Source: Flavobacterium azooxidireducens (GTDB lineage: Bacteria > Bacteroidota > Bacteroidia > Flavobacteriales > Flavobacteriaceae). From it: a stretch of 64,000 nucleotides of DNA. Made by a program: the position numbers and the translations under genes. The stretch is from positions 2,854,001 through 2,918,000 of the forward strand of contig NZ_CP096205.1 in assembly GCF_023195775.1 (NCBI RefSeq), read 5' to 3'. Below are positions 1-64,000 of the stretch, one piece after another; the first letter of the stretch is position 1; each line of letters starts with the position of its first letter. The notes beneath the pieces were generated by a model. That model searched no databases. It was not told the origin of the DNA and saw only the letters and a list, made by a program, of their open reading frames with translations.

Positions 1-766
1 GCGTCAAAATACTTCCTTGCAAAAAAGTAAGCACTCGCATTTTTTTGACTTTTTCCATTTCCAAATCATAGATTTCTTGTGTGTGAACTTTCAATCGGCG
101 AATTTCAGGGTAGGTGAGTCCAAGACTTTTTACCAATTCGATGTTGCGTAAACTTTCCGTAATTGTTCCACTCATTTGACGATTTTGCCTAATCAATGAA
201 CGTTGCAATGTTTTGATAGAACGGCTTAAAACACTTGTTAATCCGCCCAGCAAAACAATTCCAATTAAGAAAACAGGAATTAAAGCCCAATGTTTTGTGA
301 TAGCATACCAAAGTAAAAATCCGATTCCGACTGCAGAGGAAAATAAAATATTGATAAAAGAAGAAATGAACCGTTCTGTATCCGAACGTACTTTTTGTAA
401 AATCGATAAAATTTCGCCACTACTTTGATCTTCAAATTCTTGAAAAGGTAAACGTAAGGTTTGACGAAGTCCGTCGTTAAAAATCTGCATACCAAATTTT
501 TGAACTACTAAGCGAATAAAATAATCTTTGAAGGATAAAATCAGTTTCGATGCCAATGCGATTCCGATAGCCAAAAAGAGTAATTTTGTAGCACCGCTAA
601 CTCTTTCTTCATTGGTTTTATCTCCGGGATTCAGAGCATAATCATCAATAATTTGACCAAAAATAATAGGGTCATATAAAGCTAAAATTTGTGCAATTCC
701 GGCTAAAAATAAAGCAAGAAAAACCCATTTGCTGTATGGCTTTAAGTATTTCCAAAGTAAATTCAT
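1..766 (-). CDS. ABC exporter, N-terminal membrane part (partial)
   Basis: The frame is open from a start at 766 to the window edge, giving about 255 residues of the N-terminal transmembrane domain of an MsbA or multidrug type ABC exporter. It begins MNLLWKYLKPYSKW and has hydrophobic segments near residues 15-35, 60-80 and 130-170. An EFEDQSSGEI-type stretch followed by KVRSDTERF matches the coupling-helix region usual in this family. The ATP-binding domain would lie beyond the window. The substrate (lipid or drug) cannot be told from this part. The family call is firm because fold and length agree; the start is supported by a TATATTTG element about 25 bp upstream. Confidence 0.85.
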   Translation of the reverse strand, partial: MNLLWKYLKPYSKWVFLALFLAGIAQILALYDPIIFGQIIDDYALNPGDKTNEERVSGATKLLFLAIGIALASKLILSFKDYFIRLVVQKFGMQIFNDGLRQTLRLPFQEFEDQSSGEILSILQKVRSDTERFISSFINILFSSAVGIGFLLWYAITKHWALIPVFLIGIVLLGGLTSVLSRSIKTLQRSLIRQNRQMSGTITESLRNIELVKSLGLTYPEIRRLKVHTQEIYDLEMEKVKKMRVLTFLQGSILT

Positions 767-789
767 AGTGATAATTTTGGCTTAATTAT

Positions 790-797
790 CAAATATA
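790..797 (-). promoter_or_regulatory. -7 promoter element of the ABC exporter gene
   Basis: Reads TATATTTG on the minus strand, matching the Bacteroidota -7 consensus TAnnTTTG, 23 bp before the start codon. No good TTG is seen 19 bp further upstream. Confidence 0.5.
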
Positions 798-820
798 ACT
801 AAAAATAAGCTTGAACTTAT

Positions 821-1591
821 TTATGAAATGAATGTTTTCCGAATTCCAATCAATACAAATAGTAAAATAGAATAAATTACAAAAAACGGCACAATAAATT
901 CAATCCAGCCTAAAGGAAGCATAATGGCAATAATTAACAATTGAAATCCTAATCCATAAGCAGAAAGCAACGTCATAAACCAATTAGGAAAGGTTTTGAC
1001 TTTGTATGCATCCAAATCTAAAAAGTGAATAATTTTGTCAAACGATCCATACACAATATTGTAAATTTTAAAAAGAATATTTACTACTGTTTGACTTTCT
1101 CCAGGTAATGCTTTGGGTGTTTTGTATTCAAAAATTTTACTGGTTGAATCGCCGCCAACCGATTTTGTTCGCAAAATTACATAGTAATAATTGTATAATG
1201 TTCCTTGTAATTGAATGGCTAAAAAAGCTAAAATGGTGAACCAAAAGGATGTGGAAGAAACATAACAAATCGCCATTAGAAAACCGAAATTCAAGAAAAT
1301 ATCAAAGATACTATCTAAATATCTTCCGGAATAGGAAGGTGTTTTTTTCAACCTAGCTAATTCACCATCAGCCGCATCAATAATGGATTTCAAAATGATA
1401 AAAAAAGCAGCCCAAACATAATGATTATAAAGGATGCAATATATAGCAATCAATCCGCTTATTCCAAAAAGGAGCGTCACATGAATAGGAGTAAAGCGTG
1501 TTTTTTTTAATTGTAAAGCAAAAATTCTTCCGAAGGTTCTACCATAATCGGATAAATCTAAAAATTTATCCTGAGCGGCGAGTTTAGACAT
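821..1591 (-). CDS. CDP-alcohol phosphatidyltransferase family protein
   Basis: A 256-residue integral membrane enzyme expected to transfer a phosphatidyl or phospho-alcohol group from a CDP-activated donor to an alcohol, i.e. phospholipid head-group synthesis. The full family signature D-x2-DG-x2-AR-x8-G-x3-D-x3-D is present at residues 72-97 (D72, D75, G76, A79, R80, G89, D93, D97), so the metal and CDP site looks intact. Five to six hydrophobic segments follow the usual topology. The acceptor alcohol cannot be deduced. It lies 42 bp from heme A synthase on the same strand and may share its transcript. Confidence 0.9.
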   Translation of the reverse strand: MSKLAAQDKFLDLSDYGRTFGRIFALQLKKTRFTPIHVTLLFGISGLIAIYCILYNHYVWAAFFIILKSIIDAADGELARLKKTPSYSGRYLDSIFDIFLNFGFLMAICYVSSTSFWFTILAFLAIQLQGTLYNYYYVILRTKSVGGDSTSKIFEYKTPKALPGESQTVVNILFKIYNIVYGSFDKIIHFLDLDAYKVKTFPNWFMTLLSAYGLGFQLLIIAIMLPLGWIEFIVPFFVIYSILLFVLIGIRKTFIS

Positions 1592-1633
1592 TTAATATAT
1601 TCTAACGAAACTGCGACAATATAGTCTGAAAAT

Positions 1634-2653
1634 TTATTTACTAAAACGATGTAAAGTAAACGTCATGGCACTCAGCAATAAAAAAGCCATCAATTGATGA
1701 GCCAATCCCAACCAAAGCGGAACATGAAATAAAAGGGTAAAAATACCCAAAATAAATTGAATAAACACAAACAAAACCAATGTTTTAACTGATTTTGATT
1801 GAAGTGTTGAAAGAGAATATTTTTTACTTCTAACAAATAATAATATCATCAAACCAACCACAACATAAGCCAATGTTCGATGCACAAATTGAACACCACT
1901 TTTTCCTTCGGTTAAGTTTTGTAAAACAGTGGGCTGTTCAATCCAAACGGTTTCATGAATCAATTTTCCTTCGCTCATCAATGGCCAATGATTATGAATT
2001 AATCCAGCGTTTAAACCGGCTACAAATCCACCGTAAATGATTTGAATAATCAAAACCATCATTGCAATTCGGGCTAATTTCCGCAACGGTAAAATGACTT
2101 CAATTTTGTTGGGATAGATTAAATCCAACGCAACCCAAAGTGTATATGCAAATGTGATAAACGCAAAAGTTAGGTGCAAAGCCAGTCGATAATGACTCAC
2201 ATCAGGATTATCAATCAAACCACTTTTCACCATAAACCAACCTAAAAATCCTTGAAATCCACCCATAAATAAAAGGATGATACATTTTTTAATGGTTGAA
2301 GCGTCTAACTTTTTCTTTATTAAAAAATAAACAAACGGAATGATAAATACAATTCCGATGATTCTACCAATGAAGCGGTGAAACCATTCCCAGAAATAAA
2401 TGAATTTGTAATCGTCTAATGTAAAATCGTTGTGAATATTGATTTTCTGGTATTCGGGAAATTTTTTATATTCTTCAAACGCTTCATTCCAAGCTTGTTC
2501 GGAAGTAGGAGGAAAAGTATCGGTCACCAAATGCCAATCGGTCATAGAAAGTCCGGAATTGGTAAGGCGAGTGATACCACCAACCATTACCATAATAAAC
2601 AATAAAACACAGCCGGAAAGAAGCCAAATTATGACGGGTTTGTTTGTTTTCAT
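1634..2653 (-). CDS. ctaA: Heme A synthase (CtaA/Cox15)
   Basis: 339 residues with about eight membrane segments, the usual size of the Cox15/CtaA family, which oxidises the C8 methyl of heme O to make heme A for aa3-type oxidases. Four family histidines are visible in conserved contexts: EWFHRFIGR near residue 91, HLTFAF near 161, VQFVHRTLAY near 258 and LAHQLMAF near 319. The N-terminal segment with GGITRLTNSGLS is also typical. The start at 2653 is 2 bp from the stop of the upstream toxin gene, so it may be read through from the TA operon. Since the cbb3 oxidase in this window uses heme b, the presence of ctaA implies a second, aa3-type oxidase elsewhere. Confidence 0.95.
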   Translation of the reverse strand: MKTNKPVIIWLLSGCVLLFIMVMVGGITRLTNSGLSMTDWHLVTDTFPPTSEQAWNEAFEEYKKFPEYQKINIHNDFTLDDYKFIYFWEWFHRFIGRIIGIVFIIPFVYFLIKKKLDASTIKKCIILLFMGGFQGFLGWFMVKSGLIDNPDVSHYRLALHLTFAFITFAYTLWVALDLIYPNKIEVILPLRKLARIAMMVLIIQIIYGGFVAGLNAGLIHNHWPLMSEGKLIHETVWIEQPTVLQNLTEGKSGVQFVHRTLAYVVVGLMILLFVRSKKYSLSTLQSKSVKTLVLFVFIQFILGIFTLLFHVPLWLGLAHQLMAFLLLSAMTFTLHRFSK

Positions 2654-2655
2654 TT

Positions 2656-2952
2656 TTATTTGATAGGAAAGTTATCAGGTTTTTGTCTTGTGTCCCAAAT
2701 GTCTAAAACAACAATTTCGGAATCAGTGATTTTATAAATAATTTCAAAATGACTGACTATTATAAATTTTATATCGTCATTTTTGGTTGGATTTCCAAAA
2801 TCTGGTAGTTTGGTCACAATAAGTAAATTTTCTTTAAAAAGCTGATTCAGTTTGTTGCTGTAAACTTTAGATTTATTACGATTATTCCAATAGTCAAAAA
2901 TGTTTTTTCTTGAGGTTCTGGCTTCAATAGACCAAATTAATCTTCTAACCAT
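2656..2952 (-). CDS. RelE/ParE-family toxin, copy 2 of tandem pair
   Basis: 98 residues with the compact RelE/ParE layout: IWSIEA at the N-terminus, a YWNNRN helix, then the C-terminal strands YKI and VVLDIWDTRQKP. Such toxins either cleave mRNA on the ribosome or poison gyrase; which applies here is not visible. It overlaps the upstream antitoxin gene by 16 bp, the usual coupling of TA operons. It is about half identical to the toxin at 3336-3638 and lies exactly 680 bp from it, so the two arose by tandem duplication. No frameshift is seen. Confidence 0.85.
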   Translation of the reverse strand: MVRRLIWSIEARTSRKNIFDYWNNRNKSKVYSNKLNQLFKENLLIVTKLPDFGNPTKNDDIKFIIVSHFEIIYKITDSEIVVLDIWDTRQKPDNFPIK

Positions 2953-3218
2953 TTTTGAATTTCTTTATCGGCTTCTTCATCAGAAATACATTCTCCATTT
3001 TTGTGTTGATCCAATGCTTTGTCAATTCTTTTTTGTTCCCGTTCATTAAAAACACGAACTTTTTGGTTAGTTGTTTTTTGATATGTTGATGGTGGTTCGT
3101 TTACCATAGTATTTGTTTGGTAGAAGCTAATCATTTCTTGAATTTTATTCAAAAGTTCAACATCATTAGTAGCAATGATTTTGGCAATAATTTCTAATTT
3201 TAATGCATCGATGTTCAT
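2937..3218 (-). CDS. Antitoxin, copy 2 of tandem pair
   Basis: 93 residues. The N-terminus MNIDALKLEIIAKIIATND and the helix ELLNKIQEMI are nearly the same as in the neighbouring copy at 3602-3898. The C-terminal part GECISDEEADKEIQKWLED resembles the toxin-wrapping tails of small Bacteroidota antitoxins. It precedes and overlaps a RelE/ParE toxin gene. A DNA-binding fold is not obvious, so the N-terminal helices may serve dimerisation or a degenerate HTH. Its 72-bp upstream region is a copy of that of the other pair (3219-3290 against 3899-3970). Confidence 0.8.
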   Translation of the reverse strand: MNIDALKLEIIAKIIATNDVELLNKIQEMISFYQTNTMVNEPPSTYQKTTNQKVRVFNEREQKRIDKALDQHKNGECISDEEADKEIQKWLED

Positions 3219-3290
3219 CTATCTAAATTTTTATAAAATTAAGAATTTTTAGATAATATTGAATGAAACAAAACTTAAACTTTTATCAAA
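3219..3290. repeat. Copied upstream region of TA pair, including CCA-transferase gene tail
   Basis: Aligns without gaps to 3899-3970. The last bases correspond to the final codons of the CCA-transferase gene (L-T-K-V-stop there, L-I-K-V-stop here), although no such gene precedes this copy. Beyond 3290 the similarity ends. Confidence 0.8.
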
Positions 3291-3335
3291 TAATTTGTCA
3301 TAAAATATGAAATCAAATTTCATTAATCAAAAGTG

Positions 3336-3638
3336 TTAAATCGGAAAATTTATAGGATTTTTTCTAGTATCCCAAATGTCTAATACTTTAATAAATTCAA
3401 GTGAAACTTCAAAAATTAGATAATAATTACTCGCTAGAACCATTCTTATATTTTCATAATCAACTGCTATTGATGCTTCAGGATATTTAGCAATTTGCAA
3501 TAGTTTATCGTTAAAAAGTAAATTTAATTTTTTGGAATAAAGAGTAGATTTATTTCGATGATTCCAATATTCGAATAGACTCTTTTTTGTAACTAACGCT
3601 TCTACTGACCATATAATTTTTCTTGCTCTTGGAACCAT
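3336..3638 (-). CDS. RelE/ParE-family toxin, copy 1 of tandem pair
   Basis: 100 residues, homologous to the toxin at 2656-2952: shared IIWSVEA, EYWNHRNKS and VLDIWDTRKNP. It overlaps its antitoxin gene by 37 bp, more than in the other copy because both gene ends have drifted. Both copies keep an intact frame, which argues against a dead duplicate. The middle (residues 55-75) is the most diverged part, so the two toxins may have separate antitoxin specificity. Confidence 0.85.
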   Translation of the reverse strand: MVPRARKIIWSVEALVTKKSLFEYWNHRNKSTLYSKKLNLLFNDKLLQIAKYPEASIAVDYENIRMVLASNYYLIFEVSLEFIKVLDIWDTRKNPINFPI

Positions 3639-3898
3639 TTTTGTAATTCAATTTCTGCCTCTTCACTAGTAATAAACTCACCATTTTCAACTTGTTTCAG
3701 GGCTTTTTCAATTCTTTCTTTTTGCCAATCATTTAAAATATGCATTCGTTCAGAAGTTTCATAAGTAGCAGTAGGTTCATTGACCAACAAATTAGATTTG
3801 TAAGAATAAATAATTTCTTGAATTCCATTTAAAAGTTCCACATCATCAGTAGCAATGATTTTGGCTATAATTTCCAATTTTAATTTATCAATATTCAT
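3602..3898 (-). CDS. Antitoxin, copy 1 of tandem pair
   Basis: 98 residues, starting MNIDKLKLEIIAKIIATDD as in copy 2, with a variable middle and a C-terminal acidic helix (ITSEEAEIELQKWFQEQ). It lies 56 bp downstream of the stop codon of the CCA-transferase gene on the same strand. Because the duplicated unit carries the tail of that gene, this pair, which still sits next to the complete gene, is the likely parent copy. Confidence 0.8.
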   Translation of the reverse strand: MNIDKLKLEIIAKIIATDDVELLNGIQEIIYSYKSNLLVNEPTATYETSERMHILNDWQKERIEKALKQVENGEFITSEEAEIELQKWFQEQEKLYGQ

Positions 3899-3970
3899 AA
3901 ATCTAAATTTTTATAAAATTAAGAATTTTTCATCAATCTTAGATAAAACAAAACTTAAACTTTTGTCAAA
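3899..3970. repeat. Parent upstream region of TA pair
   Basis: 72 bp matching 3219-3290 at a 680-bp offset. It includes the last codons of the CCA-transferase gene (stop at 3955-3957), which fixes the direction of copying. Confidence 0.8.
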
Positions 3971-5370
3971 CCTAGCTTGGCTCCACGTTTTAAAACAAAC
4001 TCATAAGCAGCTTCATATTCATTCGGGATTTCGCCTTCTAAAATTGCTTCTTTCACGGCTTCTTTTAAAACCCCAATTTCACGAGAGGGTTTTAAATTGA
4101 AAATGGCCATAATTTCTTCTCCGGAAATGGGCGGTTGAAAATTTCGCACGTGATCGCGTTCTTCTACTTCTACAATTTTCTGACGAACGACCTTAAAATT
4201 ATTATGGTATTTTTTAAATTTATTTGGGTTTTTGGTGGTAATATCTGCTTCGCACAAAATCATTAAATCTTCAATGTCTTCACCGGCATCAAAAAGCAAA
4301 CGTCGAACGGCGGAATCTGTAACGATGTCTTGCGAAAGCACAATCGGTCGTGAACTCAACATCACCAATTTTGATACAAATTTCATTTTATGATTTTGTG
4401 GCATATGCAATCGTTCGAAGATTTTTTTGACCATTTTTCCACCCAAAAATTCGTGTCCGTGAAATGTCCAACCTTGTTTTTTGTTGAATTTTTTGGTGGG
4501 AGCTTTTCCGATATCGTGAAGCAAAGCCGCCCATCTCAACCATACATCTTCGGTATTCGGACAAATGTTATCTACAACTTCTAAAGTGTGATAAAAGTTG
4601 TTTTTGTGTGTAAGACCTTCAATTTCTTCCACTTGATTTAATGCAGTCAATTCCGGTAAAATCAAATCTAGCAAACCAGTTTGATACAATAAAATAAATC
4701 CGATGGAAGGTTTTTCTGTCGATAAAATTTTGTTCAATTCATCCACAATTCGTTCACCGGAAATGATGTTGATTCGATCACAATTTTTTAAAATGGAAGC
4801 TAATGATTTTTCTTCAATCGTAAAATTCAATTGAGTGGCAAAACGAATCGCTCGCATCATTCGCAATGGATCATCCGAAAAGGTAATATCAGCATCTAAA
4901 GGTGTTCTGATAATTTTATTTTCTAAATCTTCCAAACCATTAAAAGGATCGATTAAATCGCCATAATTTTTTTCATTCAACGAAAAAGCCAAGGCATTAA
5001 TGGTAAAATCGCGTCGGTTTTGATCGTCTTGCAATGTTCCGTTTTCTACAACCGGATTTCGACTTTCAAAATGATAGCTTTCTTTTCGAGCACCTACAAA
5101 CTCGATGTCAATTTCTTGAAATCGAAGCATCGCAGTTCCATACGTTTTAAAAACCTGCACTTTTGGTTTGTTTGGAAGAAGTTCTGAAACTTTGAGAGCC
5201 AGTTCGATTCCGCTACCAATGGCAACAATGTCGATGTCTTTTTTGAAATCTCGTTCTAACAAAAAATCACGTACAAAACCACCAATTACATAGGTTTCTA
5301 CACCAAGCTCTTGTGCTGCTTTGGAGATGATTTTGAAGATTGGGTTATGTAGGGCTTGTGTGTAATTCAT
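3955..5370 (-). CDS. CCA tRNA nucleotidyltransferase with HD domain
   Basis: 471 residues. The N-terminal polymerase-beta-like head has [12 protein letters not shown] (residues 27-38) and the DID metal-binding carboxylates near 45-47; the RRDFTINA motif near 118 and the neck domain follow. A C-terminal HD domain (HDIGKAP near residue 287) is typical of bacterial CCA-adding enzymes with added phosphohydrolase activity. It builds or repairs the 3' CCA of tRNAs, which matters here because the tRNA-His gene in this window does not encode CCA. Its start codon directly abuts the inverted repeat that begins at 5371, so its leader has been replaced by the inserted unit. Confidence 0.93.
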
Positions 5371-5394
5371 TTTTTTAGCCGCTGATTCACTGAT
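5371..5394. repeat. Left inverted repeat of GxxExxY cassette
   Basis: Six T, then AGCCG and the core CTGATTCACTGAT. Pairs with 5884-5907. The core recurs at 5454-5466, next to the stop of the intact gene. Confidence 0.75.
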
Positions 5395-5430
5395 CTATTT
5401 GGAATTTATAATTCTTTTTAAATTCAACGG
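5381..5430 (-). pseudogene. Remnant of GxxExxY gene 3' end
   Basis: About 50 bp similar to 5453-5503, which spans the stop codon and last codons of the intact GxxExxY gene. The remnant still shows the K-R-I-I-N-S-K-stop coding sequence but with one extra A, so it is frameshifted. Confidence 0.6.
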
Positions 5431-5466
5431 ATTTTTAATTATTTTTATGGTCGCTGATTCACTGAT

Positions 5467-5847
5467 TTACTTGGAATTTATAATTCTTTTGTATTCAACT
5501 GATGTTTGGTTAAAGTTTACTAATAAAGCTAGTTTATTTTTTGAAACTTTTAAATAGTTTAGACATTGGGCATAGTGATTGTTAACAAACGAATCAGTAG
5601 ATTTAATTTCTAAAATTATTTTATCAAACACCACAAAATCAGCATAAAATTTGTGTTTTAAGACTGTGTCTTTATAATTTACTTTATATTCTTTTTCTCT
5701 TTCAAAAGGAATATTATTTTTATTGAATTCATACTCTAAAGCGTCTTTATAGACTATTTCTGAAAAACCTTTCCCAAGATTTTTATGAACTTCATATAAA
5801 ATTCCAATTATTGTATAACTCTCATTCTCGTATAGATATTCAGGCAT
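5467..5847 (-). CDS. GxxExxY family protein (PD-(D/E)XK nuclease-like)
   Basis: 126 residues carrying the name-giving motif GFSEIVY (about residues 27-33), then FYADFVV and ILEIKS (about 68-83), which match the D and E-x-K active-site pattern of the PD-(D/E)XK nuclease fold, and a Q-x2-NYL helix. The family is known from many environmental and Bacteroidota genomes and lacks a demonstrated function. Here it sits alone between two tRNA-related genes inside a unit with inverted repeats. Its stop codon overlaps the internal copy of the repeat core. It could be a selfish cassette with a nuclease, or a captured passenger gene. Confidence 0.88.
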   Translation of the reverse strand: MPEYLYENESYTIIGILYEVHKNLGKGFSEIVYKDALEYEFNKNNIPFEREKEYKVNYKDTVLKHKFYADFVVFDKIILEIKSTDSFVNNHYAQCLNYLKVSKNKLALLVNFNQTSVEYKRIINSK

Positions 5848-5883
5848 ATATTTATTATTTTGGTTTGTAAAAATTCAAAAAAA

Positions 5884-5907
5884 ATCAGTGAATCAGTGGC
5901 AAAAAAA
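5884..5907. repeat. Right inverted repeat of GxxExxY cassette
   Basis: Reads ATCAGTGAATCAGTGGC followed by seven A; the reverse complement matches 5371-5394 at 22 of 24 positions. Confidence 0.75.
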
Positions 5908-5928
5908 TATAATTTGTGCCGTACAACT

Positions 5929-6498
5929 TTATTTCCGAATAATTTGAACCTTCGCGTCCAACGTCAATTTAATAATCGTGGATGGCTTATCGCAAATTTT
6001 TTCGCGGTGCAAATTTACAACATAGTCTACACCTTTAATAATTTCGGGACTGATTTCTTTGAATGATTTTGGAGTAGGTTGACCGGAAATGTTTGCAGAA
6101 GTAGAAACCAAAGGTCTCTTCATGCGTTCCATCAATTTAAAACAGAACGGTTCTTTCACCAATCGAACGGCCAAAGATTGGTCTTCTGCAATAATATTTG
6201 GAGCCACATTTCGTGGTTTATCTAAAATTAAAGTCGTTGGTTTTTCTGATAAATCTAGAATTTGCCATGCGACTTCGGGAATATCTTTGAAAACATTGTA
6301 CATCATTTTTTCACCATTCATCAGCACGATCATACTTTTTGATTCTTCTCTTTTTTTGAGAGCATAGATTTTTTTTACGGCTTCGGGATTTGTAGCATCG
6401 CAACCAATTCCCCAAACGGTATCGGTTGGGTAGAGGATGATGCCTCCGTTTTGAATGACTTCGAAGGCGTTGTGGATTTCGGTGTTGATGTCGTTCAT
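5929..6498 (-). CDS. L-threonylcarbamoyladenylate synthase (Sua5/YrdC/TsaC)
   Basis: 189 residues of the YrdC fold, making threonylcarbamoyl-AMP from threonine, bicarbonate and ATP for t6A modification at position 37 of ANN-decoding tRNAs. Family motifs include YPTDTVWGIGCD near residue 22, ALKKRE near 47, and the C-terminal PLVSTSANISGQPTP stretch near 128. This is the short TsaC form without the Sua5 C-terminal domain. It precedes the CCA-transferase gene on the same strand, so two tRNA-processing genes were neighbours before the GxxExxY unit separated them. It is 2 bp downstream of a glycosyltransferase gene. Confidence 0.93.
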   Translation of the reverse strand: MNDINTEIHNAFEVIQNGGIILYPTDTVWGIGCDATNPEAVKKIYALKKREESKSMIVLMNGEKMMYNVFKDIPEVAWQILDLSEKPTTLILDKPRNVAPNIIAEDQSLAVRLVKEPFCFKLMERMKRPLVSTSANISGQPTPKSFKEISPEIIKGVDYVVNLHREKICDKPSTIIKLTLDAKVQIIRK

Positions 6499-6500
6499 AA

Positions 6501-7412
6501 TTATTTTTGTTTGTATTGGAGTGATTCACTCATTGGAGCTCCTCTCCAAATTAATGAAAACAAAGGTCTGTTTTTAGCTTTAATTAAACTACTCAATCCA
6601 TATTTAACAAGTAAAAACCATCGAACTGATTGATAACCAAAATTACCGTAATGTTTCTTCATTACATAAAGCAAGGAAATTTTGAGTTCTTTTTTTATAG
6701 CTAACGATTTTTCGGTACTTGCTCCGTGAAAGTGGATAAACTCTGCTTCAGGAATTAAATAAGCAAATTTATTCATTTTAGCGAGTCTTAAACAGAGGTC
6801 AGTTTCTTCGTAATACAAAAAAATTTGCTGATCAAAACCACCCACTTTTACAAAATCATCAACTCTAATGAACATAAAACTTCCCGGAACAAAATTTACT
6901 TCGATAGGCGAGTTGTATTTCTTTTTTCGTTTAGGGTATTTTTTAGGATTAATTAGTTCCAAAAAACTTCTTCCAAAAATTTCTCTAGCTGGAGAGGCAA
7001 AATGATCTAATGAAATTAGAAATTTATTGTCTTCTTTATATGCTTGAGCTCCTGCAATTCCTATCGATAAATTATTGTCAAGTTCATTTTTTAAAATAGC
7101 CAAACAATCATTCAAAAAGAGTGTGTCGTTGTTTACAAATGCAAGATATTTTGCGTTAGAATGTTTAAAACCATACATGTTTCCGCCACCAAAACCCGCA
7201 TTAATATTATTTTTAAGCAGTTTTAAATTGGGTAAATTTGAATTATCGCAAAAGCTTTTCAGGTTTTCAAAATCTTTGTTTTCAGAACAATTATCAGTTA
7301 TGATTACTTGGAAATTAATTTCGTTTGATGTTTTTTCATAAATTGAATTAATACAGTCAATACTTAACTCGCTTGAATTATAATTGATCAAAATTATTGC
7401 AATATCAAACAT
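6501..7412 (-). CDS. Glycosyltransferase family 2 (rhamnosyltransferase-like)
   Basis: 303 residues with a GT-A fold: N-terminal IILINYNSSE, the nucleotide-sugar region ITDNCSENKDF, AFVNNDTLF as the DxD-like site near residue 93, and FLYYEETDLCLRLAK near 208. This arrangement is typical of WbbL-like rhamnosyl or other sugar transferases acting on surface polysaccharide in the cytoplasm. Donor and acceptor are unknown. It lies 1 bp from the next GT2 gene and 2 bp from sua5, so these three form a minus-strand operon that begins at 8211. Confidence 0.9.
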   Translation of the reverse strand: MFDIAIILINYNSSELSIDCINSIYEKTSNEINFQVIITDNCSENKDFENLKSFCDNSNLPNLKLLKNNINAGFGGGNMYGFKHSNAKYLAFVNNDTLFLNDCLAILKNELDNNLSIGIAGAQAYKEDNKFLISLDHFASPAREIFGRSFLELINPKKYPKRKKKYNSPIEVNFVPGSFMFIRVDDFVKVGGFDQQIFLYYEETDLCLRLAKMNKFAYLIPEAEFIHFHGASTEKSLAIKKELKISLLYVMKKHYGNFGYQSVRWFLLVKYGLSSLIKAKNRPLFSLIWRGAPMSESLQYKQK

Positions 7413-7413
7413 A

Positions 7414-8211
7414 TTATAAAAATTGGTTTATTCCTTTTTCGATGAAAGTCAGTTTTTTTTCTTTTGTTTGACGTTCAATTTCATGGTTAATTTCGATGTG
7501 ACTTTTTGATTGTTCTTTATGGTAAATATGATACGCAATTCCGGCAAATTTGAGCCGTTTTCCTTTGATTCCTAAATTATGCAATCGTTCAATCATTTCT
7601 GAATCATCTATACCCCAGCCCACTAAATCTTCATTAAAACCATTTATTTTAATGAAATCTTCTCGCCAAAATGACATATTGCAACCCCTGAGTTTTGAGG
7701 ATCTTTTCTCTACAATTTTAGCAAAGTTCATCATGAACGGAATACGAATTGTTCTACCTCGTTTTTTTATTCCGTTTGAAAATAAATTAAAATGAATTAT
7801 TTTTTTTGAAAAAAGATCCTCTAAAAGCGATGGTTGAATATTTACCCTTGAGCCAAAAAGATAAAACCCTTTTTGAGCAAATTGAAGATGATCTTCAACA
7901 AAATGTTTATTCATAATAATATCACCATCAATTTCAATAATATAGTCATATTGAGCTTTGGCAATAGCCTTATTCATTATTCGCGGCTTACGATTTTTAA
8001 TGTCTTCTTGCCAAATATGAATTAATGGAACCGGAAAAATGGTTTGATAATAGTCAATTAAAACTTTTGTATCACTTTTTGAGCCATCATCTGCAATGAT
8101 TACTTCATTTGGCAAAACCGTTTGATTCATTATGCTCAATAACAACAAATCCAATGCCTCCGGCCAATTGTATGTTGGAGTTACGAGTGAACATTTAAGT
8201 TTATTTTTCAT
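7414..8211 (-). CDS. Glycosyltransferase family 2 (galactosyltransferase C-domain type)
   Basis: 265 residues. The N-terminus holds LVTPTYNWPEAL and IIADDGSKSDT; IIEIDGDIIMNKHFVEDH near residue 92 provides the DxD-like site. The C-terminal GCNMSFWREDF and GWGIDDSEMIERL stretch is the galactosyltransferase-type C-domain found in chondroitin-synthase-like GT2 proteins. It resembles the plus-strand gene at 9930-10742 in layout (both have HVWxED and an xKSxIxN motif), so the two may be distant paralogues. First gene of the minus-strand operon; the divergent GT17 gene starts 56 bp away. Confidence 0.9.
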   Translation of the reverse strand: MKNKLKCSLVTPTYNWPEALDLLLLSIMNQTVLPNEVIIADDGSKSDTKVLIDYYQTIFPVPLIHIWQEDIKNRKPRIMNKAIAKAQYDYIIEIDGDIIMNKHFVEDHLQFAQKGFYLFGSRVNIQPSLLEDLFSKKIIHFNLFSNGIKKRGRTIRIPFMMNFAKIVEKRSSKLRGCNMSFWREDFIKINGFNEDLVGWGIDDSEMIERLHNLGIKGKRLKFAGIAYHIYHKEQSKSHIEINHEIERQTKEKKLTFIEKGINQFL

Positions 8212-8267
8212 ACTTTTAAATAATCTGGCAAGTTAGGATATTTTTTTATATTTGTAAAAAATACATT

Positions 8268-9119
8268 ATGTTATATGATTGTTTCATTTTTTTCAACGAA
8301 TTGGATTTGTTGGAAATTAGATTGAATGAATTAGATGGTGTGGTTGATAAATTTGTTTTAGTTGAAGCTGACAGAACATTTCAAAATACAAAAAAACCTT
8401 TCATTTTTGAAGAAAATAAAGAACGTTTTTCAAAGTATTTACATAAAATAATACACATAAAACTTACTAAATATCCATTATTTATACCGGTCATTAATCC
8501 ATTTTCACCATGGAAAATTGAATTTTTTCAACGTGATTCTGTTGTTAATGGATTAGTTAACTGTAAGCCCGATGATATAATCATGATTTCGGATGTGGAT
8601 GAAATACCAAATCCGGTGGTAATTAAAAATCAAATAGAAAAAGGAGTTCATAAAATATATGGATTAAAGATGGATATGTTTATGTACTATCTTAATAATA
8701 AACTCACTTTTGATGGAGGAAGTAACATGTCTAAAGAAGAATCAAAAGATGGTATATGGCACTGTACAGCATTATTGCCTTATAAACTTTTAAAGAAAAA
8801 ACCCTATAAAATTAGAAAAACGATAATGCGAACGAAAAGAAGAGGAGAAGTTTATGAAATTCTTCCCAATGCAGGATGGCATTTTACGTATGTTGGTGGA
8901 GCAAAAAAAATAGTTGAAAAGTTGGAATCATTTTCTCACACAGAATATAATCTAGATGAATTTAAAGATATCAATAAGATAAGCGAATTGATAAAAAAGG
9001 GTAAAGATTTGTTTGGAAGAGATATGGAATTTGAAGTTGTTGATTTATCGTATAACTTACCCAACTATTTAAAAACATCCGAGGCTCAACAAAAATTTAA
9101 AGATTTATTCATCTATTAG
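8268..9119 (+). CDS. Glycosyltransferase family 17 protein
   Basis: 283 residues starting MLYDCFIFFNELDLLEIRL, the hallmark of the GT17 family, whose animal member MGAT3 adds a bisecting beta-1,4-GlcNAc to N-glycans. FVLVEADRTFQ near residue 30 and MISDVDEIPNP near 104 (DxD) are conserved. Bacterial members occur in surface polysaccharide loci; the sugar transferred is unknown. It starts a plus-strand operon with the kinase-like and GT2 genes (4-bp gap to the next gene). Divergent from the GT2 at 7414-8211. Confidence 0.9.
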   Translation: MLYDCFIFFNELDLLEIRLNELDGVVDKFVLVEADRTFQNTKKPFIFEENKERFSKYLHKIIHIKLTKYPLFIPVINPFSPWKIEFFQRDSVVNGLVNCKPDDIIMISDVDEIPNPVVIKNQIEKGVHKIYGLKMDMFMYYLNNKLTFDGGSNMSKEESKDGIWHCTALLPYKLLKKKPYKIRKTIMRTKRRGEVYEILPNAGWHFTYVGGAKKIVEKLESFSHTEYNLDEFKDINKISELIKKGKDLFGRDMEFEVVDLSYNLPNYLKTSEAQQKFKDLFIY

Positions 9120-9123
9120 AAAT

Positions 9124-9885
9124 ATGAAATCATCCTTTTTGATTCAACAAAATGTTGATAAAGAAAAAATTGTTGATGTAATTGAAAATTTCAATCAAAA
9201 AGGGAAATTGTTTGATGATCGAAAGCGAAATAAAATTAAACTTTTTCAATTTAATGAAATAACAATCAATGTAAAGTCGTTTAAAATCCCAAACTTCATT
9301 AACAAAATAGTTTATCGTTTTTTTAGAAAATCTAAAGCAAGACGTTCTTTTGAATTTGCAAATAAATTGTTAGAAAACGGAATTGGCACTCCGCAACCCT
9401 TTGCTTTTTTAGAAAATTATGATTGGATAGGTTTGAAGGACAGCTATTATGTTAGCGAACATTTAAATTGTGATTTGACTTACCGTGAGTTGGTTGAAAT
9501 TCCGGATTATCCTAATCGAGATAAAATTTTAAGACAATTTACTCAGTTTTCTTATCAATTGCATCAAAAAGGAATTGAGTTCAAAGACCATTCTCCGGGA
9601 AATACTTTAATTAAGAAAACCGAAAATGGAGAATATGAATTCTTTTTAGTCGATTTAAATCGGATGGAATTTCATGATAAAATGGATTTTAATCTTCGAA
9701 TGAAAAACCTATGCAGACTTACTCCTCATAAAGAAATGGTAGCCGTCATGAGTAACGAGTATGCTAGAATTTCCGGAGAATCTGAAAGTTTAATTTTTGA
9801 AACGTTGTGGAAATATACTGCTGATTTTCAGTACAAATATTACAGAAAAAAAAGATTGAAAAAGAAATTCCTTTTTTGGAAATAA
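9124..9885 (+). CDS. Lipopolysaccharide (Kdo) kinase-like protein
   Basis: 253 residues of the InaA/KdkA/WaaP kinase-like family. The catalytic loop is recognisable as FKDHSPGNTL near residue 155 (HRD-like Asp and the following Asn), and the DFG-like position as LVDLNRMEF near 178. The glycine-rich N-lobe loop is weak, as is common in this family. Likely role: phosphorylating Kdo or a core sugar of lipid A on the cytoplasmic side. Its place in a glycosyltransferase cluster supports this. The substrate remains inference. Confidence 0.8.
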   Translation: MKSSFLIQQNVDKEKIVDVIENFNQKGKLFDDRKRNKIKLFQFNEITINVKSFKIPNFINKIVYRFFRKSKARRSFEFANKLLENGIGTPQPFAFLENYDWIGLKDSYYVSEHLNCDLTYRELVEIPDYPNRDKILRQFTQFSYQLHQKGIEFKDHSPGNTLIKKTENGEYEFFLVDLNRMEFHDKMDFNLRMKNLCRLTPHKEMVAVMSNEYARISGESESLIFETLWKYTADFQYKYYRKKRLKKKFLFWK

Positions 9886-9929
9886 TATGTCTAAAAAAAC
9901 CACTAAATTTCCATTCTTTTAAAGAGTTG

Positions 9930-10742
9930 ATGAAAGTTTCAATAATTATCACCACATACAATGCAGAGGAATGGTTGCGAAAAGTCTTAATTGGATTTAG
10001 CGTTCAATCTGTAGATGATTTTGAAATTGTTATTGCCGATGATGGTTCTACTTCAAAAACAAAAGACATAATTGATAGCTTTTCATCAAAATTTAAACAT
10101 CCAATTGTTCATGTTTGGCATGAAGATGATGGTTTTCAAAAATCAAAAATTTTAAATCGAGCCATACTTAAATCATCCTCAGATTATCTTTTGTTTACAG
10201 ATGGAGATTGTATTCCTAGAAAAGATTTTGTAGAAGTCCATCTAAATAATAAAGAAGAAGGCTATTTTTTGTCCGGTGGATATTTTAAACTTCCAATGTT
10301 TATTTCTGAGGCAATTTCAGCAGAAGATATTCTCAATCAAAACTGTTTTCAAATTGCTTGGCTTAAAAAACATGGACTCAAAGTGAGTTTTAAGCTCACA
10401 AAACTCACACACAGTAGGCTTTTTGCAGGATTTATGAATTGGCTTACACCAACAAAACGCTCCTGGAACGGACACAATTCTTCCGGATTTAAAAAGGATA
10501 TTCTAGCCGTAAACGGATTTAATCACCAAATGAAATATGGCGGTTTAGACAGAGAATTAGGTGAGCGATTGTTTAATTTAGGATTGTTGTCTAAACAAAT
10601 TAGATACAGTGCTATTTGCTTGCATTTAGATCACAAAAGAGGTTATTCTTCCCCCGAAATATGGAATACAAATAACGCTATTAGAGCATATAATAAAAAG
10701 CACAAAGTGATTAAAATTGAAGAAGGAATTGATTCGCTTTAA
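9930..10742 (+). CDS. Glycosyltransferase family 2
   Basis: 270 residues from the start MKVSIIITTYNAEEW. An in-frame ATG 54 bp earlier (9876) would overlap the kinase gene by 10 bp, but adds a tail unlike the family, and AAAGAG precedes the chosen start. Motifs: IVIADDGSTSKT near residue 30, LLFTDGDCIPR near 88 (DxD-like), NGHNSSGFKKD near 180, GGLDRELGERL near 205. The C-domain is of the galactosyltransferase type. It ends in a 4-bp overlap with the convergent GT9 gene, the shared bases TTAA giving both stop codons. Confidence 0.88.
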   Translation: MKVSIIITTYNAEEWLRKVLIGFSVQSVDDFEIVIADDGSTSKTKDIIDSFSSKFKHPIVHVWHEDDGFQKSKILNRAILKSSSDYLLFTDGDCIPRKDFVEVHLNNKEEGYFLSGGYFKLPMFISEAISAEDILNQNCFQIAWLKKHGLKVSFKLTKLTHSRLFAGFMNWLTPTKRSWNGHNSSGFKKDILAVNGFNHQMKYGGLDRELGERLFNLGLLSKQIRYSAICLHLDHKRGYSSPEIWNTNNAIRAYNKKHKVIKIEEGIDSL

Positions 10743-11818
10743 GCTTTTTTGACATTTAATTCGTTGAAAAAATCATTCAATTTTTCTAAAATTAACTCTA
10801 ACGGATATTCATCGAAATACTTAAAAGTGTGCTCTTTGATGTATTTTTCATCATGCTCTTCATAAATTTCCGGTTTCAAATCTTTTAAGTGAATTGATAC
10901 ATTTTCTTTTTCATTTTCAAAAATTTGCCATGTTTCTTTATCCACCGAAGGAGAAAATAAAGAAAAAGTAGGAACACTTAATGCTTTTGCCATATTTACT
11001 GCTCCGCCTTCATTTCCAATTAACATTGAACAACGTGAAAGTAAAGCCAAAAAAGGTCGTAAACCTTCACTATACAAATCAAAATGAATGTTATTTTTTG
11101 TTTTTTCATCACAAAAATCATATACTTTTTGTGCCTCTTCCAACTGAGAAGGAATATAATTAAAGACAATATCTGCATCGAGTTTTTCAACCGTAAAATC
11201 AATAATTTTAGCCATTTTTTCAATCGGATAGGTTTTATACCATTCGCTTCCCAAAATTCCAAACATAATTAAAGGCTTTTGACCGTAAATGATTTCATGT
11301 TTTTGAAGTAATTGTTCTGCCGCTTCAATCTCTTCTTTTCGAAGAAAAATTTTTGGTTTATAATCTGTAATAGGTTCAGAAATTAATGGTTTTAAAAGCA
11401 AAAGTCTATTATCAATTGCTAAACCTAATTCCGATTTTGTCCCGTTTTTAAATCGCTTGATATTGTGATTGTAAAAAAAAGACGAATAGCCTTTATCATA
11501 AGAAATTTTATACTTTGCTCCTGAAAAGAAAGTAATTAAATTGGTTTCTAATTTGCTGTAAGCATCAATAACCACATCATATTTTTTCTTTCTGATTTCA
11601 AAAATGAATTTGAATAATTTTGGATACGATTTTCTAACCGTATTAGTTAAAACTATGATTTCATTAATCGATGGATTTTCAAGCAAAACATCAATGCAAT
11701 TTGGATAACACATGTAATCAATTTTAGCATCCGGATATTTGTTTTTCAGATTGTTACAAAGAATAGTGCTCGTTAAAACATCGCCAATTCTCTTTTGTTG
11801 AATCACTAAAATTTTCAT
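10739..11818 (-). CDS. Glycosyltransferase family 9 (heptosyltransferase-like)
   Basis: 359 residues of GT-B fold. MKILVIQQKRIGDVLTSTIL is the N-terminal GT9 motif with the conserved Asp; the C-terminal half has LIGNEGGAVNMAKAL near residue 268, where GT9 enzymes usually carry GxDTGxxHxAAAL, then PTFSLFSPS. This family adds ADP-heptose to Kdo or heptose in the inner LPS core. In this organism the donor may be another ADP-sugar. The GNEGG variant in place of the usual DTG is notable but seen in distant members. It is transcribed against its neighbours, ending tail-to-tail with the GT2. Confidence 0.9.
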   Translation of the reverse strand: MKILVIQQKRIGDVLTSTILCNNLKNKYPDAKIDYMCYPNCIDVLLENPSINEIIVLTNTVRKSYPKLFKFIFEIRKKKYDVVIDAYSKLETNLITFFSGAKYKISYDKGYSSFFYNHNIKRFKNGTKSELGLAIDNRLLLLKPLISEPITDYKPKIFLRKEEIEAAEQLLQKHEIIYGQKPLIMFGILGSEWYKTYPIEKMAKIIDFTVEKLDADIVFNYIPSQLEEAQKVYDFCDEKTKNNIHFDLYSEGLRPFLALLSRCSMLIGNEGGAVNMAKALSVPTFSLFSPSVDKETWQIFENEKENVSIHLKDLKPEIYEEHDEKYIKEHTFKYFDEYPLELILEKLNDFFNELNVKKA

Positions 11819-11947
11819 ATTTATTTAAGGTTTTATCCGGTTGCTAAAATACAAACTATTTGTAGAACGGTTTCTTTGATTCACACTTTTTGAATAAAAT
11901 AATGCTAAATGTTATACTTTTGTTTTCAAATTAATGATTTTTAGAAA

Positions 11948-12691
11948 ATGGCAATAAGTGGTTTGGTTATAACTTTTAATGAGGAAAAAATGATTGGCAA
12001 GTGCATCGATGCATTGTTTAAAGTGTGTGACGAAGTGATTATTGTTGACTCATTAAGTAAAGATAGAACGGTTGAAATTGCTAAAGAGAAAGGAGCGATC
12101 GTTATTTCACAAGCTTTTTTAGGTGATGGTCCGCAGCGATCTCATGGTTTGCCTTACTGCAAAAATGATTGGATTTTGAATTTGGATGCCGATGAGTTTT
12201 TAGACAAAGATGCTGAAGAATTTATTGTAAAAGAAAAGTATTTAATTGGAAATTACGATGCTTTTAGCTTTAGAGTTAAAAATTATCTTGCAGATAAATT
12301 AATTGATTTTGCAGGATGGTATCCCGATCATAAAGTTAGATTTTTTAATAAGCAAACTGCCAGACCGTCTGATTCAAAAGTGCATCAAAAAATCATTACG
12401 CAAAACGAAAAAAAGGTTTCAGTTCACATTCTTCATTATGGCTGGGCTTCTTTAGACCAAATAATTGCTAAGAAAAATCAATATTCAACGTGGCATGCTC
12501 AACAACTTTATGACCAAGGAAAAAGAATCAACGCTTTTAAACCAGTTCTAAACGGTTCAATTGCATTTTTAAGATGTTATTTTCTCAAAAAAGGATTTCT
12601 GAACGGTTTAGATGGTCTAACTATTTCTTTAATTCAAGGTTTTTTTTCATATGCAAAGTATGCAAAGTTGATTAAGTTGCAAAAAAACTAA
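11948..12691 (+). CDS. Glycosyltransferase family 2 (WaaE/KdtX-like)
   Basis: 247 residues. The N-terminus SGLVITFNEEKMIGKCI, EVIIVDSLSKDRT near residue 30 and WILNLDADEFL near 76 fit the WaaE/KdtX subgroup, which adds a beta-1,4-glucose to the inner core heptose. The DADE motif is the metal site. The C-terminal hydrophobic stretch (about 205-235) may bind the membrane. Together with the GT9 and the kinase-like gene this supports a core-oligosaccharide rather than capsule locus. It ends overlapping the stop of the convergent dapD gene by 3 bp. Confidence 0.9.
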   Translation: MAISGLVITFNEEKMIGKCIDALFKVCDEVIIVDSLSKDRTVEIAKEKGAIVISQAFLGDGPQRSHGLPYCKNDWILNLDADEFLDKDAEEFIVKEKYLIGNYDAFSFRVKNYLADKLIDFAGWYPDHKVRFFNKQTARPSDSKVHQKIITQNEKKVSVHILHYGWASLDQIIAKKNQYSTWHAQQLYDQGKRINAFKPVLNGSIAFLRCYFLKKGFLNGLDGLTISLIQGFFSYAKYAKLIKLQKN

Positions 12692-13503
12692 ACCGCCACA
12701 TTATATTCTCTTAACGCATCGTTCAAACTCGTTTTCAAATCTGTGGATGGTTTACGCTGACCAATAATCAACGCACACGGAACTTGAAATTCTCCTGCTG
12801 GAAATTTTTTCGTATAAGTTCCCGGAATTACCACTGAACGAGCAGGAACAAATCCTTTATATTCAACTGGACTTTCGCCTGTTACGTCAATAATTTTAGT
12901 TGAACCGGTTAAAACAACATTCGCACCTAAAACGGCTTCTTTTTCTACTCGAATTCCTTCTACAACAATACATCTTGAACCGATAAAAGCTCCATCTTCA
13001 ATGATAACCGGTGCAGCTTGAAGCGGTTCTAAAACGCCACCAATGCCAACTCCGCCACTCAAGTGAACGTCTTTTCCAATTTGAGCACAACTGCCCACGG
13101 TTGCCCAAGTATCCACCATTGTTCCTTCATCAACATACGCACCGATATTCACATAACTCGGCATCATAATCACACCTTTGGAAATATATGAACCATATCG
13201 AGCCACAGCTGGAGGAACAACACGAATGCCTTTTGCAGCATAATCACGTTTTAAAAGCATTTTGTCGTGGTATTCAAATATACCGGCTTCCCACGTTTCC
13301 ATTTTTTGAATTGGGAAATACATCACTACGGCTTTCTTAACCCATTCATTCACTTGCCAACCATCAGTTGTTGGTTGGGCAACGCGAAGTTTTCCGTTAT
13401 CTAATAATTCAATAACATTTCTAATGGCTGAAATTGTAGTTTCTTCTTGCAATAAAGCTCTGTTTTCCCAAGCTTTTTCTATGATAGATTGTAATTCGTT
13501 CAT
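12688..13503 (-). CDS. dapD: 2,3,4,5-tetrahydropyridine-2,6-dicarboxylate N-succinyltransferase
   Basis: 271 residues from MNELQSIIEKAWENR; a start 7 codons earlier is possible but not family-like. The enzyme succinylates tetrahydrodipicolinate in the lysine and meso-diaminopimelate pathway. A left-handed beta-helix is visible as hexapeptide repeats from about residue 100 to 210 (GSYISKGVIMMPSYVNIGAYV onward in shorter blocks: GTMVDTWATVGSCAQIGKD, VHLSGGVGIGG). These conserved blocks are typical of DapD, a homotrimer in the cytoplasm. Single gene, convergent with the WaaE-like gene. Confidence 0.95.
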   Translation of the reverse strand: MNELQSIIEKAWENRALLQEETTISAIRNVIELLDNGKLRVAQPTTDGWQVNEWVKKAVVMYFPIQKMETWEAGIFEYHDKMLLKRDYAAKGIRVVPPAVARYGSYISKGVIMMPSYVNIGAYVDEGTMVDTWATVGSCAQIGKDVHLSGGVGIGGVLEPLQAAPVIIEDGAFIGSRCIVVEGIRVEKEAVLGANVVLTGSTKIIDVTGESPVEYKGFVPARSVVIPGTYTKKFPAGEFQVPCALIIGQRKPSTDLKTSLNDALREYNVAV

Positions 13504-13628
13504 GGTTATTTTAATTTGAAACAAAGATAAAATCTTTTAACCACAAAAAATGGTTTGATTTTTGTAAACTTTAAATTTTTTGAAAACAAAAAGCAGTAAA
13601 TTTGTGATAAACCTAAAAGTAGCAAAAT

Positions 13629-14513
13629 ATGAAAATAAAAGTAATTACTCTAATGACTCTATTTTTTTTAGTAGTGAGCTGTGCTAAAAAGGATAAAAAT
13701 GAAACAACCGATACAACGGTTGTAGATTCAACTGAAGTTGTTGTTAATGATGATCATAATGCAAAGAATTCTTTAGATTATATGGGAATGTATCAAGGTA
13801 TTTTACCATGTGCTGATTGCGAGGGAATTGAAACTACTTTATGGATTGATGAAAACAACTATGTATTATTCACCAACTATTTGGGTAAAAAGAGTAAAAC
13901 TAAGTCTGAATTTAGAGGTTCATATGTTTGGAACAATGAAGGAAATACTATTATTTTAGAAGGTATTGAAAATGCTCCAAATCGTTATTTTGTGGGAGAA
14001 AATTATCTAAAACAATTGGATATGGATGGAAATAAAATTGAAGGTGATTTGGCTGAGAAGTATGTGTTGCAAAAGAAATCAAATGTAAAAGTGTTACCTC
14101 CACCTCCGCCACCAGCACCAATATTGATAAAAGATGTTTCATATCACCCTAAGAGTCTTGAAAACACTTCTTTGATTAAAAATAAATGGAGATTAGTTGA
14201 ACTTAATGGTAAACCTGTTATAAATAATAATGATCACAAAAAGGAAATGTTTATTCAACTGAACAATGAAAGTAGATATTCCGCTTTTGCCGGTTGTAAT
14301 AATATGATGGGCGGATTTGAGTTGAAAGATGAAAAGTCACTAATCAAATTCACCAAAGGAGCTTCCACTATGATGGCTTGTCCGGATATGACAACTGAAC
14401 AAGAATTTGCAGAAATGCTTGAAAAAGTTGATAATTACAGTATAAACGGAAATAGTTTATCATTCAATAGAGCAAGAATGGCTCCGTTAGCGAGGTTTGA
14501 AGCGATGAAATAA
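13629..14513 (+). CDS. NlpE-META two-domain lipoprotein
   Basis: 294 residues. A lipoprotein signal peptide ends at LVVSC (Cys18). Residues about 52-150 form an NlpE-type domain with the marker YQGILPCADCEGIETTLW, including the CADC pair. Six consecutive prolines plus A-P (residues 157-164) form the linker. Residues about 175-294 are a META domain (KWRLVELNGK, AGCNNMMGGFEL, STMMACPDM). In E. coli NlpE is a copper and adhesion related envelope sensor and HslJ (META) relates to novobiocin resistance. The role here is probably envelope stress sensing, by inference. It is monocistronic or leads the TA pair 28 bp downstream. Confidence 0.9.
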   Translation: MKIKVITLMTLFFLVVSCAKKDKNETTDTTVVDSTEVVVNDDHNAKNSLDYMGMYQGILPCADCEGIETTLWIDENNYVLFTNYLGKKSKTKSEFRGSYVWNNEGNTIILEGIENAPNRYFVGENYLKQLDMDGNKIEGDLAEKYVLQKKSNVKVLPPPPPPAPILIKDVSYHPKSLENTSLIKNKWRLVELNGKPVINNNDHKKEMFIQLNNESRYSAFAGCNNMMGGFELKDEKSLIKFTKGASTMMACPDMTTEQEFAEMLEKVDNYSINGNSLSFNRARMAPLARFEAMK

Positions 14514-14541
14514 TCATGTATATTTGTAAAAAGTATTTGTT

Positions 14542-14775
14542 ATGGAAACGATAAGAATTGATTGCGAACCAAGTATCAAAACTAAAATAGTAGAGTTTTT
14601 AAATAATTTTTCTTCAAACGATTATAAAATAATCACAGAAGATGCATCATTTATAAACGATAAGAAAAAACTTGAGGCCACTTTAGAAAAAATGGCAAAT
14701 GGAACTGCCGAGTATTATTCACTTGATGAACTTGATAATTATTTAGAAAAAACGATTTCTAAATATGAAGATTAG
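14542..14775 (+). CDS. Antitoxin of a RelE/ParE-type TA pair
   Basis: 77 residues, METIRIDCEP at the start, then a KKKLEATLEKMANGTAEYYS helix and a LDELDNYLEKTI tail. The layout (basic beta strand, helix, acidic C-terminal helix) fits a small RHH-type or Phd-like antitoxin. It overlaps the downstream toxin gene by 11 bp. Unrelated in sequence to the two antitoxins at 2937-3898. Confidence 0.75.
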   Translation: METIRIDCEPSIKTKIVEFLNNFSSNDYKIITEDASFINDKKKLEATLEKMANGTAEYYSLDELDNYLEKTISKYED

Positions 14776-15046
14776 ATTTGAAAAGGATTTTTTATTGGCA
14801 TTAAACGAACAAGTTGAATATATTGCAAAAGATAAACCAAAAGCTGCAAGAAAGTTTAAATCTGATTTGGTTAAAAATCTCCGCAAAGACTTAAAAAGAC
14901 CATTTCATTTTAAAAAATCCATACATTTTGATAATGAAATTATCAGAGATTACGTTTTCAAAGGCTATGTTTGTGTTTATTTCATTGACACAGAAAATAA
15001 AATAGTAACCATTTTTGGTTTTATTAAATACAAAGAATCTTTATAA
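14765..15046 (+). CDS. RelE/ParE-family toxin
   Basis: 93 residues with the ParE/RelE pattern: FEKDFLLALNEQVEYIAKDKP, KAARKFKSDLVKNL, then strands IIRDYVFKGYVCVYFID and IVTIFGFIKY. It follows its antitoxin gene in an 11-bp overlap. Its stop is 1 bp before the ruvX start, so the TA pair sits at the head of the ruvX transcript, possibly sharing its promoter. Distant from the toxins of the tandem pair. Confidence 0.8.
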   Translation: MKIRFEKDFLLALNEQVEYIAKDKPKAARKFKSDLVKNLRKDLKRPFHFKKSIHFDNEIIRDYVFKGYVCVYFIDTENKIVTIFGFIKYKESL

Positions 15047-15047
15047 A

Positions 15048-15464
15048 ATGCCAAGAATCCTCGCCATAGATTATGGAATCAAACGAACCGGAATTGCAGT
15101 TACCGATGAATTGCAAATCATTGCATCCGGACTAACAACCATTCCATCCGAAACAATCATTTCTTTTTTGAAAGACTATTTTTCAAAAGAAAATGTTTCT
15201 ACTGTTTTAATTGGCGAACCCAAACAAATGAACGGTTTACCATCAGAAAGCACACCAATTATTGAAAAATTTGTGACGACCTTTTCAACTGAATTTCCAG
15301 AGATGAAAGTCGTTCGTGTGGATGAACGTTTTACATCCAAAATGGCTTTTCAAACGATGATAGACAGCGGTTTAAGTAAAAAACAACGCCAAAATAAAGG
15401 TTTAGTGGATGAAATTGCCGCAACCATTTTGTTACAGGATTATTTGACCAGAAAAATGATTTAA
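15048..15464 (+). CDS. ruvX: Putative pre-16S rRNA nuclease / Holliday junction resolvase YqgF
   Basis: 138 residues starting MPRILAIDYGIKRTGIAV; an upstream in-frame start would overlap the toxin gene and adds a non-family tail. RNase H-like fold: DYG near residue 8, GEPKQMNG near 63, VDERFTS near 94 and DEIAATILLQDYL near 122 carry the acidic active-site residues. The protein is known to mature the 5' end of 16S rRNA in E. coli. Start 1 bp after the toxin stop; peptide deformylase follows after 104 bp with its own promoter. Confidence 0.93.
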   Translation: MPRILAIDYGIKRTGIAVTDELQIIASGLTTIPSETIISFLKDYFSKENVSTVLIGEPKQMNGLPSESTPIIEKFVTTFSTEFPEMKVVRVDERFTSKMAFQTMIDSGLSKKQRQNKGLVDEIAATILLQDYLTRKMI

Positions 15465-15509
15465 CAGAAAACCTACCTGAATTAAAGCAAAAATCAAGAT
15501 TCTTTTTAT

Positions 15510-15517
15510 TACTTTTG
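15510..15517 (+). promoter_or_regulatory. -7 promoter element of def
   Basis: Reads TACTTTTG, matching TAnnTTTG, 51 bp before the def start codon. Confidence 0.5.
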
Positions 15518-15568
15518 CATCCGAATTTAATCAAAATTTTTAAATTCTAATTCACTAAAATTGCTCTT

Positions 15569-16156
15569 ATGATTTTACCAATTGTTGGATATGGTGATCC
15601 GGTTTTACGAAAAGTAGGTGCAGAAATTTCACCGGAATATCCCAATTTATCGGAACTTATTGCAAATATGTATGACACAATGTACAATGCATATGGCGTT
15701 GGTTTGGCGGCTCCTCAAATTGGTTTAGCCATTCGTTTATTCATTGTTGATACCGCTCCATTTGCCGAAAGCGATGATTTATCAACAGAAGAAACAGAGC
15801 AATTAAAATCATTTAAAAAAACATTCATCAACGCTAAAATTGTAAAAGAAGAAGGCAATGAATGGGGATTCAACGAAGGTTGTTTGAGCATTCCCGAAGT
15901 ACGTGAAGACGTTTTCAGAAAAGAGCGAATTACAATTGAATATGTTGATGAAAATTTCGTTAAACATTCCGATGTTTACGATGGTCTAATCGCCAGAGTT
16001 ATTCAGCATGAATATGATCATATTGAAGGCATTTTGTTTACCGATAAAATATCATCACTCAAAAAAACGTTAATTAAAAAAAGATTGCAAAACATCATCG
16101 ACGGAAAAATTTTTCCTGATTATAGAATGAAGTTTTTCAACAAGAAAGGAAGATAA
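15569..16156 (+). CDS. def: Peptide deformylase
   Basis: 195 residues. All three family motifs are intact: GVGLAAPQIG (about 46-55), EGCLSIPE (about 111-118, metal-binding Cys) and QHEYDHIEG (about 151-159, two His ligands and catalytic Glu). It removes the formyl group from nascent proteins. An insertion rich in acidic residues (about 65-85) between motifs 1 and 2 is typical of Bacteroidota enzymes. Followed by a CCCCTCTCC hairpin repeat and the DUF5606 gene. Confidence 0.96.
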   Translation: MILPIVGYGDPVLRKVGAEISPEYPNLSELIANMYDTMYNAYGVGLAAPQIGLAIRLFIVDTAPFAESDDLSTEETEQLKSFKKTFINAKIVKEEGNEWGFNEGCLSIPEVREDVFRKERITIEYVDENFVKHSDVYDGLIARVIQHEYDHIEGILFTDKISSLKKTLIKKRLQNIIDGKIFPDYRMKFFNKKGR

Positions 16157-16171
16157 TTACCTTGAAACTTT

Positions 16172-16204
16172 CCCCTCTCCCTTGGAGAGGGGCTAGGGGT
16201 GAGG
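16172..16204. repeat. Dispersed hairpin repeat (CCCCTCTCC type)
   Basis: CCCCTCTCC pairs with GGAGAGGGG over a 3-base loop, followed by CTAGGGGTGAGG. It is much richer in G+C than its surroundings. I recognise this as a common intergenic repeat of Bacteroidota genomes; it might also act as a weak terminator after def. Confidence 0.65.
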
Positions 16205-16231
16205 TTTTAAAAGTTTAATATATTACACAAT

Positions 16232-16663
16232 ATGAGTTTACAAAAAATATTAGCCATTTCGGGAAAACCGGGATTATTCGAATTAAAAATTCAAACCAGA
16301 ACAGGATTTGTTGCAGAAAGTTTTTTAGACGGAAAAAAAATCACTGTTGGAATGCGAAGCAATGTGAGTTTACTTTCTGAAATTGCCGTTTACACCTACA
16401 ACGAAGAAATTAAGTTAGCCGAAGTTTTTAAAGCCATTGCTACAAAGGAAAATGACGGACCAACTACTATTTCTCATAAAGACGATAACAGTATTTTAAC
16501 GACTTATTTCAGAGAAGTTTTGCCTGAATTTGATGAAGACAGAGTGTATCCTTCGGATATTAAAAAAATCATTAATTGGTACAATATGTTGCAACCAAAA
16601 GGATTAGTTTCGGTTGAAGCATTATCAAAGGAATTGAAAGAAGCTGAAAAACCGGCTGAATAA
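16232..16663 (+). CDS. DUF5606 domain-containing protein
   Basis: 143 residues recognised as a DUF5606 protein by its N-terminus (MSLQKILAISGKPGLFELK), the LLSEIAVYTYNEE stretch and the IKKIINWYNML helix near residue 110. The family is nearly confined to Bacteroidota and usually lies near def, ruvX and mazG, as here. N-terminal part small beta-rich, C-terminal part helical. No catalytic motif is visible and no function is known. A hairpin terminator follows. Confidence 0.85.
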   Translation: MSLQKILAISGKPGLFELKIQTRTGFVAESFLDGKKITVGMRSNVSLLSEIAVYTYNEEIKLAEVFKAIATKENDGPTTISHKDDNSILTTYFREVLPEFDEDRVYPSDIKKIINWYNMLQPKGLVSVEALSKELKEAEKPAE

Positions 16664-16688
16664 TTTTATAAAAAATTAAATCATAATT

Positions 16689-16716
16689 AAATCCTGCTTT
16701 CGAGTAGGATTTTTTA
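16689..16716 (+). terminator. Rho-independent terminator after DUF5606 gene
   Basis: AAATCCT pairs with AGGATTT over a 10-base loop (inner GC/GA pairs partial), followed by a T run. Confidence 0.65.
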
Positions 16717-16738
16717 TTTTTACAGAAATCAAAATCAA

Positions 16739-17518
16739 ATGAATACAAGAGCAAAACAACTGGAAGCCTTTGGTCGCTTATTGGATATTATGGACGATTT
16801 GCGTGAAAAATGTCCGTGGGATAAAAAGCAAACCTTAGAAAGTTTACGCCATCTTACCATCGAAGAAACCTACGAATTAGGCGATGCCATTTTGGACAAT
16901 GATTTGCAGGAAATCAAAAAAGAATTGGGCGATTTGTTGCTGCATATTGTTTTTTATGCAAAAATCGGCAGCGAAACAAATGATTTTGATATTGCTGATG
17001 TAGCGAACAGTATTTGTGATAAATTGATTGATCGTCATCCACATATTTATGGTGATGTAGTTGTTGCCAATGAAGAAGAAGTGAAGCAAAATTGGGAAAA
17101 ACTAAAACTCAAAGAAGGTAAAAAATCAGTTTTGGAAGGTGTGCCGAAAAGCTTGCCAGCACTTGTTAAAGCAAGTCGAATTCAAGATAAAGTGAAAGGC
17201 GTTGGTTTTGATTGGGAAGAACCACATCAAGTTTGGGATAAAGTTCAGGAAGAAATTTCAGAATTTCAGGAAGAAGTAAAATCAGGAAATTTTGAGAAGA
17301 TGGAAGCCGAATTTGGCGATGTTTTGTTTTCGATGATTAATTATGCACGGTTTTTAAAAATTAATCCTGAAGATGCTTTGGAGCGAACAAACAAAAAATT
17401 CATGAAACGATTTATGTATTTAGAAAGCAAAGCAGGTGAATTAGGAAAACCTTTATCAGATATGACATTGGCTGAGATGGATGTGTTTTGGGAAGAAGCA
17501 AAAAAACTTCCTAAATAG
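16739..17518 (+). CDS. mazG: Nucleoside triphosphate pyrophosphohydrolase MazG
   Basis: 259 residues with two MazG domains. The first carries CPWDKKQTLESL, EETYELGDAI and KELGDLLLH (ExxE...ExxD metal site, residues about 25-75). The second has EEISEFQEEV and EAEFGDVLFS near 170-195. It hydrolyses non-canonical NTPs to NMP and PPi, and in E. coli modulates ppGpp. Full-length, no signs of decay. Followed after 17 bp by the monooxygenase-like gene, probably one transcript. Confidence 0.95.
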   Translation: MNTRAKQLEAFGRLLDIMDDLREKCPWDKKQTLESLRHLTIEETYELGDAILDNDLQEIKKELGDLLLHIVFYAKIGSETNDFDIADVANSICDKLIDRHPHIYGDVVVANEEEVKQNWEKLKLKEGKKSVLEGVPKSLPALVKASRIQDKVKGVGFDWEEPHQVWDKVQEEISEFQEEVKSGNFEKMEAEFGDVLFSMINYARFLKINPEDALERTNKKFMKRFMYLESKAGELGKPLSDMTLAEMDVFWEEAKKLPK

Positions 17519-17535
17519 AACTTAATTTTATAGAA

Positions 17536-17838
17536 ATGAATTTACCTTATTATGCAGTTATTTTTACATCGACCAGAACTGAGGTGGATGATGATTATAA
17601 CGAAATGGGAACAAAAATGGTTGAATTAGCCAAAAAGCAAGAAGGTTTTCTTGCCGTAGAATCGGCTAGAAATGACATAGGAATTACCGTTTCCTATTGG
17701 CAATCATTGGAATCCATCAAACAATGGAAACAAAATTTAGATCATTTGGATGCTCAACAAAAAGGAATTTCAAAATGGTATGAAAATTATATTGTTCGAA
17801 TTTGTTTAGTTGAAAAGGAATATAGTTTTCAGAAATAA
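17536..17838 (+). CDS. Antibiotic biosynthesis monooxygenase (ABM) family protein
   Basis: 100 residues of a single ABM-type ferredoxin-like domain: YYAVIFTSTR, MVELAKKQEGFLAVES, ITVSYWQSLESIKQWK and the HLDAQQKGISKWYENY helix. Many such small proteins are quinol monooxygenases or heme-degrading enzymes. The substrate here is unknown. Second gene after mazG, and its end meets a bidirectional terminator shared with the carbonic anhydrase gene. Confidence 0.8.
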   Translation: MNLPYYAVIFTSTRTEVDDDYNEMGTKMVELAKKQEGFLAVESARNDIGITVSYWQSLESIKQWKQNLDHLDAQQKGISKWYENYIVRICLVEKEYSFQK

Positions 17839-17888
17839 AAAAAATCAAGTTCAATTAAGAATTAAATCTAATCGAACTTGATTTTTTT
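17839..17888. terminator. Bidirectional terminator between ABM gene and carbonic anhydrase gene
   Basis: AAAAATCAAGTTC and GAACTTGATTTTT form a perfect stem with A and T runs on both sides, serving both convergent genes. Confidence 0.8.
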
Positions 17889-17903
17889 CAGTTAGGAGAA
17901 AAT

Positions 17904-18533
17904 TTACTCTCCCAAATTATAAATCTCCATAATATCTTTTAAAACTTCTTTAAAATTAATTTTTAAATCAATCAATTTTCCGGAATGAATGTCAAAAACC
18001 CATCCGTGAACTTGTAAATTTCTTTCGCGATACGCTTTTTGAACGGCGGCAGTTTTAATTAAATTGACACATTGTTCCTGCACATTGAGTTCAACCAAAC
18101 GATTGTATCGTGCGTTTTCATCAGTAATAGCATTCAATTCTTTTTTATGAAGTCGATACACATCGCGAATGTTACGTAACCACGGATTTAAAATTCCTAA
18201 ATCTTGTGCTTGCATAGCTGCTTTTACACCGCCACAAAAATAATGTCCGCAAACCACCACGTGGTTAACTTTTAAATGATCCACGGCATAATTCATAACC
18301 GACATTACGTTTAAATCAATGCTAATCACCATATTGGCTATGTTTCTGTGAACGAAAACTTCTCCGGGTTGCACACCCATTAAATCCTCGGCTGTTACAC
18401 GACTGTCGGAACAACCGATGTAGAGAATTTCAGGACTTTGCCCTTTTGATAAATTTTCAAAATAATTGGCATCAACTGATAGTTTTTCAGCGATCCACTT
18501 TTCGTTGTTTTTAAATACTTTTTCAATTTCCAT
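17904..18533 (-). CDS. Beta-class carbonic anhydrase
   Basis: 209 residues. Zinc ligands and catalytic dyad are visible: CSDSRV (Cys41, Asp43, Arg45) and HYFCGG (His97, Cys100). It interconverts CO2 and bicarbonate. The C-terminal half (RNIRDVYRLHKKEL, VQEQCVNLIKTAAV, VHGWVFDIHSGKL) is standard for the type of E. coli Can/CynT. It starts 18 bp after the bestrophin stop, so the two are one operon. Confidence 0.95.
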   Translation of the reverse strand: MEIEKVFKNNEKWIAEKLSVDANYFENLSKGQSPEILYIGCSDSRVTAEDLMGVQPGEVFVHRNIANMVISIDLNVMSVMNYAVDHLKVNHVVVCGHYFCGGVKAAMQAQDLGILNPWLRNIRDVYRLHKKELNAITDENARYNRLVELNVQEQCVNLIKTAAVQKAYRERNLQVHGWVFDIHSGKLIDLKINFKEVLKDIMEIYNLGE

Positions 18534-18551
18534 AATTGATATTTTTTAGAT

Positions 18552-19538
18552 TTACATTAAAATTTTATTTTCTGCTGTTATTGGCGAAGGAAGATTTTCT
18601 TCATCTAACATATCTCTTAAATCGATTTCAATTGTTCGACTCAATGCAGTAATTGGAACATCGTTTGCACTTCCTTCAAATGGATTTTCGGTACTTTCGC
18701 CTACTTTTTCCATCGATACAAAAACCCACGAAACCACTATGCTAAAAGGAATAGTTAACCACACATAATGCTCTCCCAATTTTTGAAATTCGTTCAACAT
18801 TCCAAAAGGTAACAAAATGACAAACAACCAAATAAAGAATAAATTGATACTGGCAAATTGCCGAGGATAAGGAAAGTTTTTAATTCGTTCACATTTTCCT
18901 TGTTGGTCATATAAATCGGCTAAGCGTTTTTCCATTTCAACATATTGAAAATTTTCGATTTTTCCTTGTTGATATAATTCGGCTAATCGTTTAGATTGAA
19001 AGGCGATGAGCTGAGTGGCTCTGTTCTTTTTTGATAAGATGTACTTTTGTTCTTCTTCGGATAAATATTTTTTTAATTCTTCCTCCAACGGAATTGATTT
19101 TTCTAAAATAGTAAACAAACGGCTGTATTCAACGTTATAACTTTTGGTCATATTTTCCCAATTCCTGGGTTCTCTCAATTGATAACGCAAAGCAGTCAAC
19201 CAAGCACAATGACGATAAATTAATTCCTGGTGAATAGTTTTATCCGCTATAACAAAATCTTTTGTCATTATTCCCCAAGACCGACTCGAGTTGACAATCG
19301 CTCCCCAAATTTGACGAGCTTCCCATAAACGATTATAGGTTTGCGTATTTTTAAAACCAATTATAAAGGCTGCGGCTGTCCCGACTAATGCAATCGGAAC
19401 CCATGGAATAGACATCCATTTACATTCAAATAACTGAAATAGTAGGGTAGGGATAATGGCTAAAAATAAGAGAACATAAATGTCTCTTCTTGTCCAAAAT
19501 AAAAATTCTTTGAGTGAGTATTGTCTTCCTGAGTGCAT
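18552..19538 (-). CDS. Bestrophin-family channel
   Basis: 328 residues of the bestrophin/UPF0187 family, pentameric anion (or, in some bacteria, cation) channels of the inner membrane. The N-terminus (SLKEFLFWTRRDIYVLL), the segment GTAAAFIIGFKNTQTYNRLWEAR in short form GFKNTQTYNRLWEARQIWG (about 60-78) and the C-terminal ENPFEGSANDVPITALSRTIE are family hallmarks. Four hydrophobic segments near 20-40, 50-65, 230-250 and 255-275. Coupling to carbonic anhydrase suggests a role in bicarbonate passage, an inference. Confidence 0.92.
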   Translation of the reverse strand: MHSGRQYSLKEFLFWTRRDIYVLLFLAIIPTLLFQLFECKWMSIPWVPIALVGTAAAFIIGFKNTQTYNRLWEARQIWGAIVNSSRSWGIMTKDFVIADKTIHQELIYRHCAWLTALRYQLREPRNWENMTKSYNVEYSRLFTILEKSIPLEEELKKYLSEEEQKYILSKKNRATQLIAFQSKRLAELYQQGKIENFQYVEMEKRLADLYDQQGKCERIKNFPYPRQFASINLFFIWLFVILLPFGMLNEFQKLGEHYVWLTIPFSIVVSWVFVSMEKVGESTENPFEGSANDVPITALSRTIEIDLRDMLDEENLPSPITAENKILM

Positions 19539-19578
19539 AAATTATTTTTAATTAACTAAGTACCGTTAAAAATAAAAA

Positions 19579-19600
19579 AAACTGTTTAAAAAACAGTTTT
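19579..19600 (-). terminator. Terminator after the Crp/Fnr regulator gene
   Basis: AAACTGTTT, loop AAA, AAACAGTTT, followed on the minus strand by a T run. It separates the regulator from the bestrophin operon. Confidence 0.7.
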
Positions 19601-19622
19601 AAAATATACTTTATCCAAAAAA

Positions 19623-20303
19623 TTACTCCGCCATTCGTTTTAATTTATTTTTATCTAAAATCACTATTTTTTTTCCGGTAATATCAATCAAACCTGTTTT
19701 GTTAAATTCAGAAAGTAATCGAATACAACTTTCAGTTGCCGTTCCAATCATTCCTGCTAATTCTTCTCTTGATAATTGAATGTGAAGTGAACCATCTTCA
19801 TTTTTGCCAAAGGTGTCTTCTAAATAGAGCAAAGTTTCAGCTAAACGTTCTTTCACTGTTTTTTGAGCCATTGAAACCATGTGATCATCTGCGTCTTTTA
19901 AATCGCCACAAATAGTTTTCATCATATTCATCGAAAACTGGTTGTTATTGTTGAAAAACCCTAGTACTTCCGATTTAGGAATAAAACAAACCTCCATATC
20001 TTCCAAAGCTACGGCACTCAAATTCGCAGGCTCATCGCTAATCATCGAACGTTGACCCAAAAGTTCACCGGGTTTAACCAATTTTACAATTTGATCTTTT
20101 CCGTTGGCACTTAACTTAGATAGTTTACAAACACCATCTTTAATGCAGTATATACCATTAACAGATTCACCTTCTTCAAAAATAGGTTCACCTTTTTTTA
20201 TGGTGTAAGATGTTTTACAATTAGCCATTTTTAATAGCTCATCTTTGTTTAGGGCTTTTAATGAACTGAATTCCCTCACAATACATTGTTCACATTTGCT
20301 CAT
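19623..20303 (-). CDS. Crp/Fnr-family transcription regulator (likely regulator of cbb3 genes)
   Basis: 226 residues: cyclic-nucleotide-binding-like domain (about 25-140) and a winged HTH (about 150-220). The recognition helix ATESCIRLLSEF keeps the Glu and Arg that in Fnr/Crp contact the TGA half-site. Cysteines lie at the N-terminus (Cys4, Cys7) and at Cys29 and elsewhere, so an oxygen-sensing iron-sulfur cluster as in Fnr is possible but the spacing is not that of E. coli Fnr. It is divergent from ccoI, and a matching palindrome lies between them. Regulation of the cbb3 cluster and hemN is inferred from three such sites. Confidence 0.9.
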   Translation of the reverse strand: MSKCEQCIVREFSSLKALNKDELLKMANCKTSYTIKKGEPIFEEGESVNGIYCIKDGVCKLSKLSANGKDQIVKLVKPGELLGQRSMISDEPANLSAVALEDMEVCFIPKSEVLGFFNNNNQFSMNMMKTICGDLKDADDHMVSMAQKTVKERLAETLLYLEDTFGKNEDGSLHIQLSREELAGMIGTATESCIRLLSEFNKTGLIDITGKKIVILDKNKLKRMAE

Positions 20304-20328
20304 TACTATTTAGATTTATTGGTATTTA

Positions 20329-20336
20329 CAAAGATA
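20329..20336 (-). promoter_or_regulatory. -7 promoter element of the Crp/Fnr gene
   Basis: Reads TATCTTTG on the minus strand, 26 bp before the start codon. The palindrome at 20345-20358 overlaps the spacer and -33 position of this promoter. Confidence 0.55.
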
Positions 20337-20344
20337 ATTAAAGT

Positions 20345-20358
20345 ATGACAAATATCAT
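20345..20358. promoter_or_regulatory. Crp/Fnr-type palindrome upstream of ccoI
   Basis: ATGACAAATATCAT. Its centre is 36.5 nt from the last base of the ccoI -7 element (20388), the class II activator position. For the divergent regulator gene the same site lies over the -33 region, which would favour autorepression. Confidence 0.7.
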
Positions 20359-20380
20359 ATTTTAATTTTCATCCTTTTGC

Positions 20381-20388
20381 AACCTTTG
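20381..20388 (+). promoter_or_regulatory. -7 promoter element of ccoI
   Basis: AACCTTTG, one base off TAnnTTTG, 22 bp before the start codon; its weakness fits a promoter that needs an activator. Confidence 0.5.
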
Positions 20389-20410
20389 TTACAGGTAAAA
20401 TGAGCAAATT

Positions 20411-22834
20411 ATGAACACTGGAAATTGTTTCCATTGTGGTTTAGAAATCAACAAAAAAGAAGAGATTATTTATGACGAAAAAAGTTTCTGTTGCAACGGT
20501 TGTAAGACGGTTTATGAAATTTTTAGTCAAAATGATTTATCATGTTATTATGATTTTCAAGCATCTCCGGGTGCAACACCACTTGACATTAAAGGTAAAT
20601 ATGATTTTTTAGACAATGAAGATATTGTTTCAAAACTTCTCGAATTCCAAGAGGATACAACACATATTGTTTCACTCTATATTCCTCATATACACTGTAG
20701 TTCGTGTATTTGGATTTTGGAAAATTTACAGAAACTTCAATCAGGAATAATTACTTCGCAAGTAAATTTTCCGGAGAAGAAAGTTAGAATAACATTCAAT
20801 CCCGAAGAAACTTCACTCAAAAAAATAGTTGAACTTCTCTGTTCCATTGGTTATGAACCCTACATCAGTTTAGACAATTTTGATGAAGGTAAAAAAGTCA
20901 TCGACCGAAGTTTGATTTATAAAATTGGAGTTGCTTTTTTCTGTTTTGGAAATATTATGTTGCTCTCGTTTCCTGAATATTTTGAAGTAGAAGAATATTG
21001 GATCAACGAATACCGTGGATTTTTCCGTTGGTTGATCTTTGCTATTTCGCTTCCGGCTTTTTTTTATTCGGCAAGCGGATATTATGTTTCGGCATACAAA
21101 AGCATCAAATCGGGAATGCTCAATATCGATATTCCGATTGCATTGGGGATTGTGGTGATGTTTATCCGAAGCACAGTTGACATCGTATTTGATTACGGCC
21201 AAGGCTTTTTTGACAGTATGACCGGACTGATTTTCTTTATGCTTTTGGGAAAATTATTTCAAAAGAAAACGTATGATTTTTTATCCTTTGAACGTGATTA
21301 TAAATCTTATTTTCCGATTGCAATCACCAAAATTTTAGCAGATGGTTCAGAAACTTCTGTTCAAGTATATGATATTCAAAAAGGGGATCGACTTTTAATC
21401 AGAAACCAAGAATTGATTCCGGTTGACGGCATTTTAATTTCCGAAAAAGCATCTATTGATTACAGCTTTGTAACGGGAGAAGCGGTTGCTATCGAAAAAA
21501 AATCAGGAGACAAAATTTTCGCAGGCGGAAAACAAGTCGGCAAAGTCATCGAAATGGAAGTGCTTTTTTCGGTTTCTCAAAGTTACCTTACTCAATTGTG
21601 GAGTAACGATGTTTTTCAGAAGAAAATTGATATCAAACACAAAACAATCACAGATAAAATCAGTCGATATTTCACACCGGCTTTGCTTGGTTTAGCAATT
21701 ATTTCTTTTTTGTATTGGATTTTCATTGATACCAACACAGCCTTTAATGTTTTTACAGCAATTTTGATTGTAGCTTGTCCGTGTGCATTGGCATTAACCG
21801 CTCCTTTTACGTTGGGAAATGTGTTGCGAATTTTAGGTAAACGAAAATTCTATCTAAAAAATGCCATTGTTATTGAACAATTAGCCAAAGTAGATAGTAT
21901 CGTTTTTGATAAAACAGGAACAATTACAACCAATAAAAAAACGTCTATCACTTATGAAGGAACTCCTTTAACTGATTTTGATTTAAAGTTATTAAACAAT
22001 GCTCTTCGAGGTTCCAATCATCCTTTAAGCAGACGATTGTATGATTTTATTCCCAAACAAATTAAACTTACTCCAACACATTTTGAAGAAGTAATTGGTA
22101 AAGGAATCAATGCAACTTTTGAAGAAGGAACTATAAAACTAGGTTCTTCTCAATTTTTGGAACATATGAGCGAAAACACGCATAAAAAAACCAAAGTACA
22201 TGTTGAAATAAATGGGATTTATAAAGGAAGCTATGTGTTTAATAACCAATACCGAGAAGGTTTAGAGCAGTTATTTCTTCAATTATCAAAAAAGTACAAC
22301 CTTATTATTTTATCCGGTGATAATGATGGTGAACGAAAAATATTGGAGAAAATGCTTCCATCCACTACAAAATTGGTTTTTAATCAAAAGCCGGAACAAA
22401 AACTGGAATATATTGAAGAACTTCAAAAACAAGGCAAAAATGTCATGATGATTGGTGATGGTTTAAACGATGCCGGAGCTTTAGCACAAAGTAACATCGG
22501 GATTTCTATTTCCGAAAATGTTAATGTTTTTTCGCCCGCTTGTGACGGAATTTTGGATGCTTCTCAGTTTCAAAAAATTGGCTTTTTTATGCAGTATTCC
22601 AAAAATGCCATGAAAACAATTTATATGAGTTTTGCACTTTCTTTAGCCTATAATATTGTTGGATTGACTTATGCAGTTTCTGGTAATTTATCGCCTTTAG
22701 TGGCAGCTATTATTATGCCATTGAGCACCATTACTATAGTAAGTTTTGTAACGATTATGACAAATGTTTATGCACGAAACTCGCAACCCGTAACCCGCAA
22801 CTTTCAACCCGCAACAAAAAATAATACTGCATGA
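20411..22834 (+). CDS. ccoI: Copper-translocating P-type ATPase for cbb3 oxidase assembly
   Basis: 807 residues. An N-terminal Cys-rich zinc-ribbon-like domain (Cys6, Cys9, Cys27, Cys28, Cys31) precedes an HMA domain with the metal site HCSSC (Cys96, Cys99). Eight membrane helices hold the CPC metal-transport motif (456-458); the phosphorylation site is DKTGT (Asp500) and the hinge GDGLNDAGAL. This is the CcoI/FixI type of heavy-metal ATPase, exporting copper for the heme-copper centre of CcoN. The stop overlaps the second regulatory palindrome (22831-22844). It starts the cluster ccoI-S-NO-Q-P-G-H. Confidence 0.95.
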   Translation: MNTGNCFHCGLEINKKEEIIYDEKSFCCNGCKTVYEIFSQNDLSCYYDFQASPGATPLDIKGKYDFLDNEDIVSKLLEFQEDTTHIVSLYIPHIHCSSCIWILENLQKLQSGIITSQVNFPEKKVRITFNPEETSLKKIVELLCSIGYEPYISLDNFDEGKKVIDRSLIYKIGVAFFCFGNIMLLSFPEYFEVEEYWINEYRGFFRWLIFAISLPAFFYSASGYYVSAYKSIKSGMLNIDIPIALGIVVMFIRSTVDIVFDYGQGFFDSMTGLIFFMLLGKLFQKKTYDFLSFERDYKSYFPIAITKILADGSETSVQVYDIQKGDRLLIRNQELIPVDGILISEKASIDYSFVTGEAVAIEKKSGDKIFAGGKQVGKVIEMEVLFSVSQSYLTQLWSNDVFQKKIDIKHKTITDKISRYFTPALLGLAIISFLYWIFIDTNTAFNVFTAILIVACPCALALTAPFTLGNVLRILGKRKFYLKNAIVIEQLAKVDSIVFDKTGTITTNKKTSITYEGTPLTDFDLKLLNNALRGSNHPLSRRLYDFIPKQIKLTPTHFEEVIGKGINATFEEGTIKLGSSQFLEHMSENTHKKTKVHVEINGIYKGSYVFNNQYREGLEQLFLQLSKKYNLIILSGDNDGERKILEKMLPSTTKLVFNQKPEQKLEYIEELQKQGKNVMMIGDGLNDAGALAQSNIGISISENVNVFSPACDGILDASQFQKIGFFMQYSKNAMKTIYMSFALSLAYNIVGLTYAVSGNLSPLVAAIIMPLSTITIVSFVTIMTNVYARNSQPVTRNFQPATKNNTA

Positions 22835-22844
22835 CAATTATCAT
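22831..22844. promoter_or_regulatory. Crp/Fnr-type palindrome upstream of ccoS-ccoNO
   Basis: ATGACAATTATCAT, a perfect half-site pair (ATGAC/ATCAT) overlapping the ccoI stop codon. Its centre is 36.5 nt from the last base of TAATTTTG (22874). Confidence 0.75.
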
Positions 22845-22866
22845 ATTTTATAAAATCGAGTAAGTC

Positions 22867-22874
22867 TAATTTTG
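22867..22874 (+). promoter_or_regulatory. -7 promoter element of ccoS-ccoNO
   Basis: TAATTTTG, matching TAnnTTTG, 18 bp before the ccoS start. Confidence 0.55.
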
Positions 22875-22892
22875 TTAACATAAATTTAAGGT

Positions 22893-23087
22893 ATGGGCGT
22901 CATTTACATTTTAATCACCATTAGTATCATCGTGGCTATTTTTTTTCTGTATGCATTTATTAGAGCAGTAAAAAACGGTCAATACGATGATGATTACACT
23001 CCATCCGTCAGAATGCTTTTTGACGATGAACTCAAAATCTCAACAAACAAAAAACCAATACAAACAATTAAAGAAAAACAAGTATAA
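22893..23087 (+). CDS. ccoS: cbb3-type oxidase assembly protein CcoS
   Basis: 64 residues: one membrane helix (about 4-24) followed by NGQYDDDYTPSVRMLFDD, the signature of CcoS (FixS). It is needed for cofactor insertion into CcoN in other bacteria. It ends 2 bp before ccoNO. Confidence 0.92.
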   Translation: MGVIYILITISIIVAIFFLYAFIRAVKNGQYDDDYTPSVRMLFDDELKISTNKKPIQTIKEKQV

Positions 23088-23089
23088 TT

Positions 23090-25282
23090 ATGGAGATGCA
23101 ACAATTTTATTACGACAACAAAATTGTAAAGAAGTTCCTCTACGCATGTATCGTCTTTGGTGTAGTCGGAATGTTAGTAGGCCTCTTATTGGCCATCATG
23201 TTTTTATTTCCCAATTTAACCGATGGAATTTCGTTCCTTAGTTTTGGTAGATTAAGACCTTTACATACCAACGCAGTAATCTTTGCCTTCGTTGGAAATG
23301 CCATTTTTGCAGGTGTTTACTATTCGATGCAACGATTGCTAAAAACCAGAATGTACAGTGATTTACTTAGTAATCTTAATTTCTGGGGATGGCAATTAAT
23401 CATTGTTGCTGCAGCAATTACTTTACCATTAGGTTATTCAACTTCTAAAGAATATGCCGAATTAGAATGGCCAATTGATATTGCCATTGCTTTAATTTGG
23501 GTGGTATTTGGTATTAACATGATTATGACAATTCTGAAACGTAGAGAACGTCATATTTATGTAGCAATTTGGTTTTATATCGCCACATTTGTTACCGTTG
23601 CTATTCTTCATATTTTTAATAGTTTAGAATTACCGGTTTCTGGTTTAAAAAGTTATTCGGTTTATGCCGGGGTTCAAGATGCTTTGGTGCAATGGTGGTA
23701 CGGACACAATGCCGTTGCCTTCTTCCTGACAACACCATTTTTAGGATTGATGTATTATTTTGTTCCAAAAGTGGCTAATCGTCCGGTTTATTCTTACCGA
23801 TTATCTATCATTCACTTTTGGTCGTTGATTTTCATTTATATCTGGGCCGGACCTCACCATTTATTATACACAGCTTTACCGGATTGGGCTCAAAACTTAG
23901 GAGTTGTTTTCTCTGTGATGTTGATTGCTCCATCTTGGGGTGGTATGATCAACGGACTTCTTACATTAAGAGGTGTTTGGGATAAAGTTAGAACCGATGC
24001 AGTGTTAAAATTCTTCGTTGTTGCAATCACCGGTTATGGTATGGCAACGTTTGAAGGACCAATGCTTTCGCTTAAAAACGTTAACGCTATTGCTCACTTT
24101 ACAGATTGGATTATTGCTCACGTACACGTTGGAGCTTTGGCTTGGAACGGATTTATGACTTTTGGTATGATTTATTGGTTAATACCACGAATGACCAAAA
24201 CCAAATTATATTCTGAAAAATTAGCCAATTTCCATTTTTGGATCGGAACATTGGGAATCATATTATATGCATTGCCACTTTATGTTGCAGGATTTACACA
24301 AGCTTCTATGTGGAAACAATTCAATCCAGACGGAACTTTAGTATATGGTAATTTCCTTGAAACAGTTACGCAAATTATGCCAATGTATTGGATGCGTGCC
24401 ATCGGAGGAACATTATATGTTGCAGGTTTACTAGTTTTAGTATATAACGTAATCAAAACAGTTGCTGCCGGTTCAAAAGTAGAAGATGAATTAGCCGAAG
24501 CACCAGCCTTAGCCGTAATTTCTTCAAGAAGAATGAAAGGCGAAAAATGGCATTCTTGGTTAGAAAGAAGACCAATCCAATTTACAGTTTTATCGCTAGT
24601 AGCTATTTTAATTGGAGGTATAATTCAAATTATTCCAACCATAGTAGTGAAATCTAACATACCAACTATCGCTTCTGTAAAACCATATACACCAATGGAA
24701 TTGGAAGGACGTGATTTATACATCCGTGAAGGTTGTGTAGGATGTCACTCGCAAATGATTAGACCTTTCCGTTCAGAAGTAGAACGTTATGGTGAATATT
24801 CAAAAGGAGGAGAATATGTATATGATCACCCATTCTTATGGGGTTCTAAACGTACAGGTCCGGATTTACATAGAGTTGGAGCCAAATACAATGACAACTG
24901 GCATTTCAACCACATGTGGGATCCTCAAAGTACATCTCCTGGTTCAATTATGCCAGGCTACAAATGGTTGTATGACAATGATCCAATGGATTATTCATTA
25001 ATTGAGAAAAAAATGGAAGTGATGGTAACGTTAGGTGTTCCTTATACAGAAGAAGACATTAAAAATGCCAGAAAATCTATCGACGAACAAGGTGCTCAAA
25101 TTGAAAAAAATCTTTATGCCGATCCTGATTTTGTAAAATCGTATGAAGAAAGCAAAAAGAATGCAGCAACTCGTGGCGAAGAATTTGTTCCGATGAAAGA
25201 CAGAGAAATTACAGCGTTAATTGCCTATCTGCAACGTTTAGGAACTGATATTAAAGTAAAAGAAACTGTTCAAAATAAATAG
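23090..25282 (+). CDS. ccoN: Fused cbb3 oxidase subunits I and II (CcoNO)
   Basis: 730 residues joining two subunits that are separate in proteobacteria. The CcoN part (about 1-480) has twelve membrane segments with heme and copper ligands in RLRPLHTNAV, WWYGHNAV, GPHHLLYT and IAHVHVGAL. The CcoO part (about 500-720) is a membrane-anchored monoheme cytochrome c with CVGCH (Cys549-His553), SQMIRPFRSE and TGPDLHRVG. The fusion is known in Bacteroidota. High-affinity terminal oxidase and proton pump of the inner membrane for low oxygen. Confidence 0.96.
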   Translation: MEMQQFYYDNKIVKKFLYACIVFGVVGMLVGLLLAIMFLFPNLTDGISFLSFGRLRPLHTNAVIFAFVGNAIFAGVYYSMQRLLKTRMYSDLLSNLNFWGWQLIIVAAAITLPLGYSTSKEYAELEWPIDIAIALIWVVFGINMIMTILKRRERHIYVAIWFYIATFVTVAILHIFNSLELPVSGLKSYSVYAGVQDALVQWWYGHNAVAFFLTTPFLGLMYYFVPKVANRPVYSYRLSIIHFWSLIFIYIWAGPHHLLYTALPDWAQNLGVVFSVMLIAPSWGGMINGLLTLRGVWDKVRTDAVLKFFVVAITGYGMATFEGPMLSLKNVNAIAHFTDWIIAHVHVGALAWNGFMTFGMIYWLIPRMTKTKLYSEKLANFHFWIGTLGIILYALPLYVAGFTQASMWKQFNPDGTLVYGNFLETVTQIMPMYWMRAIGGTLYVAGLLVLVYNVIKTVAAGSKVEDELAEAPALAVISSRRMKGEKWHSWLERRPIQFTVLSLVAILIGGIIQIIPTIVVKSNIPTIASVKPYTPMELEGRDLYIREGCVGCHSQMIRPFRSEVERYGEYSKGGEYVYDHPFLWGSKRTGPDLHRVGAKYNDNWHFNHMWDPQSTSPGSIMPGYKWLYDNDPMDYSLIEKKMEVMVTLGVPYTEEDIKNARKSIDEQGAQIEKNLYADPDFVKSYEESKKNAATRGEEFVPMKDREITALIAYLQRLGTDIKVKETVQNK

Positions 25283-25284
25283 TC

Positions 25285-25458
25285 ATGCTAAAGTTTATCA
25301 AACACCACATGGATACGATCGTAGGAATTGAAATATATCCTATCATCTCATTGAGCATTTTCTTTGGATTCTTTGTATTGCTTTTAGTGTGGGTATTTTC
25401 CTATAGCAAAGAAACAATCAATGAACTAGGTGATATACCTTTAAAAGAAGATAATTAG
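25285..25458 (+). CDS. ccoQ: CcoQ-like small subunit
   Basis: 57 residues, MLKFIKHHMDTIVGI at the start, one membrane helix (about 18-40), then SYSKETINELGDIPLKEDN. It is 2 bp after ccoNO and 22 bp before ccoP, the exact place of ccoQ, and the FSYSK stretch after the helix matches small cbb3 subunits IV. It is short and therefore easily missed. Confidence 0.8.
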   Translation: MLKFIKHHMDTIVGIEIYPIISLSIFFGFFVLLLVWVFSYSKETINELGDIPLKEDN

Positions 25459-25480
25459 TAAAACCTATTAAACGTAAAAA

Positions 25481-26437
25481 ATGAAAAAATTAATTCCATC
25501 ATACGTCAGAGTTCCATTGATTTTTGCCCTTGTAATGGGTGCTATGGAATATTTTATAGACTCAGGAGACAAACCGGCTTTTATCGAATACCCAATGGTT
25601 GCCTTATTTTTAGGAGTTTTCCTTTTCTTATTGGTCGCCATCGAAATTGTAGTAAGTGCCGTAGATAAAGTAACCTACCACATGCTCTCTGAAGAACAGA
25701 AAAAACAATTGGAGGAAGCACAATCATTACCTTTCACGGAAAGTGCTTTTTATCAAAGTTTGTCAAAAAAATTAACTCGTTCTAAAGAAATCGAAGAAGA
25801 GCACGATATTTTGCTGGACCACGATTATGACGGCATCAAAGAATTAGACAATGTATTGCCTCCTTGGTGGGTGAATTTGTTCTATTTAACTATCATTTTT
25901 GCCATTATTTATTTGGTGAGATTCCACATATACAATGATTATGACCAAGCTACGGAATTTGAAACCGAAATGGCTATCGCAAAAGCAGAGGTTGAAAAGT
26001 ATAAATTAACTGCTCCTGATTTAATGGATAAGGATAAAGTTACTTTATTAACAGATGCAACTGCATTAGCAGAAGGTAAAAAATTATATGAAACAAATTG
26101 TGTTGCATGTCACAAACCAGATGGAGGAGGTTCTATCGGACCAAATCTTACAGATGAACACTGGATTTTAGGCGGAGGTATTAAAAACGTCTTCAATACA
26201 TTAATGGAAGGTGGTCGCGAAGGTAAAGGTATGGTGTCGTGGAAAGCAACCATAAAACCGTCTGATTTGCAAAAAGTAGCCAGTTATGTTTTATCACTTC
26301 AAGGAACAAATCCACCGGATGCAAAACCTGCCGAAGGAGATATTTGGGTCGATGAAAATGCACCAAAAGCCGAAACAATTAAAGATTCTACTGTTACAGA
26401 TTCTACCAAAACAGTGGCAGAAGTTGCCATAAAATAA
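25481..26437 (+). CDS. ccoP: cbb3 oxidase subunit III (CcoP), one heme-binding site
   Basis: 318 residues. Two N-terminal membrane segments (about 8-28, 38-62), a charged stretch, then LPPWWVNLFYLTIIFAIIYL (about 126-148), the CcoP N-terminal domain hallmark. One cytochrome c domain follows with CVACH (Cys207-His211) and SIGPNLTDEHWILGGG. Proteobacterial CcoP has two CXXCH motifs; only one is present here. C-terminal 35 residues are low-complexity. It passes electrons to CcoO. Confidence 0.93.
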   Translation: MKKLIPSYVRVPLIFALVMGAMEYFIDSGDKPAFIEYPMVALFLGVFLFLLVAIEIVVSAVDKVTYHMLSEEQKKQLEEAQSLPFTESAFYQSLSKKLTRSKEIEEEHDILLDHDYDGIKELDNVLPPWWVNLFYLTIIFAIIYLVRFHIYNDYDQATEFETEMAIAKAEVEKYKLTAPDLMDKDKVTLLTDATALAEGKKLYETNCVACHKPDGGGSIGPNLTDEHWILGGGIKNVFNTLMEGGREGKGMVSWKATIKPSDLQKVASYVLSLQGTNPPDAKPAEGDIWVDENAPKAETIKDSTVTDSTKTVAEVAIK

Positions 26438-26442
26438 AAAAT

Positions 26443-26470
26443 ACAAATCCCGTATCAAAGCGGGATTTGT
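26443..26470 (+). terminator. Hairpin between ccoP and ccoG
   Basis: ACAAATCCCG, 8-base loop, CGGGATTTGT. The stem is perfect, but the following T run is weak (TAAATTT), so partial termination or mRNA end protection is possible. Confidence 0.6.
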
Positions 26471-26488
26471 AAATTTAAAAACAAAAGC

Positions 26489-27907
26489 ATGAACAAGTTA
26501 CCCGAAGAAAGCTTTAGAGATACGATCGGAACCATCAATAAAGAAGGTAAAAGAGCTTTTATTCTTCCCAAGAAGCCAAAAGGACCTTTTTACGACAAAA
26601 GAAAACTCTTAAGCTATTTTTTATTAATATTCTTAGTATCCGCACCTTTTATTAAAATTAACGGACATCAGTTCTTGATGTTCAATGTATTAGAAAGAAG
26701 GTTTAATATTTTTAGTTTTCCGTTTTGGCCTCAGGATTTTCACCTTTTTGTAGTTTCCATGATCATTGGGGTAGTAGGATTAGCTCTGTTTACAGTTGCG
26801 TTTGGAAGAATTTTTTGCGGATGGTTTTGCCCACAAACTATTTTTATGGAAATGGTTTTTCGCCGAATCGAATACTGGATTGATGGTGATAGAGGAGCAC
26901 AAATTCGTTTACAAAAACAAGAATGGAACGCCGAAAAAATTAGAAAGAGAGTTACAAAATGGATTATCTTTTTTATATTTTCCTTCCTCATCGCCAATGT
27001 ATTTTTAGCTTATTTGGTGAGTAGTGATCGACTGCTATTAATGATAAAAGAAGGCCCGGCTTTACACACCAGTACACTTATTGCCTTATTGATTTTTACG
27101 GCTGTATTTTATTTCATTTTTGCATGGTTTAGAGAACAAGTCTGCATTATTGCTTGTCCCTACGGAAGAATGCAAGGGGTTTTATTAGACAATAAATCAA
27201 TCAATGTTGCTTACGATTATGTACGTGGTGAAAAAGAATTAGGAAGAGCCAAATTCAATAAACAAGAAGACAGAGCGTCAACCGGAAAAGGAGATTGTAT
27301 CGATTGTAAATTATGCGTTCATGTCTGCCCAACCGGAATAGACATTCGTAACGGAACACAATTAGAATGCATCAATTGCACAGCGTGTATCGACGAATGC
27401 GACACCATCATGGAAAGCGTTGGTTTACCAAAAGGCTTAATTCGATACGCCAGTGAAAACGAAATTGTAAAAAAAGAAAAATTCGTTTTTACCACAAGAA
27501 TGAAAGGCTATGCCGCAGTTTTAGTAATTTTAATTGGTGTTTTAATCGGAATGCTATTTTTGAGAAATGATGTGGAAGCCACTGTTTTGAGACTTCCAGG
27601 ACAACTTTTTCAACATAAAGGGGAAAATATTAGCAACGTTTATACCTATAAAATCGTCAATAAAACAACCAAACAATTTGATGAAGTTACGTTTAAACTA
27701 ATAGAACCAAAAGGTAAAATTATTTTGGTAGGAAAACCAAAAGTAAAAGTAAAACCAGACGGAATTGCCAAAGGAACATTGTTCATAGAAATCAATCCCG
27801 CCTATTTGGAAGGTGACAAAATAAAAATAAAAATTGAAGTCTACGATGGTGAAAATTTAATTGAAACCACCACAACAAACTTCATGGGACCAAGAAGCTT
27901 CAATTAA
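26489..27907 (+). CDS. ccoG: cbb3 oxidase accessory protein CcoG (FixG/RdxA)
   Basis: 472 residues with five membrane segments and a polyferredoxin-like part: CGWFCPQT near residue 110, and two 4Fe-4S motifs DCIDCKLCVHVCPTG and ECINCTACIDECD near 269-310. C-terminal Ig-like domain after about 365. CcoG is known to reduce copper for the oxidase assembly in proteobacteria. It lies in the usual order between ccoP and ccoH. Confidence 0.95.
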   Translation: MNKLPEESFRDTIGTINKEGKRAFILPKKPKGPFYDKRKLLSYFLLIFLVSAPFIKINGHQFLMFNVLERRFNIFSFPFWPQDFHLFVVSMIIGVVGLALFTVAFGRIFCGWFCPQTIFMEMVFRRIEYWIDGDRGAQIRLQKQEWNAEKIRKRVTKWIIFFIFSFLIANVFLAYLVSSDRLLLMIKEGPALHTSTLIALLIFTAVFYFIFAWFREQVCIIACPYGRMQGVLLDNKSINVAYDYVRGEKELGRAKFNKQEDRASTGKGDCIDCKLCVHVCPTGIDIRNGTQLECINCTACIDECDTIMESVGLPKGLIRYASENEIVKKEKFVFTTRMKGYAAVLVILIGVLIGMLFLRNDVEATVLRLPGQLFQHKGENISNVYTYKIVNKTTKQFDEVTFKLIEPKGKIILVGKPKVKVKPDGIAKGTLFIEINPAYLEGDKIKIKIEVYDGENLIETTTTNFMGPRSFN

Positions 27908-27929
27908 TCTTCTTGCTTTAGCTAACTTT

Positions 27930-27949
27930 CATCGGACTTCAGTCCGATG
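27930..27949. repeat. 20-bp palindrome between ccoG and ccoH
   Basis: CATCGGACT, loop TC, AGTCCGATG: a perfect hairpin 16 bp before the ccoH start. Its sequence is unlike its AT-rich surroundings and looks like a dispersed repeat. Confidence 0.65.
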
Positions 27950-27965
27950 TAAAAAAACAAAAATT

Positions 27966-28412
27966 ATGAAAATAAATTGGGGAACAGGAATCGTAATTGC
28001 ATTTGCATTGTTTATGACATTCATTTTATACTTTGTGTTCAAAGTGCAATCAGACAGTAAATATGACAACGAGTTAGTTGTAGAAGAATATTACAAACAA
28101 GAACTCGTTTTTGAAAAACGAATGGAAAAAGAGCAAAACGACAAAAATTTAGCTCTTCCCGTAGAAGTTATCGCTCAAGAAGACGGCTTAAAAATCGTTT
28201 TCCCAACAGATATAGATGCCACAAAAATCAAAGGAAAAGTGTCCCTTTACAGACCGTCTAACCAGAAACTGGATTTTGAAGTTCCGATTTCACTTTCCGG
28301 TTCACATTTGCTCATACCTAAAAACAATTTGGTGGGCGGTCGCTGGGACATTTCCATTGATTGGACTTACGAAGGAAAAGAAATATTAACAAAGAAAACA
28401 ATTTATTTATAG
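27966..28412 (+). CDS. ccoH: FixH/CcoH family protein
   Basis: 148 residues from MKINWGTGIVIAFALF; an in-frame start 105 bp earlier would read through the palindrome and overlap ccoG, and is rejected. One N-terminal membrane helix (about 8-28), then the FixH domain with YYKQELVFEKRMEKEQN near 45 and GRWDISIDWTYEGKE near 124. CcoH is required for cbb3 oxidase stability and maturation. Last of the ccoGH pair before a repeat region. Confidence 0.92.
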   Translation: MKINWGTGIVIAFALFMTFILYFVFKVQSDSKYDNELVVEEYYKQELVFEKRMEKEQNDKNLALPVEVIAQEDGLKIVFPTDIDATKIKGKVSLYRPSNQKLDFEVPISLSGSHLLIPKNNLVGGRWDISIDWTYEGKEILTKKTIYL

Positions 28413-28423
28413 ACAGTTGTCAG

Positions 28424-28490
28424 TTATCCGTTGTCCGTTATCAGACAACCGAGAACCGATAACCGACAACAGACAACCGACAACGGATAA
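28424..28490. repeat. Inverted repeat of GACAAC-type units
   Basis: 28424-28439 (TTATCCGTTGTCCGTT) is complementary to 28475-28490 at 15 of 16 positions; between them lie further copies of GATAACC and GACAACC units. Confidence 0.65.
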
Positions 28491-28600
28491 GAAGCGAATG
28501 GCTCGGGCATTTCCAGCCAACCCTATTCCCGCTTTCCGTTCCAATTTTTTGTTCACGAGCAAAGCTCGCCAACAAAAAGATTTCCACTGCAATCGGGGCT
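28491..28600. repeat. Flavobacterium-type dispersed repeat with hairpin
   Basis: A 110-bp segment with higher G+C than its neighbours. A hairpin pairs TTGTTCACGAGC with GCTCGCCAACAA (28545-28580). On the minus strand it begins AGCCCCGATTGCAGTGG and contains GGAACGGAAAGCGGGAATAG, which I recall as a common intergenic element in Flavobacterium genomes. Open frames crossing it are not credible genes. Confidence 0.55.
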
Positions 28601-28648
28601 AAAAAGGAAACAAATCGCCTACTTGGAAACAAAACCGTAAAACAGAAA

Positions 28649-28703
28649 ACAGACAACCAACAACAGACAACCAACAACAGACAACCGACAACCAACAACA
28701 GAC
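28649..28703. repeat. Tandem 14-bp repeat abutting a start codon
   Basis: Units of ACAGACAACCAACA, two exact and further imperfect, running up to the ATG at 28704. The translation start region of the TauE/SafE-like gene therefore consists of repeat. Confidence 0.7.
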
Positions 28704-29405
28704 ATGCTCTACACCGCCCTCATATTTGGTTTACTCTCCAGCTTCCATTGCATCGGCATGTGCGGCCCAATAGCCATGATGATTCCGGTAGATCGAAACA
28801 ATGCAGCTAAACGAGTTTTTCAACTTTTTCTATATCATTTAGGTAGATTAACTGCGTACGGAATGCTAGGCTTGTTTTTTGGAATTTTAGGAAAAGGACT
28901 TTTTCTTGCCGGTTTTCAACAACAATTATCCATTTTAGTCGGTGTTTTAATGATTCTTTTTGTCATTATTCCCGAAAAAAAAATGGCTCAATACAACTTT
29001 TCTAAACCAATTTATAAGTTGATTTCTAAAGTAAAAAGTCATCTGGGAGCTCAATTCAAAAAGAAAACATTTGATGCCTTATTTACCATCGGTTTATTAA
29101 ACGGATTTTTACCATGCGGAATGGTGTATGCCGCACTTTTTGGTGCAATCGCTATGCAAAACGAATGGCTCGGAGCATCCTACATGATTTTATTCGGAAT
29201 AGGAACAATTCCAATGATGAGTGCCGTGGTGCTGATTTCAAATTTTATAACAGTACCGGTTCGAAACAAAATTCAAAAATTCATTCCCATCATGGTAATC
29301 ATCATTGGAGGATTATTCATCATCCGTGGAATGGGATTAGACATACCCTATATTTCTCCAAAAACAACAAATTTAATCGTTCAGGCAAATCCGGATTGCC
29401 ATTAA
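28704..29405 (+). CDS. Sulfite exporter TauE/SafE family protein of the cbb3 cluster
   Basis: 233 residues, six to seven membrane segments. The N-terminal SSFHCIGMCGPIA motif (about 12-24) and a second NGFLPCGMVYAAL near residue 133 mark the COG2836-type branch, often found at the end of cbb3 clusters in Bacteroidota and related to DsbD-like membrane domains with paired cysteines. A role in copper or redox supply to oxidase assembly is inferred from the position. A strong terminator follows, closing the cluster. Confidence 0.85.
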   Translation: MLYTALIFGLLSSFHCIGMCGPIAMMIPVDRNNAAKRVFQLFLYHLGRLTAYGMLGLFFGILGKGLFLAGFQQQLSILVGVLMILFVIIPEKKMAQYNFSKPIYKLISKVKSHLGAQFKKKTFDALFTIGLLNGFLPCGMVYAALFGAIAMQNEWLGASYMILFGIGTIPMMSAVVLISNFITVPVRNKIQKFIPIMVIIIGGLFIIRGMGLDIPYISPKTTNLIVQANPDCH

Positions 29406-29435
29406 TAAATTTTTTAGTTTTCCAATTTTTTTTTT

Positions 29436-29472
29436 AGCGGACAGAAACTCAAAATGTTGTCCGCTTTTTTTA
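29436..29472 (+). terminator. Terminator of the cbb3 cluster
   Basis: AGCGGACA pairs with TGTCCGCT over a 14-base loop, followed by seven T. Confidence 0.85.
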
Positions 29473-29553
29473 TGCTTGTACCTGATTTTAATCATGTTTT
29501 TTATCCCTAATAAATCCGAAATTTATAGTATTAATTATAAAAAAAGTTAGGAT

Positions 29554-31683
29554 ATGTTACAGTTTGACAGCAAGCACGTAAAAAATGTGGTTTTACTCGG
29601 GCATACCGGAAGCGGTAAGACCACCTTGGCAGAAACCATGTTGTTTGAATCAGGTATAATTCATCGCCGTGGTACCGTGGAAGATCAAAATACCATTGCC
29701 GATTATACAGATATTGAACATGAAAAAGGAAAAACACTTTTTTCAAAATTACTTAATTCTAAATGGAAAGGCTACAAAATCAATATTCTAGACACACCCG
29801 GTTATGATGATTTATCAGGCGATATTATTGCTTCAATGCGGGTTTCAGAATGCGGATTAATGCTTCTTAATGCTCGAATGGGTGTAGAAGTTGGGACCGA
29901 TATTATTTGGCAATATACCAATGAATTCAAGTTGCCAACCATTTTTGCCGTAAACCAGTTGGATCATGAGAAAGCCGATTTCGATAAAACAGTAGCCGAA
30001 GCTAAAGCTCATTTTGGCAATCAAGTTGTCATTGTTCAATATCCGGTAAATCAAGGGCCAAATTTTAATGCTGTGATCGATGTGCTCAACATGGTCATGT
30101 ATCAATATCCTCCCGAAGGCGGAAAACCGGAAAAATTACCAATTCCAAATTCCGAAAAAGAAAAAGCCATTCAGTTACACAAAGAATTAATTGAAACCAT
30201 TGCCGCCAATGACGAACAATTGATGGAAAACTATTTTGAAAAAGGAGAATTAAATGAAGACGAAATGAAATTAGGTTTACATCATTCCTTGATTAAACAC
30301 GAAATTTTTCCTGTTTTTTGTATTTCAGCCAAGCAAAATATGGGCGGTGGTCGATTAATGGGTTTTATTGATAACGTTTGTCCGTCAGCTTACGAAATGC
30401 CACCTCGATTAACCATTGATAACCGTGAAATAGAATGTTCCGATAAAGGTAAAACAGCCATTTTTATTTATAAAACAATTGCAGAACCAAATGTTGGCGA
30501 ATTAAGTTTCTTTAAAGTTCTTTCCGGAACTGTAAAAGTTGGCGACGAATTGACTAATGAAGAAACCGGTCAAGTAGAAAAAATCATGCAGTTGTTTGAA
30601 ATGGAAGGAAACAAAAGAATTGCTGTAGACGAATTAACTGCCGGTGATATTGGTGCGACTTTAAAATTAAAAAACACACATACTAATAACACACTTCACG
30701 AAAAAGGATTTCCTATTGCAATTAAACCAATCGAATTTCCAACACCAACTTTTACCATCGCTGTAGAAGGAACTAAAAAAGGAGAAGAAGAAAAATTATC
30801 ATCTGCTTTACACCAATTAGTAGAAGAAGATCCAAGTATACAAGTAGAAGTTTCTGCCGAATTAAAACAAACACTTTTGCACTGTCAGGGAGAACTTCAT
30901 TTGGCCGTTATCAAATGGAAATTGGAAAACACCTATAAATTATCAGTCAATTTTCAAAAACCAAAAGTGGCTTACCGCGAAACTATTCAAACGGAAGCAG
31001 ACACAACCTACCGTCATAAAAAACAATCCGGTGGAGCAGGGCAATTTGGTGAAATTTCGATGAAGATTTATCCTTTTTCAAAAGATACGCCCGATCCAAA
31101 AGGCTATTCCATCCGTGGAAAAGAAGAAATCGAGTTGCCTTGGGGCGGAAAATTAGTTTATTATAATTGTATTGTTGGCGGTGCGATCGATACGCGTTTT
31201 CATCCTTCCATCCTTAAAGGAATTATGGAAAAAATGCAGGAAGGACCACTCACAGGTTCACACGTGCAAGATGTTTGTGTTGTTGTTTACGACGGAAAAA
31301 TGCACGCAGTGGATAGTAACGACCTTTCCTTTAAAATTGCCGGAATGATGGCTTTTAAAGAAAATTTTGTGAACGCCAATCCGCAATTGTTAGAACCAAT
31401 TTATACCACAATTATTACAGCTCCGGATGAAATAACCGGTTCTGTGATGAGTTCCATTCAATCGCATCGTTCTCTGGTAGAAGGAATGGATGCAGAAGGA
31501 CATTTTACCAAAATTAAAGCGTTAATTCCAATTGCAGAAATGCATGAATTTTCGGCCGCTGTTCGTTCGATATCACAAGGAAGAGCTAAGATAGCCATGG
31601 AGTTTTCGCATTATGATAAAGTGCCTTATGAAATTCAAAACGAATTGATTAAGTCATTCAAAAAAGAATTACAAGAAGTGTAA
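29554..31683 (+). CDS. Elongation factor G-like GTPase (EF-G2 type)
   Basis: 709 residues with the full EF-G domain order. P-loop GHTGSGKTT near residue 16. Switch II reads DTPGY (80-84) where EF-G has DTPGH, so the catalytic His is Tyr84. The G4 motif is NQLD (134-137) instead of NKxD. Such EF-G-like proteins occur beside canonical fusA in many bacteria and their job is unsettled; T. thermophilus EF-G-2 is a studied relative. A translation-linked role is probable, but it should not be called FusA. Monocistronic, with a terminator after it. Confidence 0.9.
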   Translation: MLQFDSKHVKNVVLLGHTGSGKTTLAETMLFESGIIHRRGTVEDQNTIADYTDIEHEKGKTLFSKLLNSKWKGYKINILDTPGYDDLSGDIIASMRVSECGLMLLNARMGVEVGTDIIWQYTNEFKLPTIFAVNQLDHEKADFDKTVAEAKAHFGNQVVIVQYPVNQGPNFNAVIDVLNMVMYQYPPEGGKPEKLPIPNSEKEKAIQLHKELIETIAANDEQLMENYFEKGELNEDEMKLGLHHSLIKHEIFPVFCISAKQNMGGGRLMGFIDNVCPSAYEMPPRLTIDNREIECSDKGKTAIFIYKTIAEPNVGELSFFKVLSGTVKVGDELTNEETGQVEKIMQLFEMEGNKRIAVDELTAGDIGATLKLKNTHTNNTLHEKGFPIAIKPIEFPTPTFTIAVEGTKKGEEEKLSSALHQLVEEDPSIQVEVSAELKQTLLHCQGELHLAVIKWKLENTYKLSVNFQKPKVAYRETIQTEADTTYRHKKQSGGAGQFGEISMKIYPFSKDTPDPKGYSIRGKEEIELPWGGKLVYYNCIVGGAIDTRFHPSILKGIMEKMQEGPLTGSHVQDVCVVVYDGKMHAVDSNDLSFKIAGMMAFKENFVNANPQLLEPIYTTIITAPDEITGSVMSSIQSHRSLVEGMDAEGHFTKIKALIPIAEMHEFSAAVRSISQGRAKIAMEFSHYDKVPYEIQNELIKSFKKELQEV

Positions 31684-31710
31684 ATTCAAAACAAACAAAC
31701 AAACAAACGT

Positions 31711-31737
31711 AAAGCCCGATGAAAGTCGGGCTTTTTA
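31711..31737. terminator. Bidirectional terminator after the EF-G-like gene
   Basis: AAAGCCCGA, 6-base loop, TCGGGCTTT and more T. It overlaps the stop codon of the convergent gene. A (ACAA)n run lies just before it at 31688-31708. Confidence 0.8.
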
Positions 31738-32334
31738 GTAATATTTCTTTAAATCCATTAATTTTTCTTGATTAGGAAAATTGGAAATCGCTTTATCAAG
31801 TTCAATTTTGCCTTGCTCACATTCACTATTTTCATACCTGCATAAATAAGCATAACCTAAACAAATTCGGTATTCAACATCAAATTGATTTGGAATTAAT
31901 TTTGCGGCACTTTTGTATCTAAAAATGGCATTTTCAAAGTTTCCGGTTTCCATCCATTCATCTCCGTCTTTGATTAATAATCGAAAAGCTTTCTTAGTTT
32001 CAGATGGGATGATTTCTGTAACAACAGGCTTGTTCTTTTCATTGTATAAATAAAACTCGTAGGTTAAAAGCACACAAATTAAAATAATAAAAGTGAAAAG
32101 AACTAAATTGATGATGGAGCGTTTTTTCTGTTTAGAAATAAATTTTTTCCGAATAGTTGCTAATTCTTCTGGAGTAGCAGTTTTATGATTAAAATTTTCA
32201 CCGCAAATTTCAGCGTATTTTAGTTTTGTTTTTAAGTAGTCTGTCCGATGTTCAATAAAAGAATGGCGTTTGCGTAACAAAGCTCTGTTATTTTTCATAA
32301 CAGTATTCATAGCTTGTGTTCCAAAACTCCACAT
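31735..32334 (-). CDS. Hypothetical membrane protein with TPR-like C-terminus
   Basis: 199 residues, not recognised. An N-terminal basic, helical part (1-85) precedes one membrane helix (about 90-112, INLVLFTFIILICVLL). The C-terminal part has a tetratricopeptide-like stretch (WMETGNFENAIFRYKSAAKLIPNQ, in short WMETGNFENAIFRYKSAAK) and a second helical repeat ending EQGKIELDKAISNFPNQ. Its predicted topology puts the TPR part outside or in the periplasm. Possible start alternatives at codon 9 or 13. Single gene, convergent with the EF-G-like gene. Confidence 0.65.
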   Translation of the reverse strand: MWSFGTQAMNTVMKNNRALLRKRHSFIEHRTDYLKTKLKYAEICGENFNHKTATPEELATIRKKFISKQKKRSIINLVLFTFIILICVLLTYEFYLYNEKNKPVVTEIIPSETKKAFRLLIKDGDEWMETGNFENAIFRYKSAAKLIPNQFDVEYRICLGYAYLCRYENSECEQGKIELDKAISNFPNQEKLMDLKKYY

Positions 32335-32404
32335 ATCATCTCATTTAATGATTATTTTACGTGAAGATTCAATTTAAAGTTACAAGTTTGAAAAATTATT
32401 TTTT

Positions 32405-33763
32405 CTAAACCGTCATCGAAAACAACTTTGTTTCAGGCTTGTTTCGGTTCATCCGTAAATCAAAAGCCATGCAAATATTTCGAATGTAAGGCTTTCCTTT
32501 TTCGGTTACAGATAATGAATGATTGGTGATGATAATTAATCCATCCTGTTCCATTTCACTCAGACTTTCTAGTACTTGATTGATTTCAGAAAAATAAAAA
32601 CCATATTCATGCCAAGAAGTATGCAATTGACACATAATATTCAAAATGTGTTTGCGAATAATCAAATCTTCATCGGTTAAAAGATGACCTCTAAAAACCG
32701 GCAATTCATTTTTTTCCAAACAGGCATAATATTCTTCTAATGTTTTTACGTTTTGAGCAAAACTGTACCAACTATCGCTGATGGATGAAACGCCTAAACC
32801 AATCATAACTTGTGTTTTAGATGAGGTATAACCCATAAAATTTCGATGCAGTTTTCGTTCTTGAAACGAATGATACAAACTGTCTGTTTCCAATGCAAAA
32901 TGATCCATTCCGATTTCGTGATAACCATTTTCGGAAAGGCGTTTTTTACCTAATTCATACAACTGGCGTTTTTCTTCATCTTTCGGTAGATCTTCATCTT
33001 TAAAACCGCGTTGGCCATTTCCTTTTATCCACGGAACGTGAGCATAACTGTAAAAAGCCAATCGATCGGGTTGTAGTGAATTGGTTTTATCAATCGTATC
33101 AATCACATCTTCAACGGTTTGAAACGGCAACCCAAAAATTAAATCATGACCAACCGAAGTATAACCAATTTCCCTCGCCCAAAAAGTCACTTTGGCCACA
33201 TCATGAAATGTCTGAATACGATGAATCGCTTTTTGCACTTTTTCGGAATAATCTTGAACGCCAAAACTAACTCTGCGAAAGCCCAAATCATATAATTTTT
33301 GAAGATGTGTTCGTGTGGTATTGTTGGGATGACCTTCAAAACTAAATTCGTGATTCGGGTGCTTAATTGCATTTTCAAATAAACCATTAATCAATCGTTC
33401 TAAATTTTCGGGTGAAAAGAAGGTCGGGGTGCCACCACCTAAATGGATTTCTTTGATAATTGGTTTTTTGGGTAATATTTCGCAATACAGTTGCCATTCT
33501 TTTAAAACGGCATCAATATAAGGATGTTCCACATCATGACGTTTAGTAATGCGTTTATTGCACCCACAAAACGTACACAAACTCTCGCAAAAAGGCAAAT
33601 GAATGTATAAACTAATTCCTTCGGAAGTGTTGCTTTGCACAAATGATTGTTGAAGGGTTTCTTTCCAATCGGCTACCGAAAAACCGTCTTCATCCCAATA
33701 AGGAACTGTAGGATAACTGGTGTATCGCGGACCTGGAACATTATATTTTTGAATCAATGACAT
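32405..33763 (-). CDS. hemN: Oxygen-independent coproporphyrinogen III oxidase
   Basis: 452 residues, radical SAM enzyme. Cluster ligands in CESLCTFC (Cys59, Cys63, Cys66); N-terminus KYNVPGPRYTSYPTVPYW is the true HemN signature and separates it from HemW. GGGTPTF near 110 and the HemN C-terminal domain are intact. It decarboxylates coproporphyrinogen III to protoporphyrinogen IX without oxygen, feeding heme to the cbb3 oxidase under low oxygen. A Crp/Fnr-type palindrome lies 124 bp upstream, at the same spacing as in the cco promoters. Confidence 0.96.
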   Translation of the reverse strand: MSLIQKYNVPGPRYTSYPTVPYWDEDGFSVADWKETLQQSFVQSNTSEGISLYIHLPFCESLCTFCGCNKRITKRHDVEHPYIDAVLKEWQLYCEILPKKPIIKEIHLGGGTPTFFSPENLERLINGLFENAIKHPNHEFSFEGHPNNTTRTHLQKLYDLGFRRVSFGVQDYSEKVQKAIHRIQTFHDVAKVTFWAREIGYTSVGHDLIFGLPFQTVEDVIDTIDKTNSLQPDRLAFYSYAHVPWIKGNGQRGFKDEDLPKDEEKRQLYELGKKRLSENGYHEIGMDHFALETDSLYHSFQERKLHRNFMGYTSSKTQVMIGLGVSSISDSWYSFAQNVKTLEEYYACLEKNELPVFRGHLLTDEDLIIRKHILNIMCQLHTSWHEYGFYFSEINQVLESLSEMEQDGLIIITNHSLSVTEKGKPYIRNICMAFDLRMNRNKPETKLFSMTV

Positions 33764-33856
33764 CTTTTTAACGCTTTTTTTAAAACAGTAAAAAGTTAAG
33801 AATAAATGAGAACATTTTCATCCTAACTTCTCACTATCGAAGTAAAAATATAATTC

Positions 33857-33864
33857 AAAGGTAT
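33857..33864 (-). promoter_or_regulatory. -7 promoter element of hemN
   Basis: TACCTTTG on the minus strand, matching TAnnTTTG, with its last base 36.5 nt from the centre of the palindrome at 33887-33900. It implies a leader of about 90 nt. Confidence 0.6.
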
Positions 33865-33886
33865 TGGTGTTGGTTTAAAAAAAAAA

Positions 33887-33900
33887 TGATAATTGTCATA
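33887..33900. promoter_or_regulatory. Crp/Fnr-type palindrome upstream of hemN
   Basis: ATGATAATTGTCAT, the exact reverse complement of the site at 22831-22844. Between this site and the HMG-CoA lyase start at 34054 no other clear regulatory element is seen. Confidence 0.75.
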
Positions 33901-34038
33901 CTGATTTTTTACTGTTTGAAAGAGAAAATACAAACTGCTATTTTTTTTTAAATCTTTAATAATCATGCTATTATTTGAATGAATTCAACAGATATAATAT
34001 TTTCATTGAAAACGATTTCGTAGGAAAAATTTCTTTCC

Positions 34039-34046
34039 TATATTTG
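34039..34046 (+). promoter_or_regulatory. -7-like element just before HMG-CoA lyase gene
   Basis: TATATTTG, only 7 bp before the ATG; if used, the mRNA would be nearly leaderless. No TTG at -33. Confidence 0.35.
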
Positions 34047-34053
34047 AACTCCT

Positions 34054-34917
34054 ATGCAACCAGTAAAAATAATTGAATGTCCACGCGATGCCATGCAAGG
34101 CATTAAAACGTTTATTCCTACGGAAAGAAAGGTAACTTATTTGCAATCGCTTTTGCGGGTTGGCTTTGATACGTTGGACTTTGGGAGTTTTGTTTCACCA
34201 AAAGCTATTCCGCAAATGGTTGATACAGCGGAGGTTTTAGCACGATTGGATTTATCGCAAACAACAAGCAAACTATTGGCTATTATTGCTAACACGAGAG
34301 GAGCAGAGTTGGCTTCGGAACACAAAGCAATTCAGTATTTAGGTTTTCCGTTTTCGATTTCAGAGAATTTTCAAATGCGAAATACACACAAAACTATTGC
34401 GGAATCAATTATAACATTAAACGAAATTTTAGAAATTGCCGATAAATCAAACAAAGAAGTGGTGGCTTATTTATCAATGGGTTTTGGAAATCCGTACGGC
34501 GATCCGTGGAACGTTGAAATAGTAGGCGAGTGGACAGAAAAAATGGCTGGAATGGGTGTAAAAATTTTATCGCTTTCCGATACCGTAGGAAGTTCTACAC
34601 CGGAAGTAATAGATTATTTGTTTTCCAATCTCATCACAAAATATCCCGAAATTGAGTTTGGAGCTCATTTGCACACAACTCCCGATAAATGGTTTGAGAA
34701 AGTGGATGCTGCCTACAAAGCCGGTTGCCGCCGATTTGACGGAGCCATTCAAGGTTTTGGTGGTTGCCCAATGGCTAAAGATGACCTAACCGGAAATATG
34801 CCTACGGAGAAATTATTATCGTATTTTACTACCCAAAAAGAAAATACCAACACCAGTCCGATGAGTTTTGAAAGTGCTTATAATGAAGCGACGAAGGTGT
34901 TTGGGGAGTTTCATTAG
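34054..34917 (+). CDS. Hydroxymethylglutaryl-CoA lyase
   Basis: 287 residues, HMGL-like TIM barrel. N-terminus VKIIECPRDAMQGIKTFIPT, DTVGSSTP near residue 176, FGAHLHTTPD near 206 (metal His pair), and FGGCPMAKDDLTGN near 237 with the catalytic Cys of the G-x-GGCP loop. It splits HMG-CoA into acetoacetate and acetyl-CoA in leucine degradation. It stands alone here, while other acyl-CoA degradation genes lie at 41919-51151. Confidence 0.93.
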   Translation: MQPVKIIECPRDAMQGIKTFIPTERKVTYLQSLLRVGFDTLDFGSFVSPKAIPQMVDTAEVLARLDLSQTTSKLLAIIANTRGAELASEHKAIQYLGFPFSISENFQMRNTHKTIAESIITLNEILEIADKSNKEVVAYLSMGFGNPYGDPWNVEIVGEWTEKMAGMGVKILSLSDTVGSSTPEVIDYLFSNLITKYPEIEFGAHLHTTPDKWFEKVDAAYKAGCRRFDGAIQGFGGCPMAKDDLTGNMPTEKLLSYFTTQKENTNTSPMSFESAYNEATKVFGEFH

Positions 34918-34932
34918 AACTGTTGTCTGTTT

Positions 34933-34955
34933 AAAACCTGGAAGGTTTTGTTTTA
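34933..34955 (+). terminator. Hairpin after HMG-CoA lyase gene
   Basis: AAAACCT, loop GGA, AGGTTTT, followed by GTTTTA. A short terminator that also resembles a common Bacteroidota intergenic repeat. Confidence 0.55.
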
Positions 34956-35002
34956 TTTGTTGAATTTATTTGATTTACATAGTTTAATTTTATTTGCATA
35001 GT

Positions 35003-35461
35003 ATGAAAGTCTTTTTTATATCTTTTTTTCTAATCTATTTTAGTTTAAATAATTTGTTTTCTCAATCATTATATGCTGAAAAAATCGAATTTAATCATGG
35101 TAATTCTATTGTTTTAGACAGTTTTATTAGAATAGAGATTTATGCATTAAGTGAAGATCAATTCTTGGTGATATCAACAATCAATAATGTAACAGAACAA
35201 AAGAAGATAAAATATAAGGAATATAAAAAGGTTTTTGATGCCATTCTAAAAATTCAATCGAAGGATTTGTTGAATGAAAATAGAGTCGGGTTGGACGGCT
35301 CTGATACAAGTATCAAAATAGGGGGCATGTTCAATAATTATACAGAATACAATGTTTGGGGTTTAGATAAAAATGATAAAAATAATTCTTATAAGGATTT
35401 TTTCCATGCTACTGAATTACTCTTAAATATAGTTGGTAAGAAAATAGAAGAATTAAAGTAA
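35003..35461 (+). CDS. Hypothetical secreted protein
   Basis: 152 residues from MKVFFISFFLIYFSL; an in-frame ATG 9 bp earlier is equally possible. A signal peptide with likely cleavage after LFSQS (about residue 20). The mature part looks like a small beta-rich domain (IRIEIYALSEDQFLVIST, IGGMFNNYTEYNVWG) ending in an amphipathic helix. No family recognised and no cysteine. Possibly a species-level or recently acquired gene. A degenerate GACAACC repeat follows its stop. Confidence 0.6.
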   Translation: MKVFFISFFLIYFSLNNLFSQSLYAEKIEFNHGNSIVLDSFIRIEIYALSEDQFLVISTINNVTEQKKIKYKEYKKVFDAILKIQSKDLLNENRVGLDGSDTSIKIGGMFNNYTEYNVWGLDKNDKNNSYKDFFHATELLLNIVGKKIEELK

Positions 35462-35469
35462 ATTTTTTC

Positions 35470-35501
35470 AAAACCGACAACCGAAAACGAATAACTGACA
35501 A
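35470..35501. repeat. Degenerate GACAACC-type repeat
   Basis: AAACCGACAACCGAAAACG and AACTGACAAC resemble the units at 28424-28490 and 28649-28703. Confidence 0.4.
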
Positions 35502-36578
35502 CTATTCCTCCACACGAATCTCAAACATTTTATCCCAATTCTTGCCCGTTACAAAGAGTGTTTTTGTTTTTGGGTTGTAAGCAATTCCGTTTAATACATC
35601 AATATCAGGATGTTGGGTAACCAATTTCTTTAAATCACCCAAATAAATCACTGATTCTACCGCTCCATTTTTGGGATTAATGATAGCCAGAGCATCTTTT
35701 TGATAGATGTTTCCGTAGATTTTTCCATCGATCCATTCCAATTCGTTTACCGATTTTATTTTATTGGCACCGGAATACACGTTGATACTTCCTTCAATTT
35801 GCAAGGTTTCCGGATTTAAAGTATAAATTTTCTCCGTTCCGTCTGATTGATAGAGTGATTTTCCGTCGTTACATAAGCCCCAACCTTCAATTCGTTTAGA
35901 ATAATTGAAACGTTTTATTTCTTTAAATGTATCCGCATCATAAATAAATCCAACCAAATTTTGCCAGGTTAATTGATACACTTTGTTGTTTAAGATGGTA
36001 ATTCCTTCACCAAAAATAGCTTCGGGATGTTCCACGATTTTATATACTTCTCCGGTTTTGTAATTGGTTTTACGTAAACTCGAAATTCCTTTTATTCGGG
36101 TTGTATTTCCAGCACCGTTTCCGGTTCCTTCGTATAACGTGTCACGATGAAATTCAAGTCCTTGCGTGTACGCTTTAATGTCATGCGGATAGGTGTTTAC
36201 CAATGTGTACTTAAGTAATTTTGGTTCAATTTTCGAAATAAGCTCAATCCGGTGTGTCGCTTCGGCATAGTCATTTTCATAGTAAACCAAGGCTTTCAAA
36301 TTTTGATAACCTAATTTTTCATCGGTTAACGGAAATTCAATGTTTTTTGCACCGTCAACAGAACCTATTTTTTTATCGTTAGCAAAGTAAACAATGCTAT
36401 CAATTGATTTGTTTTTTGTGTTGGAAATTGTCAAAACAGCTTTTTCATCAGTTGAAAATTGTGCTTTTGATTGAGTAGTATTCAATAAAAATAAACCTGA
36501 TTTATCTTTTTTAGAGTCTTCACAGCTTGAAAAAAGAACGGCTAATAAAATGAATGAGAATAAGTTATAGTTTTTCAT
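35502..36578 (-). CDS. Glutaminyl-peptide cyclotransferase-like lipoprotein
   Basis: 358 residues. Lipoprotein signal with LFSSC (Cys19). Residues about 25-110 are an Ig-like extension; residues about 125-355 are the glutamine cyclotransferase beta-propeller (PF05096-type): TQGLEFHRDTLYEGTG, EGITILNNKVYQLTW, EGWGLCNDGKSLYQSDG and NELEWIDGKIYGNIY. Enzymes of this fold convert N-terminal Gln to pyroglutamate; papaya QC is the model. Periplasm or cell surface. Monocistronic, divergent from the SRP RNA gene. Confidence 0.9.
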   Translation of the reverse strand: MKNYNLFSFILLAVLFSSCEDSKKDKSGLFLLNTTQSKAQFSTDEKAVLTISNTKNKSIDSIVYFANDKKIGSVDGAKNIEFPLTDEKLGYQNLKALVYYENDYAEATHRIELISKIEPKLLKYTLVNTYPHDIKAYTQGLEFHRDTLYEGTGNGAGNTTRIKGISSLRKTNYKTGEVYKIVEHPEAIFGEGITILNNKVYQLTWQNLVGFIYDADTFKEIKRFNYSKRIEGWGLCNDGKSLYQSDGTEKIYTLNPETLQIEGSINVYSGANKIKSVNELEWIDGKIYGNIYQKDALAIINPKNGAVESVIYLGDLKKLVTQHPDIDVLNGIAYNPKTKTLFVTGKNWDKMFEIRVEE

Positions 36579-36632
36579 GAGAATTTCGTAATAATATCGA
36601 CAAATATAACAATTTGAATCGAACTATTTTCC

Positions 36633-36662
36633 TTGCAAAAACATAAAAAGATTGTATATTTG
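36633..36662 (+). promoter_or_regulatory. Promoter of the SRP RNA gene
   Basis: TTG at 36633-36635, 19-bp spacer, TATATTTG at 36655-36662: an exact Bacteroidota consensus promoter just before the RNA. Confidence 0.8.
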
Positions 36663-36666
36663 CAGC

Positions 36667-36760
36667 GGCAAGTCCTACACGACCAGCTCCTGCAAACTCC
36701 TCCAGGGTGGGAACACAGCAAAGGTATGTGGTTGTAGCGGTGCGATGTAGGTCGCTTGCC
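36667..36760 (+). ncRNA. ffs: Signal recognition particle RNA (4.5S, small type)
   Basis: 94 nt. The ends GGCAAG and CTTGCC pair, followed inward by CCTACA with TGTAGG. The apical part CCAGGGTGGGAACACAGCAAAGG matches the conserved helix 8 region (in short CCAGG..GGGAAC..AGCA..GG) bound by Ffh. A T run (36762-36767) ends it. The short hairpin form without Alu domain is expected for this phylum. An antisense open frame over this gene is not coding. Confidence 0.92.
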
Positions 36761-36830
36761 ATTTTTTGTTTCATCTGATTTATTTCAGATTCTGCAGTCA
36801 AACTTTCAGAAATTTTCCTAATTCTATCCT

Positions 36831-37826
36831 ATGCAATTAAAATGGAAAATAGTGCAACATCAACTGAAAGAACCTTTCAAAATTGCTTATGGTGTATATA
36901 ATTTCAGAAAAGCATTAATTGTTTCTATTGATTTTGACGGAAAAACCGGTTTTGGTGAATGTACTGAAATTGATTATTATCACATTCATTTAGATGATTT
37001 TGTGAATGATTTAGAGCGAATTCAATCAATTTTCACAACTTTTTCAATTGAACATCCGGTTGATTTTTTCAAGAAACTAACAACTTTTTCACTTCATCCC
37101 TTTTTACAATCTGCGATAGATTGTGCGTTTTGGGATTTGTATGGAAAACTTGAAAACAAAACATTTTCCGAATTAAATCAACTACAAATAACTCATTTTC
37201 CTCAATCTTCGATTACAATTAGTATGGATGAGGAAGACATTCAACTTAAGAAAATAATTGAATCGGATTGGGAATATTGTAAAGTAAAAGTCAATTCGTG
37301 GTCCACTTCTTTGCGAGATAAATTGTTGGCTACCGAAAAGAAAATCAGCATCGATTCCAATGGAAGTTTTTCATTAGAAATATGTGACTTCATTCAAAAC
37401 GATCCACTTTCAGCAAAATTCTTGTATTTCGAACAACCGATGCCAAAAGGTGCAGAAAATTATAAAAACTTATCTCAAAATAGTTCTGCCAATTGGATGG
37501 CGGATGAAGATTTGCAATCCATTGATGATTTGGAATTATTAAAACCTCATTACAAAACGCTGAACATTAAAGTCATGAAATGCGGCGGATTGACTCCATC
37601 GTTATCAATCATTCAAAAAGCAAAAAAGATGAATTTTAAAATTATGATAGGTTGCATGACTGAATCTACAGTTGGTATTTCTGCCGGAATTGCGTTGGCC
37701 TCTTTTGCGGATTATCTTGATTTGGATGGAGCCAATTTAATTGCAATTGATACGTTTAATGGCTCAAATATTAGGAATGGTGAAGTAGTTTTGAGTGATG
37801 GAGTGGGGTTAGGGATTCAGAATTAA
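36831..37826 (+). CDS. Dipeptide epimerase (L-Ala-D/L-Glu type), enolase superfamily
   Basis: 331 residues. Muconate-lactonizing subgroup: KVKVN near residue 148 supplies the KxK catalytic lysine, SIDSNGS, FEQPMP and ADEDLQS hold the three metal carboxylates, and IKVMKCGG the second lysine. The C-terminal MIGCMTESTVGISAG is typical of Ala-Glu dipeptide epimerases in murein peptide recycling. MenC (o-succinylbenzoate synthase) is a less likely alternative, because the TEST motif favours the epimerase. Followed by a DUF3820 gene after 25 bp. Confidence 0.85.
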   Translation: MQLKWKIVQHQLKEPFKIAYGVYNFRKALIVSIDFDGKTGFGECTEIDYYHIHLDDFVNDLERIQSIFTTFSIEHPVDFFKKLTTFSLHPFLQSAIDCAFWDLYGKLENKTFSELNQLQITHFPQSSITISMDEEDIQLKKIIESDWEYCKVKVNSWSTSLRDKLLATEKKISIDSNGSFSLEICDFIQNDPLSAKFLYFEQPMPKGAENYKNLSQNSSANWMADEDLQSIDDLELLKPHYKTLNIKVMKCGGLTPSLSIIQKAKKMNFKIMIGCMTESTVGISAGIALASFADYLDLDGANLIAIDTFNGSNIRNGEVVLSDGVGLGIQN

Positions 37827-37851
37827 CAGATTATTAAATATAAGGACTAGC

Positions 37852-38079
37852 ATGGATCAACAAAAACAACTCATCAAATTAGCACATACCAAAATGCCTT
37901 TCGGAAAATACGAAGGTCGCTATTTGATTGATCTTCCTGAATATTATGTGGTTTGGTATCATAACAAAGGTTTTCCAAAAGGCGAACTCGGCCAACAACT
38001 TCAATTGATTTATGAACTTAAATTAAATGGTTTAGAACATTTAATTCGAACCATAAAAGTCAAATTTCCAAAGCCTTAA
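37852..38079 (+). CDS. DUF3820 family protein
   Basis: 75 residues with the family core MPFGKYEGRYLIDLPEYYV and WYHNKGFPKGELGQQL. Common in Bacteroidota and gamma-proteobacteria; related domains occur in exonuclease-associated proteins and are thought to bind nucleic acid, but the function is unknown. Probably cotranscribed with the epimerase. Confidence 0.88.
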   Translation: MDQQKQLIKLAHTKMPFGKYEGRYLIDLPEYYVVWYHNKGFPKGELGQQLQLIYELKLNGLEHLIRTIKVKFPKP

Positions 38080-38160
38080 TGATTGATTTGCAAGGAATTG
38101 TTTTTAAATTCAATTATTACATCATAATCTCAATATTTCATTTTTACATTGACTAATTAA

Positions 38161-39891
<1,731 letters not shown>

Positions 39892-39923
39892 ATTTGAAAC
39901 GTAAATAAGTAATAAGTAAGTAA

Positions 39924-41813
39924 ATGGAAGAAAAAAAATTAGACTTAAACTCGATAATCGGATTCGGATTAATTTTCGTAATTCTGATATGGGTGATGTA
40001 CAACAGTCAACAAAAAGAAGCCGAAGAACAAGCCAAGAAAGCTCAACAAGAACAAGTTGAAGCTAAACAAAAACCTGCTCCAGCTAAGGTTGATACAACT
40101 GAAACAAAAACGGTTGCACCGGTTTCAGATTCAGTTCAAGTAGCTCAATTGCAAAGCAGTTTGGGTTCTTTTGCTTATTCTGCCTCACTTCCATCTGCAA
40201 CGGAAGCATTTACAACTATCGAAAATGAAGTGGTACGATTAAAAATTGCCAACAAAGGTGGTTATATCGTTGAAGCTGAAATGAAAGAATTCGAACAATT
40301 CCGAAAAGGTTCAGGCAAAACAGTTCATTTAATTAAAGATGGAAATGCCGATTTTAACATCGAATTAAAAACCAACGATAATCGTACATTAAACACAAGA
40401 GATTTGTTTTTTGAACCAACTTTAACCAAAGAAGGTGAAAATCAAGTCGTAACTTTTCGTTTAAAAGCGGGTGCAAATCAGTTTTTAGAATACCGTTACG
40501 TGTTGAAACCAAACGATTATATGCTCGATTTTGCTATTCGTTCACAAGGTTTAAATACGGTTTTAAATTCATCGAATCCTGTAAATTTGGATTGGAAAAT
40601 CAAAACGTATCGAAATGAGAAAAGTGTAAGTTATGAAAATCGTTACACCGAACTTATTTTTGAATATGAAGGAGGAAAAGATGATTATTTAGGTCAAGGA
40701 GATTCTAAATCGGATGATCCTGATGATGTTACATACATCGCTTTCAAACAACATTTTTTCACTTCTGTTCTATTAACTGACACAGCATTTAAAAAGGCAA
40801 CTGTTGTTTCAGAAAATTTAGTTAAAGACGAAGAAATTGATACCTTATTCACTAAACAATTTAAAGCTTCGGTTCCGTTAGCGTTTAAAAATGGTGAACT
40901 TAATTATGATATGAATTGGTACTACGGTCCGGCTGATTATCATATTTTAAATAATTACGACAAAAATTTAGATGAAATTGTTCCTTTAGGATGGGGAATG
41001 TTCGGATGGATTAACCGATACATTTTCATACCAACTTTCGACTTATTAATTGGATTTTTACCTTACGGAATTGCTATCATCATCTTAACTATTTTAGTAA
41101 GATTAGTGATGTCGCCTTTCACTTACAAGTCCTATCTTTCTCAAGCTAAGATGAAAGTTTTGCGTCCGGAAATTCAAGAATTGACTGCAAAATATGCAAA
41201 AGATCCGATGAAAAAGCAACAGGAAACAATGAAATTGTATTCCAAAGCAGGAGTAAATCCGATGGCAGGTTGTTTGCCTGCTGTTATGCAAATTCCGGTG
41301 TTTTATGCGTTGTTTAGTTTCTTCCCGTCAGCCATCGATTTAAGACAAAAAAGCTTCCTTTGGGCAGATGATTTATCTTCGTTTGACTCAGTTATCGATT
41401 TACCATTTTACATTCCTTTTTATGGAAATCACGTGAGTTTGTTCCCTATTTTGGCTTCTATTGCTATTTTCTTTTATATGAAAATGACAACAGGTGACCA
41501 AGCGATGAGTACGCCGCCACAAGAAGGTATGCCTGATATGGGGAAAATTATGAAAATTATGATTTATATTTCTCCGTTAATGATGTTGTTTTTCTTTAAC
41601 AATTTTGCTTCCGGATTGAGTTTGTATTATTTTATATCGAATGCAATTACCATCGGAATCATGTTAGTAATTAAGAACTATATTATTGATGAGAAGAAAA
41701 TTCACGCTCAAATTCAAGAAAATAAAACAAAGCCAAAAACGATGAATCGTTTCCAACGCAAAATGCAGGAAATGATGGAAGAGGCAGAAAAGCAAAAGAA
41801 TTTAAAGAAATAA
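39924..41813 (+). CDS. yidC: Membrane protein insertase YidC
   Basis: 629 residues. N-terminal membrane helix (about 8-24), charged linker, large periplasmic beta-sandwich domain (about 70-340), then the conserved insertase core from about 355 (ILTILVRLVMSPFTYKSYLSQAKM) to 590. The hydrophilic groove Arg lies in the LVRLVM stretch. The C-terminal tail is basic, for ribosome contact. It inserts and folds inner membrane proteins with or without SecYEG. No rnpA or rpmH neighbours, as is normal in this phylum. Confidence 0.96.
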   Translation: MEEKKLDLNSIIGFGLIFVILIWVMYNSQQKEAEEQAKKAQQEQVEAKQKPAPAKVDTTETKTVAPVSDSVQVAQLQSSLGSFAYSASLPSATEAFTTIENEVVRLKIANKGGYIVEAEMKEFEQFRKGSGKTVHLIKDGNADFNIELKTNDNRTLNTRDLFFEPTLTKEGENQVVTFRLKAGANQFLEYRYVLKPNDYMLDFAIRSQGLNTVLNSSNPVNLDWKIKTYRNEKSVSYENRYTELIFEYEGGKDDYLGQGDSKSDDPDDVTYIAFKQHFFTSVLLTDTAFKKATVVSENLVKDEEIDTLFTKQFKASVPLAFKNGELNYDMNWYYGPADYHILNNYDKNLDEIVPLGWGMFGWINRYIFIPTFDLLIGFLPYGIAIIILTILVRLVMSPFTYKSYLSQAKMKVLRPEIQELTAKYAKDPMKKQQETMKLYSKAGVNPMAGCLPAVMQIPVFYALFSFFPSAIDLRQKSFLWADDLSSFDSVIDLPFYIPFYGNHVSLFPILASIAIFFYMKMTTGDQAMSTPPQEGMPDMGKIMKIMIYISPLMMLFFFNNFASGLSLYYFISNAITIGIMLVIKNYIIDEKKIHAQIQENKTKPKTMNRFQRKMQEMMEEAEKQKNLKK

Positions 41814-41829
41814 TAAGACAAGGTATAAA

Positions 41830-41857
41830 AAAAGCTCCGAAATTTTCGGAGCTTTTT
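41830..41857 (+). terminator. Terminator of pyrG-yidC
   Basis: AAAGCTCCGAAA pairs with TTTCGGAGCTTT, followed by T. Confidence 0.85.
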
Positions 41858-41861
41858 GATT

Positions 41862-41889
41862 TAAAAAAACCACGCTTTTTCAAACGTGG
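41862..41889 (-). terminator. Terminator of the acyl-CoA dehydrogenase gene
   Basis: CCACG and CGTGG pair over a 10-base loop, with seven T following on the minus strand. Confidence 0.75.
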
Positions 41890-41918
41890 CCTTTAATCAA
41901 CAACTAAACTAAAAATTT

Positions 41919-43709
41919 TTAGAAACAGTAACTGTTTTCAGCTACTAATTTCGTGGTAATCGTTTCTCTTAAACCAACTATGTTTGGCATATTGGTATAT
42001 TTTGTAAAGCGACGTAAGCCCATCAACATCATTCGTTGTTCATCGCCTTCGGCAAACGAAATGATACTTTCTTTTCCTTTTTGTGAAACTACGTCAACGG
42101 CTTTGTATAAGTATAATTTTGCCATTGCAATTTGTTCTTTTGCTTTGTCTTCGCCTACTTTTTTGGCTAATTTTTCAGTTCGTAAAACTGTACTTTCGGC
42201 CACATAAATTTCGATTAACATATCGGCTGCAGCCATCAATAATTGTTGGTGTGCATCCAAATCCATTCCGTATTTTTGAACGGCAGCTCCGGCAACCATT
42301 AAGAAGGCTTTTTTCAATTTGCCAACCATTTCTTTTTCTTCCGAAAATAATTCTGAATAATCCGGTGTGTCAAACGATGGGATTCCCATTAATTCTTCCT
42401 GAACTTTCATAGCTGGACCTAAAAGATCAACGTGACCTTTCATAGCTTTTTTGATTAGCATTCCAACAGAAAGCATACGGTTAATTTCGTTTGTACCTTC
42501 ATAAATACGAGCAATTCGAGCGTCTCTCCATGCACTTTCCATCGGTGTGTCTTCGGAGAATCCCATCCCGCCATATATTTGAATTCCTTCATCGGCACAA
42601 TTTTGAACATCTTCGGAAACAGCTACTTTTAAAATGGAACATTCGATAGCGAATTCTTCTACACCTTTTAATTCGGCTTCTTGATGTGTTGCACCTTCTG
42701 TTTCACGAATTTTTATTCTGTTTTCGATGTCTTTTGCGGCACGATAGGTAGCACTTTCTCCCGCATAAGCAGAAGTCGCCATTTCAGCTAATTTATAACG
42801 AATGGCTCCAAATTGAGCGATTGGTGTGTTGAACTGAATTCTTTCATTAGCATAATTGATTGCGTTAGAAGTCACACGACGTTGAGCATCCAAACAAGCA
42901 GCTGCCAATTTGATTCGACCTACGTTTAAGGCATTCATTGCAATTTTGAAACCTTCACCACGAGCGGCTAACATATTTTCAACCGGAACTTTTGTGTCTG
43001 AAAAGAACACTTGACGAGTAGAAGACGCACGAATACCTAATTTATGCTCTTCTTCGTTCATCGTGATTCCGTTGGATGGATCATTTTCTACAATGAAACC
43101 GGTAATGTTTTTATCGTCTTCAATTCTTGCAAAAACGATGAAAACAGAACAAAATCCTGCATTGGAAATCCACATTTTTTGTCCGGTAATATTGTAATGT
43201 GTTCCGTCTGCTGACAAAACAGCTTTTGTTTTCCCTGAATTAGCATCAGAACCTGCACCCGGTTCGGTTAAACAATAGGCTCCAAACCATTCACCTGAAG
43301 CTAATTTTGGAACGTATTTTTGTTTTTGTTCTTCGGTTCCGTACAATGTAATTGGCATTGTTCCAATTCCGGTGTGAGCTCCGAAAGCAGTTGAAAATGA
43401 GCCGGTTGCTCCAGAAATATAATCGCATACTAAACAGGTATCTACAAATCCCATTCCCATTCCGCCGTAAGCTTCAGGAACGGCAACGCTTAAAAAGCCC
43501 ATTTCTCCCGCTTTTCGCATTACTTCTTCGGTAAATGCATAATCTTTCTTTTCAAATCGGTCTTTATTTGGCCAAATTTCTTTGTCTACAAATTCTTTCA
43601 CCGAATCACGCATCATAATTTGCTCTTCTGAGAAATCTTCGGGTGTGAATACGTTTTCACATTTGGTTTCTTTTACCAAAAACTGTCCGCCTCTTGTTAT
43701 GTCTTTCAT
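41919..43709 (-). CDS. Acyl-CoA dehydrogenase, long form
   Basis: 596 residues. Core ACAD domains 1-430: YCLTEPGAGSDANSGKT (FAD/substrate loop near 150), WISNAGF, and the C-terminal QIYGGMGFSEDTPMES and RIYEGTNEINRML signatures near 365-410. The catalytic Glu is expected in the YEGTNE stretch. An extra helical C-terminal domain of about 160 residues is typical of the VLCAD/ACAD9-like branch in Bacteroidota. It performs the first oxidation step of fatty-acid degradation and lies downstream of fadA and fadB on the same strand. Confidence 0.93.
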   Translation of the reverse strand: MKDITRGGQFLVKETKCENVFTPEDFSEEQIMMRDSVKEFVDKEIWPNKDRFEKKDYAFTEEVMRKAGEMGFLSVAVPEAYGGMGMGFVDTCLVCDYISGATGSFSTAFGAHTGIGTMPITLYGTEEQKQKYVPKLASGEWFGAYCLTEPGAGSDANSGKTKAVLSADGTHYNITGQKMWISNAGFCSVFIVFARIEDDKNITGFIVENDPSNGITMNEEEHKLGIRASSTRQVFFSDTKVPVENMLAARGEGFKIAMNALNVGRIKLAAACLDAQRRVTSNAINYANERIQFNTPIAQFGAIRYKLAEMATSAYAGESATYRAAKDIENRIKIRETEGATHQEAELKGVEEFAIECSILKVAVSEDVQNCADEGIQIYGGMGFSEDTPMESAWRDARIARIYEGTNEINRMLSVGMLIKKAMKGHVDLLGPAMKVQEELMGIPSFDTPDYSELFSEEKEMVGKLKKAFLMVAGAAVQKYGMDLDAHQQLLMAAADMLIEIYVAESTVLRTEKLAKKVGEDKAKEQIAMAKLYLYKAVDVVSQKGKESIISFAEGDEQRMMLMGLRRFTKYTNMPNIVGLRETITTKLVAENSYCF

Positions 43710-43761
43710 TATTCTTTATTATTTTTTTGATAGTTATTTTATCAATTGTTTATTCGCAATC

Positions 43762-43839
43762 TTGTCATTCCGACGAAGGAGGAATCTCATCAAGTATTTC
43801 CTCAATTATTACGAGATTCCTCCTTCGTCGGAATGACAA
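43762..43839. repeat. 27-bp perfect inverted repeat inside the fad gene cluster
   Basis: Arms 43762-43788 and 43813-43839 are perfectly complementary over 27 bp with a 24-base loop. The arm begins TTGTCATTCCGACG and ends GGAGGAATCTC. It belongs to the GTCATTCCGA...GGAATCTC family of intergenic repeats that I recall from many Bacteroidota genomes. It lies between fadA and the dehydrogenase gene and could end or protect transcripts. Confidence 0.85.
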
Positions 43840-43858
43840 AAAGCGGAATCTTTCTTAA

Positions 43859-45040
43859 TTAAAGCAATTCAAAAATTCCCGCACTTCCTTGACCAGTTCC
43901 TACACACATACTCACAATTCCGTATTTACTTCCTCTTAAACGCATCTCATCAAACAATTGAACAGACAATTTTGCACCTGTGCAACCAAGTGGATGACCT
44001 AAGGCAATTGCACCACCATTTACATTCACGATATCAGGATTTAATCCTAATTCACGAACAACGGCTAACGATTGTGACGCAAAAGCTTCATTTAATTCGA
44101 TTAAGTCGATGTCATTTAATGTCAAACCTGCTTGTTTTAATGCTTTCGGAATTGCTTTTACCGGACCTATTCCCATAATTCTTGGTTCAACACCCGCAGA
44201 GGCGAAATTGACTAATCTTGCGATAGGTTTTATTCCTAATTCGTTTACTAATTCTTCACTCATAATTAATACGAAAGCAGCACCATCACTCATTTGTGAA
44301 GAGTTTCCAGCTGTTACAGAACCATCAGCGGCAAATACCGGTTTTAATTTTGATAAGGCTGCTACGTTTGTATCTGCTCTTGGACCTTCGTCTTTTTTTA
44401 CGACATAGGATTTAGTTTCTTTTTTACCATTTTCATTGATGAACGTTTGCTCAACTGTGATTGGGACAATTTGTTTGTCAAATTTTCCTTCCCCCTGAGC
44501 TTTTAAAGCTTTTTGGTGGGAATGAAAAGCAAATTCGTCTTGATCTTCACGAGACACGTTAAATTGTTTTGCTACAGCTTCGGCAGTTAAACCCATTCCC
44601 CAATAATAATCCTCGTTACCCGATGCGGCAACGGCATAATCCGGTGTTGGTTTATAGCCACCCATTGGTATAAAACTCATACTTTCGGCTCCACCTGCAA
44701 TGATACAATCGGCCATTCCGGATTGAATTTTAGCTGTCGCCATTCCGATGGTTTCTAAACCGGATGCACAATAACGATTGACAGTTACACCTGGAACATC
44801 GGTTACCTTTAATCCCATTAAGGAAATTAAGCGACCTACGTTTAGCCCTTGTTCGGCTTCGGGCATTGCATTTCCAACCATCACGTCGTCGATGCGTTTT
44901 TTGTCGAAGTCGGGAAATTGAGCCATTAAATGTTCAATTGTTTCGGCTGCTAATTCGTCAGGACGTTTGAAACGAAAAACTCCTTTTGGAGCTTTACCAA
45001 CTGCAGTGCGAAATCCTGATACTATATATGCTGTTTTCAT
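43859..45040 (-). CDS. fadA: Acetyl-CoA C-acyltransferase (3-ketoacyl-CoA thiolase)
   Basis: 393 residues from MKTAYIVSGFRTAVGKA; an in-frame start 19 codons upstream lies in the inserted cassette and is rejected. Thiolase motifs: VNRYCASGLETIGMA (acylated Cys near 92), NGGAIALGHPLGCTGA near 346 (His) and CVGTGQGSAGIFEL (second Cys near 380). It releases acetyl-CoA from 3-ketoacyl-CoA, partnering FadB. Only 8 bp (all A on the minus strand) separate its start from the cassette boundary at 45049. Confidence 0.96.
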   Translation of the reverse strand: MKTAYIVSGFRTAVGKAPKGVFRFKRPDELAAETIEHLMAQFPDFDKKRIDDVMVGNAMPEAEQGLNVGRLISLMGLKVTDVPGVTVNRYCASGLETIGMATAKIQSGMADCIIAGGAESMSFIPMGGYKPTPDYAVAASGNEDYYWGMGLTAEAVAKQFNVSREDQDEFAFHSHQKALKAQGEGKFDKQIVPITVEQTFINENGKKETKSYVVKKDEGPRADTNVAALSKLKPVFAADGSVTAGNSSQMSDGAAFVLIMSEELVNELGIKPIARLVNFASAGVEPRIMGIGPVKAIPKALKQAGLTLNDIDLIELNEAFASQSLAVVRELGLNPDIVNVNGGAIALGHPLGCTGAKLSVQLFDEMRLRGSKYGIVSMCVGTGQGSAGIFELL

Positions 45041-45048
45041 TTTTTTTT

Positions 45049-45081
45049 GTATTAAGATTGGAGTATTAAGTATTAAGACAG
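45049..45081. repeat. Left inverted repeat of four-helix-bundle cassette
   Basis: Contains GTATTAAG followed by AGTATTAAGTATTAAGAC. Further GTATTAAG units lie at 45083-45113. Confidence 0.8.
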
Positions 45082-45129
45082 TAGTATTAAGTTTCAAGAC
45101 TAAAGTATTAAGACATTCCTCCTAATTAA

Positions 45130-45486
45130 TTATGTTGTTTTTAATGTTTTTTGAAAGGAAAAGTTCATATTTGAAACTTCAACTAACTTACTTATTATCG
45201 GTTGTACTATTTCTTCTTTTATAAGTTTTAGTCTTTTAGCGAGGATCAATTGCGTTATTAATTCGAATGTTGAGCCATTTGCTATACCTAAAAATTGAAT
45301 AAATTCTTTATTATGATTTCTTCCTGAACCTTCTGCAATGTTTGAAGGTATAGAAACTGCACATTTTTTAATTTGGTGTATTAAATTAAATTTTTCATCA
45401 TTGGGAAGTAATAGGGAAATTTCATAAACTTCAACAGCAATATCAATTGCTTTTTGCCAGATTTTCAGTTTTTCAAAATTGTGCAT
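45130..45486 (-). CDS. Four-helix-bundle protein (23S rRNA IVS-type)
   Basis: 118 residues of the family first found in intervening sequences of 23S rRNA genes (S23-like). Recognised by FEKLKIWQKAIDIAVEVYE, FNLIHQIKKCAVSIPSNIAEGSGR and KEFIQFLGIANGSTFELITQL (in parts: SIPSNIAEGSGR is the strongest block). Four amphipathic helices, basic and acidic patches, no enzyme motif. Homologues form pentamers and may bind nucleic acid; function unproven. Here it is not in rRNA but in an inverted-repeat unit between two beta-oxidation genes. Confidence 0.9.
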   Translation of the reverse strand: MHNFEKLKIWQKAIDIAVEVYEISLLLPNDEKFNLIHQIKKCAVSIPSNIAEGSGRNHNKEFIQFLGIANGSTFELITQLILAKRLKLIKEEIVQPIISKLVEVSNMNFSFQKTLKTT

Positions 45487-45500
45487 ATATTATTCTTTAT

Positions 45501-45533
45501 CGGTCTTAATACTTAATACTTCCGCCTTAATAC
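45501..45533. repeat. Right inverted repeat of four-helix-bundle cassette
   Basis: Reverse complement of 45049-45081 at 28 of 33 positions; it contains GTCTTAATACTTAATACT and ends within the fadB stop codon. Confidence 0.8.
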
Positions 45534-47923
45534 TAATTTCTTAATGGTTTTCCTTTAGTCAACATAAATTGAATTCTCTCCAAAGTCTTTCTCTCGGTAC
45601 ACAAACTCAAAAAAGCTTCTCTTTCTAAATCCAACAAATACTGCTCACTCACCAAAGTCGGTTCTGATAAATCGCCACCTGCCATTACATACGCTAATTT
45701 GTTGGCAATTTTTCGATCGTGTTCCGAAATGTATTTTCCGGCTTGCATTTGGTCAGTTCCCACTAAGAACATTCCTAAAGCTTGTTTTCCTAATACTTTT
45801 ATGTCTTTGCGTTGAACGGGTTGTGTGTAACCTTGCTCTGCCATTTGTAAAGCGACTTGTTTTGCAACCGCAATTTGACGATCACGATTCACAACTACAA
45901 TATCTTTTCCTTTTTGGAGAATACCTAAATCAAAAGCTTCATAAGCAGAAGTGGCTACTTTTGCCATTCCGATGGTTAGGAAATATTCTTGTAAAACATT
46001 TAATTCCACATCATTTTTACGGAATAAATCGGAGGCACGAACGGTCATTTCTTTGGAACCACCGCCGCCGGGAATTACACCGACACCAAATTCAACTAAA
46101 CCAATATAGGTTTCTGCAGCAGCAACAACTCGGTCGGCGTGCATACTCATTTCACAACCACCACCAAGTGTCATACCATGTGGAGCAACGATAACAGGAA
46201 TAGAGGAGTAGCGGCAACGCATCATCGTATCTTGGAACATTTTTATAGCCATATTCAATTCGTCATATTCTTGTTCGACAGCCATCATAAAAATCATTCC
46301 GATGTTAGCACCCACAGAGAAATTAGTTCCTTGGTTTCCAATCACTAATCCATTATATTCTTTTTCGGCTAAATCGATGGCTTTGTTGATGCCTTGTAAA
46401 ACACCACCACCAATCGTATTCATTTTGGAATGGAATTCTAAGTTTAAAATACCATCACCTAAATGATGAATTGTGGCATCGGAATTACCCCAAACTTTAT
46501 GGCTTTCTCTAATATTATTTAAGATGATAAACGCATCTTGACCCGGAATTTTTTCCTGAGATTTGGTTGGAATACTATAATAATGAGTAGCTCCATTTTT
46601 AACTGTGTAAAAAGAAGCATTTTCTGAGGTCACCATTTCTGAAACCCAAGCTGCCGGTTCATAACCTTCGGCTTTAATCAACTCAATTCCTTTGGCAACT
46701 CCGATGCTGTCCCAAATCTCGAATGGACCATTTTCCCAACCGAAACCGGCTTTCATTGCATCATCAATTTTGTATAATTCGTCTGATATTTCAGGAATTC
46801 TGTTTGAACAATACGCAAACATAGCAGCAAAATTCTTTCTGTAAAAATCACCTGCTTTGTCTTTTCCTTTTACTAAAACACGAAAACGATCAATTGGTTT
46901 GTCAATGGTTTTGGTTAATTCTAAGGTAGCGAATGATGCTTTTTTTGCTGCTCTATATTCTAAAGTATCTAAATCTAAGGATAAAATTTCTTTTCCTTCT
47001 TTTTTGTAAAATCCTTGTCCGGTTTTGCTTCCCAACCATTTATTTTCCATCATTTTATCAATGAAAGAAGGCAATTTGAATAAATCGTGAGCTTCGTCAT
47101 TCGGACAATTTTGGTGAATTCCGTTTGCCACGTGAACCAACGTATCCAAACCAACCACATCAACGGTTCTGAACGTAGCCGATTTAGGTCGACCAATTAC
47201 AGGACCAGTTAATTTATCAACTTCTTCGATGGTGAGACCCATTTCTTTTACTTGATGAAACAGACTCATAATGCCGAAAATTCCAATTCGATTACCAATG
47301 AATGCCGGAGTATCTTTGGCTACGACCGAAGTTTTTCCTAAAAATTGTGAACCGTAATTTGTTAAGAAATCTAAAACGGTTTGACTCGTTTTTGGTCCGG
47401 GAATGATTTCAAACAACTTTAAATAACGGGCAGGATTGAAGAAATGCGTTCCACAGAAATGTTGTTGGAAATCTTCTGTTCTACCTTCGCTCATAAATTG
47501 AATCGGAATTCCGGATGTGTTGGAAGTTACTAATGTCCCAACTTTTCTATATTTATCAACTTGCTCGAAAACGAGTTTTTTGATATCTAATCTTTCCACA
47601 ACCACTTCGATAATCCAATCTACCGAAGCGATTTTCGGCATATCATCCGTAGTATTTCCGGTTGTAATTCGGTTGGCAAATTTCTGACTGTAAATAGGAG
47701 AGGGGTTTGATTTTAAAGCATTCGCCAAACTTTCATTTACGATACGATTGCGAACCGCTTTGCTTTCTAACGTAAGTCCTTTCTTTTCTTCAGCTTCGGT
47801 GAGTGCGTTTGGAATAATATCCAATAATAACACCTCTACACCAATGTTTGCAAAATGACAAGCGATACCGGAGCCCATGATTCCGGAACCGATGACAGCC
47901 ACTTTTTTGATAGTTCTTTTCAT
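45533..47923 (-). CDS. fadB: 3-hydroxyacyl-CoA dehydrogenase / enoyl-CoA hydratase fusion
   Basis: 796 residues. The NAD-binding part comes first (VIGSGIMGSGIACHFAN, residues 10-26), then the HAD C-terminal domains (GNRIGIFG near 211, KAGFGWENGPFE near 395), then the hydratase/isomerase domain at the C-terminus (GNQGTNFSVGANI near 535; PHGMTLGGGCEMSMHADR near 590). This dehydrogenase-first order is the reverse of proteobacterial FadB and matches the Bacteroidota and Bacillus FadN type. It does two central beta-oxidation steps. Downstream comes the cassette, then fadA. Confidence 0.95.
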   Translation of the reverse strand: MKRTIKKVAVIGSGIMGSGIACHFANIGVEVLLLDIIPNALTEAEEKKGLTLESKAVRNRIVNESLANALKSNPSPIYSQKFANRITTGNTTDDMPKIASVDWIIEVVVERLDIKKLVFEQVDKYRKVGTLVTSNTSGIPIQFMSEGRTEDFQQHFCGTHFFNPARYLKLFEIIPGPKTSQTVLDFLTNYGSQFLGKTSVVAKDTPAFIGNRIGIFGIMSLFHQVKEMGLTIEEVDKLTGPVIGRPKSATFRTVDVVGLDTLVHVANGIHQNCPNDEAHDLFKLPSFIDKMMENKWLGSKTGQGFYKKEGKEILSLDLDTLEYRAAKKASFATLELTKTIDKPIDRFRVLVKGKDKAGDFYRKNFAAMFAYCSNRIPEISDELYKIDDAMKAGFGWENGPFEIWDSIGVAKGIELIKAEGYEPAAWVSEMVTSENASFYTVKNGATHYYSIPTKSQEKIPGQDAFIILNNIRESHKVWGNSDATIHHLGDGILNLEFHSKMNTIGGGVLQGINKAIDLAEKEYNGLVIGNQGTNFSVGANIGMIFMMAVEQEYDELNMAIKMFQDTMMRCRYSSIPVIVAPHGMTLGGGCEMSMHADRVVAAAETYIGLVEFGVGVIPGGGGSKEMTVRASDLFRKNDVELNVLQEYFLTIGMAKVATSAYEAFDLGILQKGKDIVVVNRDRQIAVAKQVALQMAEQGYTQPVQRKDIKVLGKQALGMFLVGTDQMQAGKYISEHDRKIANKLAYVMAGGDLSEPTLVSEQYLLDLEREAFLSLCTERKTLERIQFMLTKGKPLRN

Positions 47924-48235
47924 TTTTTATTTCTTATTGCGGGTTGCGAGTTCAAGTTTCCGCTGGTTTTTGTTTGTTTTATCTTTTAAAGTTTACATTT
48001 CACTTTTCATCTAATGGAACACGGATTAGGTGGATTAGATGGATTTTCGCTGATTTTTTTGTTCGCTTAGCGAAAATGGATTTAAGTGGATTTCATTATT
48101 TCTAATTATTCAGTTTATTTCAACTTCAGTCAACCTAACGGAGATTGCTTTGCCAATTCGCTATCGCTCGTGTCCTACGGAATGACAAGATTGTGTGTAA
48201 ACTGTGACTGAAAACTGTGACTTAAAACTTCCATC
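47924..48235. other. 312-bp intergenic stretch with repeat remnants
   Basis: Between marR and fadB. It holds three 9-bp direct repeats GGATTAGGT, GGATTAGAT, GGATTTTCG (48023-48049), a small hairpin TTCGCTTAGCGAA, and a GTC-ATTCCG-type remnant ending GTCCTACGGAATGACA (48171-48186). No credible gene. The promoter of fadB was not clearly seen. Confidence 0.6.
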
Positions 48236-48667
48236 CTAAAAAATCTTCTTCTCATTAATCAATTCCGTAATCACATCAGCGACTTCGATGAAATTTTGCA
48301 GTTTTTCGTCGGATACATTTTGACGGATGACTTCATTAAATTTCAATACGGTATTTCGGGATAATTCTCTTTTTTCTTTTCCTAAGTCGGTGAGGTAAAT
48401 TAAAACACCTCGACCATCATCGGGATTTTTTTTGCGAATGATTAAGCCTTTTTCTTCTAAGGTTTTCAAGGTTCTGGTTAAGCTCGTGGCTTCCATTCCC
48501 ATTCGGTTGCTGATGTAGGAGGAAGGCGTTCCTTCTTCTTTATCGATGCTAAGCAAAGCAAATCCGATAGCCATTGAACCATCAAATTTAGAAGCTTCTT
48601 CGTTGTACATTCTGGCAACTGATTGCCAAGTGGCTCGAAGAATATAATCTATTGTTTTATCTTTCAT
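48236..48667 (-). CDS. MarR-family transcription regulator
   Basis: 143 residues, winged HTH of MarR type: SYISNRMGMEATSLTRTLKTLEEKGLI in parts (GMEATSLTRTLKTLEEKG is the recognition helix and start of the wing, about 55-72), RKKNPDDGRGVLIYLTDLGK the wing. It lies upstream of the fadB-fadA genes on the same strand, so it probably controls fatty-acid degradation, sensing acyl-CoA or a related ligand. A palindrome overlapping the spacer of its own promoter (48701-48722) points to autorepression. Confidence 0.92.
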   Translation of the reverse strand: MKDKTIDYILRATWQSVARMYNEEASKFDGSMAIGFALLSIDKEEGTPSSYISNRMGMEATSLTRTLKTLEEKGLIIRKKNPDDGRGVLIYLTDLGKEKRELSRNTVLKFNEVIRQNVSDEKLQNFIEVADVITELINEKKIF

Positions 48668-48685
48668 AGTTTACGCAAACGTTTT

Positions 48686-48693
48686 CAAAGATA
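48686..48693 (-). promoter_or_regulatory. -7 promoter element of marR
   Basis: TATCTTTG on the minus strand, 19 bp before the start codon. Confidence 0.6.
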
Positions 48694-48700
48694 ATAAAAA

Positions 48701-48722
48701 TTTATTATGCATGCATAGTAAA
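48701..48722. promoter_or_regulatory. Putative MarR operator
   Basis: TTTATTATGCA followed by TGCATAGTAAA: a 22-bp palindrome with one mismatched pair of positions. Its centre lies 25.5 nt upstream of the last base of the marR -7 element, over the spacer and -33 region. Confidence 0.7.
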
Positions 48723-48798
48723 TTTAAAAATTTAACATTTTTTAGTTTGATATGAATTAGATTGGTAAAATTCGATTACTGTAAACTATTTAAAAGAA

Positions 48799-48822
48799 AA
48801 AGACGGATATTAGTCCGTCTTT
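48799..48822. terminator. Terminator after the OsmC gene
   Basis: AAAGACGGA, 6-base loop, TCCGTCTTT; on the minus strand T follow. Confidence 0.75.
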
Positions 48823-48847
48823 ATAAATTTTTAGTTAATAAATTGAA

Positions 48848-49261
48848 TTATTTATTCAATGTAAATTCTGCAGAAATAGCTGTATTCAACAATTTAGAAA
48901 TCGGACAATTGTTTTCAGCATCTTTCACTAATTCAGCAAATTTTTCTTCTGAAATTTTGTCAATGGTTGCTTTTAGAATTAAATGTGATTTTGTTACAGC
49001 TCCGTCTTCAAACGTAATTTGGCATTTTGTTTCTAATTCGGTAGGTTCAAAACCTGCTTCTCCTAAATTGAAACTAAGTTTCATCGTAAAACATCCTGCG
49101 TGAGCGGCAGCAATAAGTTCTTCAGGATTGGTTCCGATTCCTTCTTCAAAACGAGAGCCAAATGAATATTGTGTCTTATTTAAAACGGTACTTTGCGTGG
49201 TTAAATTTCCTTTTCCTTCTTTTCCTGAACCGTTCCAAACGGCTGTTGCGTGTCTTTTCAT
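48848..49261 (-). CDS. OsmC-family peroxiredoxin
   Basis: 137 residues. Two redox cysteines in family contexts: AAHAGCFTM near residue 56 and NNCPISKLL near 121. FEEGIGTNPEELIAAAHAGC is the OsmC signature (short block TNPEELIAAAHAGC). These homodimeric enzymes reduce organic and fatty-acid hydroperoxides, which fits a position beside fatty-acid degradation genes. Single gene with its own terminator. Confidence 0.93.
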   Translation of the reverse strand: MKRHATAVWNGSGKEGKGNLTTQSTVLNKTQYSFGSRFEEGIGTNPEELIAAAHAGCFTMKLSFNLGEAGFEPTELETKCQITFEDGAVTKSHLILKATIDKISEEKFAELVKDAENNCPISKLLNTAISAEFTLNK

Positions 49262-49346
49262 AAGTATTGATTTAAGTTTTGTCTAAATTACGAAATCCTA
49301 ATTAATTTGCTTGTTATTATTGTGTTAAGTGTTTTTAAAAAAATAA

Positions 49347-49372
49347 AAAAGCTCTCGGATAGGAGAGCTTTT
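49347..49372 (-). terminator. Terminator of the acyl-CoA ligase gene
   Basis: AAAAGCTCTC, 6-base loop, GAGAGCTTTT; on the minus strand T follow. Confidence 0.8.
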
Positions 49373-49375
49373 GAA

Positions 49376-51151
49376 TTATGAATTATAAATTTTTTCGTAA
49401 AGGTGTTTGTATTTTTCTTTTACAATTTTACGTTTTAATTTCATAGTAGGAGTGAGGTGTCCACCATCAATTGACCAAACATCGGGGGTTAACTCAAAAC
49501 GTTTGATTTTTTCCCAATTACCGAATTTTTCGTTTGCATGATCAACTTCTTCTTGAAAACGTTCGATAACTTTTGTGTTATTGACTAATTCTTCATTGGA
49601 ATCTGAAATAGTAACATGATGTCTTTTTGCCCATTCACGAACAAAATCAAAATTAGGCTGAATGAAAGCAGCCGGCATTTTTTCGCCATCACCAATTACC
49701 ATTACTTGTTCAATGAAGAAAGATTGTTTTAATCGGTTTTCAATTAATTGTGGAGCAATATATTTTCCTCCGGATGTTTTAAACATTTCTTTTTTACGGT
49801 CAGTGATTTTTAGGAAACCATCCGAATCAAATTCACCAATATCACCAGTGTGAAAATAGCCGTCTTTGATGACTTCATTAGTTAGTGTTTCATCTTTATA
49901 ATAACCCATCATTACATTTGGACCTTTACAAAGTAGTTCACCATCTTCCGCAATTTTTACTTCTACATTTTTAATTAATTTCCCAACTGTTCCAATACGG
50001 AATAAACCATTTCGCATATCGTTTACAGAAATAACAGGAGAGGTTTCAGTTAAACCATACCCTTCCATAACCGGAATTCCCGCAGCGGCAAAAACACGAG
50101 CTAAACGAGGTTGAAGTGCAGCACTTCCGGAAACCATCACATCTAAATTTCCGCCTAAGGCTTCTTTCCATTTACTGAAAATCAATTTTCGGGCAATGCC
50201 AAGTTGTTTTTCATAAAACCAACCATTTTGTCCATAAGGTTTATAACGTAAACCTAAATTAATTGCCCAAAAGAAAAGTGTTTTTTTAATTCCGGTTAGT
50301 TCGGCTCCTTTGGCATAAATTTTATCATAAACTTTTTCCAATAAACGCGGAACAACCGTCATCACATTTGGATGAACTTCTTTTAAATTGTCGGTCAATT
50401 TTTCGATGCTTTCTGCAAAATAAATCGAAACCGAATAATACTGATAAATGTATAAAATCAATCGTTCAAAAATATGGCAAACGGGTAGAAAACTCAAGGC
50501 TTTGCTTGTTCCTTCTGCAAAAGGAATTCTCGGAGCACTATCCAACACATTTGAAACAATATTGTTATGAGAAAGCATTACGCCTTTTGGTCTTCCTGTG
50601 GTTCCGGATGTGTAAATGATTGTGGCTAATTCTTCCGGTTTTACATTGTTTTTTCGGTCTTCAACCACATCTTGATTGGATTTGTCTGAACCTAATTCTA
50701 ACAATTCTTTCCAATTTTTACAACCTGAAATTTCATCAAAAGAATAAATATCTTTTAAAGTAGGAACATTATTTTTAATAGCAATTAATTTATCATAAAC
50801 CACTTGGTCAGAAACGATGCAATAATTGGATTCAGAATGATTTAAGATGTATTCGTAATCTTCCGCTGCAATGGTTGGATAAATCGGCACCGTTTGAGCA
50901 CCCACTTGAAGCGATCCAATATCCATAATATTCCATTCCGTTCTGTTGTTTGAAGAAATGATAGCAATTTTATCATTTTTTTGAACTCCTAAACGAATAA
51001 AAGCTCTTGAAATCGCATTGGCTTTATCTACATATTCTTGCGTAGAAGTTTTCACCCATTCGCCATTGTATTTGGTAACCAAGCAATCAGGAACATTATT
51101 TTTAGCAAGTTGGTAATACGGAAAATCAAAAAGTCGGGTTATTTGAATCAT
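49376..51151 (-). CDS. Long-chain fatty acid-CoA ligase
   Basis: 591 residues from MIQITRLFDFPYYQL; a start 7 codons upstream is possible. Adenylate-forming enzyme: IIYTSGTTGRPKGVMLSHNN near 170 (P-loop type, in part TSGTTGRPKG), GYGLTETSPVIS near 368, YFHTGDIGEFDSDGFLKITD near 428 (in part TGDIGEFDSDG), and the C-terminal lysine region KTSGGKYIAPQ. FadD-like long form of Bacteroidota. It activates fatty acids at the inner membrane for the beta-oxidation enzymes encoded nearby on the same strand. Confidence 0.95.
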   Translation of the reverse strand: MIQITRLFDFPYYQLAKNNVPDCLVTKYNGEWVKTSTQEYVDKANAISRAFIRLGVQKNDKIAIISSNNRTEWNIMDIGSLQVGAQTVPIYPTIAAEDYEYILNHSESNYCIVSDQVVYDKLIAIKNNVPTLKDIYSFDEISGCKNWKELLELGSDKSNQDVVEDRKNNVKPEELATIIYTSGTTGRPKGVMLSHNNIVSNVLDSAPRIPFAEGTSKALSFLPVCHIFERLILYIYQYYSVSIYFAESIEKLTDNLKEVHPNVMTVVPRLLEKVYDKIYAKGAELTGIKKTLFFWAINLGLRYKPYGQNGWFYEKQLGIARKLIFSKWKEALGGNLDVMVSGSAALQPRLARVFAAAGIPVMEGYGLTETSPVISVNDMRNGLFRIGTVGKLIKNVEVKIAEDGELLCKGPNVMMGYYKDETLTNEVIKDGYFHTGDIGEFDSDGFLKITDRKKEMFKTSGGKYIAPQLIENRLKQSFFIEQVMVIGDGEKMPAAFIQPNFDFVREWAKRHHVTISDSNEELVNNTKVIERFQEEVDHANEKFGNWEKIKRFELTPDVWSIDGGHLTPTMKLKRKIVKEKYKHLYEKIYNS

Positions 51152-51214
51152 CTTTAATGGAATTTGATGCAAATTAGAGAAAAAACAATCATTTTCAAAT
51201 CATTTTAATAAAAA

Positions 51215-51240
51215 AAGGAGTTGAAATTTGTCAACTCCTT
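51215..51240 (-). terminator. Terminator of purL
   Basis: AAGGAGTTGA, 6-base loop, TCAACTCCTT; a T run follows on the minus strand. Confidence 0.8.
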
Positions 51241-51286
51241 GATTTTTATGAAATAAACGAAATATAATTTTAATAAATTAGATGAT

Positions 51287-54200
51287 TTACGATTTGTTTT
51301 CCAACCAATTTTTAGCATTCACAAACGCTTCTAACCAAGGTGAAACTTCATCGTTTCTGTCTTTTGGATAATGAGCCCAATTCCAAGGAAAAGTTGAACG
51401 TTCTATATGTGGCATCATTACCAAATGACGACCGGTTTTGTCGCACATCATCGCCGTGTTGAAATCGGAACCATTTGGATTGGCAGGATAATTTTCATAA
51501 CCATATTTGGCTACAATATTATACTGACTTTCTTCATACGGCAATTTGAATTTTCCTTCGCCGTGTGAAACCCAAACGCCTAACGTAGTTCCTGCTAATG
51601 ATTTTAACATTACCGAATTGTTTTCCTGAACTTTCACAGATGTAAAAATACTTTCGTGTTTCTGACTGTCGTTATGATGCATTTTTCCGTGAGTTTCGTG
51701 TTCAGGATTGATGACTTCCAATTCCATAAACAATTGACAACCATTGCAAATTCCGACAGACAACGTATCTTCTCGTTTGAAGAAATTATCCAATGCTGTT
51801 TTTGCTTTTTCGTTGTATAAAAATGCTCCGGCCCAACCTTTGGCAGAACCCAACACATCTGAATTTGAAAATCCGCCCACAGCACCAATAAATTGAATTT
51901 CTTCCAATGTTTCACGACCTGAAATTAAATCGGTCATATGTACATCTTTTACATCAAATCCGGCTAAATACATTGCGTTTGCCATTTCGCGTTCAGAATT
52001 ACTTCCTTTTTCACGAATAATCGCTGCTTTTGGTCTTGGTTTTGAAAAATCAACTTCCGGTTTTTTCCCATTAAAATGAGATGGAAATTGATACTGCAAC
52101 GGTTGCATTTTATAATTGATAAATCGTGCCGTTGCATTTCCGTTTTTGGTTTGTTTTTGATCTAATAAATAGGAAGTTTTAAACCAAATATCTCTCAATT
52201 TTGAAATGTCTAACGAATAATTTTCAATTTCTAAAACATTCGATTCAGTAACATTTCCTAATTTATGAAAAGTGATATTTTCTTCTTTCAAAAATGATTC
52301 AAAAACATTATCATCATTCGCCTGAAGCACAATTCCGATGTTTTCTGCGAATAAAATTTTCACTACATCTTTTTCTTCAAATGATGAAAAATCGAGTTTC
52401 GCACCCAAATTGTTATCAGCAAAACACATTTCTAATAGTGTCGTAATCAATCCACCACTTCCAATATCGTGTCCGGCAGCAATTTCATCATTTTTGATTA
52501 ATTCCTGAATGACATTGAATGCTTTTTTGAAGAAAGCTGCATTTTTGATGGTTGGTGTTTCTTTACCAATTGCATTTCTAACTTGTGAAAAAGAAGATCC
52601 ACCCAATTTGAACTCGTCTTGCGACAAATTAATATAATAAACTGAACCGGCATTCTTTTGAAAAACGGGTTCAACCACTTTTGTAATATCATTACAATTT
52701 CCGGCGGCAGAAATAATTACTGTTCCGGGAGCAATTACTTCGGCATCGGAATATTTCTGCTTCATTGATAGCGAATCTTTTCCGGTTGGAATGTTGATTC
52801 CTAATTCGATGGCAAATTCTGAACACGCTTCAACTGCTTCATATAATCGAGCATCTTCACCTTCATTCTTACAAGCCCACATCCAATTGGCAGAGAGCGA
52901 AACACTTTTTAAACCATCTTTTAATGGAGCAAAAACGATGTTTGACAAAGCTTCACCAATTGCATTTCTACTTCCGGCAGTTGGGTCGATTAAGGCAGAA
53001 ACAGGTGAATGACCAATTGAAGTCGCAATTCCTTCTTTTCCTTTATAATCCAACGCCATTACACCCACATTGTTCAAAGGCAATTGTAACGGTCCGGCAC
53101 ATTGTTGTTTGGCTACTTTTCCACCAACACAACGATCAACTTTGTTGGTTAACCAATCTTTACAAGCAACAGCTTCTAATTGTAAAACTTGTTCTAAATA
53201 GGCTTCAAAATCGGTTTCTTTATAATTAATTTCGGTAAAATTTCGTTCTATCGAAACATCATTCATTATCACTTTTGGAGAGCTTCCGAACATATCGGCC
53301 AATTCAAAATCCATTGGTTTAGCTCCCGTTGTTTTCGATTCAAATGTAAAGCGATTATCTCCGGTTACATCACCCACTTGATACATTGGCGAACGTTCTC
53401 TGTCGGCAATGCGTTTCAACGTATCCATATCTTTTTGACCGATGACTAAGCCCATTCGTTCCTGACTTTCGTTGCCAATTATTTCTTTGGCAGATAGAGT
53501 AGGGTCGCCCACAGGTAATTTATCTAAGTCGATTAATCCTCCGGTTGCTTCAACTAATTCCGATAAACAGTTTAAGTGTCCGCCCGCACCGTGATCGTGA
53601 ATGGAAACAATAGGATTTTCGTCACTTTCAACCAAACCACGAATGGCATTGGCAGCTCTTTTTTGCATTTCCGGATTAGAACGTTGAATAGCATTTAATT
53701 CAATTCCTGATCCGAAAGCTCCTGTATCGGCAGAGGAAACAGCAGCTCCGCCCATTCCGATTCGGTAATTTTCACCACCTAAAATCACAATTTTATCGCC
53801 AATTTTTGGTTCTTGTTTTTGAGCTTGGTCGGCTTTTCCGTAACCAATTCCGCCCGCCAACATGATCACTTTATCGAAACCTAATTTTCGGGCATCTTCT
53901 TCGTGTTCAAAAGTCAAAACAGAACCGGTAATTAACGGTTGACCAAATTTATTACCAAAATCTGAAGCACCATTCGAAGCTTTGATTAAAATATCCATTG
54001 GTGTTTGATACAACCATTTTCGTTCTTCCATCGCATTTTCCCACGGACGGTTTTCTTCCAAACGAGAGTAAGAAGTCATATATACTGCTGTTCCTGCTAA
54101 TGGTAATGAACCTTGTCCACCGGCAAGTCTGTCTCTAATTTCGCCACCAGAACCGGTTGCTGCTCCGTTGAAAGGTTCAACCGTAGTTGGGAAATTATGT

Positions 54201-54943
54201 GTTTCTGCTTTTATCGAAATAACAGAATCGAAATCTTTCGTTTGATAAAAATCAGGTTTATCGGCACTTTTTGGAGCAAATTGTTCCACTTTCGGACCTT
54301 TGATAAAAGCGACATTATCTTTGTATGCCGAAACAATATCGTTTGGATTTTCAGCAGATGTTTTTTTGATTAATTTGAATAGGGATGAAGATTTTTCTTC
54401 GCCATCAATCACAAATGTTCCGTTGAAAATTTTGTGACGACAATGTTCTGAATTAACTTGTGAAAAACCAAAAACTTCGGAATCCGTTAAATTACGTTTC
54501 AATTTGATAGCTAACGTATTCAAATAATTAACTTCTTCTTCGCTTAAAGCCAACCCTTCTTGTTTGTTGTAAGCCGCAATATCTTCAATATCTTTGATGG
54601 ATTCGGGTTGAATATTGATAGCAAAAATGTCTTGATGCAATTCAGTATATTTTTGAAATAACATCGGGTCAAAGTCAGAATGATTGCTTTCTACTTTTTG
54701 AAATTCTTCGATTCGAATGATGCCATCGATACCCATATTTTGCGTAATTTCCACAGCATTGGTACTCCAAGGCGTAATCATAGCGACACGAGGGCCAACA
54801 AAAAAATCCGCTAAGACGGATTTTTCTATTTTATTTGTATTGCCAAAAAGCCAGTTTAATTTTGCGATGTCCTGAGCCGAAAGTTCGTTTTGCGACTGAA
54901 CGGCAAAAACGTTAGTACTTTCGTTTCCGAAGAAATGAATCAT
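51287..54943 (-). CDS. purL: Phosphoribosylformylglycinamidine synthase, single-chain form
   Basis: 1218 residues, the large PurL found in gamma-proteobacteria and many Bacteroidota, combining the PurS-like N-terminus, two AIRS-like synthetase halves and a C-terminal glutaminase. Visible blocks: SEHCRHKIFNG near 185, KAETHNFPTTVEPFNGAATG near 245 (in part ETHNFPT), GGVGMGG-like GIGYGKADQ near 380, GICNGCQLFMEL near 1060 (nucleophile Cys) and HGEGKF near 1140 (His). Fourth step of purine synthesis. Single gene with its own terminator. Confidence 0.97.
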   Translation of the reverse strand: MIHFFGNESTNVFAVQSQNELSAQDIAKLNWLFGNTNKIEKSVLADFFVGPRVAMITPWSTNAVEITQNMGIDGIIRIEEFQKVESNHSDFDPMLFQKYTELHQDIFAINIQPESIKDIEDIAAYNKQEGLALSEEEVNYLNTLAIKLKRNLTDSEVFGFSQVNSEHCRHKIFNGTFVIDGEEKSSSLFKLIKKTSAENPNDIVSAYKDNVAFIKGPKVEQFAPKSADKPDFYQTKDFDSVISIKAETHNFPTTVEPFNGAATGSGGEIRDRLAGGQGSLPLAGTAVYMTSYSRLEENRPWENAMEERKWLYQTPMDILIKASNGASDFGNKFGQPLITGSVLTFEHEEDARKLGFDKVIMLAGGIGYGKADQAQKQEPKIGDKIVILGGENYRIGMGGAAVSSADTGAFGSGIELNAIQRSNPEMQKRAANAIRGLVESDENPIVSIHDHGAGGHLNCLSELVEATGGLIDLDKLPVGDPTLSAKEIIGNESQERMGLVIGQKDMDTLKRIADRERSPMYQVGDVTGDNRFTFESKTTGAKPMDFELADMFGSSPKVIMNDVSIERNFTEINYKETDFEAYLEQVLQLEAVACKDWLTNKVDRCVGGKVAKQQCAGPLQLPLNNVGVMALDYKGKEGIATSIGHSPVSALIDPTAGSRNAIGEALSNIVFAPLKDGLKSVSLSANWMWACKNEGEDARLYEAVEACSEFAIELGINIPTGKDSLSMKQKYSDAEVIAPGTVIISAAGNCNDITKVVEPVFQKNAGSVYYINLSQDEFKLGGSSFSQVRNAIGKETPTIKNAAFFKKAFNVIQELIKNDEIAAGHDIGSGGLITTLLEMCFADNNLGAKLDFSSFEEKDVVKILFAENIGIVLQANDDNVFESFLKEENITFHKLGNVTESNVLEIENYSLDISKLRDIWFKTSYLLDQKQTKNGNATARFINYKMQPLQYQFPSHFNGKKPEVDFSKPRPKAAIIREKGSNSEREMANAMYLAGFDVKDVHMTDLISGRETLEEIQFIGAVGGFSNSDVLGSAKGWAGAFLYNEKAKTALDNFFKREDTLSVGICNGCQLFMELEVINPEHETHGKMHHNDSQKHESIFTSVKVQENNSVMLKSLAGTTLGVWVSHGEGKFKLPYEESQYNIVAKYGYENYPANPNGSDFNTAMMCDKTGRHLVMMPHIERSTFPWNWAHYPKDRNDEVSPWLEAFVNAKNWLENKS

Positions 54944-55037
54944 ATGAAAAATATTTGTGTTGTTGTAGGTGCAAATTTACGTCGAAAAAAGGTAGTTTCA
55001 AAGTATATTTTTTCACTAAGTTTTAAACAAAAATATT

Positions 55038-55928
55038 TTAATTTTCTAAAAAAGGAATCTTAAAATAATTGAGAATATTTTTATAATTATCTTGTGCTGA
55101 CAGGCAAGTATCTGTCAAATATTCCGGAATATTTTCCCATTCATTAAGTCCTCGATAATAATAAAATTTAATTGATTCGTTGATAATGAAAGGCACAATA
55201 TTATTTACTAAACATTCTTTAAACATAATTAATCGTCCAACACGACCATTTCCATCTTGAAAAGGATGAATTTTTTCAAATTTATAGTGAAAATCTATGA
55301 TGTCGATTATTGTTTTGTTTTCGATTGAATGATAGTTTTTCAATAGATTTTTCATTTGAAGTGCTACTTGATCGGGAGGACAAGTTTGATGTCCACCTAC
55401 TTCATTTGCCATTTTTTTATAATCTCCCACTTTAAACCAATCTTTATTACTGTCTGATGTTCCAAACTTTAATAGATAGTGAAGTTCTTTGATAAAGTGT
55501 TCTGTAAGTTTTGTATTTGCTTTGTCAATGATGTAATCTATGCAACGAAAGTGATTTGTTGTTTCGATGATGTCGTCAATATTTATACTTTCGGTAATTC
55601 CAATTGTATTTGTTTCAAAAATATAGCGAGTTTGTTCGTGTGATAATTGGCTTCCTTCAATGCGGTTTGAATTATAAGTGAGATCAATTTGTGTTCGATG
55701 ATAAATACCACCTTTCAACTTCATTTCTTTTTGCTCTTTTAATTGAAAAAGTAAGAGATTGTTTTCCTTCTTATTTTTTTTGACAGGTAAACTTGCGTCG
55801 TGAGGAATGTTCCAAGTTTTACCCGTTAAAAAAGCACCTTCAATTTTACCGTTTGTACAATAGTTTCGGATTGTTCTTTCTGGAATATTCCATTTTATAG
55901 CAAAATCTTTAACAGAACTATATTTCAT
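55038..55928 (-). CDS. Fic-family protein with N-terminal HTH
   Basis: 296 residues. Residues 1-48 are an excisionase-like HTH (VKDFAIKWNIPERTIRNYCT, in part WNIPERTIRNYC). An N-terminal inhibitory helix of the class II type is seen as SNRIEGS (S/T-x3-E-G pattern) near residue 85. The Fic motif HPFQDGNGRVGR begins at His221 and is intact, so AMP transfer or another NMP modification is expected. The target is unknown. Inverted GGCAAG half-sites surround its promoter, so the HTH may repress its own gene. Monocistronic. Confidence 0.92.
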   Translation of the reverse strand: MKYSSVKDFAIKWNIPERTIRNYCTNGKIEGAFLTGKTWNIPHDASLPVKKNKKENNLLLFQLKEQKEMKLKGGIYHRTQIDLTYNSNRIEGSQLSHEQTRYIFETNTIGITESINIDDIIETTNHFRCIDYIIDKANTKLTEHFIKELHYLLKFGTSDSNKDWFKVGDYKKMANEVGGHQTCPPDQVALQMKNLLKNYHSIENKTIIDIIDFHYKFEKIHPFQDGNGRVGRLIMFKECLVNNIVPFIINESIKFYYYRGLNEWENIPEYLTDTCLSAQDNYKNILNYFKIPFLEN

Positions 55929-55941
55929 TTTGATTGATTTT

Positions 55942-56001
55942 TATCGGCAAGAAATAATTTATCACTATTCAAAAGTAATAATTTTTGCCGATACAGGCAA
56001 G
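55942..56001. promoter_or_regulatory. Fic promoter with inverted GGCAA half-sites
   Basis: TATCGGCAA (55942-55950) and TTGCCGATA (55985-55993) form a perfect 9-bp inverted repeat; GGCAAG recurs at 55996-56001. The -7 element TACTTTTG (minus strand, 55970-55977) lies between them, so a bound protein would cover or loop the promoter. Confidence 0.65.
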
Positions 56002-56056
56002 AAACGTAAAAAGATTGTCAGTTAAACAGTCTATTAAAATATAAATTAGCAAAAAT

Positions 56057-56698
56057 TTATTTTTTTCTTGTCATGATAATTTCCATGCTTTTGTATTCTT
56101 TTCCACTATAATCAACATCAAACATTTCCATTTTACGGGTGTTTTCATCTACAAAAGTGTACGTTTCACGAATTGGTTTTTCTTTTTTGGTAACTGGGTC
56201 GACTGTAGTTCCTGAAAAATTGATAGTTTTAGTTGCTTCATCATATTTCCCAGTGATTACCATAATTCCTGTACTCATATTATCTATCCAAGTAGAAGTA
56301 TATTCTTGTGAAGCATTGTTGTAGGCCAACGTGCTTTTTCCTTCAAATGGCATTCCCATAAAATCACCTTTGTGAGTAGTTTCCTGAAAGCGATCACCAT
56401 AAATCATTTTTGATTCTGCTGTCATTGTGTTTTTTGTAGGTTCTGCACCTGGCTTCATCCACATGGTCATTTCTTCATTCCATGTTCCACTGTCTAATAT
56501 AAGCATTTTATGAGGTTCTCCAGGTGTCATGTAGTCATTCCACGCATTGCTAATTGTAGTAGAATCTGGAATAGTTAACGTATTTTCTTCTACGACAGTT
56601 GTGTCTTTTACAACAGTTGTTTCTGTTTTGGTTTCCTCTTTTTTTCCACAAGAGAATAACAATATTATTGTTAACGCTGAAAGTAAAATATTCTTCAT
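56057..56698 (-). CDS. DUF1579 family lipoprotein
   Basis: 213 residues. Lipoprotein signal with LLFSC (Cys17), a Thr/Glu-rich linker, then a DUF1579 domain from about residue 50: TPGEPHKMLILDSGTWNEEMTMW in part (GTWNEEMTMWMKPG), FQETTHKGDFMGMPFEGKS in part (GDFMGMPFEG), and RETYTFVDENTRKMEMF near 180. These domains are small beta-barrels of unknown function. Likely attached to the periplasmic face of a membrane. Single gene. Confidence 0.85.
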   Translation of the reverse strand: MKNILLSALTIILLFSCGKKEETKTETTVVKDTTVVEENTLTIPDSTTISNAWNDYMTPGEPHKMLILDSGTWNEEMTMWMKPGAEPTKNTMTAESKMIYGDRFQETTHKGDFMGMPFEGKSTLAYNNASQEYTSTWIDNMSTGIMVITGKYDEATKTINFSGTTVDPVTKKEKPIRETYTFVDENTRKMEMFDVDYSGKEYKSMEIIMTRKK

Positions 56699-56823
56699 AA
56701 TTTTAAAATTTAATTAAAAATATAACAAATTTATAAATTATACTGACACAAAATCAATTGTTGTTTTTATTATTATTTATCTTATTTTAGCAACTTGAAA
56801 TTAAATAGAATAAAAACATATAG

Positions 56824-57564
56824 ATGAGTAGATTTAAACAATACCGAAGACAGTTTGGAATAATTAAAGGGATAGAAATTTATCTTAAATTAAAATTAGG
56901 TATCGTAAGCTCATTAAAAGTGCCTGGAATTAAATACCCAATTAAACTAAGACCTGGTACTTCTGATATTAGAACTTTCTATCAAGTTTTTGTTAAAAAA
57001 GAATATGATATTGATTTTAATTTAATACCAAAAGTAATTATTGATGGTGGTTCAAACGTGGGTTTGTTTGCTGTATTAATGAAAAATAGATATCCTGAGG
57101 CAAAAATAATTTGTATTGAACCTGATCCTGAAAATTTTGAATTATTAAAGACTAATATTTCATGTTATAATGATATTTTTTGTGAAAATTCTGGACTTTG
57201 GAATAAAGATACCAAATTAAAAGTATATGATAAATATAATTCAGGAAAGTGGGGTTTGGTTGTAGAAGAAGATATTGAAAAAGGATCTATTAGTGCTATA
57301 TCCATGGATACCCTTTTTGAAAAATATTCACTCAATGAAGTGGATGTTGTAAAAATAGATATTGAAACTAGCGAAAGACAGCTTTTTTCTACCAATTTCG
57401 AAAAGTGGTTGCCTAAAAATAAAATTGTATTGATTGAATTACATGATTGGATTGATGAAGGATGTTCCGAACCTTTTTTCAAAGCCATTAATAAATCTTT
57501 TTCTAGTTATCACTATTCTACAAATGGAGAAAATGTGATAATCAGAAATAAAAGTTTAGTGTAA
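56824..57564 (+). CDS. FkbM-family methyltransferase
   Basis: 246 residues. S-adenosylmethionine-binding motif IIDGGSNVGLFAVLM near residue 75, IICIEPDPENFELLK near 95, and VDVVKIDIETSERQLF near 175 are the FkbM signature. Such enzymes O-methylate sugars of surface glycans or natural products; the target is unknown. The stop abuts the stop of the convergent lipoprotein gene. It has no polysaccharide neighbours here. The very AT-rich, unadorned flank (56699-56823) may mark a recent arrival. Confidence 0.85.
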   Translation: MSRFKQYRRQFGIIKGIEIYLKLKLGIVSSLKVPGIKYPIKLRPGTSDIRTFYQVFVKKEYDIDFNLIPKVIIDGGSNVGLFAVLMKNRYPEAKIICIEPDPENFELLKTNISCYNDIFCENSGLWNKDTKLKVYDKYNSGKWGLVVEEDIEKGSISAISMDTLFEKYSLNEVDVVKIDIETSERQLFSTNFEKWLPKNKIVLIELHDWIDEGCSEPFFKAINKSFSSYHYSTNGENVIIRNKSLV

Positions 57565-59127
57565 TTAATCTTCTTCAAAAACTGTCGAATTATAAGCTCC
57601 AATATCTAATGGTGGATTTCGCGGTTGATTTAAAATATCAGGTAATGTTGAAAAACTTGGGTTTGCTTCTCCTTTGGCAGCAGAATCATCGCCAATAATT
57701 AATTTGTTTGTATTTACATTTAAAAACCGAGGATTTGCCACAGAATTATTTGTTGCGATAATACAATTTACATAGTGTTCTGAGTCAGTAGTAAATTGAT
57801 ATAGCTCGTTATTCGTGTAAACATTGTTAATGTTATTAAATTTTATCAAACAATGATCAAATTTATAGTCAAATATTGGATGATCAACCTTATCAATCAA
57901 CATTTGAATTTGGTTTGAACCATAAATAATACAATTGGTGAACGTCGCTTCTTCCATAGGCTGCACTTCAGGATTTGCACCTTCAATGTAATTATTCAAA
58001 TACACAGAAACTTGTCTAGAACTTGCCCAATTGTTATTAAAAGTAGAATGATTAAAGTTGTATTTACCACCATAAGAGCAAGCTAAGGCAATTTCTCCGG
58101 CACTGTTTATCACTACATTTTCACCTTTAATGTAAGCTGTTCTTGCTAAAATTCCAAAATTAGAATGATCGTAAATTTGCACGTTCCTTAATTTAACATC
58201 AGCTTCAGGATTTGTTAAACCGGTGTTTCCGTCGATTAAAAGTCCAACTACGCCGTTTTTAATAATACAATTTGTAAACTCATTGTTCTTACTTCCTTGT
58301 GTCAACCATATTGCTCCCCATTGTCCCGGAACATCTTCATATAAAGGTTCTAATCGGTCACCTTGAAAAATGACATGACTTTCTAATGGATTATCAGGAT
58401 TATTAGAAATTCCTCCATTGACTTTTATACTACCTTGGTCACCAATTATCAAACTTGATTCCGCATGAAAATGAATTCTGGCCCCAGCTTCAACAACTAA
58501 TGTTTTGTTAGCAGGAACGGCTGCGTAACCATAAATGACATAGGGTTTTGAATTATTCCAAATGTATTCATTTCCGTTAATTGGGTCGTTTTCATCTAAA
58601 ATAAATCCACGCTGTGGAGTTCCACCAATGTTTATATTTTCATATGATCCATCATCAAAACGTTGCGGATAAAGAAAATAAGCATCTTGAATTAACGTAA
58701 CCAATTCTACTTTTTGCTCTGAAGTTCCTTGACCAAAAAGTATTTGATCGGTATATAAAAAATCGGTTGGATTGGCTTCTGAGATATCCACCGTAGTTTC
58801 AATAAAAATATACATACTGTCTTTGGCGAGCATTTCCACATTTTCAAAAATGCGGTTGTTGCCTACCATGCCATCAACGGTCATGCGGTATTTAGAATCT
58901 AATCCTTTTCCTAAACGAATGGATGGAATACTAATATCTTCATCCGAACGGTTGTACACTTTTAATGTATATGTACTTGAGCCAATATTACTGAAAACAG
59001 TATCAAAATAAACAGTATCTCTTGAAAATTCTAATCCACCAGAACTGGGTTTAAATTCAAAATCATTTCGACAAGAAGTCAGTGAAATGGCAGAAATAAT
59101 AAAAAATAGAAAAAGTAAATTACGCAT
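57565..59127 (-). CDS. Lipoprotein with right-handed beta-helix
   Basis: 520 residues. Lipoprotein signal LTSC (Cys19), an Ig-like N-terminal part (about 30-130: YFDTVFSNIGSSTYTLKVYN in part, SSTYTLKVYNRSDEDI), then beta-helix type repeats with many Asn and Gly (NEFTNCIIKNGVVGLLIDGN, FNHSTFNNNWASSRQVSVYL in parts). Ends with PPLDIGAYNSTVFEED. Conserved hypothetical protein of Bacteroidota. Beta-helix proteins often bind or cut polysaccharide, but no catalytic residues are evident. No T9SS C-terminal domain seen. Confidence 0.8.
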   Translation of the reverse strand: MRNLLFLFFIISAISLTSCRNDFEFKPSSGGLEFSRDTVYFDTVFSNIGSSTYTLKVYNRSDEDISIPSIRLGKGLDSKYRMTVDGMVGNNRIFENVEMLAKDSMYIFIETTVDISEANPTDFLYTDQILFGQGTSEQKVELVTLIQDAYFLYPQRFDDGSYENINIGGTPQRGFILDENDPINGNEYIWNNSKPYVIYGYAAVPANKTLVVEAGARIHFHAESSLIIGDQGSIKVNGGISNNPDNPLESHVIFQGDRLEPLYEDVPGQWGAIWLTQGSKNNEFTNCIIKNGVVGLLIDGNTGLTNPEADVKLRNVQIYDHSNFGILARTAYIKGENVVINSAGEIALACSYGGKYNFNHSTFNNNWASSRQVSVYLNNYIEGANPEVQPMEEATFTNCIIYGSNQIQMLIDKVDHPIFDYKFDHCLIKFNNINNVYTNNELYQFTTDSEHYVNCIIATNNSVANPRFLNVNTNKLIIGDDSAAKGEANPSFSTLPDILNQPRNPPLDIGAYNSTVFEED

Positions 59128-59253
59128 GAGTCTGATTTTTGGTAAAATTAACCATTAAATTGAATTAGCAAAAACAAATTATAAAACGAATTTAAGAGTA
59201 TTTTAGTTTATACACCTTTTAAAAATCTTTATTTTTACCCAAAAATAGATAAG

Positions 59254-59682
59254 ATGACACTTGACAAAGCCAAAATTCTTCAAACGTGCAACGATTTTAG
59301 TAAAAACACATTAATGGAAACCCTTGAAATTGAGTTTGTTGATGTGGGAGAAGATTTTTTAAAAGCCAAAATGCCGGTAAATTCACGTATTCATCAACCG
59401 ATGGGATTGTTGCACGGCGGAGCTTCGGTTGCCTTGGCAGAAAGTGTAGGAAGTGCCGCTTCGATGTTATTTGTGAATGCCGAAAAACAAGAAGTGCGTG
59501 GCATTGAAATTTCTGCAAACCATTTACGTAGTAAACGAGAAGGAACTGTTTTTGCCACTGCCAAAATTATTCATCAAGGAAGAAGTATTCATCTGTGGGA
59601 AATTAAAATTGAAGATGAAGAAGGAAAACTAATCTGTCTTTGCAAATTGTCAAACATTGTTTTACCTAAAAACAATCACTAA
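59254..59682 (+). CDS. menI: Hotdog-fold thioesterase, probably DHNA-CoA thioesterase
   Basis: 142 residues of the PaaI/MenI type: HQPMGLLHGGASVALAESVGS in part (LLHGGASVALAES near residue 51) holds the active-site Glu/Gln region. RSIHLWEIKIEDEEG near 110. It is followed 2 bp later by isochorismate synthase, so the likely reaction is hydrolysis of 1,4-dihydroxy-2-naphthoyl-CoA in menaquinone synthesis. The substrate is inferred from the neighbour. Confidence 0.82.
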   Translation: MTLDKAKILQTCNDFSKNTLMETLEIEFVDVGEDFLKAKMPVNSRIHQPMGLLHGGASVALAESVGSAASMLFVNAEKQEVRGIEISANHLRSKREGTVFATAKIIHQGRSIHLWEIKIEDEEGKLICLCKLSNIVLPKNNH

Positions 59683-59684
59683 CG

Positions 59685-60701
59685 ATGTTGGATAAAGTAA
59701 AAAAGCACTTGGAATTAAGATTGCCTTTTGTTTTGTATTTACTTCCGAATCAAAACAAACTTTATGGTTTATTTCAAAAGGATGATTTTATTTACGATTT
59801 TAAAGGTCAAAGCGGATTTGTTTTTGTCTCTTTTGATGATGAAAAACATATAATTCCTTCTGAGGGTTCAGATTTTATGGAAGAAGAATTTAGTTTTGAT
59901 TCTGCAAATCAGACTGAAGTTTTGATAAATTATTCTGAAAATGAAAAGAAGCATTTCGAAGATATTGTTCAAAAAGCTTTAAATTCAATACAAAATGGCA
60001 ATTTTGAAAAAGTTGTTCTTTCCAGAAAAATTGAAATTGAAAAAAAGATTGAGTTGATTGAAACTTTTTCGCGTTTAGCCAATCGTTATCCAACAGCTTT
60101 TCGCTATTTGTTTTTTCATCCGAAAATTGGTTGTTGGATGGGAGCCACACCGGAACAATTGATTAAAGTGGAAAACAATCATTTTGAAACCGTTTCATTG
60201 GCAGGAACACATCAAAAAAATAGTTTTGAAAAATGGTCGTCAAAAGAAATTCAGGAACAACAAATTGTGACGGATTATATTTTAGATAACTTGCACAAAG
60301 AAGTGCTTTCTGTAAAAGTTTCAGAACCATTCACAGTAGAAGCCGGTTCGTTAGTTCATTTAAAAACAATTATTTCAGGTGAAGTTCATTCGATAGAAAA
60401 CACCAAAAATATCATTCAAAATTTACATCCAACGCCTGCAGTTTGTGGTTTTCCAAAAGAAAAAGCATTGCAGTTCATTTCAGAAAATGAAAATTATGAC
60501 CGAAAATTTTATGCCGGTTATTTAGGTTTATGGAATGAAGAAGAAGCATCTGCCAATCTTTTTGTAAATTTACGTTGTTTAGAAGTTGAAGAGAATAAAA
60601 TAAACATTTATGTCGGTTGTGGAATCACCGGAGAAAGTAATCCGGAGAATGAATTTTTTGAAACCGAACATAAATCACAAATCATGAAATCCATTTTATA
60701 A
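59685..60701 (+). CDS. menF: Isochorismate synthase
   Basis: 338 residues, chorismate-binding fold. KVVLSRKIEI near 107, GATPEQLIKVENNHFETVSLAGT in part (ATPEQLI near 155; TVSLAGT), HPTPAVCGFPKEKA near 248 and RKFYAGYLG near 270 are the family blocks, with metal-binding Glu in the last segments. It makes isochorismate for menaquinone, or for a siderophore; the menI neighbour favours menaquinone. Short N-terminal region typical of Bacteroidota. Confidence 0.92.
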   Translation: MLDKVKKHLELRLPFVLYLLPNQNKLYGLFQKDDFIYDFKGQSGFVFVSFDDEKHIIPSEGSDFMEEEFSFDSANQTEVLINYSENEKKHFEDIVQKALNSIQNGNFEKVVLSRKIEIEKKIELIETFSRLANRYPTAFRYLFFHPKIGCWMGATPEQLIKVENNHFETVSLAGTHQKNSFEKWSSKEIQEQQIVTDYILDNLHKEVLSVKVSEPFTVEAGSLVHLKTIISGEVHSIENTKNIIQNLHPTPAVCGFPKEKALQFISENENYDRKFYAGYLGLWNEEEASANLFVNLRCLEVEENKINIYVGCGITGESNPENEFFETEHKSQIMKSIL

Positions 60702-60702
60702 A

Positions 60703-61425
60703 ATGAATAATCAAGTTGATATTTTGGCTTTTGGAGCCCATCCGGATGATGTGGAATTAGGTTGTGCAGGAACATTAGCTAAAGAAATTTCGTTAGGAAG
60801 AAAAGTCGGAATCATCGATTTAACCGAAGGCGAATTAGGAACACGTGGCTCAGTAGAAATCCGTTACAAAGAAGCAGCAAAAGCTACCGAAATTTTAGGA
60901 ATTTCTGTTCGTGAAAACCTAAAAATGCGGGATGGTTTTTTCAAAAATGATGAAGAACATCAAATGCAAGTGATAAAAATGATTCGCAAATACCGACCAA
61001 AAATAGTATTATGCAATGCGGTGGATGACCGTCATATTGATCACGGAAAAGGAGCAAAATTGGTTTCTGATGCTTGTTTTTTATCCGGCTTAAAACGAAT
61101 TGAAACCGTTTTGGATGGCGAAAACCAAGAAGCTTGGCGACCAAATGTTGTTTATCATTACATTCAATGGAAAGATTTAAAACCTGATTTTGTGGTTGAT
61201 ATAACAGGATTTATGGATAAAAAAGTGGAAGCAATTATGGCGTATGATTCGCAATTCTATAATCCAAAATCTAATGAAAAGGTTACACCTATAGCCACTC
61301 AAAATTTTTTAGACAGCATAAAATACCGTTCGCAAGACTTGGGAAGACTTATCGGAACTGATTTTGCAGAAGGATTTACAGTTGAAAGATATGTGGCTGT
61401 CAACAGCTTAGAAGATTTAATGTAA
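60703..61425 (+). CDS. bshB1: Bacillithiol biosynthesis deacetylase
   Basis: 240 residues, LmbE/PIG-L fold. Zinc site AHPDDVELGCAGT (about 12-24) with the catalytic Asp, then DLTEGELGTRG near 39, and NAVDDRHIDHGKGA near 105 (third ligand His). The sequence around LGTRGSVEIRYKEA in part (GTRGSVEIR) is characteristic of BshB1 rather than other LmbE proteins. It deacetylates GlcNAc-malate on the way to bacillithiol. Starts 1 bp after menF, so the operon is menI-menF-bshB1. Confidence 0.93.
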   Translation: MNNQVDILAFGAHPDDVELGCAGTLAKEISLGRKVGIIDLTEGELGTRGSVEIRYKEAAKATEILGISVRENLKMRDGFFKNDEEHQMQVIKMIRKYRPKIVLCNAVDDRHIDHGKGAKLVSDACFLSGLKRIETVLDGENQEAWRPNVVYHYIQWKDLKPDFVVDITGFMDKKVEAIMAYDSQFYNPKSNEKVTPIATQNFLDSIKYRSQDLGRLIGTDFAEGFTVERYVAVNSLEDLM

Positions 61426-61441
61426 ATTATTGTAAAAATCT

Positions 61442-61471
61442 TTGTAAAATTAAAGGTTTACACTATATTTG
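61442..61471 (+). promoter_or_regulatory. Promoter of the tRNA-His gene
   Basis: TTG at 61442-61444, 19-bp spacer, TATATTTG at 61464-61471: consensus Bacteroidota promoter. Confidence 0.8.
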
Positions 61472-61489
61472 CACTCGCAAAAACAAATG

Positions 61490-61563
<74 letters not shown>

Positions 61564-61572
61564 CAGAAATTC

Positions 61573-61602
61573 AAAGCTTCGAGGAAACTCGAGGCTTTTT
61601 TT
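61573..61602 (+). terminator. Terminator of tRNA-His
   Basis: AAGCTTCGAG, loop GAAA, CTCGAGGCTT (one G-U pair), followed by five more T. Confidence 0.85.
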
Positions 61603-61703
61603 GTGGAGTTATTTGGCTGAATTTTTAAATTTCTATTGATTTTCTTAAACTTATAAATCATCAAAACGAAACTATGTATCTTTGTTTATCATTTAAAAAA
61701 TTC

Positions 61704-63764
61704 ATGCGGTACCTTTTTTTACTTTTTTTCTCCATCAATTTCGCTCAACAATCTCAAAAAGTTGATTTCAAAACGGTACATGCCACTTTAACACCGAATC
61801 CGATTGAAAAATCAATTTCAGGTGAAGTAAACTACGAATTTCAGGTTTTGTCTTCCATTGATACGATTGCAATTGATGCTATTCGAATGGAATTTTTTAA
61901 CATAAAAATCAACGGAAAATCAGTAAATTTCAAAAATTCACAAAAAGCGTTACAATTATTTGAAGGTTTTAAAAAAGGAAAAAACACGCTTACTTTTAAT
62001 TACAAAGCCATTCCAAAACAAACTCTTTATTTTATTGGAGAAGGCGAAAATTTACAAATTTGGACGCAAGGTCAAGGAAAATACACGAGTCATTGGTTGC
62101 CTAGTTTTGATGATGTGAACGAGAAAATCATCTTTAATTTATCGATTGAATTTGATGAAAAATTTACAGTTTTATCAAATGGAAAGTTGAAAAATATCAA
62201 TAACAATAGCAATATCAAAAATTGGAACTATCAGATGTCCAAACCCATGTCGTCCTATTTAGTAATGATGGCAATCGGAAAATTCACCAAACAAACCACT
62301 AAAACCAAATCGGGAACGCCATTAGAATTTTATTTAGATCAAAAAGATGCTAATAAATTTGAAACAACGTACAAATACACCACTCAAATTTTCGATTTTT
62401 TTGAACAAGAAATAGACGTGAAGTATCCTTGGGAAATTTATCGACAAGTGCCCGTTCGTGATTTTTTGTATTCCGGTATGGAAAACACCACTTCCACCAT
62501 TTTTTCACAAGATTTTGTGGTGGATGATATCGGTTTTAATGACAAAACGTATATCAACGTCAACGCACACGAACTCGCTCACCAATGGTTTGGCAATCTC
62601 ATCACGGCCGAAACCGGAAAACACCATTGGTTGCAGGAAGGATTCGCCACTTACTATGCTTTGTTGTCTGAAAAAGAACTTTTTGGCGACGATTATTTTC
62701 AATGGGAATTGTATGAAATGGCCGAGCGTTTGCAAAAAGCCTCCAAAACTGATACTATTCCATTACTAAATGAAAAAGCAAGTTCGCTCACATTTTACCA
62801 AAAAGGAGCTTGGGCTTTGCATTATTTACGTGAAAACATCGGAGCTGAAAATTTTCAAAAAGCAGTCAAAAATTACCTGAAAAAATATGGTTTTAGAAAC
62901 GTCAATACAACTAATTTTCTAAAAGAAGTCAACGCAGTTTCCAATTTTGACACAGCAACTTTTCAACAAAATTGGCTTGAAAAATCAGGTTTTGAAGTCA
63001 ATCAAGCTCTCGACTTACTAAAGAAAAATGCCTTTATGAAATCGTATTTGGAGTTGGTTCAACTACAACCAAAACCATTTGCTGAAAAGGCAGCATTGTT
63101 TGAAACCATTTTAAAAAGCAACGATTTTTATCCCATCAAAGAAGAGGTCATTTTTCAATTGGCAGAAATTCCGTTTGAAGAAAAGGAACAATTGTTAGAC
63201 CTCGCATTAGCATCCAAAAACATAAAAATTCGACAAGCTGTTTCTCGCATTATGATCGAAATTCCACGTAATTTTCAGTCCGAATATGAAACGTTACTCA
63301 ACGATGATTCTTATATCACCAAAGAAATTGCACTTGGAACGTTATGGAAATTATTCCCCGAACGTCAAGAATACTATCTCAATTTGTCAAAAAATTGGGT
63401 CGGATTTAATGATAAGAATTTACGAATTCTTTGGCTCACATTAGCCTTAATTTCAGAAGGTTACGAAGTTAATAACAAAGTGAATTTTTATGATGAGTTA
63501 CTAAATTATTCTTCTCCAAAATACGAAAGTTCAATACGCCAAAATGCGTTAACAAATTTGCTTTTTCTGAATCCAAACGACCAAAATATTCTTCAAAATT
63601 TGGTCAACGCCACCACACATCACAAATGGCAGTTTACACTTTTTGCACGCAATCAAATTCGGGAATTAATCAAAACCGAACGACACAAAAAGTTCTTTCA
63701 GGATATGTTGCCAACGTTAAATTCCGCCGAACAAGGTCAGTTAAAACGATTACTCGAAAACTAA
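61704..63764 (+). CDS. M1-family metallo-aminopeptidase
   Basis: 686 residues from MRYLFLLFFSINFAQQ, whose hydrophobic start is a signal peptide cleaved near FAQQ; an in-frame start 10 codons earlier would spoil it. N-terminal beta domain, then the exopeptidase motif SGMENTTS near 262 and the zinc site HELAHQWF (His289) with the distal Glu in LQEGFATY. The C-terminal 300 residues are helical, HEAT-like. A secreted or periplasmic peptidase that removes N-terminal residues. No T9SS tail was seen. Its stop overlaps that of the convergent partial gene. Confidence 0.93.
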   Translation: MRYLFLLFFSINFAQQSQKVDFKTVHATLTPNPIEKSISGEVNYEFQVLSSIDTIAIDAIRMEFFNIKINGKSVNFKNSQKALQLFEGFKKGKNTLTFNYKAIPKQTLYFIGEGENLQIWTQGQGKYTSHWLPSFDDVNEKIIFNLSIEFDEKFTVLSNGKLKNINNNSNIKNWNYQMSKPMSSYLVMMAIGKFTKQTTKTKSGTPLEFYLDQKDANKFETTYKYTTQIFDFFEQEIDVKYPWEIYRQVPVRDFLYSGMENTTSTIFSQDFVVDDIGFNDKTYINVNAHELAHQWFGNLITAETGKHHWLQEGFATYYALLSEKELFGDDYFQWELYEMAERLQKASKTDTIPLLNEKASSLTFYQKGAWALHYLRENIGAENFQKAVKNYLKKYGFRNVNTTNFLKEVNAVSNFDTATFQQNWLEKSGFEVNQALDLLKKNAFMKSYLELVQLQPKPFAEKAALFETILKSNDFYPIKEEVIFQLAEIPFEEKEQLLDLALASKNIKIRQAVSRIMIEIPRNFQSEYETLLNDDSYITKEIALGTLWKLFPERQEYYLNLSKNWVGFNDKNLRILWLTLALISEGYEVNNKVNFYDELLNYSSPKYESSIRQNALTNLLFLNPNDQNILQNLVNATTHHKWQFTLFARNQIRELIKTERHKKFFQDMLPTLNSAEQGQLKRLLEN

Positions 63765-64000
63765 CTCATCATCTGAATCACCTCAAATTTTAAATAGCTA
63801 ATTGCCACATAACTAGGCGATTGCTTGTCTAATAAATCACTCAAAATCACCTCTCTCAACTTGTGTGAAGAATCCACACGGTCACTCATATTCGACTTTC
63901 TAATCGATTGAATAATCGTGTTTTTTGCGGTCGTAATCACCGTCCAACACTCTTCCGTGATATAAATTTGTTGCGTCAAATTATGCTCAAATTCTTGCTC
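63761..64000 (-). CDS. Unrecognised protein, C-terminal part (partial)
   Basis: The frame runs from a TAG stop at 63761 to the window edge without interruption, giving at least 79 residues; the true start lies outside. It has alternating helices and strands (ITEECWTVITTAKNTIIQSI in part; SPSYVAISYLKFEVIQMM at the end). No family recognised. Codon use looks normal and the convergent end with the aminopeptidase gene fits a real gene. Confidence 0.65.
   Translation of the reverse strand, partial: EQEFEHNLTQQIYITEECWTVITTAKNTIIQSIRKSNMSDRVDSSHKLREVILSDLLDKQSPSYVAISYLKFEVIQMMS

Follow-up and report, generated by a model that had tools for sequence, protein, structure and literature searches.

Control of cbb3 oxidase and hemN genes by Crp/Fnr proteins is well known from FixK, Anr and FnrL of Proteobacteria, whose regulons use a promoter type other than TAnnTTTG, and the same kind of control is proposed here for a locus of Flavobacterium azooxidireducens. 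Crp/Fnr promoters are divided into class I and class II by the position of the site, a site centred at -41.5 being class II. The FNR site is TTGAT, starting with T, and FNR carries S212 at the place where the regulator studied here has Ile194. The ligands of the FNR cluster are numbered C20, C23, C29 and C122 in the available excerpt of PMC4214427. In F. psychrophilum the cbb3 oxidase and haem synthesis are induced at low oxygen according to the accessible sections of PMC9723704, a paper whose main text uses none of the terms Fnr, Crp or palindrome. MalR-like homologues of Flavobacteriales, which are also Bacteroidota Crp/Fnr proteins, were assigned to carbon sensing, as a proposal, in the part of PMC8510549 that was available. 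Among the open-access matches listed there was no description of an FNR regulon or of the cysteine set reported below in flavobacteria, and the novelty is provisional because the search covered the open-access literature.

The window (the whole stretch of 64,000 nucleotides analysed, from a genome that is a single contig of 3.82 Mb) contains the features collected in Table 1. The gene calls (Crp/Fnr, CcoI-like copper ATPase, CcoS, fused CcoNO, CcoP, CcoG and HemN) agreed with Pfam and NCBIfam, and F. covae was among the best matches to CcoNO, at 87%. We consider it likely that the gene at 19623-20303 encodes an FNR-type factor which activates cco and hemN from -41.5 and limits itself; the boxes very probably let an FNR-like oxygen sensor turn on a high-affinity oxidase and anaerobic haem synthesis, as judged from sequence. 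If this is true, a large environmental bacterial family gains a predicted oxygen regulator, and the promoter rule (palindrome, 23 nt, TAnnTTTG) can be used to scan any genome of the family.

Table 1. Features of the cco-hemN locus, with positions counted from the first nucleotide of the window.
Feature	Position	Strand	Remark
FNR-type regulator gene (predicted), 226 aa	19623-20303	-	CRP-like sensor fold and HTH; C4, C7, C53, C106 conserved together
-7 box of regulator's own promoter, TATCTTTG	20329-20336	-	
Palindrome 1, ATGACAAATATCAT	20345-20358	.	Common to divergent regulator and ccoI promoters
-7 box of ccoI, AACCTTTG	20381-20388	+	One mismatch to TAnnTTTG, first T absent
ccoI-like copper P-type ATPase	20411-22834	+	Pfam/NCBIfam
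Palindrome 2, ATGACAATTATCAT	22831-22844	.	ccoS-ccoNO
-7 box of ccoS-ccoNO, TAATTTTG	22867-22874	+	Perfect TAnnTTTG
ccoS	22893-23087	+	Pfam/NCBIfam
Fused ccoNO	23090-25282	+	Pfam/NCBIfam
Short ccoQ-like (FixQ) gene	25285-25458	+	Pfam match under cut-off
ccoP	25481-26437	+	Pfam/NCBIfam
ccoG	26489-27907	+	Pfam/NCBIfam
hemN, oxygen-independent coproporphyrinogen III oxidase	32405-33763	-	NCBIfam
-7 box of hemN, TACCTTTG	33856-33863	-	Perfect TAnnTTTG
Palindrome 3 (hemN), ATGACAATTATCAT on minus strand	33886-33899	.	

Three identically spaced sites had been described before ccoI, ccoS-ccoNO and hemN, and this observation was confirmed: the distance from the palindrome centre to the last G of the box (20388, 22874 and 33856) is 36.5 nt in each case. 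The positions given earlier for the ccoI and ccoS sites and box ends were correct, while those at hemN were one base off (33887-33900 for the site and 33857 for the box end), and the TAnnTTTG-like element is perfect at ccoS and hemN and has a mismatch at ccoI. The left TGA of palindrome 2 (22832-22834) doubles as the stop codon of ccoI. We also considered the hemN promoter as part of a repeated element and rejected this, a second copy being found only as a 33-base stretch at 88%. The pattern ATGAYNNNNRTCAT occurs three times in the window against 0.36 expected, and a palindrome with TTTG at the exact distance three times against 0.14 expected, a number reached in none of 100 shuffles. That these are chance palindromes of an AT-rich genome would be in keeping with the relaxed palindrome TGAYNNNNRTCA, which taken alone was not enriched in the window (8 against 5.3 expected), but the exact spacing and its conservation across genera rule this out for practical purposes, and we give it next to no credence.

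For comparison, the best 80 of 591 stretches encoding a CcoNO relative were kept as cco loci, and all palindromes in them were collected (n = 658, each place counted once on either strand). TAnnTTTG followed the palindrome at gap 23 in 89 cases, against 6 at gap 22 and 5 at gap 24, which bears out the geometry described before; smaller peaks were seen at gaps 9-10 (17) and 45 (20), with the remaining gaps at 4 or fewer. Three altered patterns, with fewer instances than the real one (382, 146 and 170), gave at most one case at any gap. All except one of the cases at gaps 9-10 face the regulator gene. Among the cases at gap 45 are upstream copies belonging to ccoS and ccoNO or lying near hemN, several of them accompanied by a second, often weaker, copy at gap 23; a few others lie elsewhere, one inside ccoNO. 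The 140 sites with AnnTTTG at gap 23 have the core TGAYAWWTRTCA, preceded by A in 63%, C in 30% and T in 1%, so the site starts with A or C, unlike that of FNR from E. coli and A. fischeri, and it is paired with the Bacteroidota promoter TAnnTTTG, which also sets it apart from FNR. Since the -7 box of F. psychrophilum lies at -12 to -5 (available sections of PMC9723704), the centre of a palindrome at gap 23, 36.5 nt from the last G, would fall at -41.5, which is class II geometry with the box position taken from that species.

Conservation before individual genes was scored by a perfect palindrome between 350 nt upstream and 40 nt inside the gene, followed at gap 22-24 by a box with at most one mismatch. 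The palindrome was present before ccoI in 51 of 63 loci, ccoS in 65 of 77 and hemN in 21 of 31, and together with the box in 45, 59 and 21 of these loci, respectively; the same scoring gave 2/76 (ccoG), 0/51 (ccoP) and 2/68 (dsbD-like gene). The conservation asked for in the preliminary description is seen across genera upstream of ccoI, ccoS and hemN. The arrangement fades with distance: with strict AnnTTTG it was found at ccoI in 37/39, ccoS in 35/47 and hemN in 20/24 among the 48 loci whose CcoNO is at least 77% identical, and in 8/24, 12/30 and 1/7 among the other 32. All strict sites of ccoS (47/47) and hemN (21/21) have the first T of the box, as do 7 of 45 at ccoI, where the other 38 lack it; the ccoI promoter is off consensus as a rule. 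Both strict sites occur in 31 of 63 testable loci, which agrees with the earlier suggestion that ccoI and ccoS can be controlled separately.

A scan of the genome for the composite of palindrome and box, also called for in the preliminary description, gave 42 instances when one mismatch was allowed, the reversed pattern giving 12, and 12 exact instances against none in the control. A profile was derived from relatives' sites, so that its construction gives an advantage to ccoI, ccoS and hemN; 26 of the 42 scored above 12 with it, and for 25 of these 26 an open frame starts no more than 215 nt away; 15 of the 16 lower-scoring composites lie inside an open frame of at least 150 codons. Besides ccoI, ccoS and hemN, the high-scoring sites precede genes for methylmalonyl-CoA epimerase, peroxiredoxin, cytochromes c, YceI, acetyl-CoA hydrolase/transferase, a Crp/Fnr paralogue, PEP carboxykinase, OmpW, a disulphide oxidoreductase, Rrf2, an HMA-domain protein, Usp, CBS and rhodanese proteins and some unknowns. 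The regulon, taken at first to comprise three sites, is therefore better described by about 25 predicted sites as ranked by the profile. Of the 70 exact sites in seven other genomes, the 56 listed were examined; counting this genome as well, a site precedes hemN in 8 of 8 genomes and ccoS-ccoNO in at least 6 of 8, while genes such as YceI, a cytochrome c and Usp have one in at least two to three.

The distribution of exact composites was compared in 296 genomes of the phylum. The 59 genomes with a regulator match at E 1e-60 or better held 361 (control 8), with none in 9 genomes, and the 237 genomes without such a match held 163 (control 16), with none in 164 genomes (Mann-Whitney p 2.9e-21, kinship of genomes ignored, a value not to be read literally because the genomes are related). 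Four genomes of the window's family without a strong regulator match still carry 3-9 sites. A Crp/Fnr activator predicted to work from -41.5 is supported by this co-occurrence, by an exact spacing that ccoI, ccoS and hemN retain and that is nearly absent before ccoG, ccoP and the dsbD-like gene, by the palindrome that the regulator's own promoter shares with ccoI, and by the recognition helix, whose Glu and Arg, pointed out before, are kept.

The regulator has the cNMP-binding-like beta-roll and Crp-type HTH of the Crp/Fnr superfamily, and the closest solved fold is the P. gingivalis Crp/Fnr protein 2gau. It resembles FNR of E. coli and A. fischeri in its CRP fold, Glu/Arg recognition helix, N-terminal CxxC and distal C122-like cysteine, as well as in cbb3 and hemN type targets, -41.5 sites and probable negative autoregulation. 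The scores of curated NCBIfam models were under their cut-offs (Fnr, 91.6 of 228 bits; FnrL, 74 of 300 bits), the FixK match also lying far below, in which the protein differs from FixK and FnrL. The preliminary description had overlooked the cysteines that mark the regulator as an FNR-type candidate, one of which is unusually placed. C4, C7 and C106 align with C20, C23 and C122 of FNR; unlike FNR, the protein has no match to the third N-terminal ligand C29 (the aligned residue is Ser13), and in its place C53 of the beta-roll is invariant, as is Ile194. Because three cysteines match those of FNR and C53 is invariant, we infer a candidate FNR-type oxygen sensor with a relocated cluster ligand.

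Cysteines were compared in 95 regulator rows, duplicates included (L167 = window; L201 = L193). C53 is present in every row with four cysteines, and all four were lost jointly in 11 rows. Rows with neither all nor none were four with C7 and C106, three with C4, C7 and C106, two with C53 and C106 (L240 and L219), the second rows of L193 and L201, and L074. In L074 the start was miscalled, and CSMC reads further upstream. It could be that the cluster sits on C4, C7, C106 and another residue, C53 being structural and the protein merely FNR in a new phylum. The alignment with three FNR ligands would allow this, C53 does lie in a beta strand of the core, and other cysteines exist (C29 in 37/95 rows, C59 in 40/95, one at positions 8-20 in 16/95); the joint loss of C53 with the other three, four orthologues with no aligned cysteine beyond the four, and seven paralogue rows that have C106 and extra N-terminal cysteines and lack C53 make it unlikely. 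Still less probable, in our estimate, is a zinc site or thiol switch through which the regulator would answer oxidative or nitrosative stress instead of oxygen. Four cysteines would suit zinc equally, and the predicted targets include a peroxiredoxin and a pyridine-nucleotide disulphide oxidoreductase, but three of the cysteines are at FNR cluster positions and the core targets, a microaerobic oxidase and oxygen-independent haem synthesis, are of the kind induced by oxygen limitation in F. psychrophilum in the available sections of PMC9723704.

With the FNR-type reading, the regulator would at low oxygen probably hold a [4Fe-4S] cluster on C4, C7, C53 and C106, dimerise and bind the core TGAYAWWTRTCA. 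From -41.5 it would activate sigma-A promoters with the TAnnTTTG -7 box, namely those of ccoI, of ccoS-ccoNO and the genes behind, of hemN and of about 20 further genes. Its cysteines would also show that nature has a second way of placing the ligands in the best-studied iron-sulphur oxygen sensor.

The last G of the regulator's own box is 22.5 nt away from the centre of palindrome 1, which places the site at about -27.5, a repressing position, so that the active regulator probably limits its own synthesis. Among 38 regions, one of them the window, 18 have the shared palindrome at 22.5-24.5 nt from the last G of the TAnnTTTG box before the regulator, a placement predicted to repress. In four (L031, L032, L035 and L046) the distance is 36.5 nt, the -41.5 arrangement of Maribacter/Arenibacter, and the palindrome would be expected to activate both divergent promoters; the remaining 16 differ in distance or lack an exact box or the palindrome. 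These four sit in one seven-row group (support 90) of a tree that left out L167 (the window), both L201 rows, the second L193 row, L219 (internal stops) and, for thinning, the odd-numbered rows of L168-L190.

Another Crp/Fnr paralogue could bind the cco and hemN sites, for example the DNR-like protein encoded at genome position 2550648. Its helix (ETVIRTL) is similar and it is located in a stretch rich in related boxes, four of which, at 2.53-2.55 Mb, precede an unknown gene and the genes for Rrf2, a cytochrome c and an iron-sulphur repair protein. These boxes have, by eye, a T..A core, however, unlike the A..T of the cco and hemN sites; an A..T box is found in the promoter of the paralogue itself, as would be expected of a target, and of the two proteins only the window regulator adjoins cco and shares a palindrome with ccoI. 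We regard binding by the paralogue as very improbable; a cascade from the window regulator to the paralogue is a fair guess.

Somewhat less firmly than the regulatory model as a whole, we favour a separate FNR architecture in Bacteroidota, in which the third cluster ligand would be in the beta-roll (C53) instead of the N-terminal loop, so that the cluster would be tied to two strands of the sensor core. On this view at least one lineage, with changed sites, has lost the entire ligand set, and autoregulation has changed sign from lineage to lineage according to where the shared palindrome lies. The cysteine-less lineage and those with a moved shared site would be ready comparisons for how the cluster and the site position shape the response.

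In a second family of the same order, tentatively the Weeksellaceae, the regulator lies beside ccoI-ccoS-ccoNO in four loci and keeps its recognition helix, and all four cysteines are lost. The palindrome persists between regulator and ccoI, where its gap to the box is 43 in five loci and 44 in one, which corresponds to about -61.5; before ccoS, three of four loci have it at gaps 11 and 35. We considered and rejected a shift of the whole regulon to -61.5: gap 23 (81, control 3) outnumbers gap 43 (11, control 2) across the 31 genomes of this family, and the shift is accordingly recognised at ccoI only. The core of the 81 gap-23 composites was A..T in 6, T..A in 29 and other in 46, against 31, 5 and 32 in eight genomes of the window's family (A..T versus T..A, Fisher 3.5e-9, with the 68 listed of 82 composites on the side of the window's family).

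At four loci of relatives (L031, L032, L035 and L046) the palindrome shared by the divergent regulator gene and ccoI lies 36.5 nt from the -7 boxes of both genes. Because this distance also holds for the regulator's own box, autoregulation may be positive at these loci and negative in Flavobacterium. Among strict sites of the window and its relatives, the first T of the -7 box (TAnnTTTG) was absent at ccoI in 38 of 45 cases, and never at ccoS (0/47) or hemN (0/21).

The hemN promoter of the window is enclosed by an inverted repeat, and this segment occurs as one copy only in the genome. The distance from the hemN box to the start is 92 nt in the window as compared with 0-24 nt in seven other genomes.

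Coordinates of the features discussed
Feature	Sequence	Position
-7 box of ccoI	window	20381-20388
16-nt inverted repeat (94%) with hemN promoter	window	33779-33921
Stretch with DNR-like paralogue (L130, L131, L158-L160, L301)	genome	2.531-2.552 Mb
Protein of ~500-600 aa	L159	3-1490
Similar-looking protein, Pedobacter	L091	near 1406

In a separate stretch of the genome the DNR-like Crp/Fnr paralogue is encoded together with Rrf2, a RIC/ScdA repair protein and a cytochrome c; this stretch also carries boxes with a T..A palindrome core at a spacing identical to that of the cco and hemN sites. The L159 protein, which has a site upstream in the present genome and in two other genomes, gave no match in searches of Pfam and NCBIfam and is a predicted regulon member. 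The Pedobacter protein likewise has a site upstream.

In the Pedobacter-like loci (L073, L086, L090 and L091) a Crp-type regulator with, by eye, a receiver-like N-terminal part was seen near hemN, together with palindromes at a gap of 45 nt and a weaker copy closer to the box. Perhaps a different sensor controls a similar regulon there. The highest number of exact composites (palindrome plus box at gap 23) among 296 genomes, 28, was found in a distant member of the phylum, G271 (L193, L201), where two Crp/Fnr genes lie side by side.
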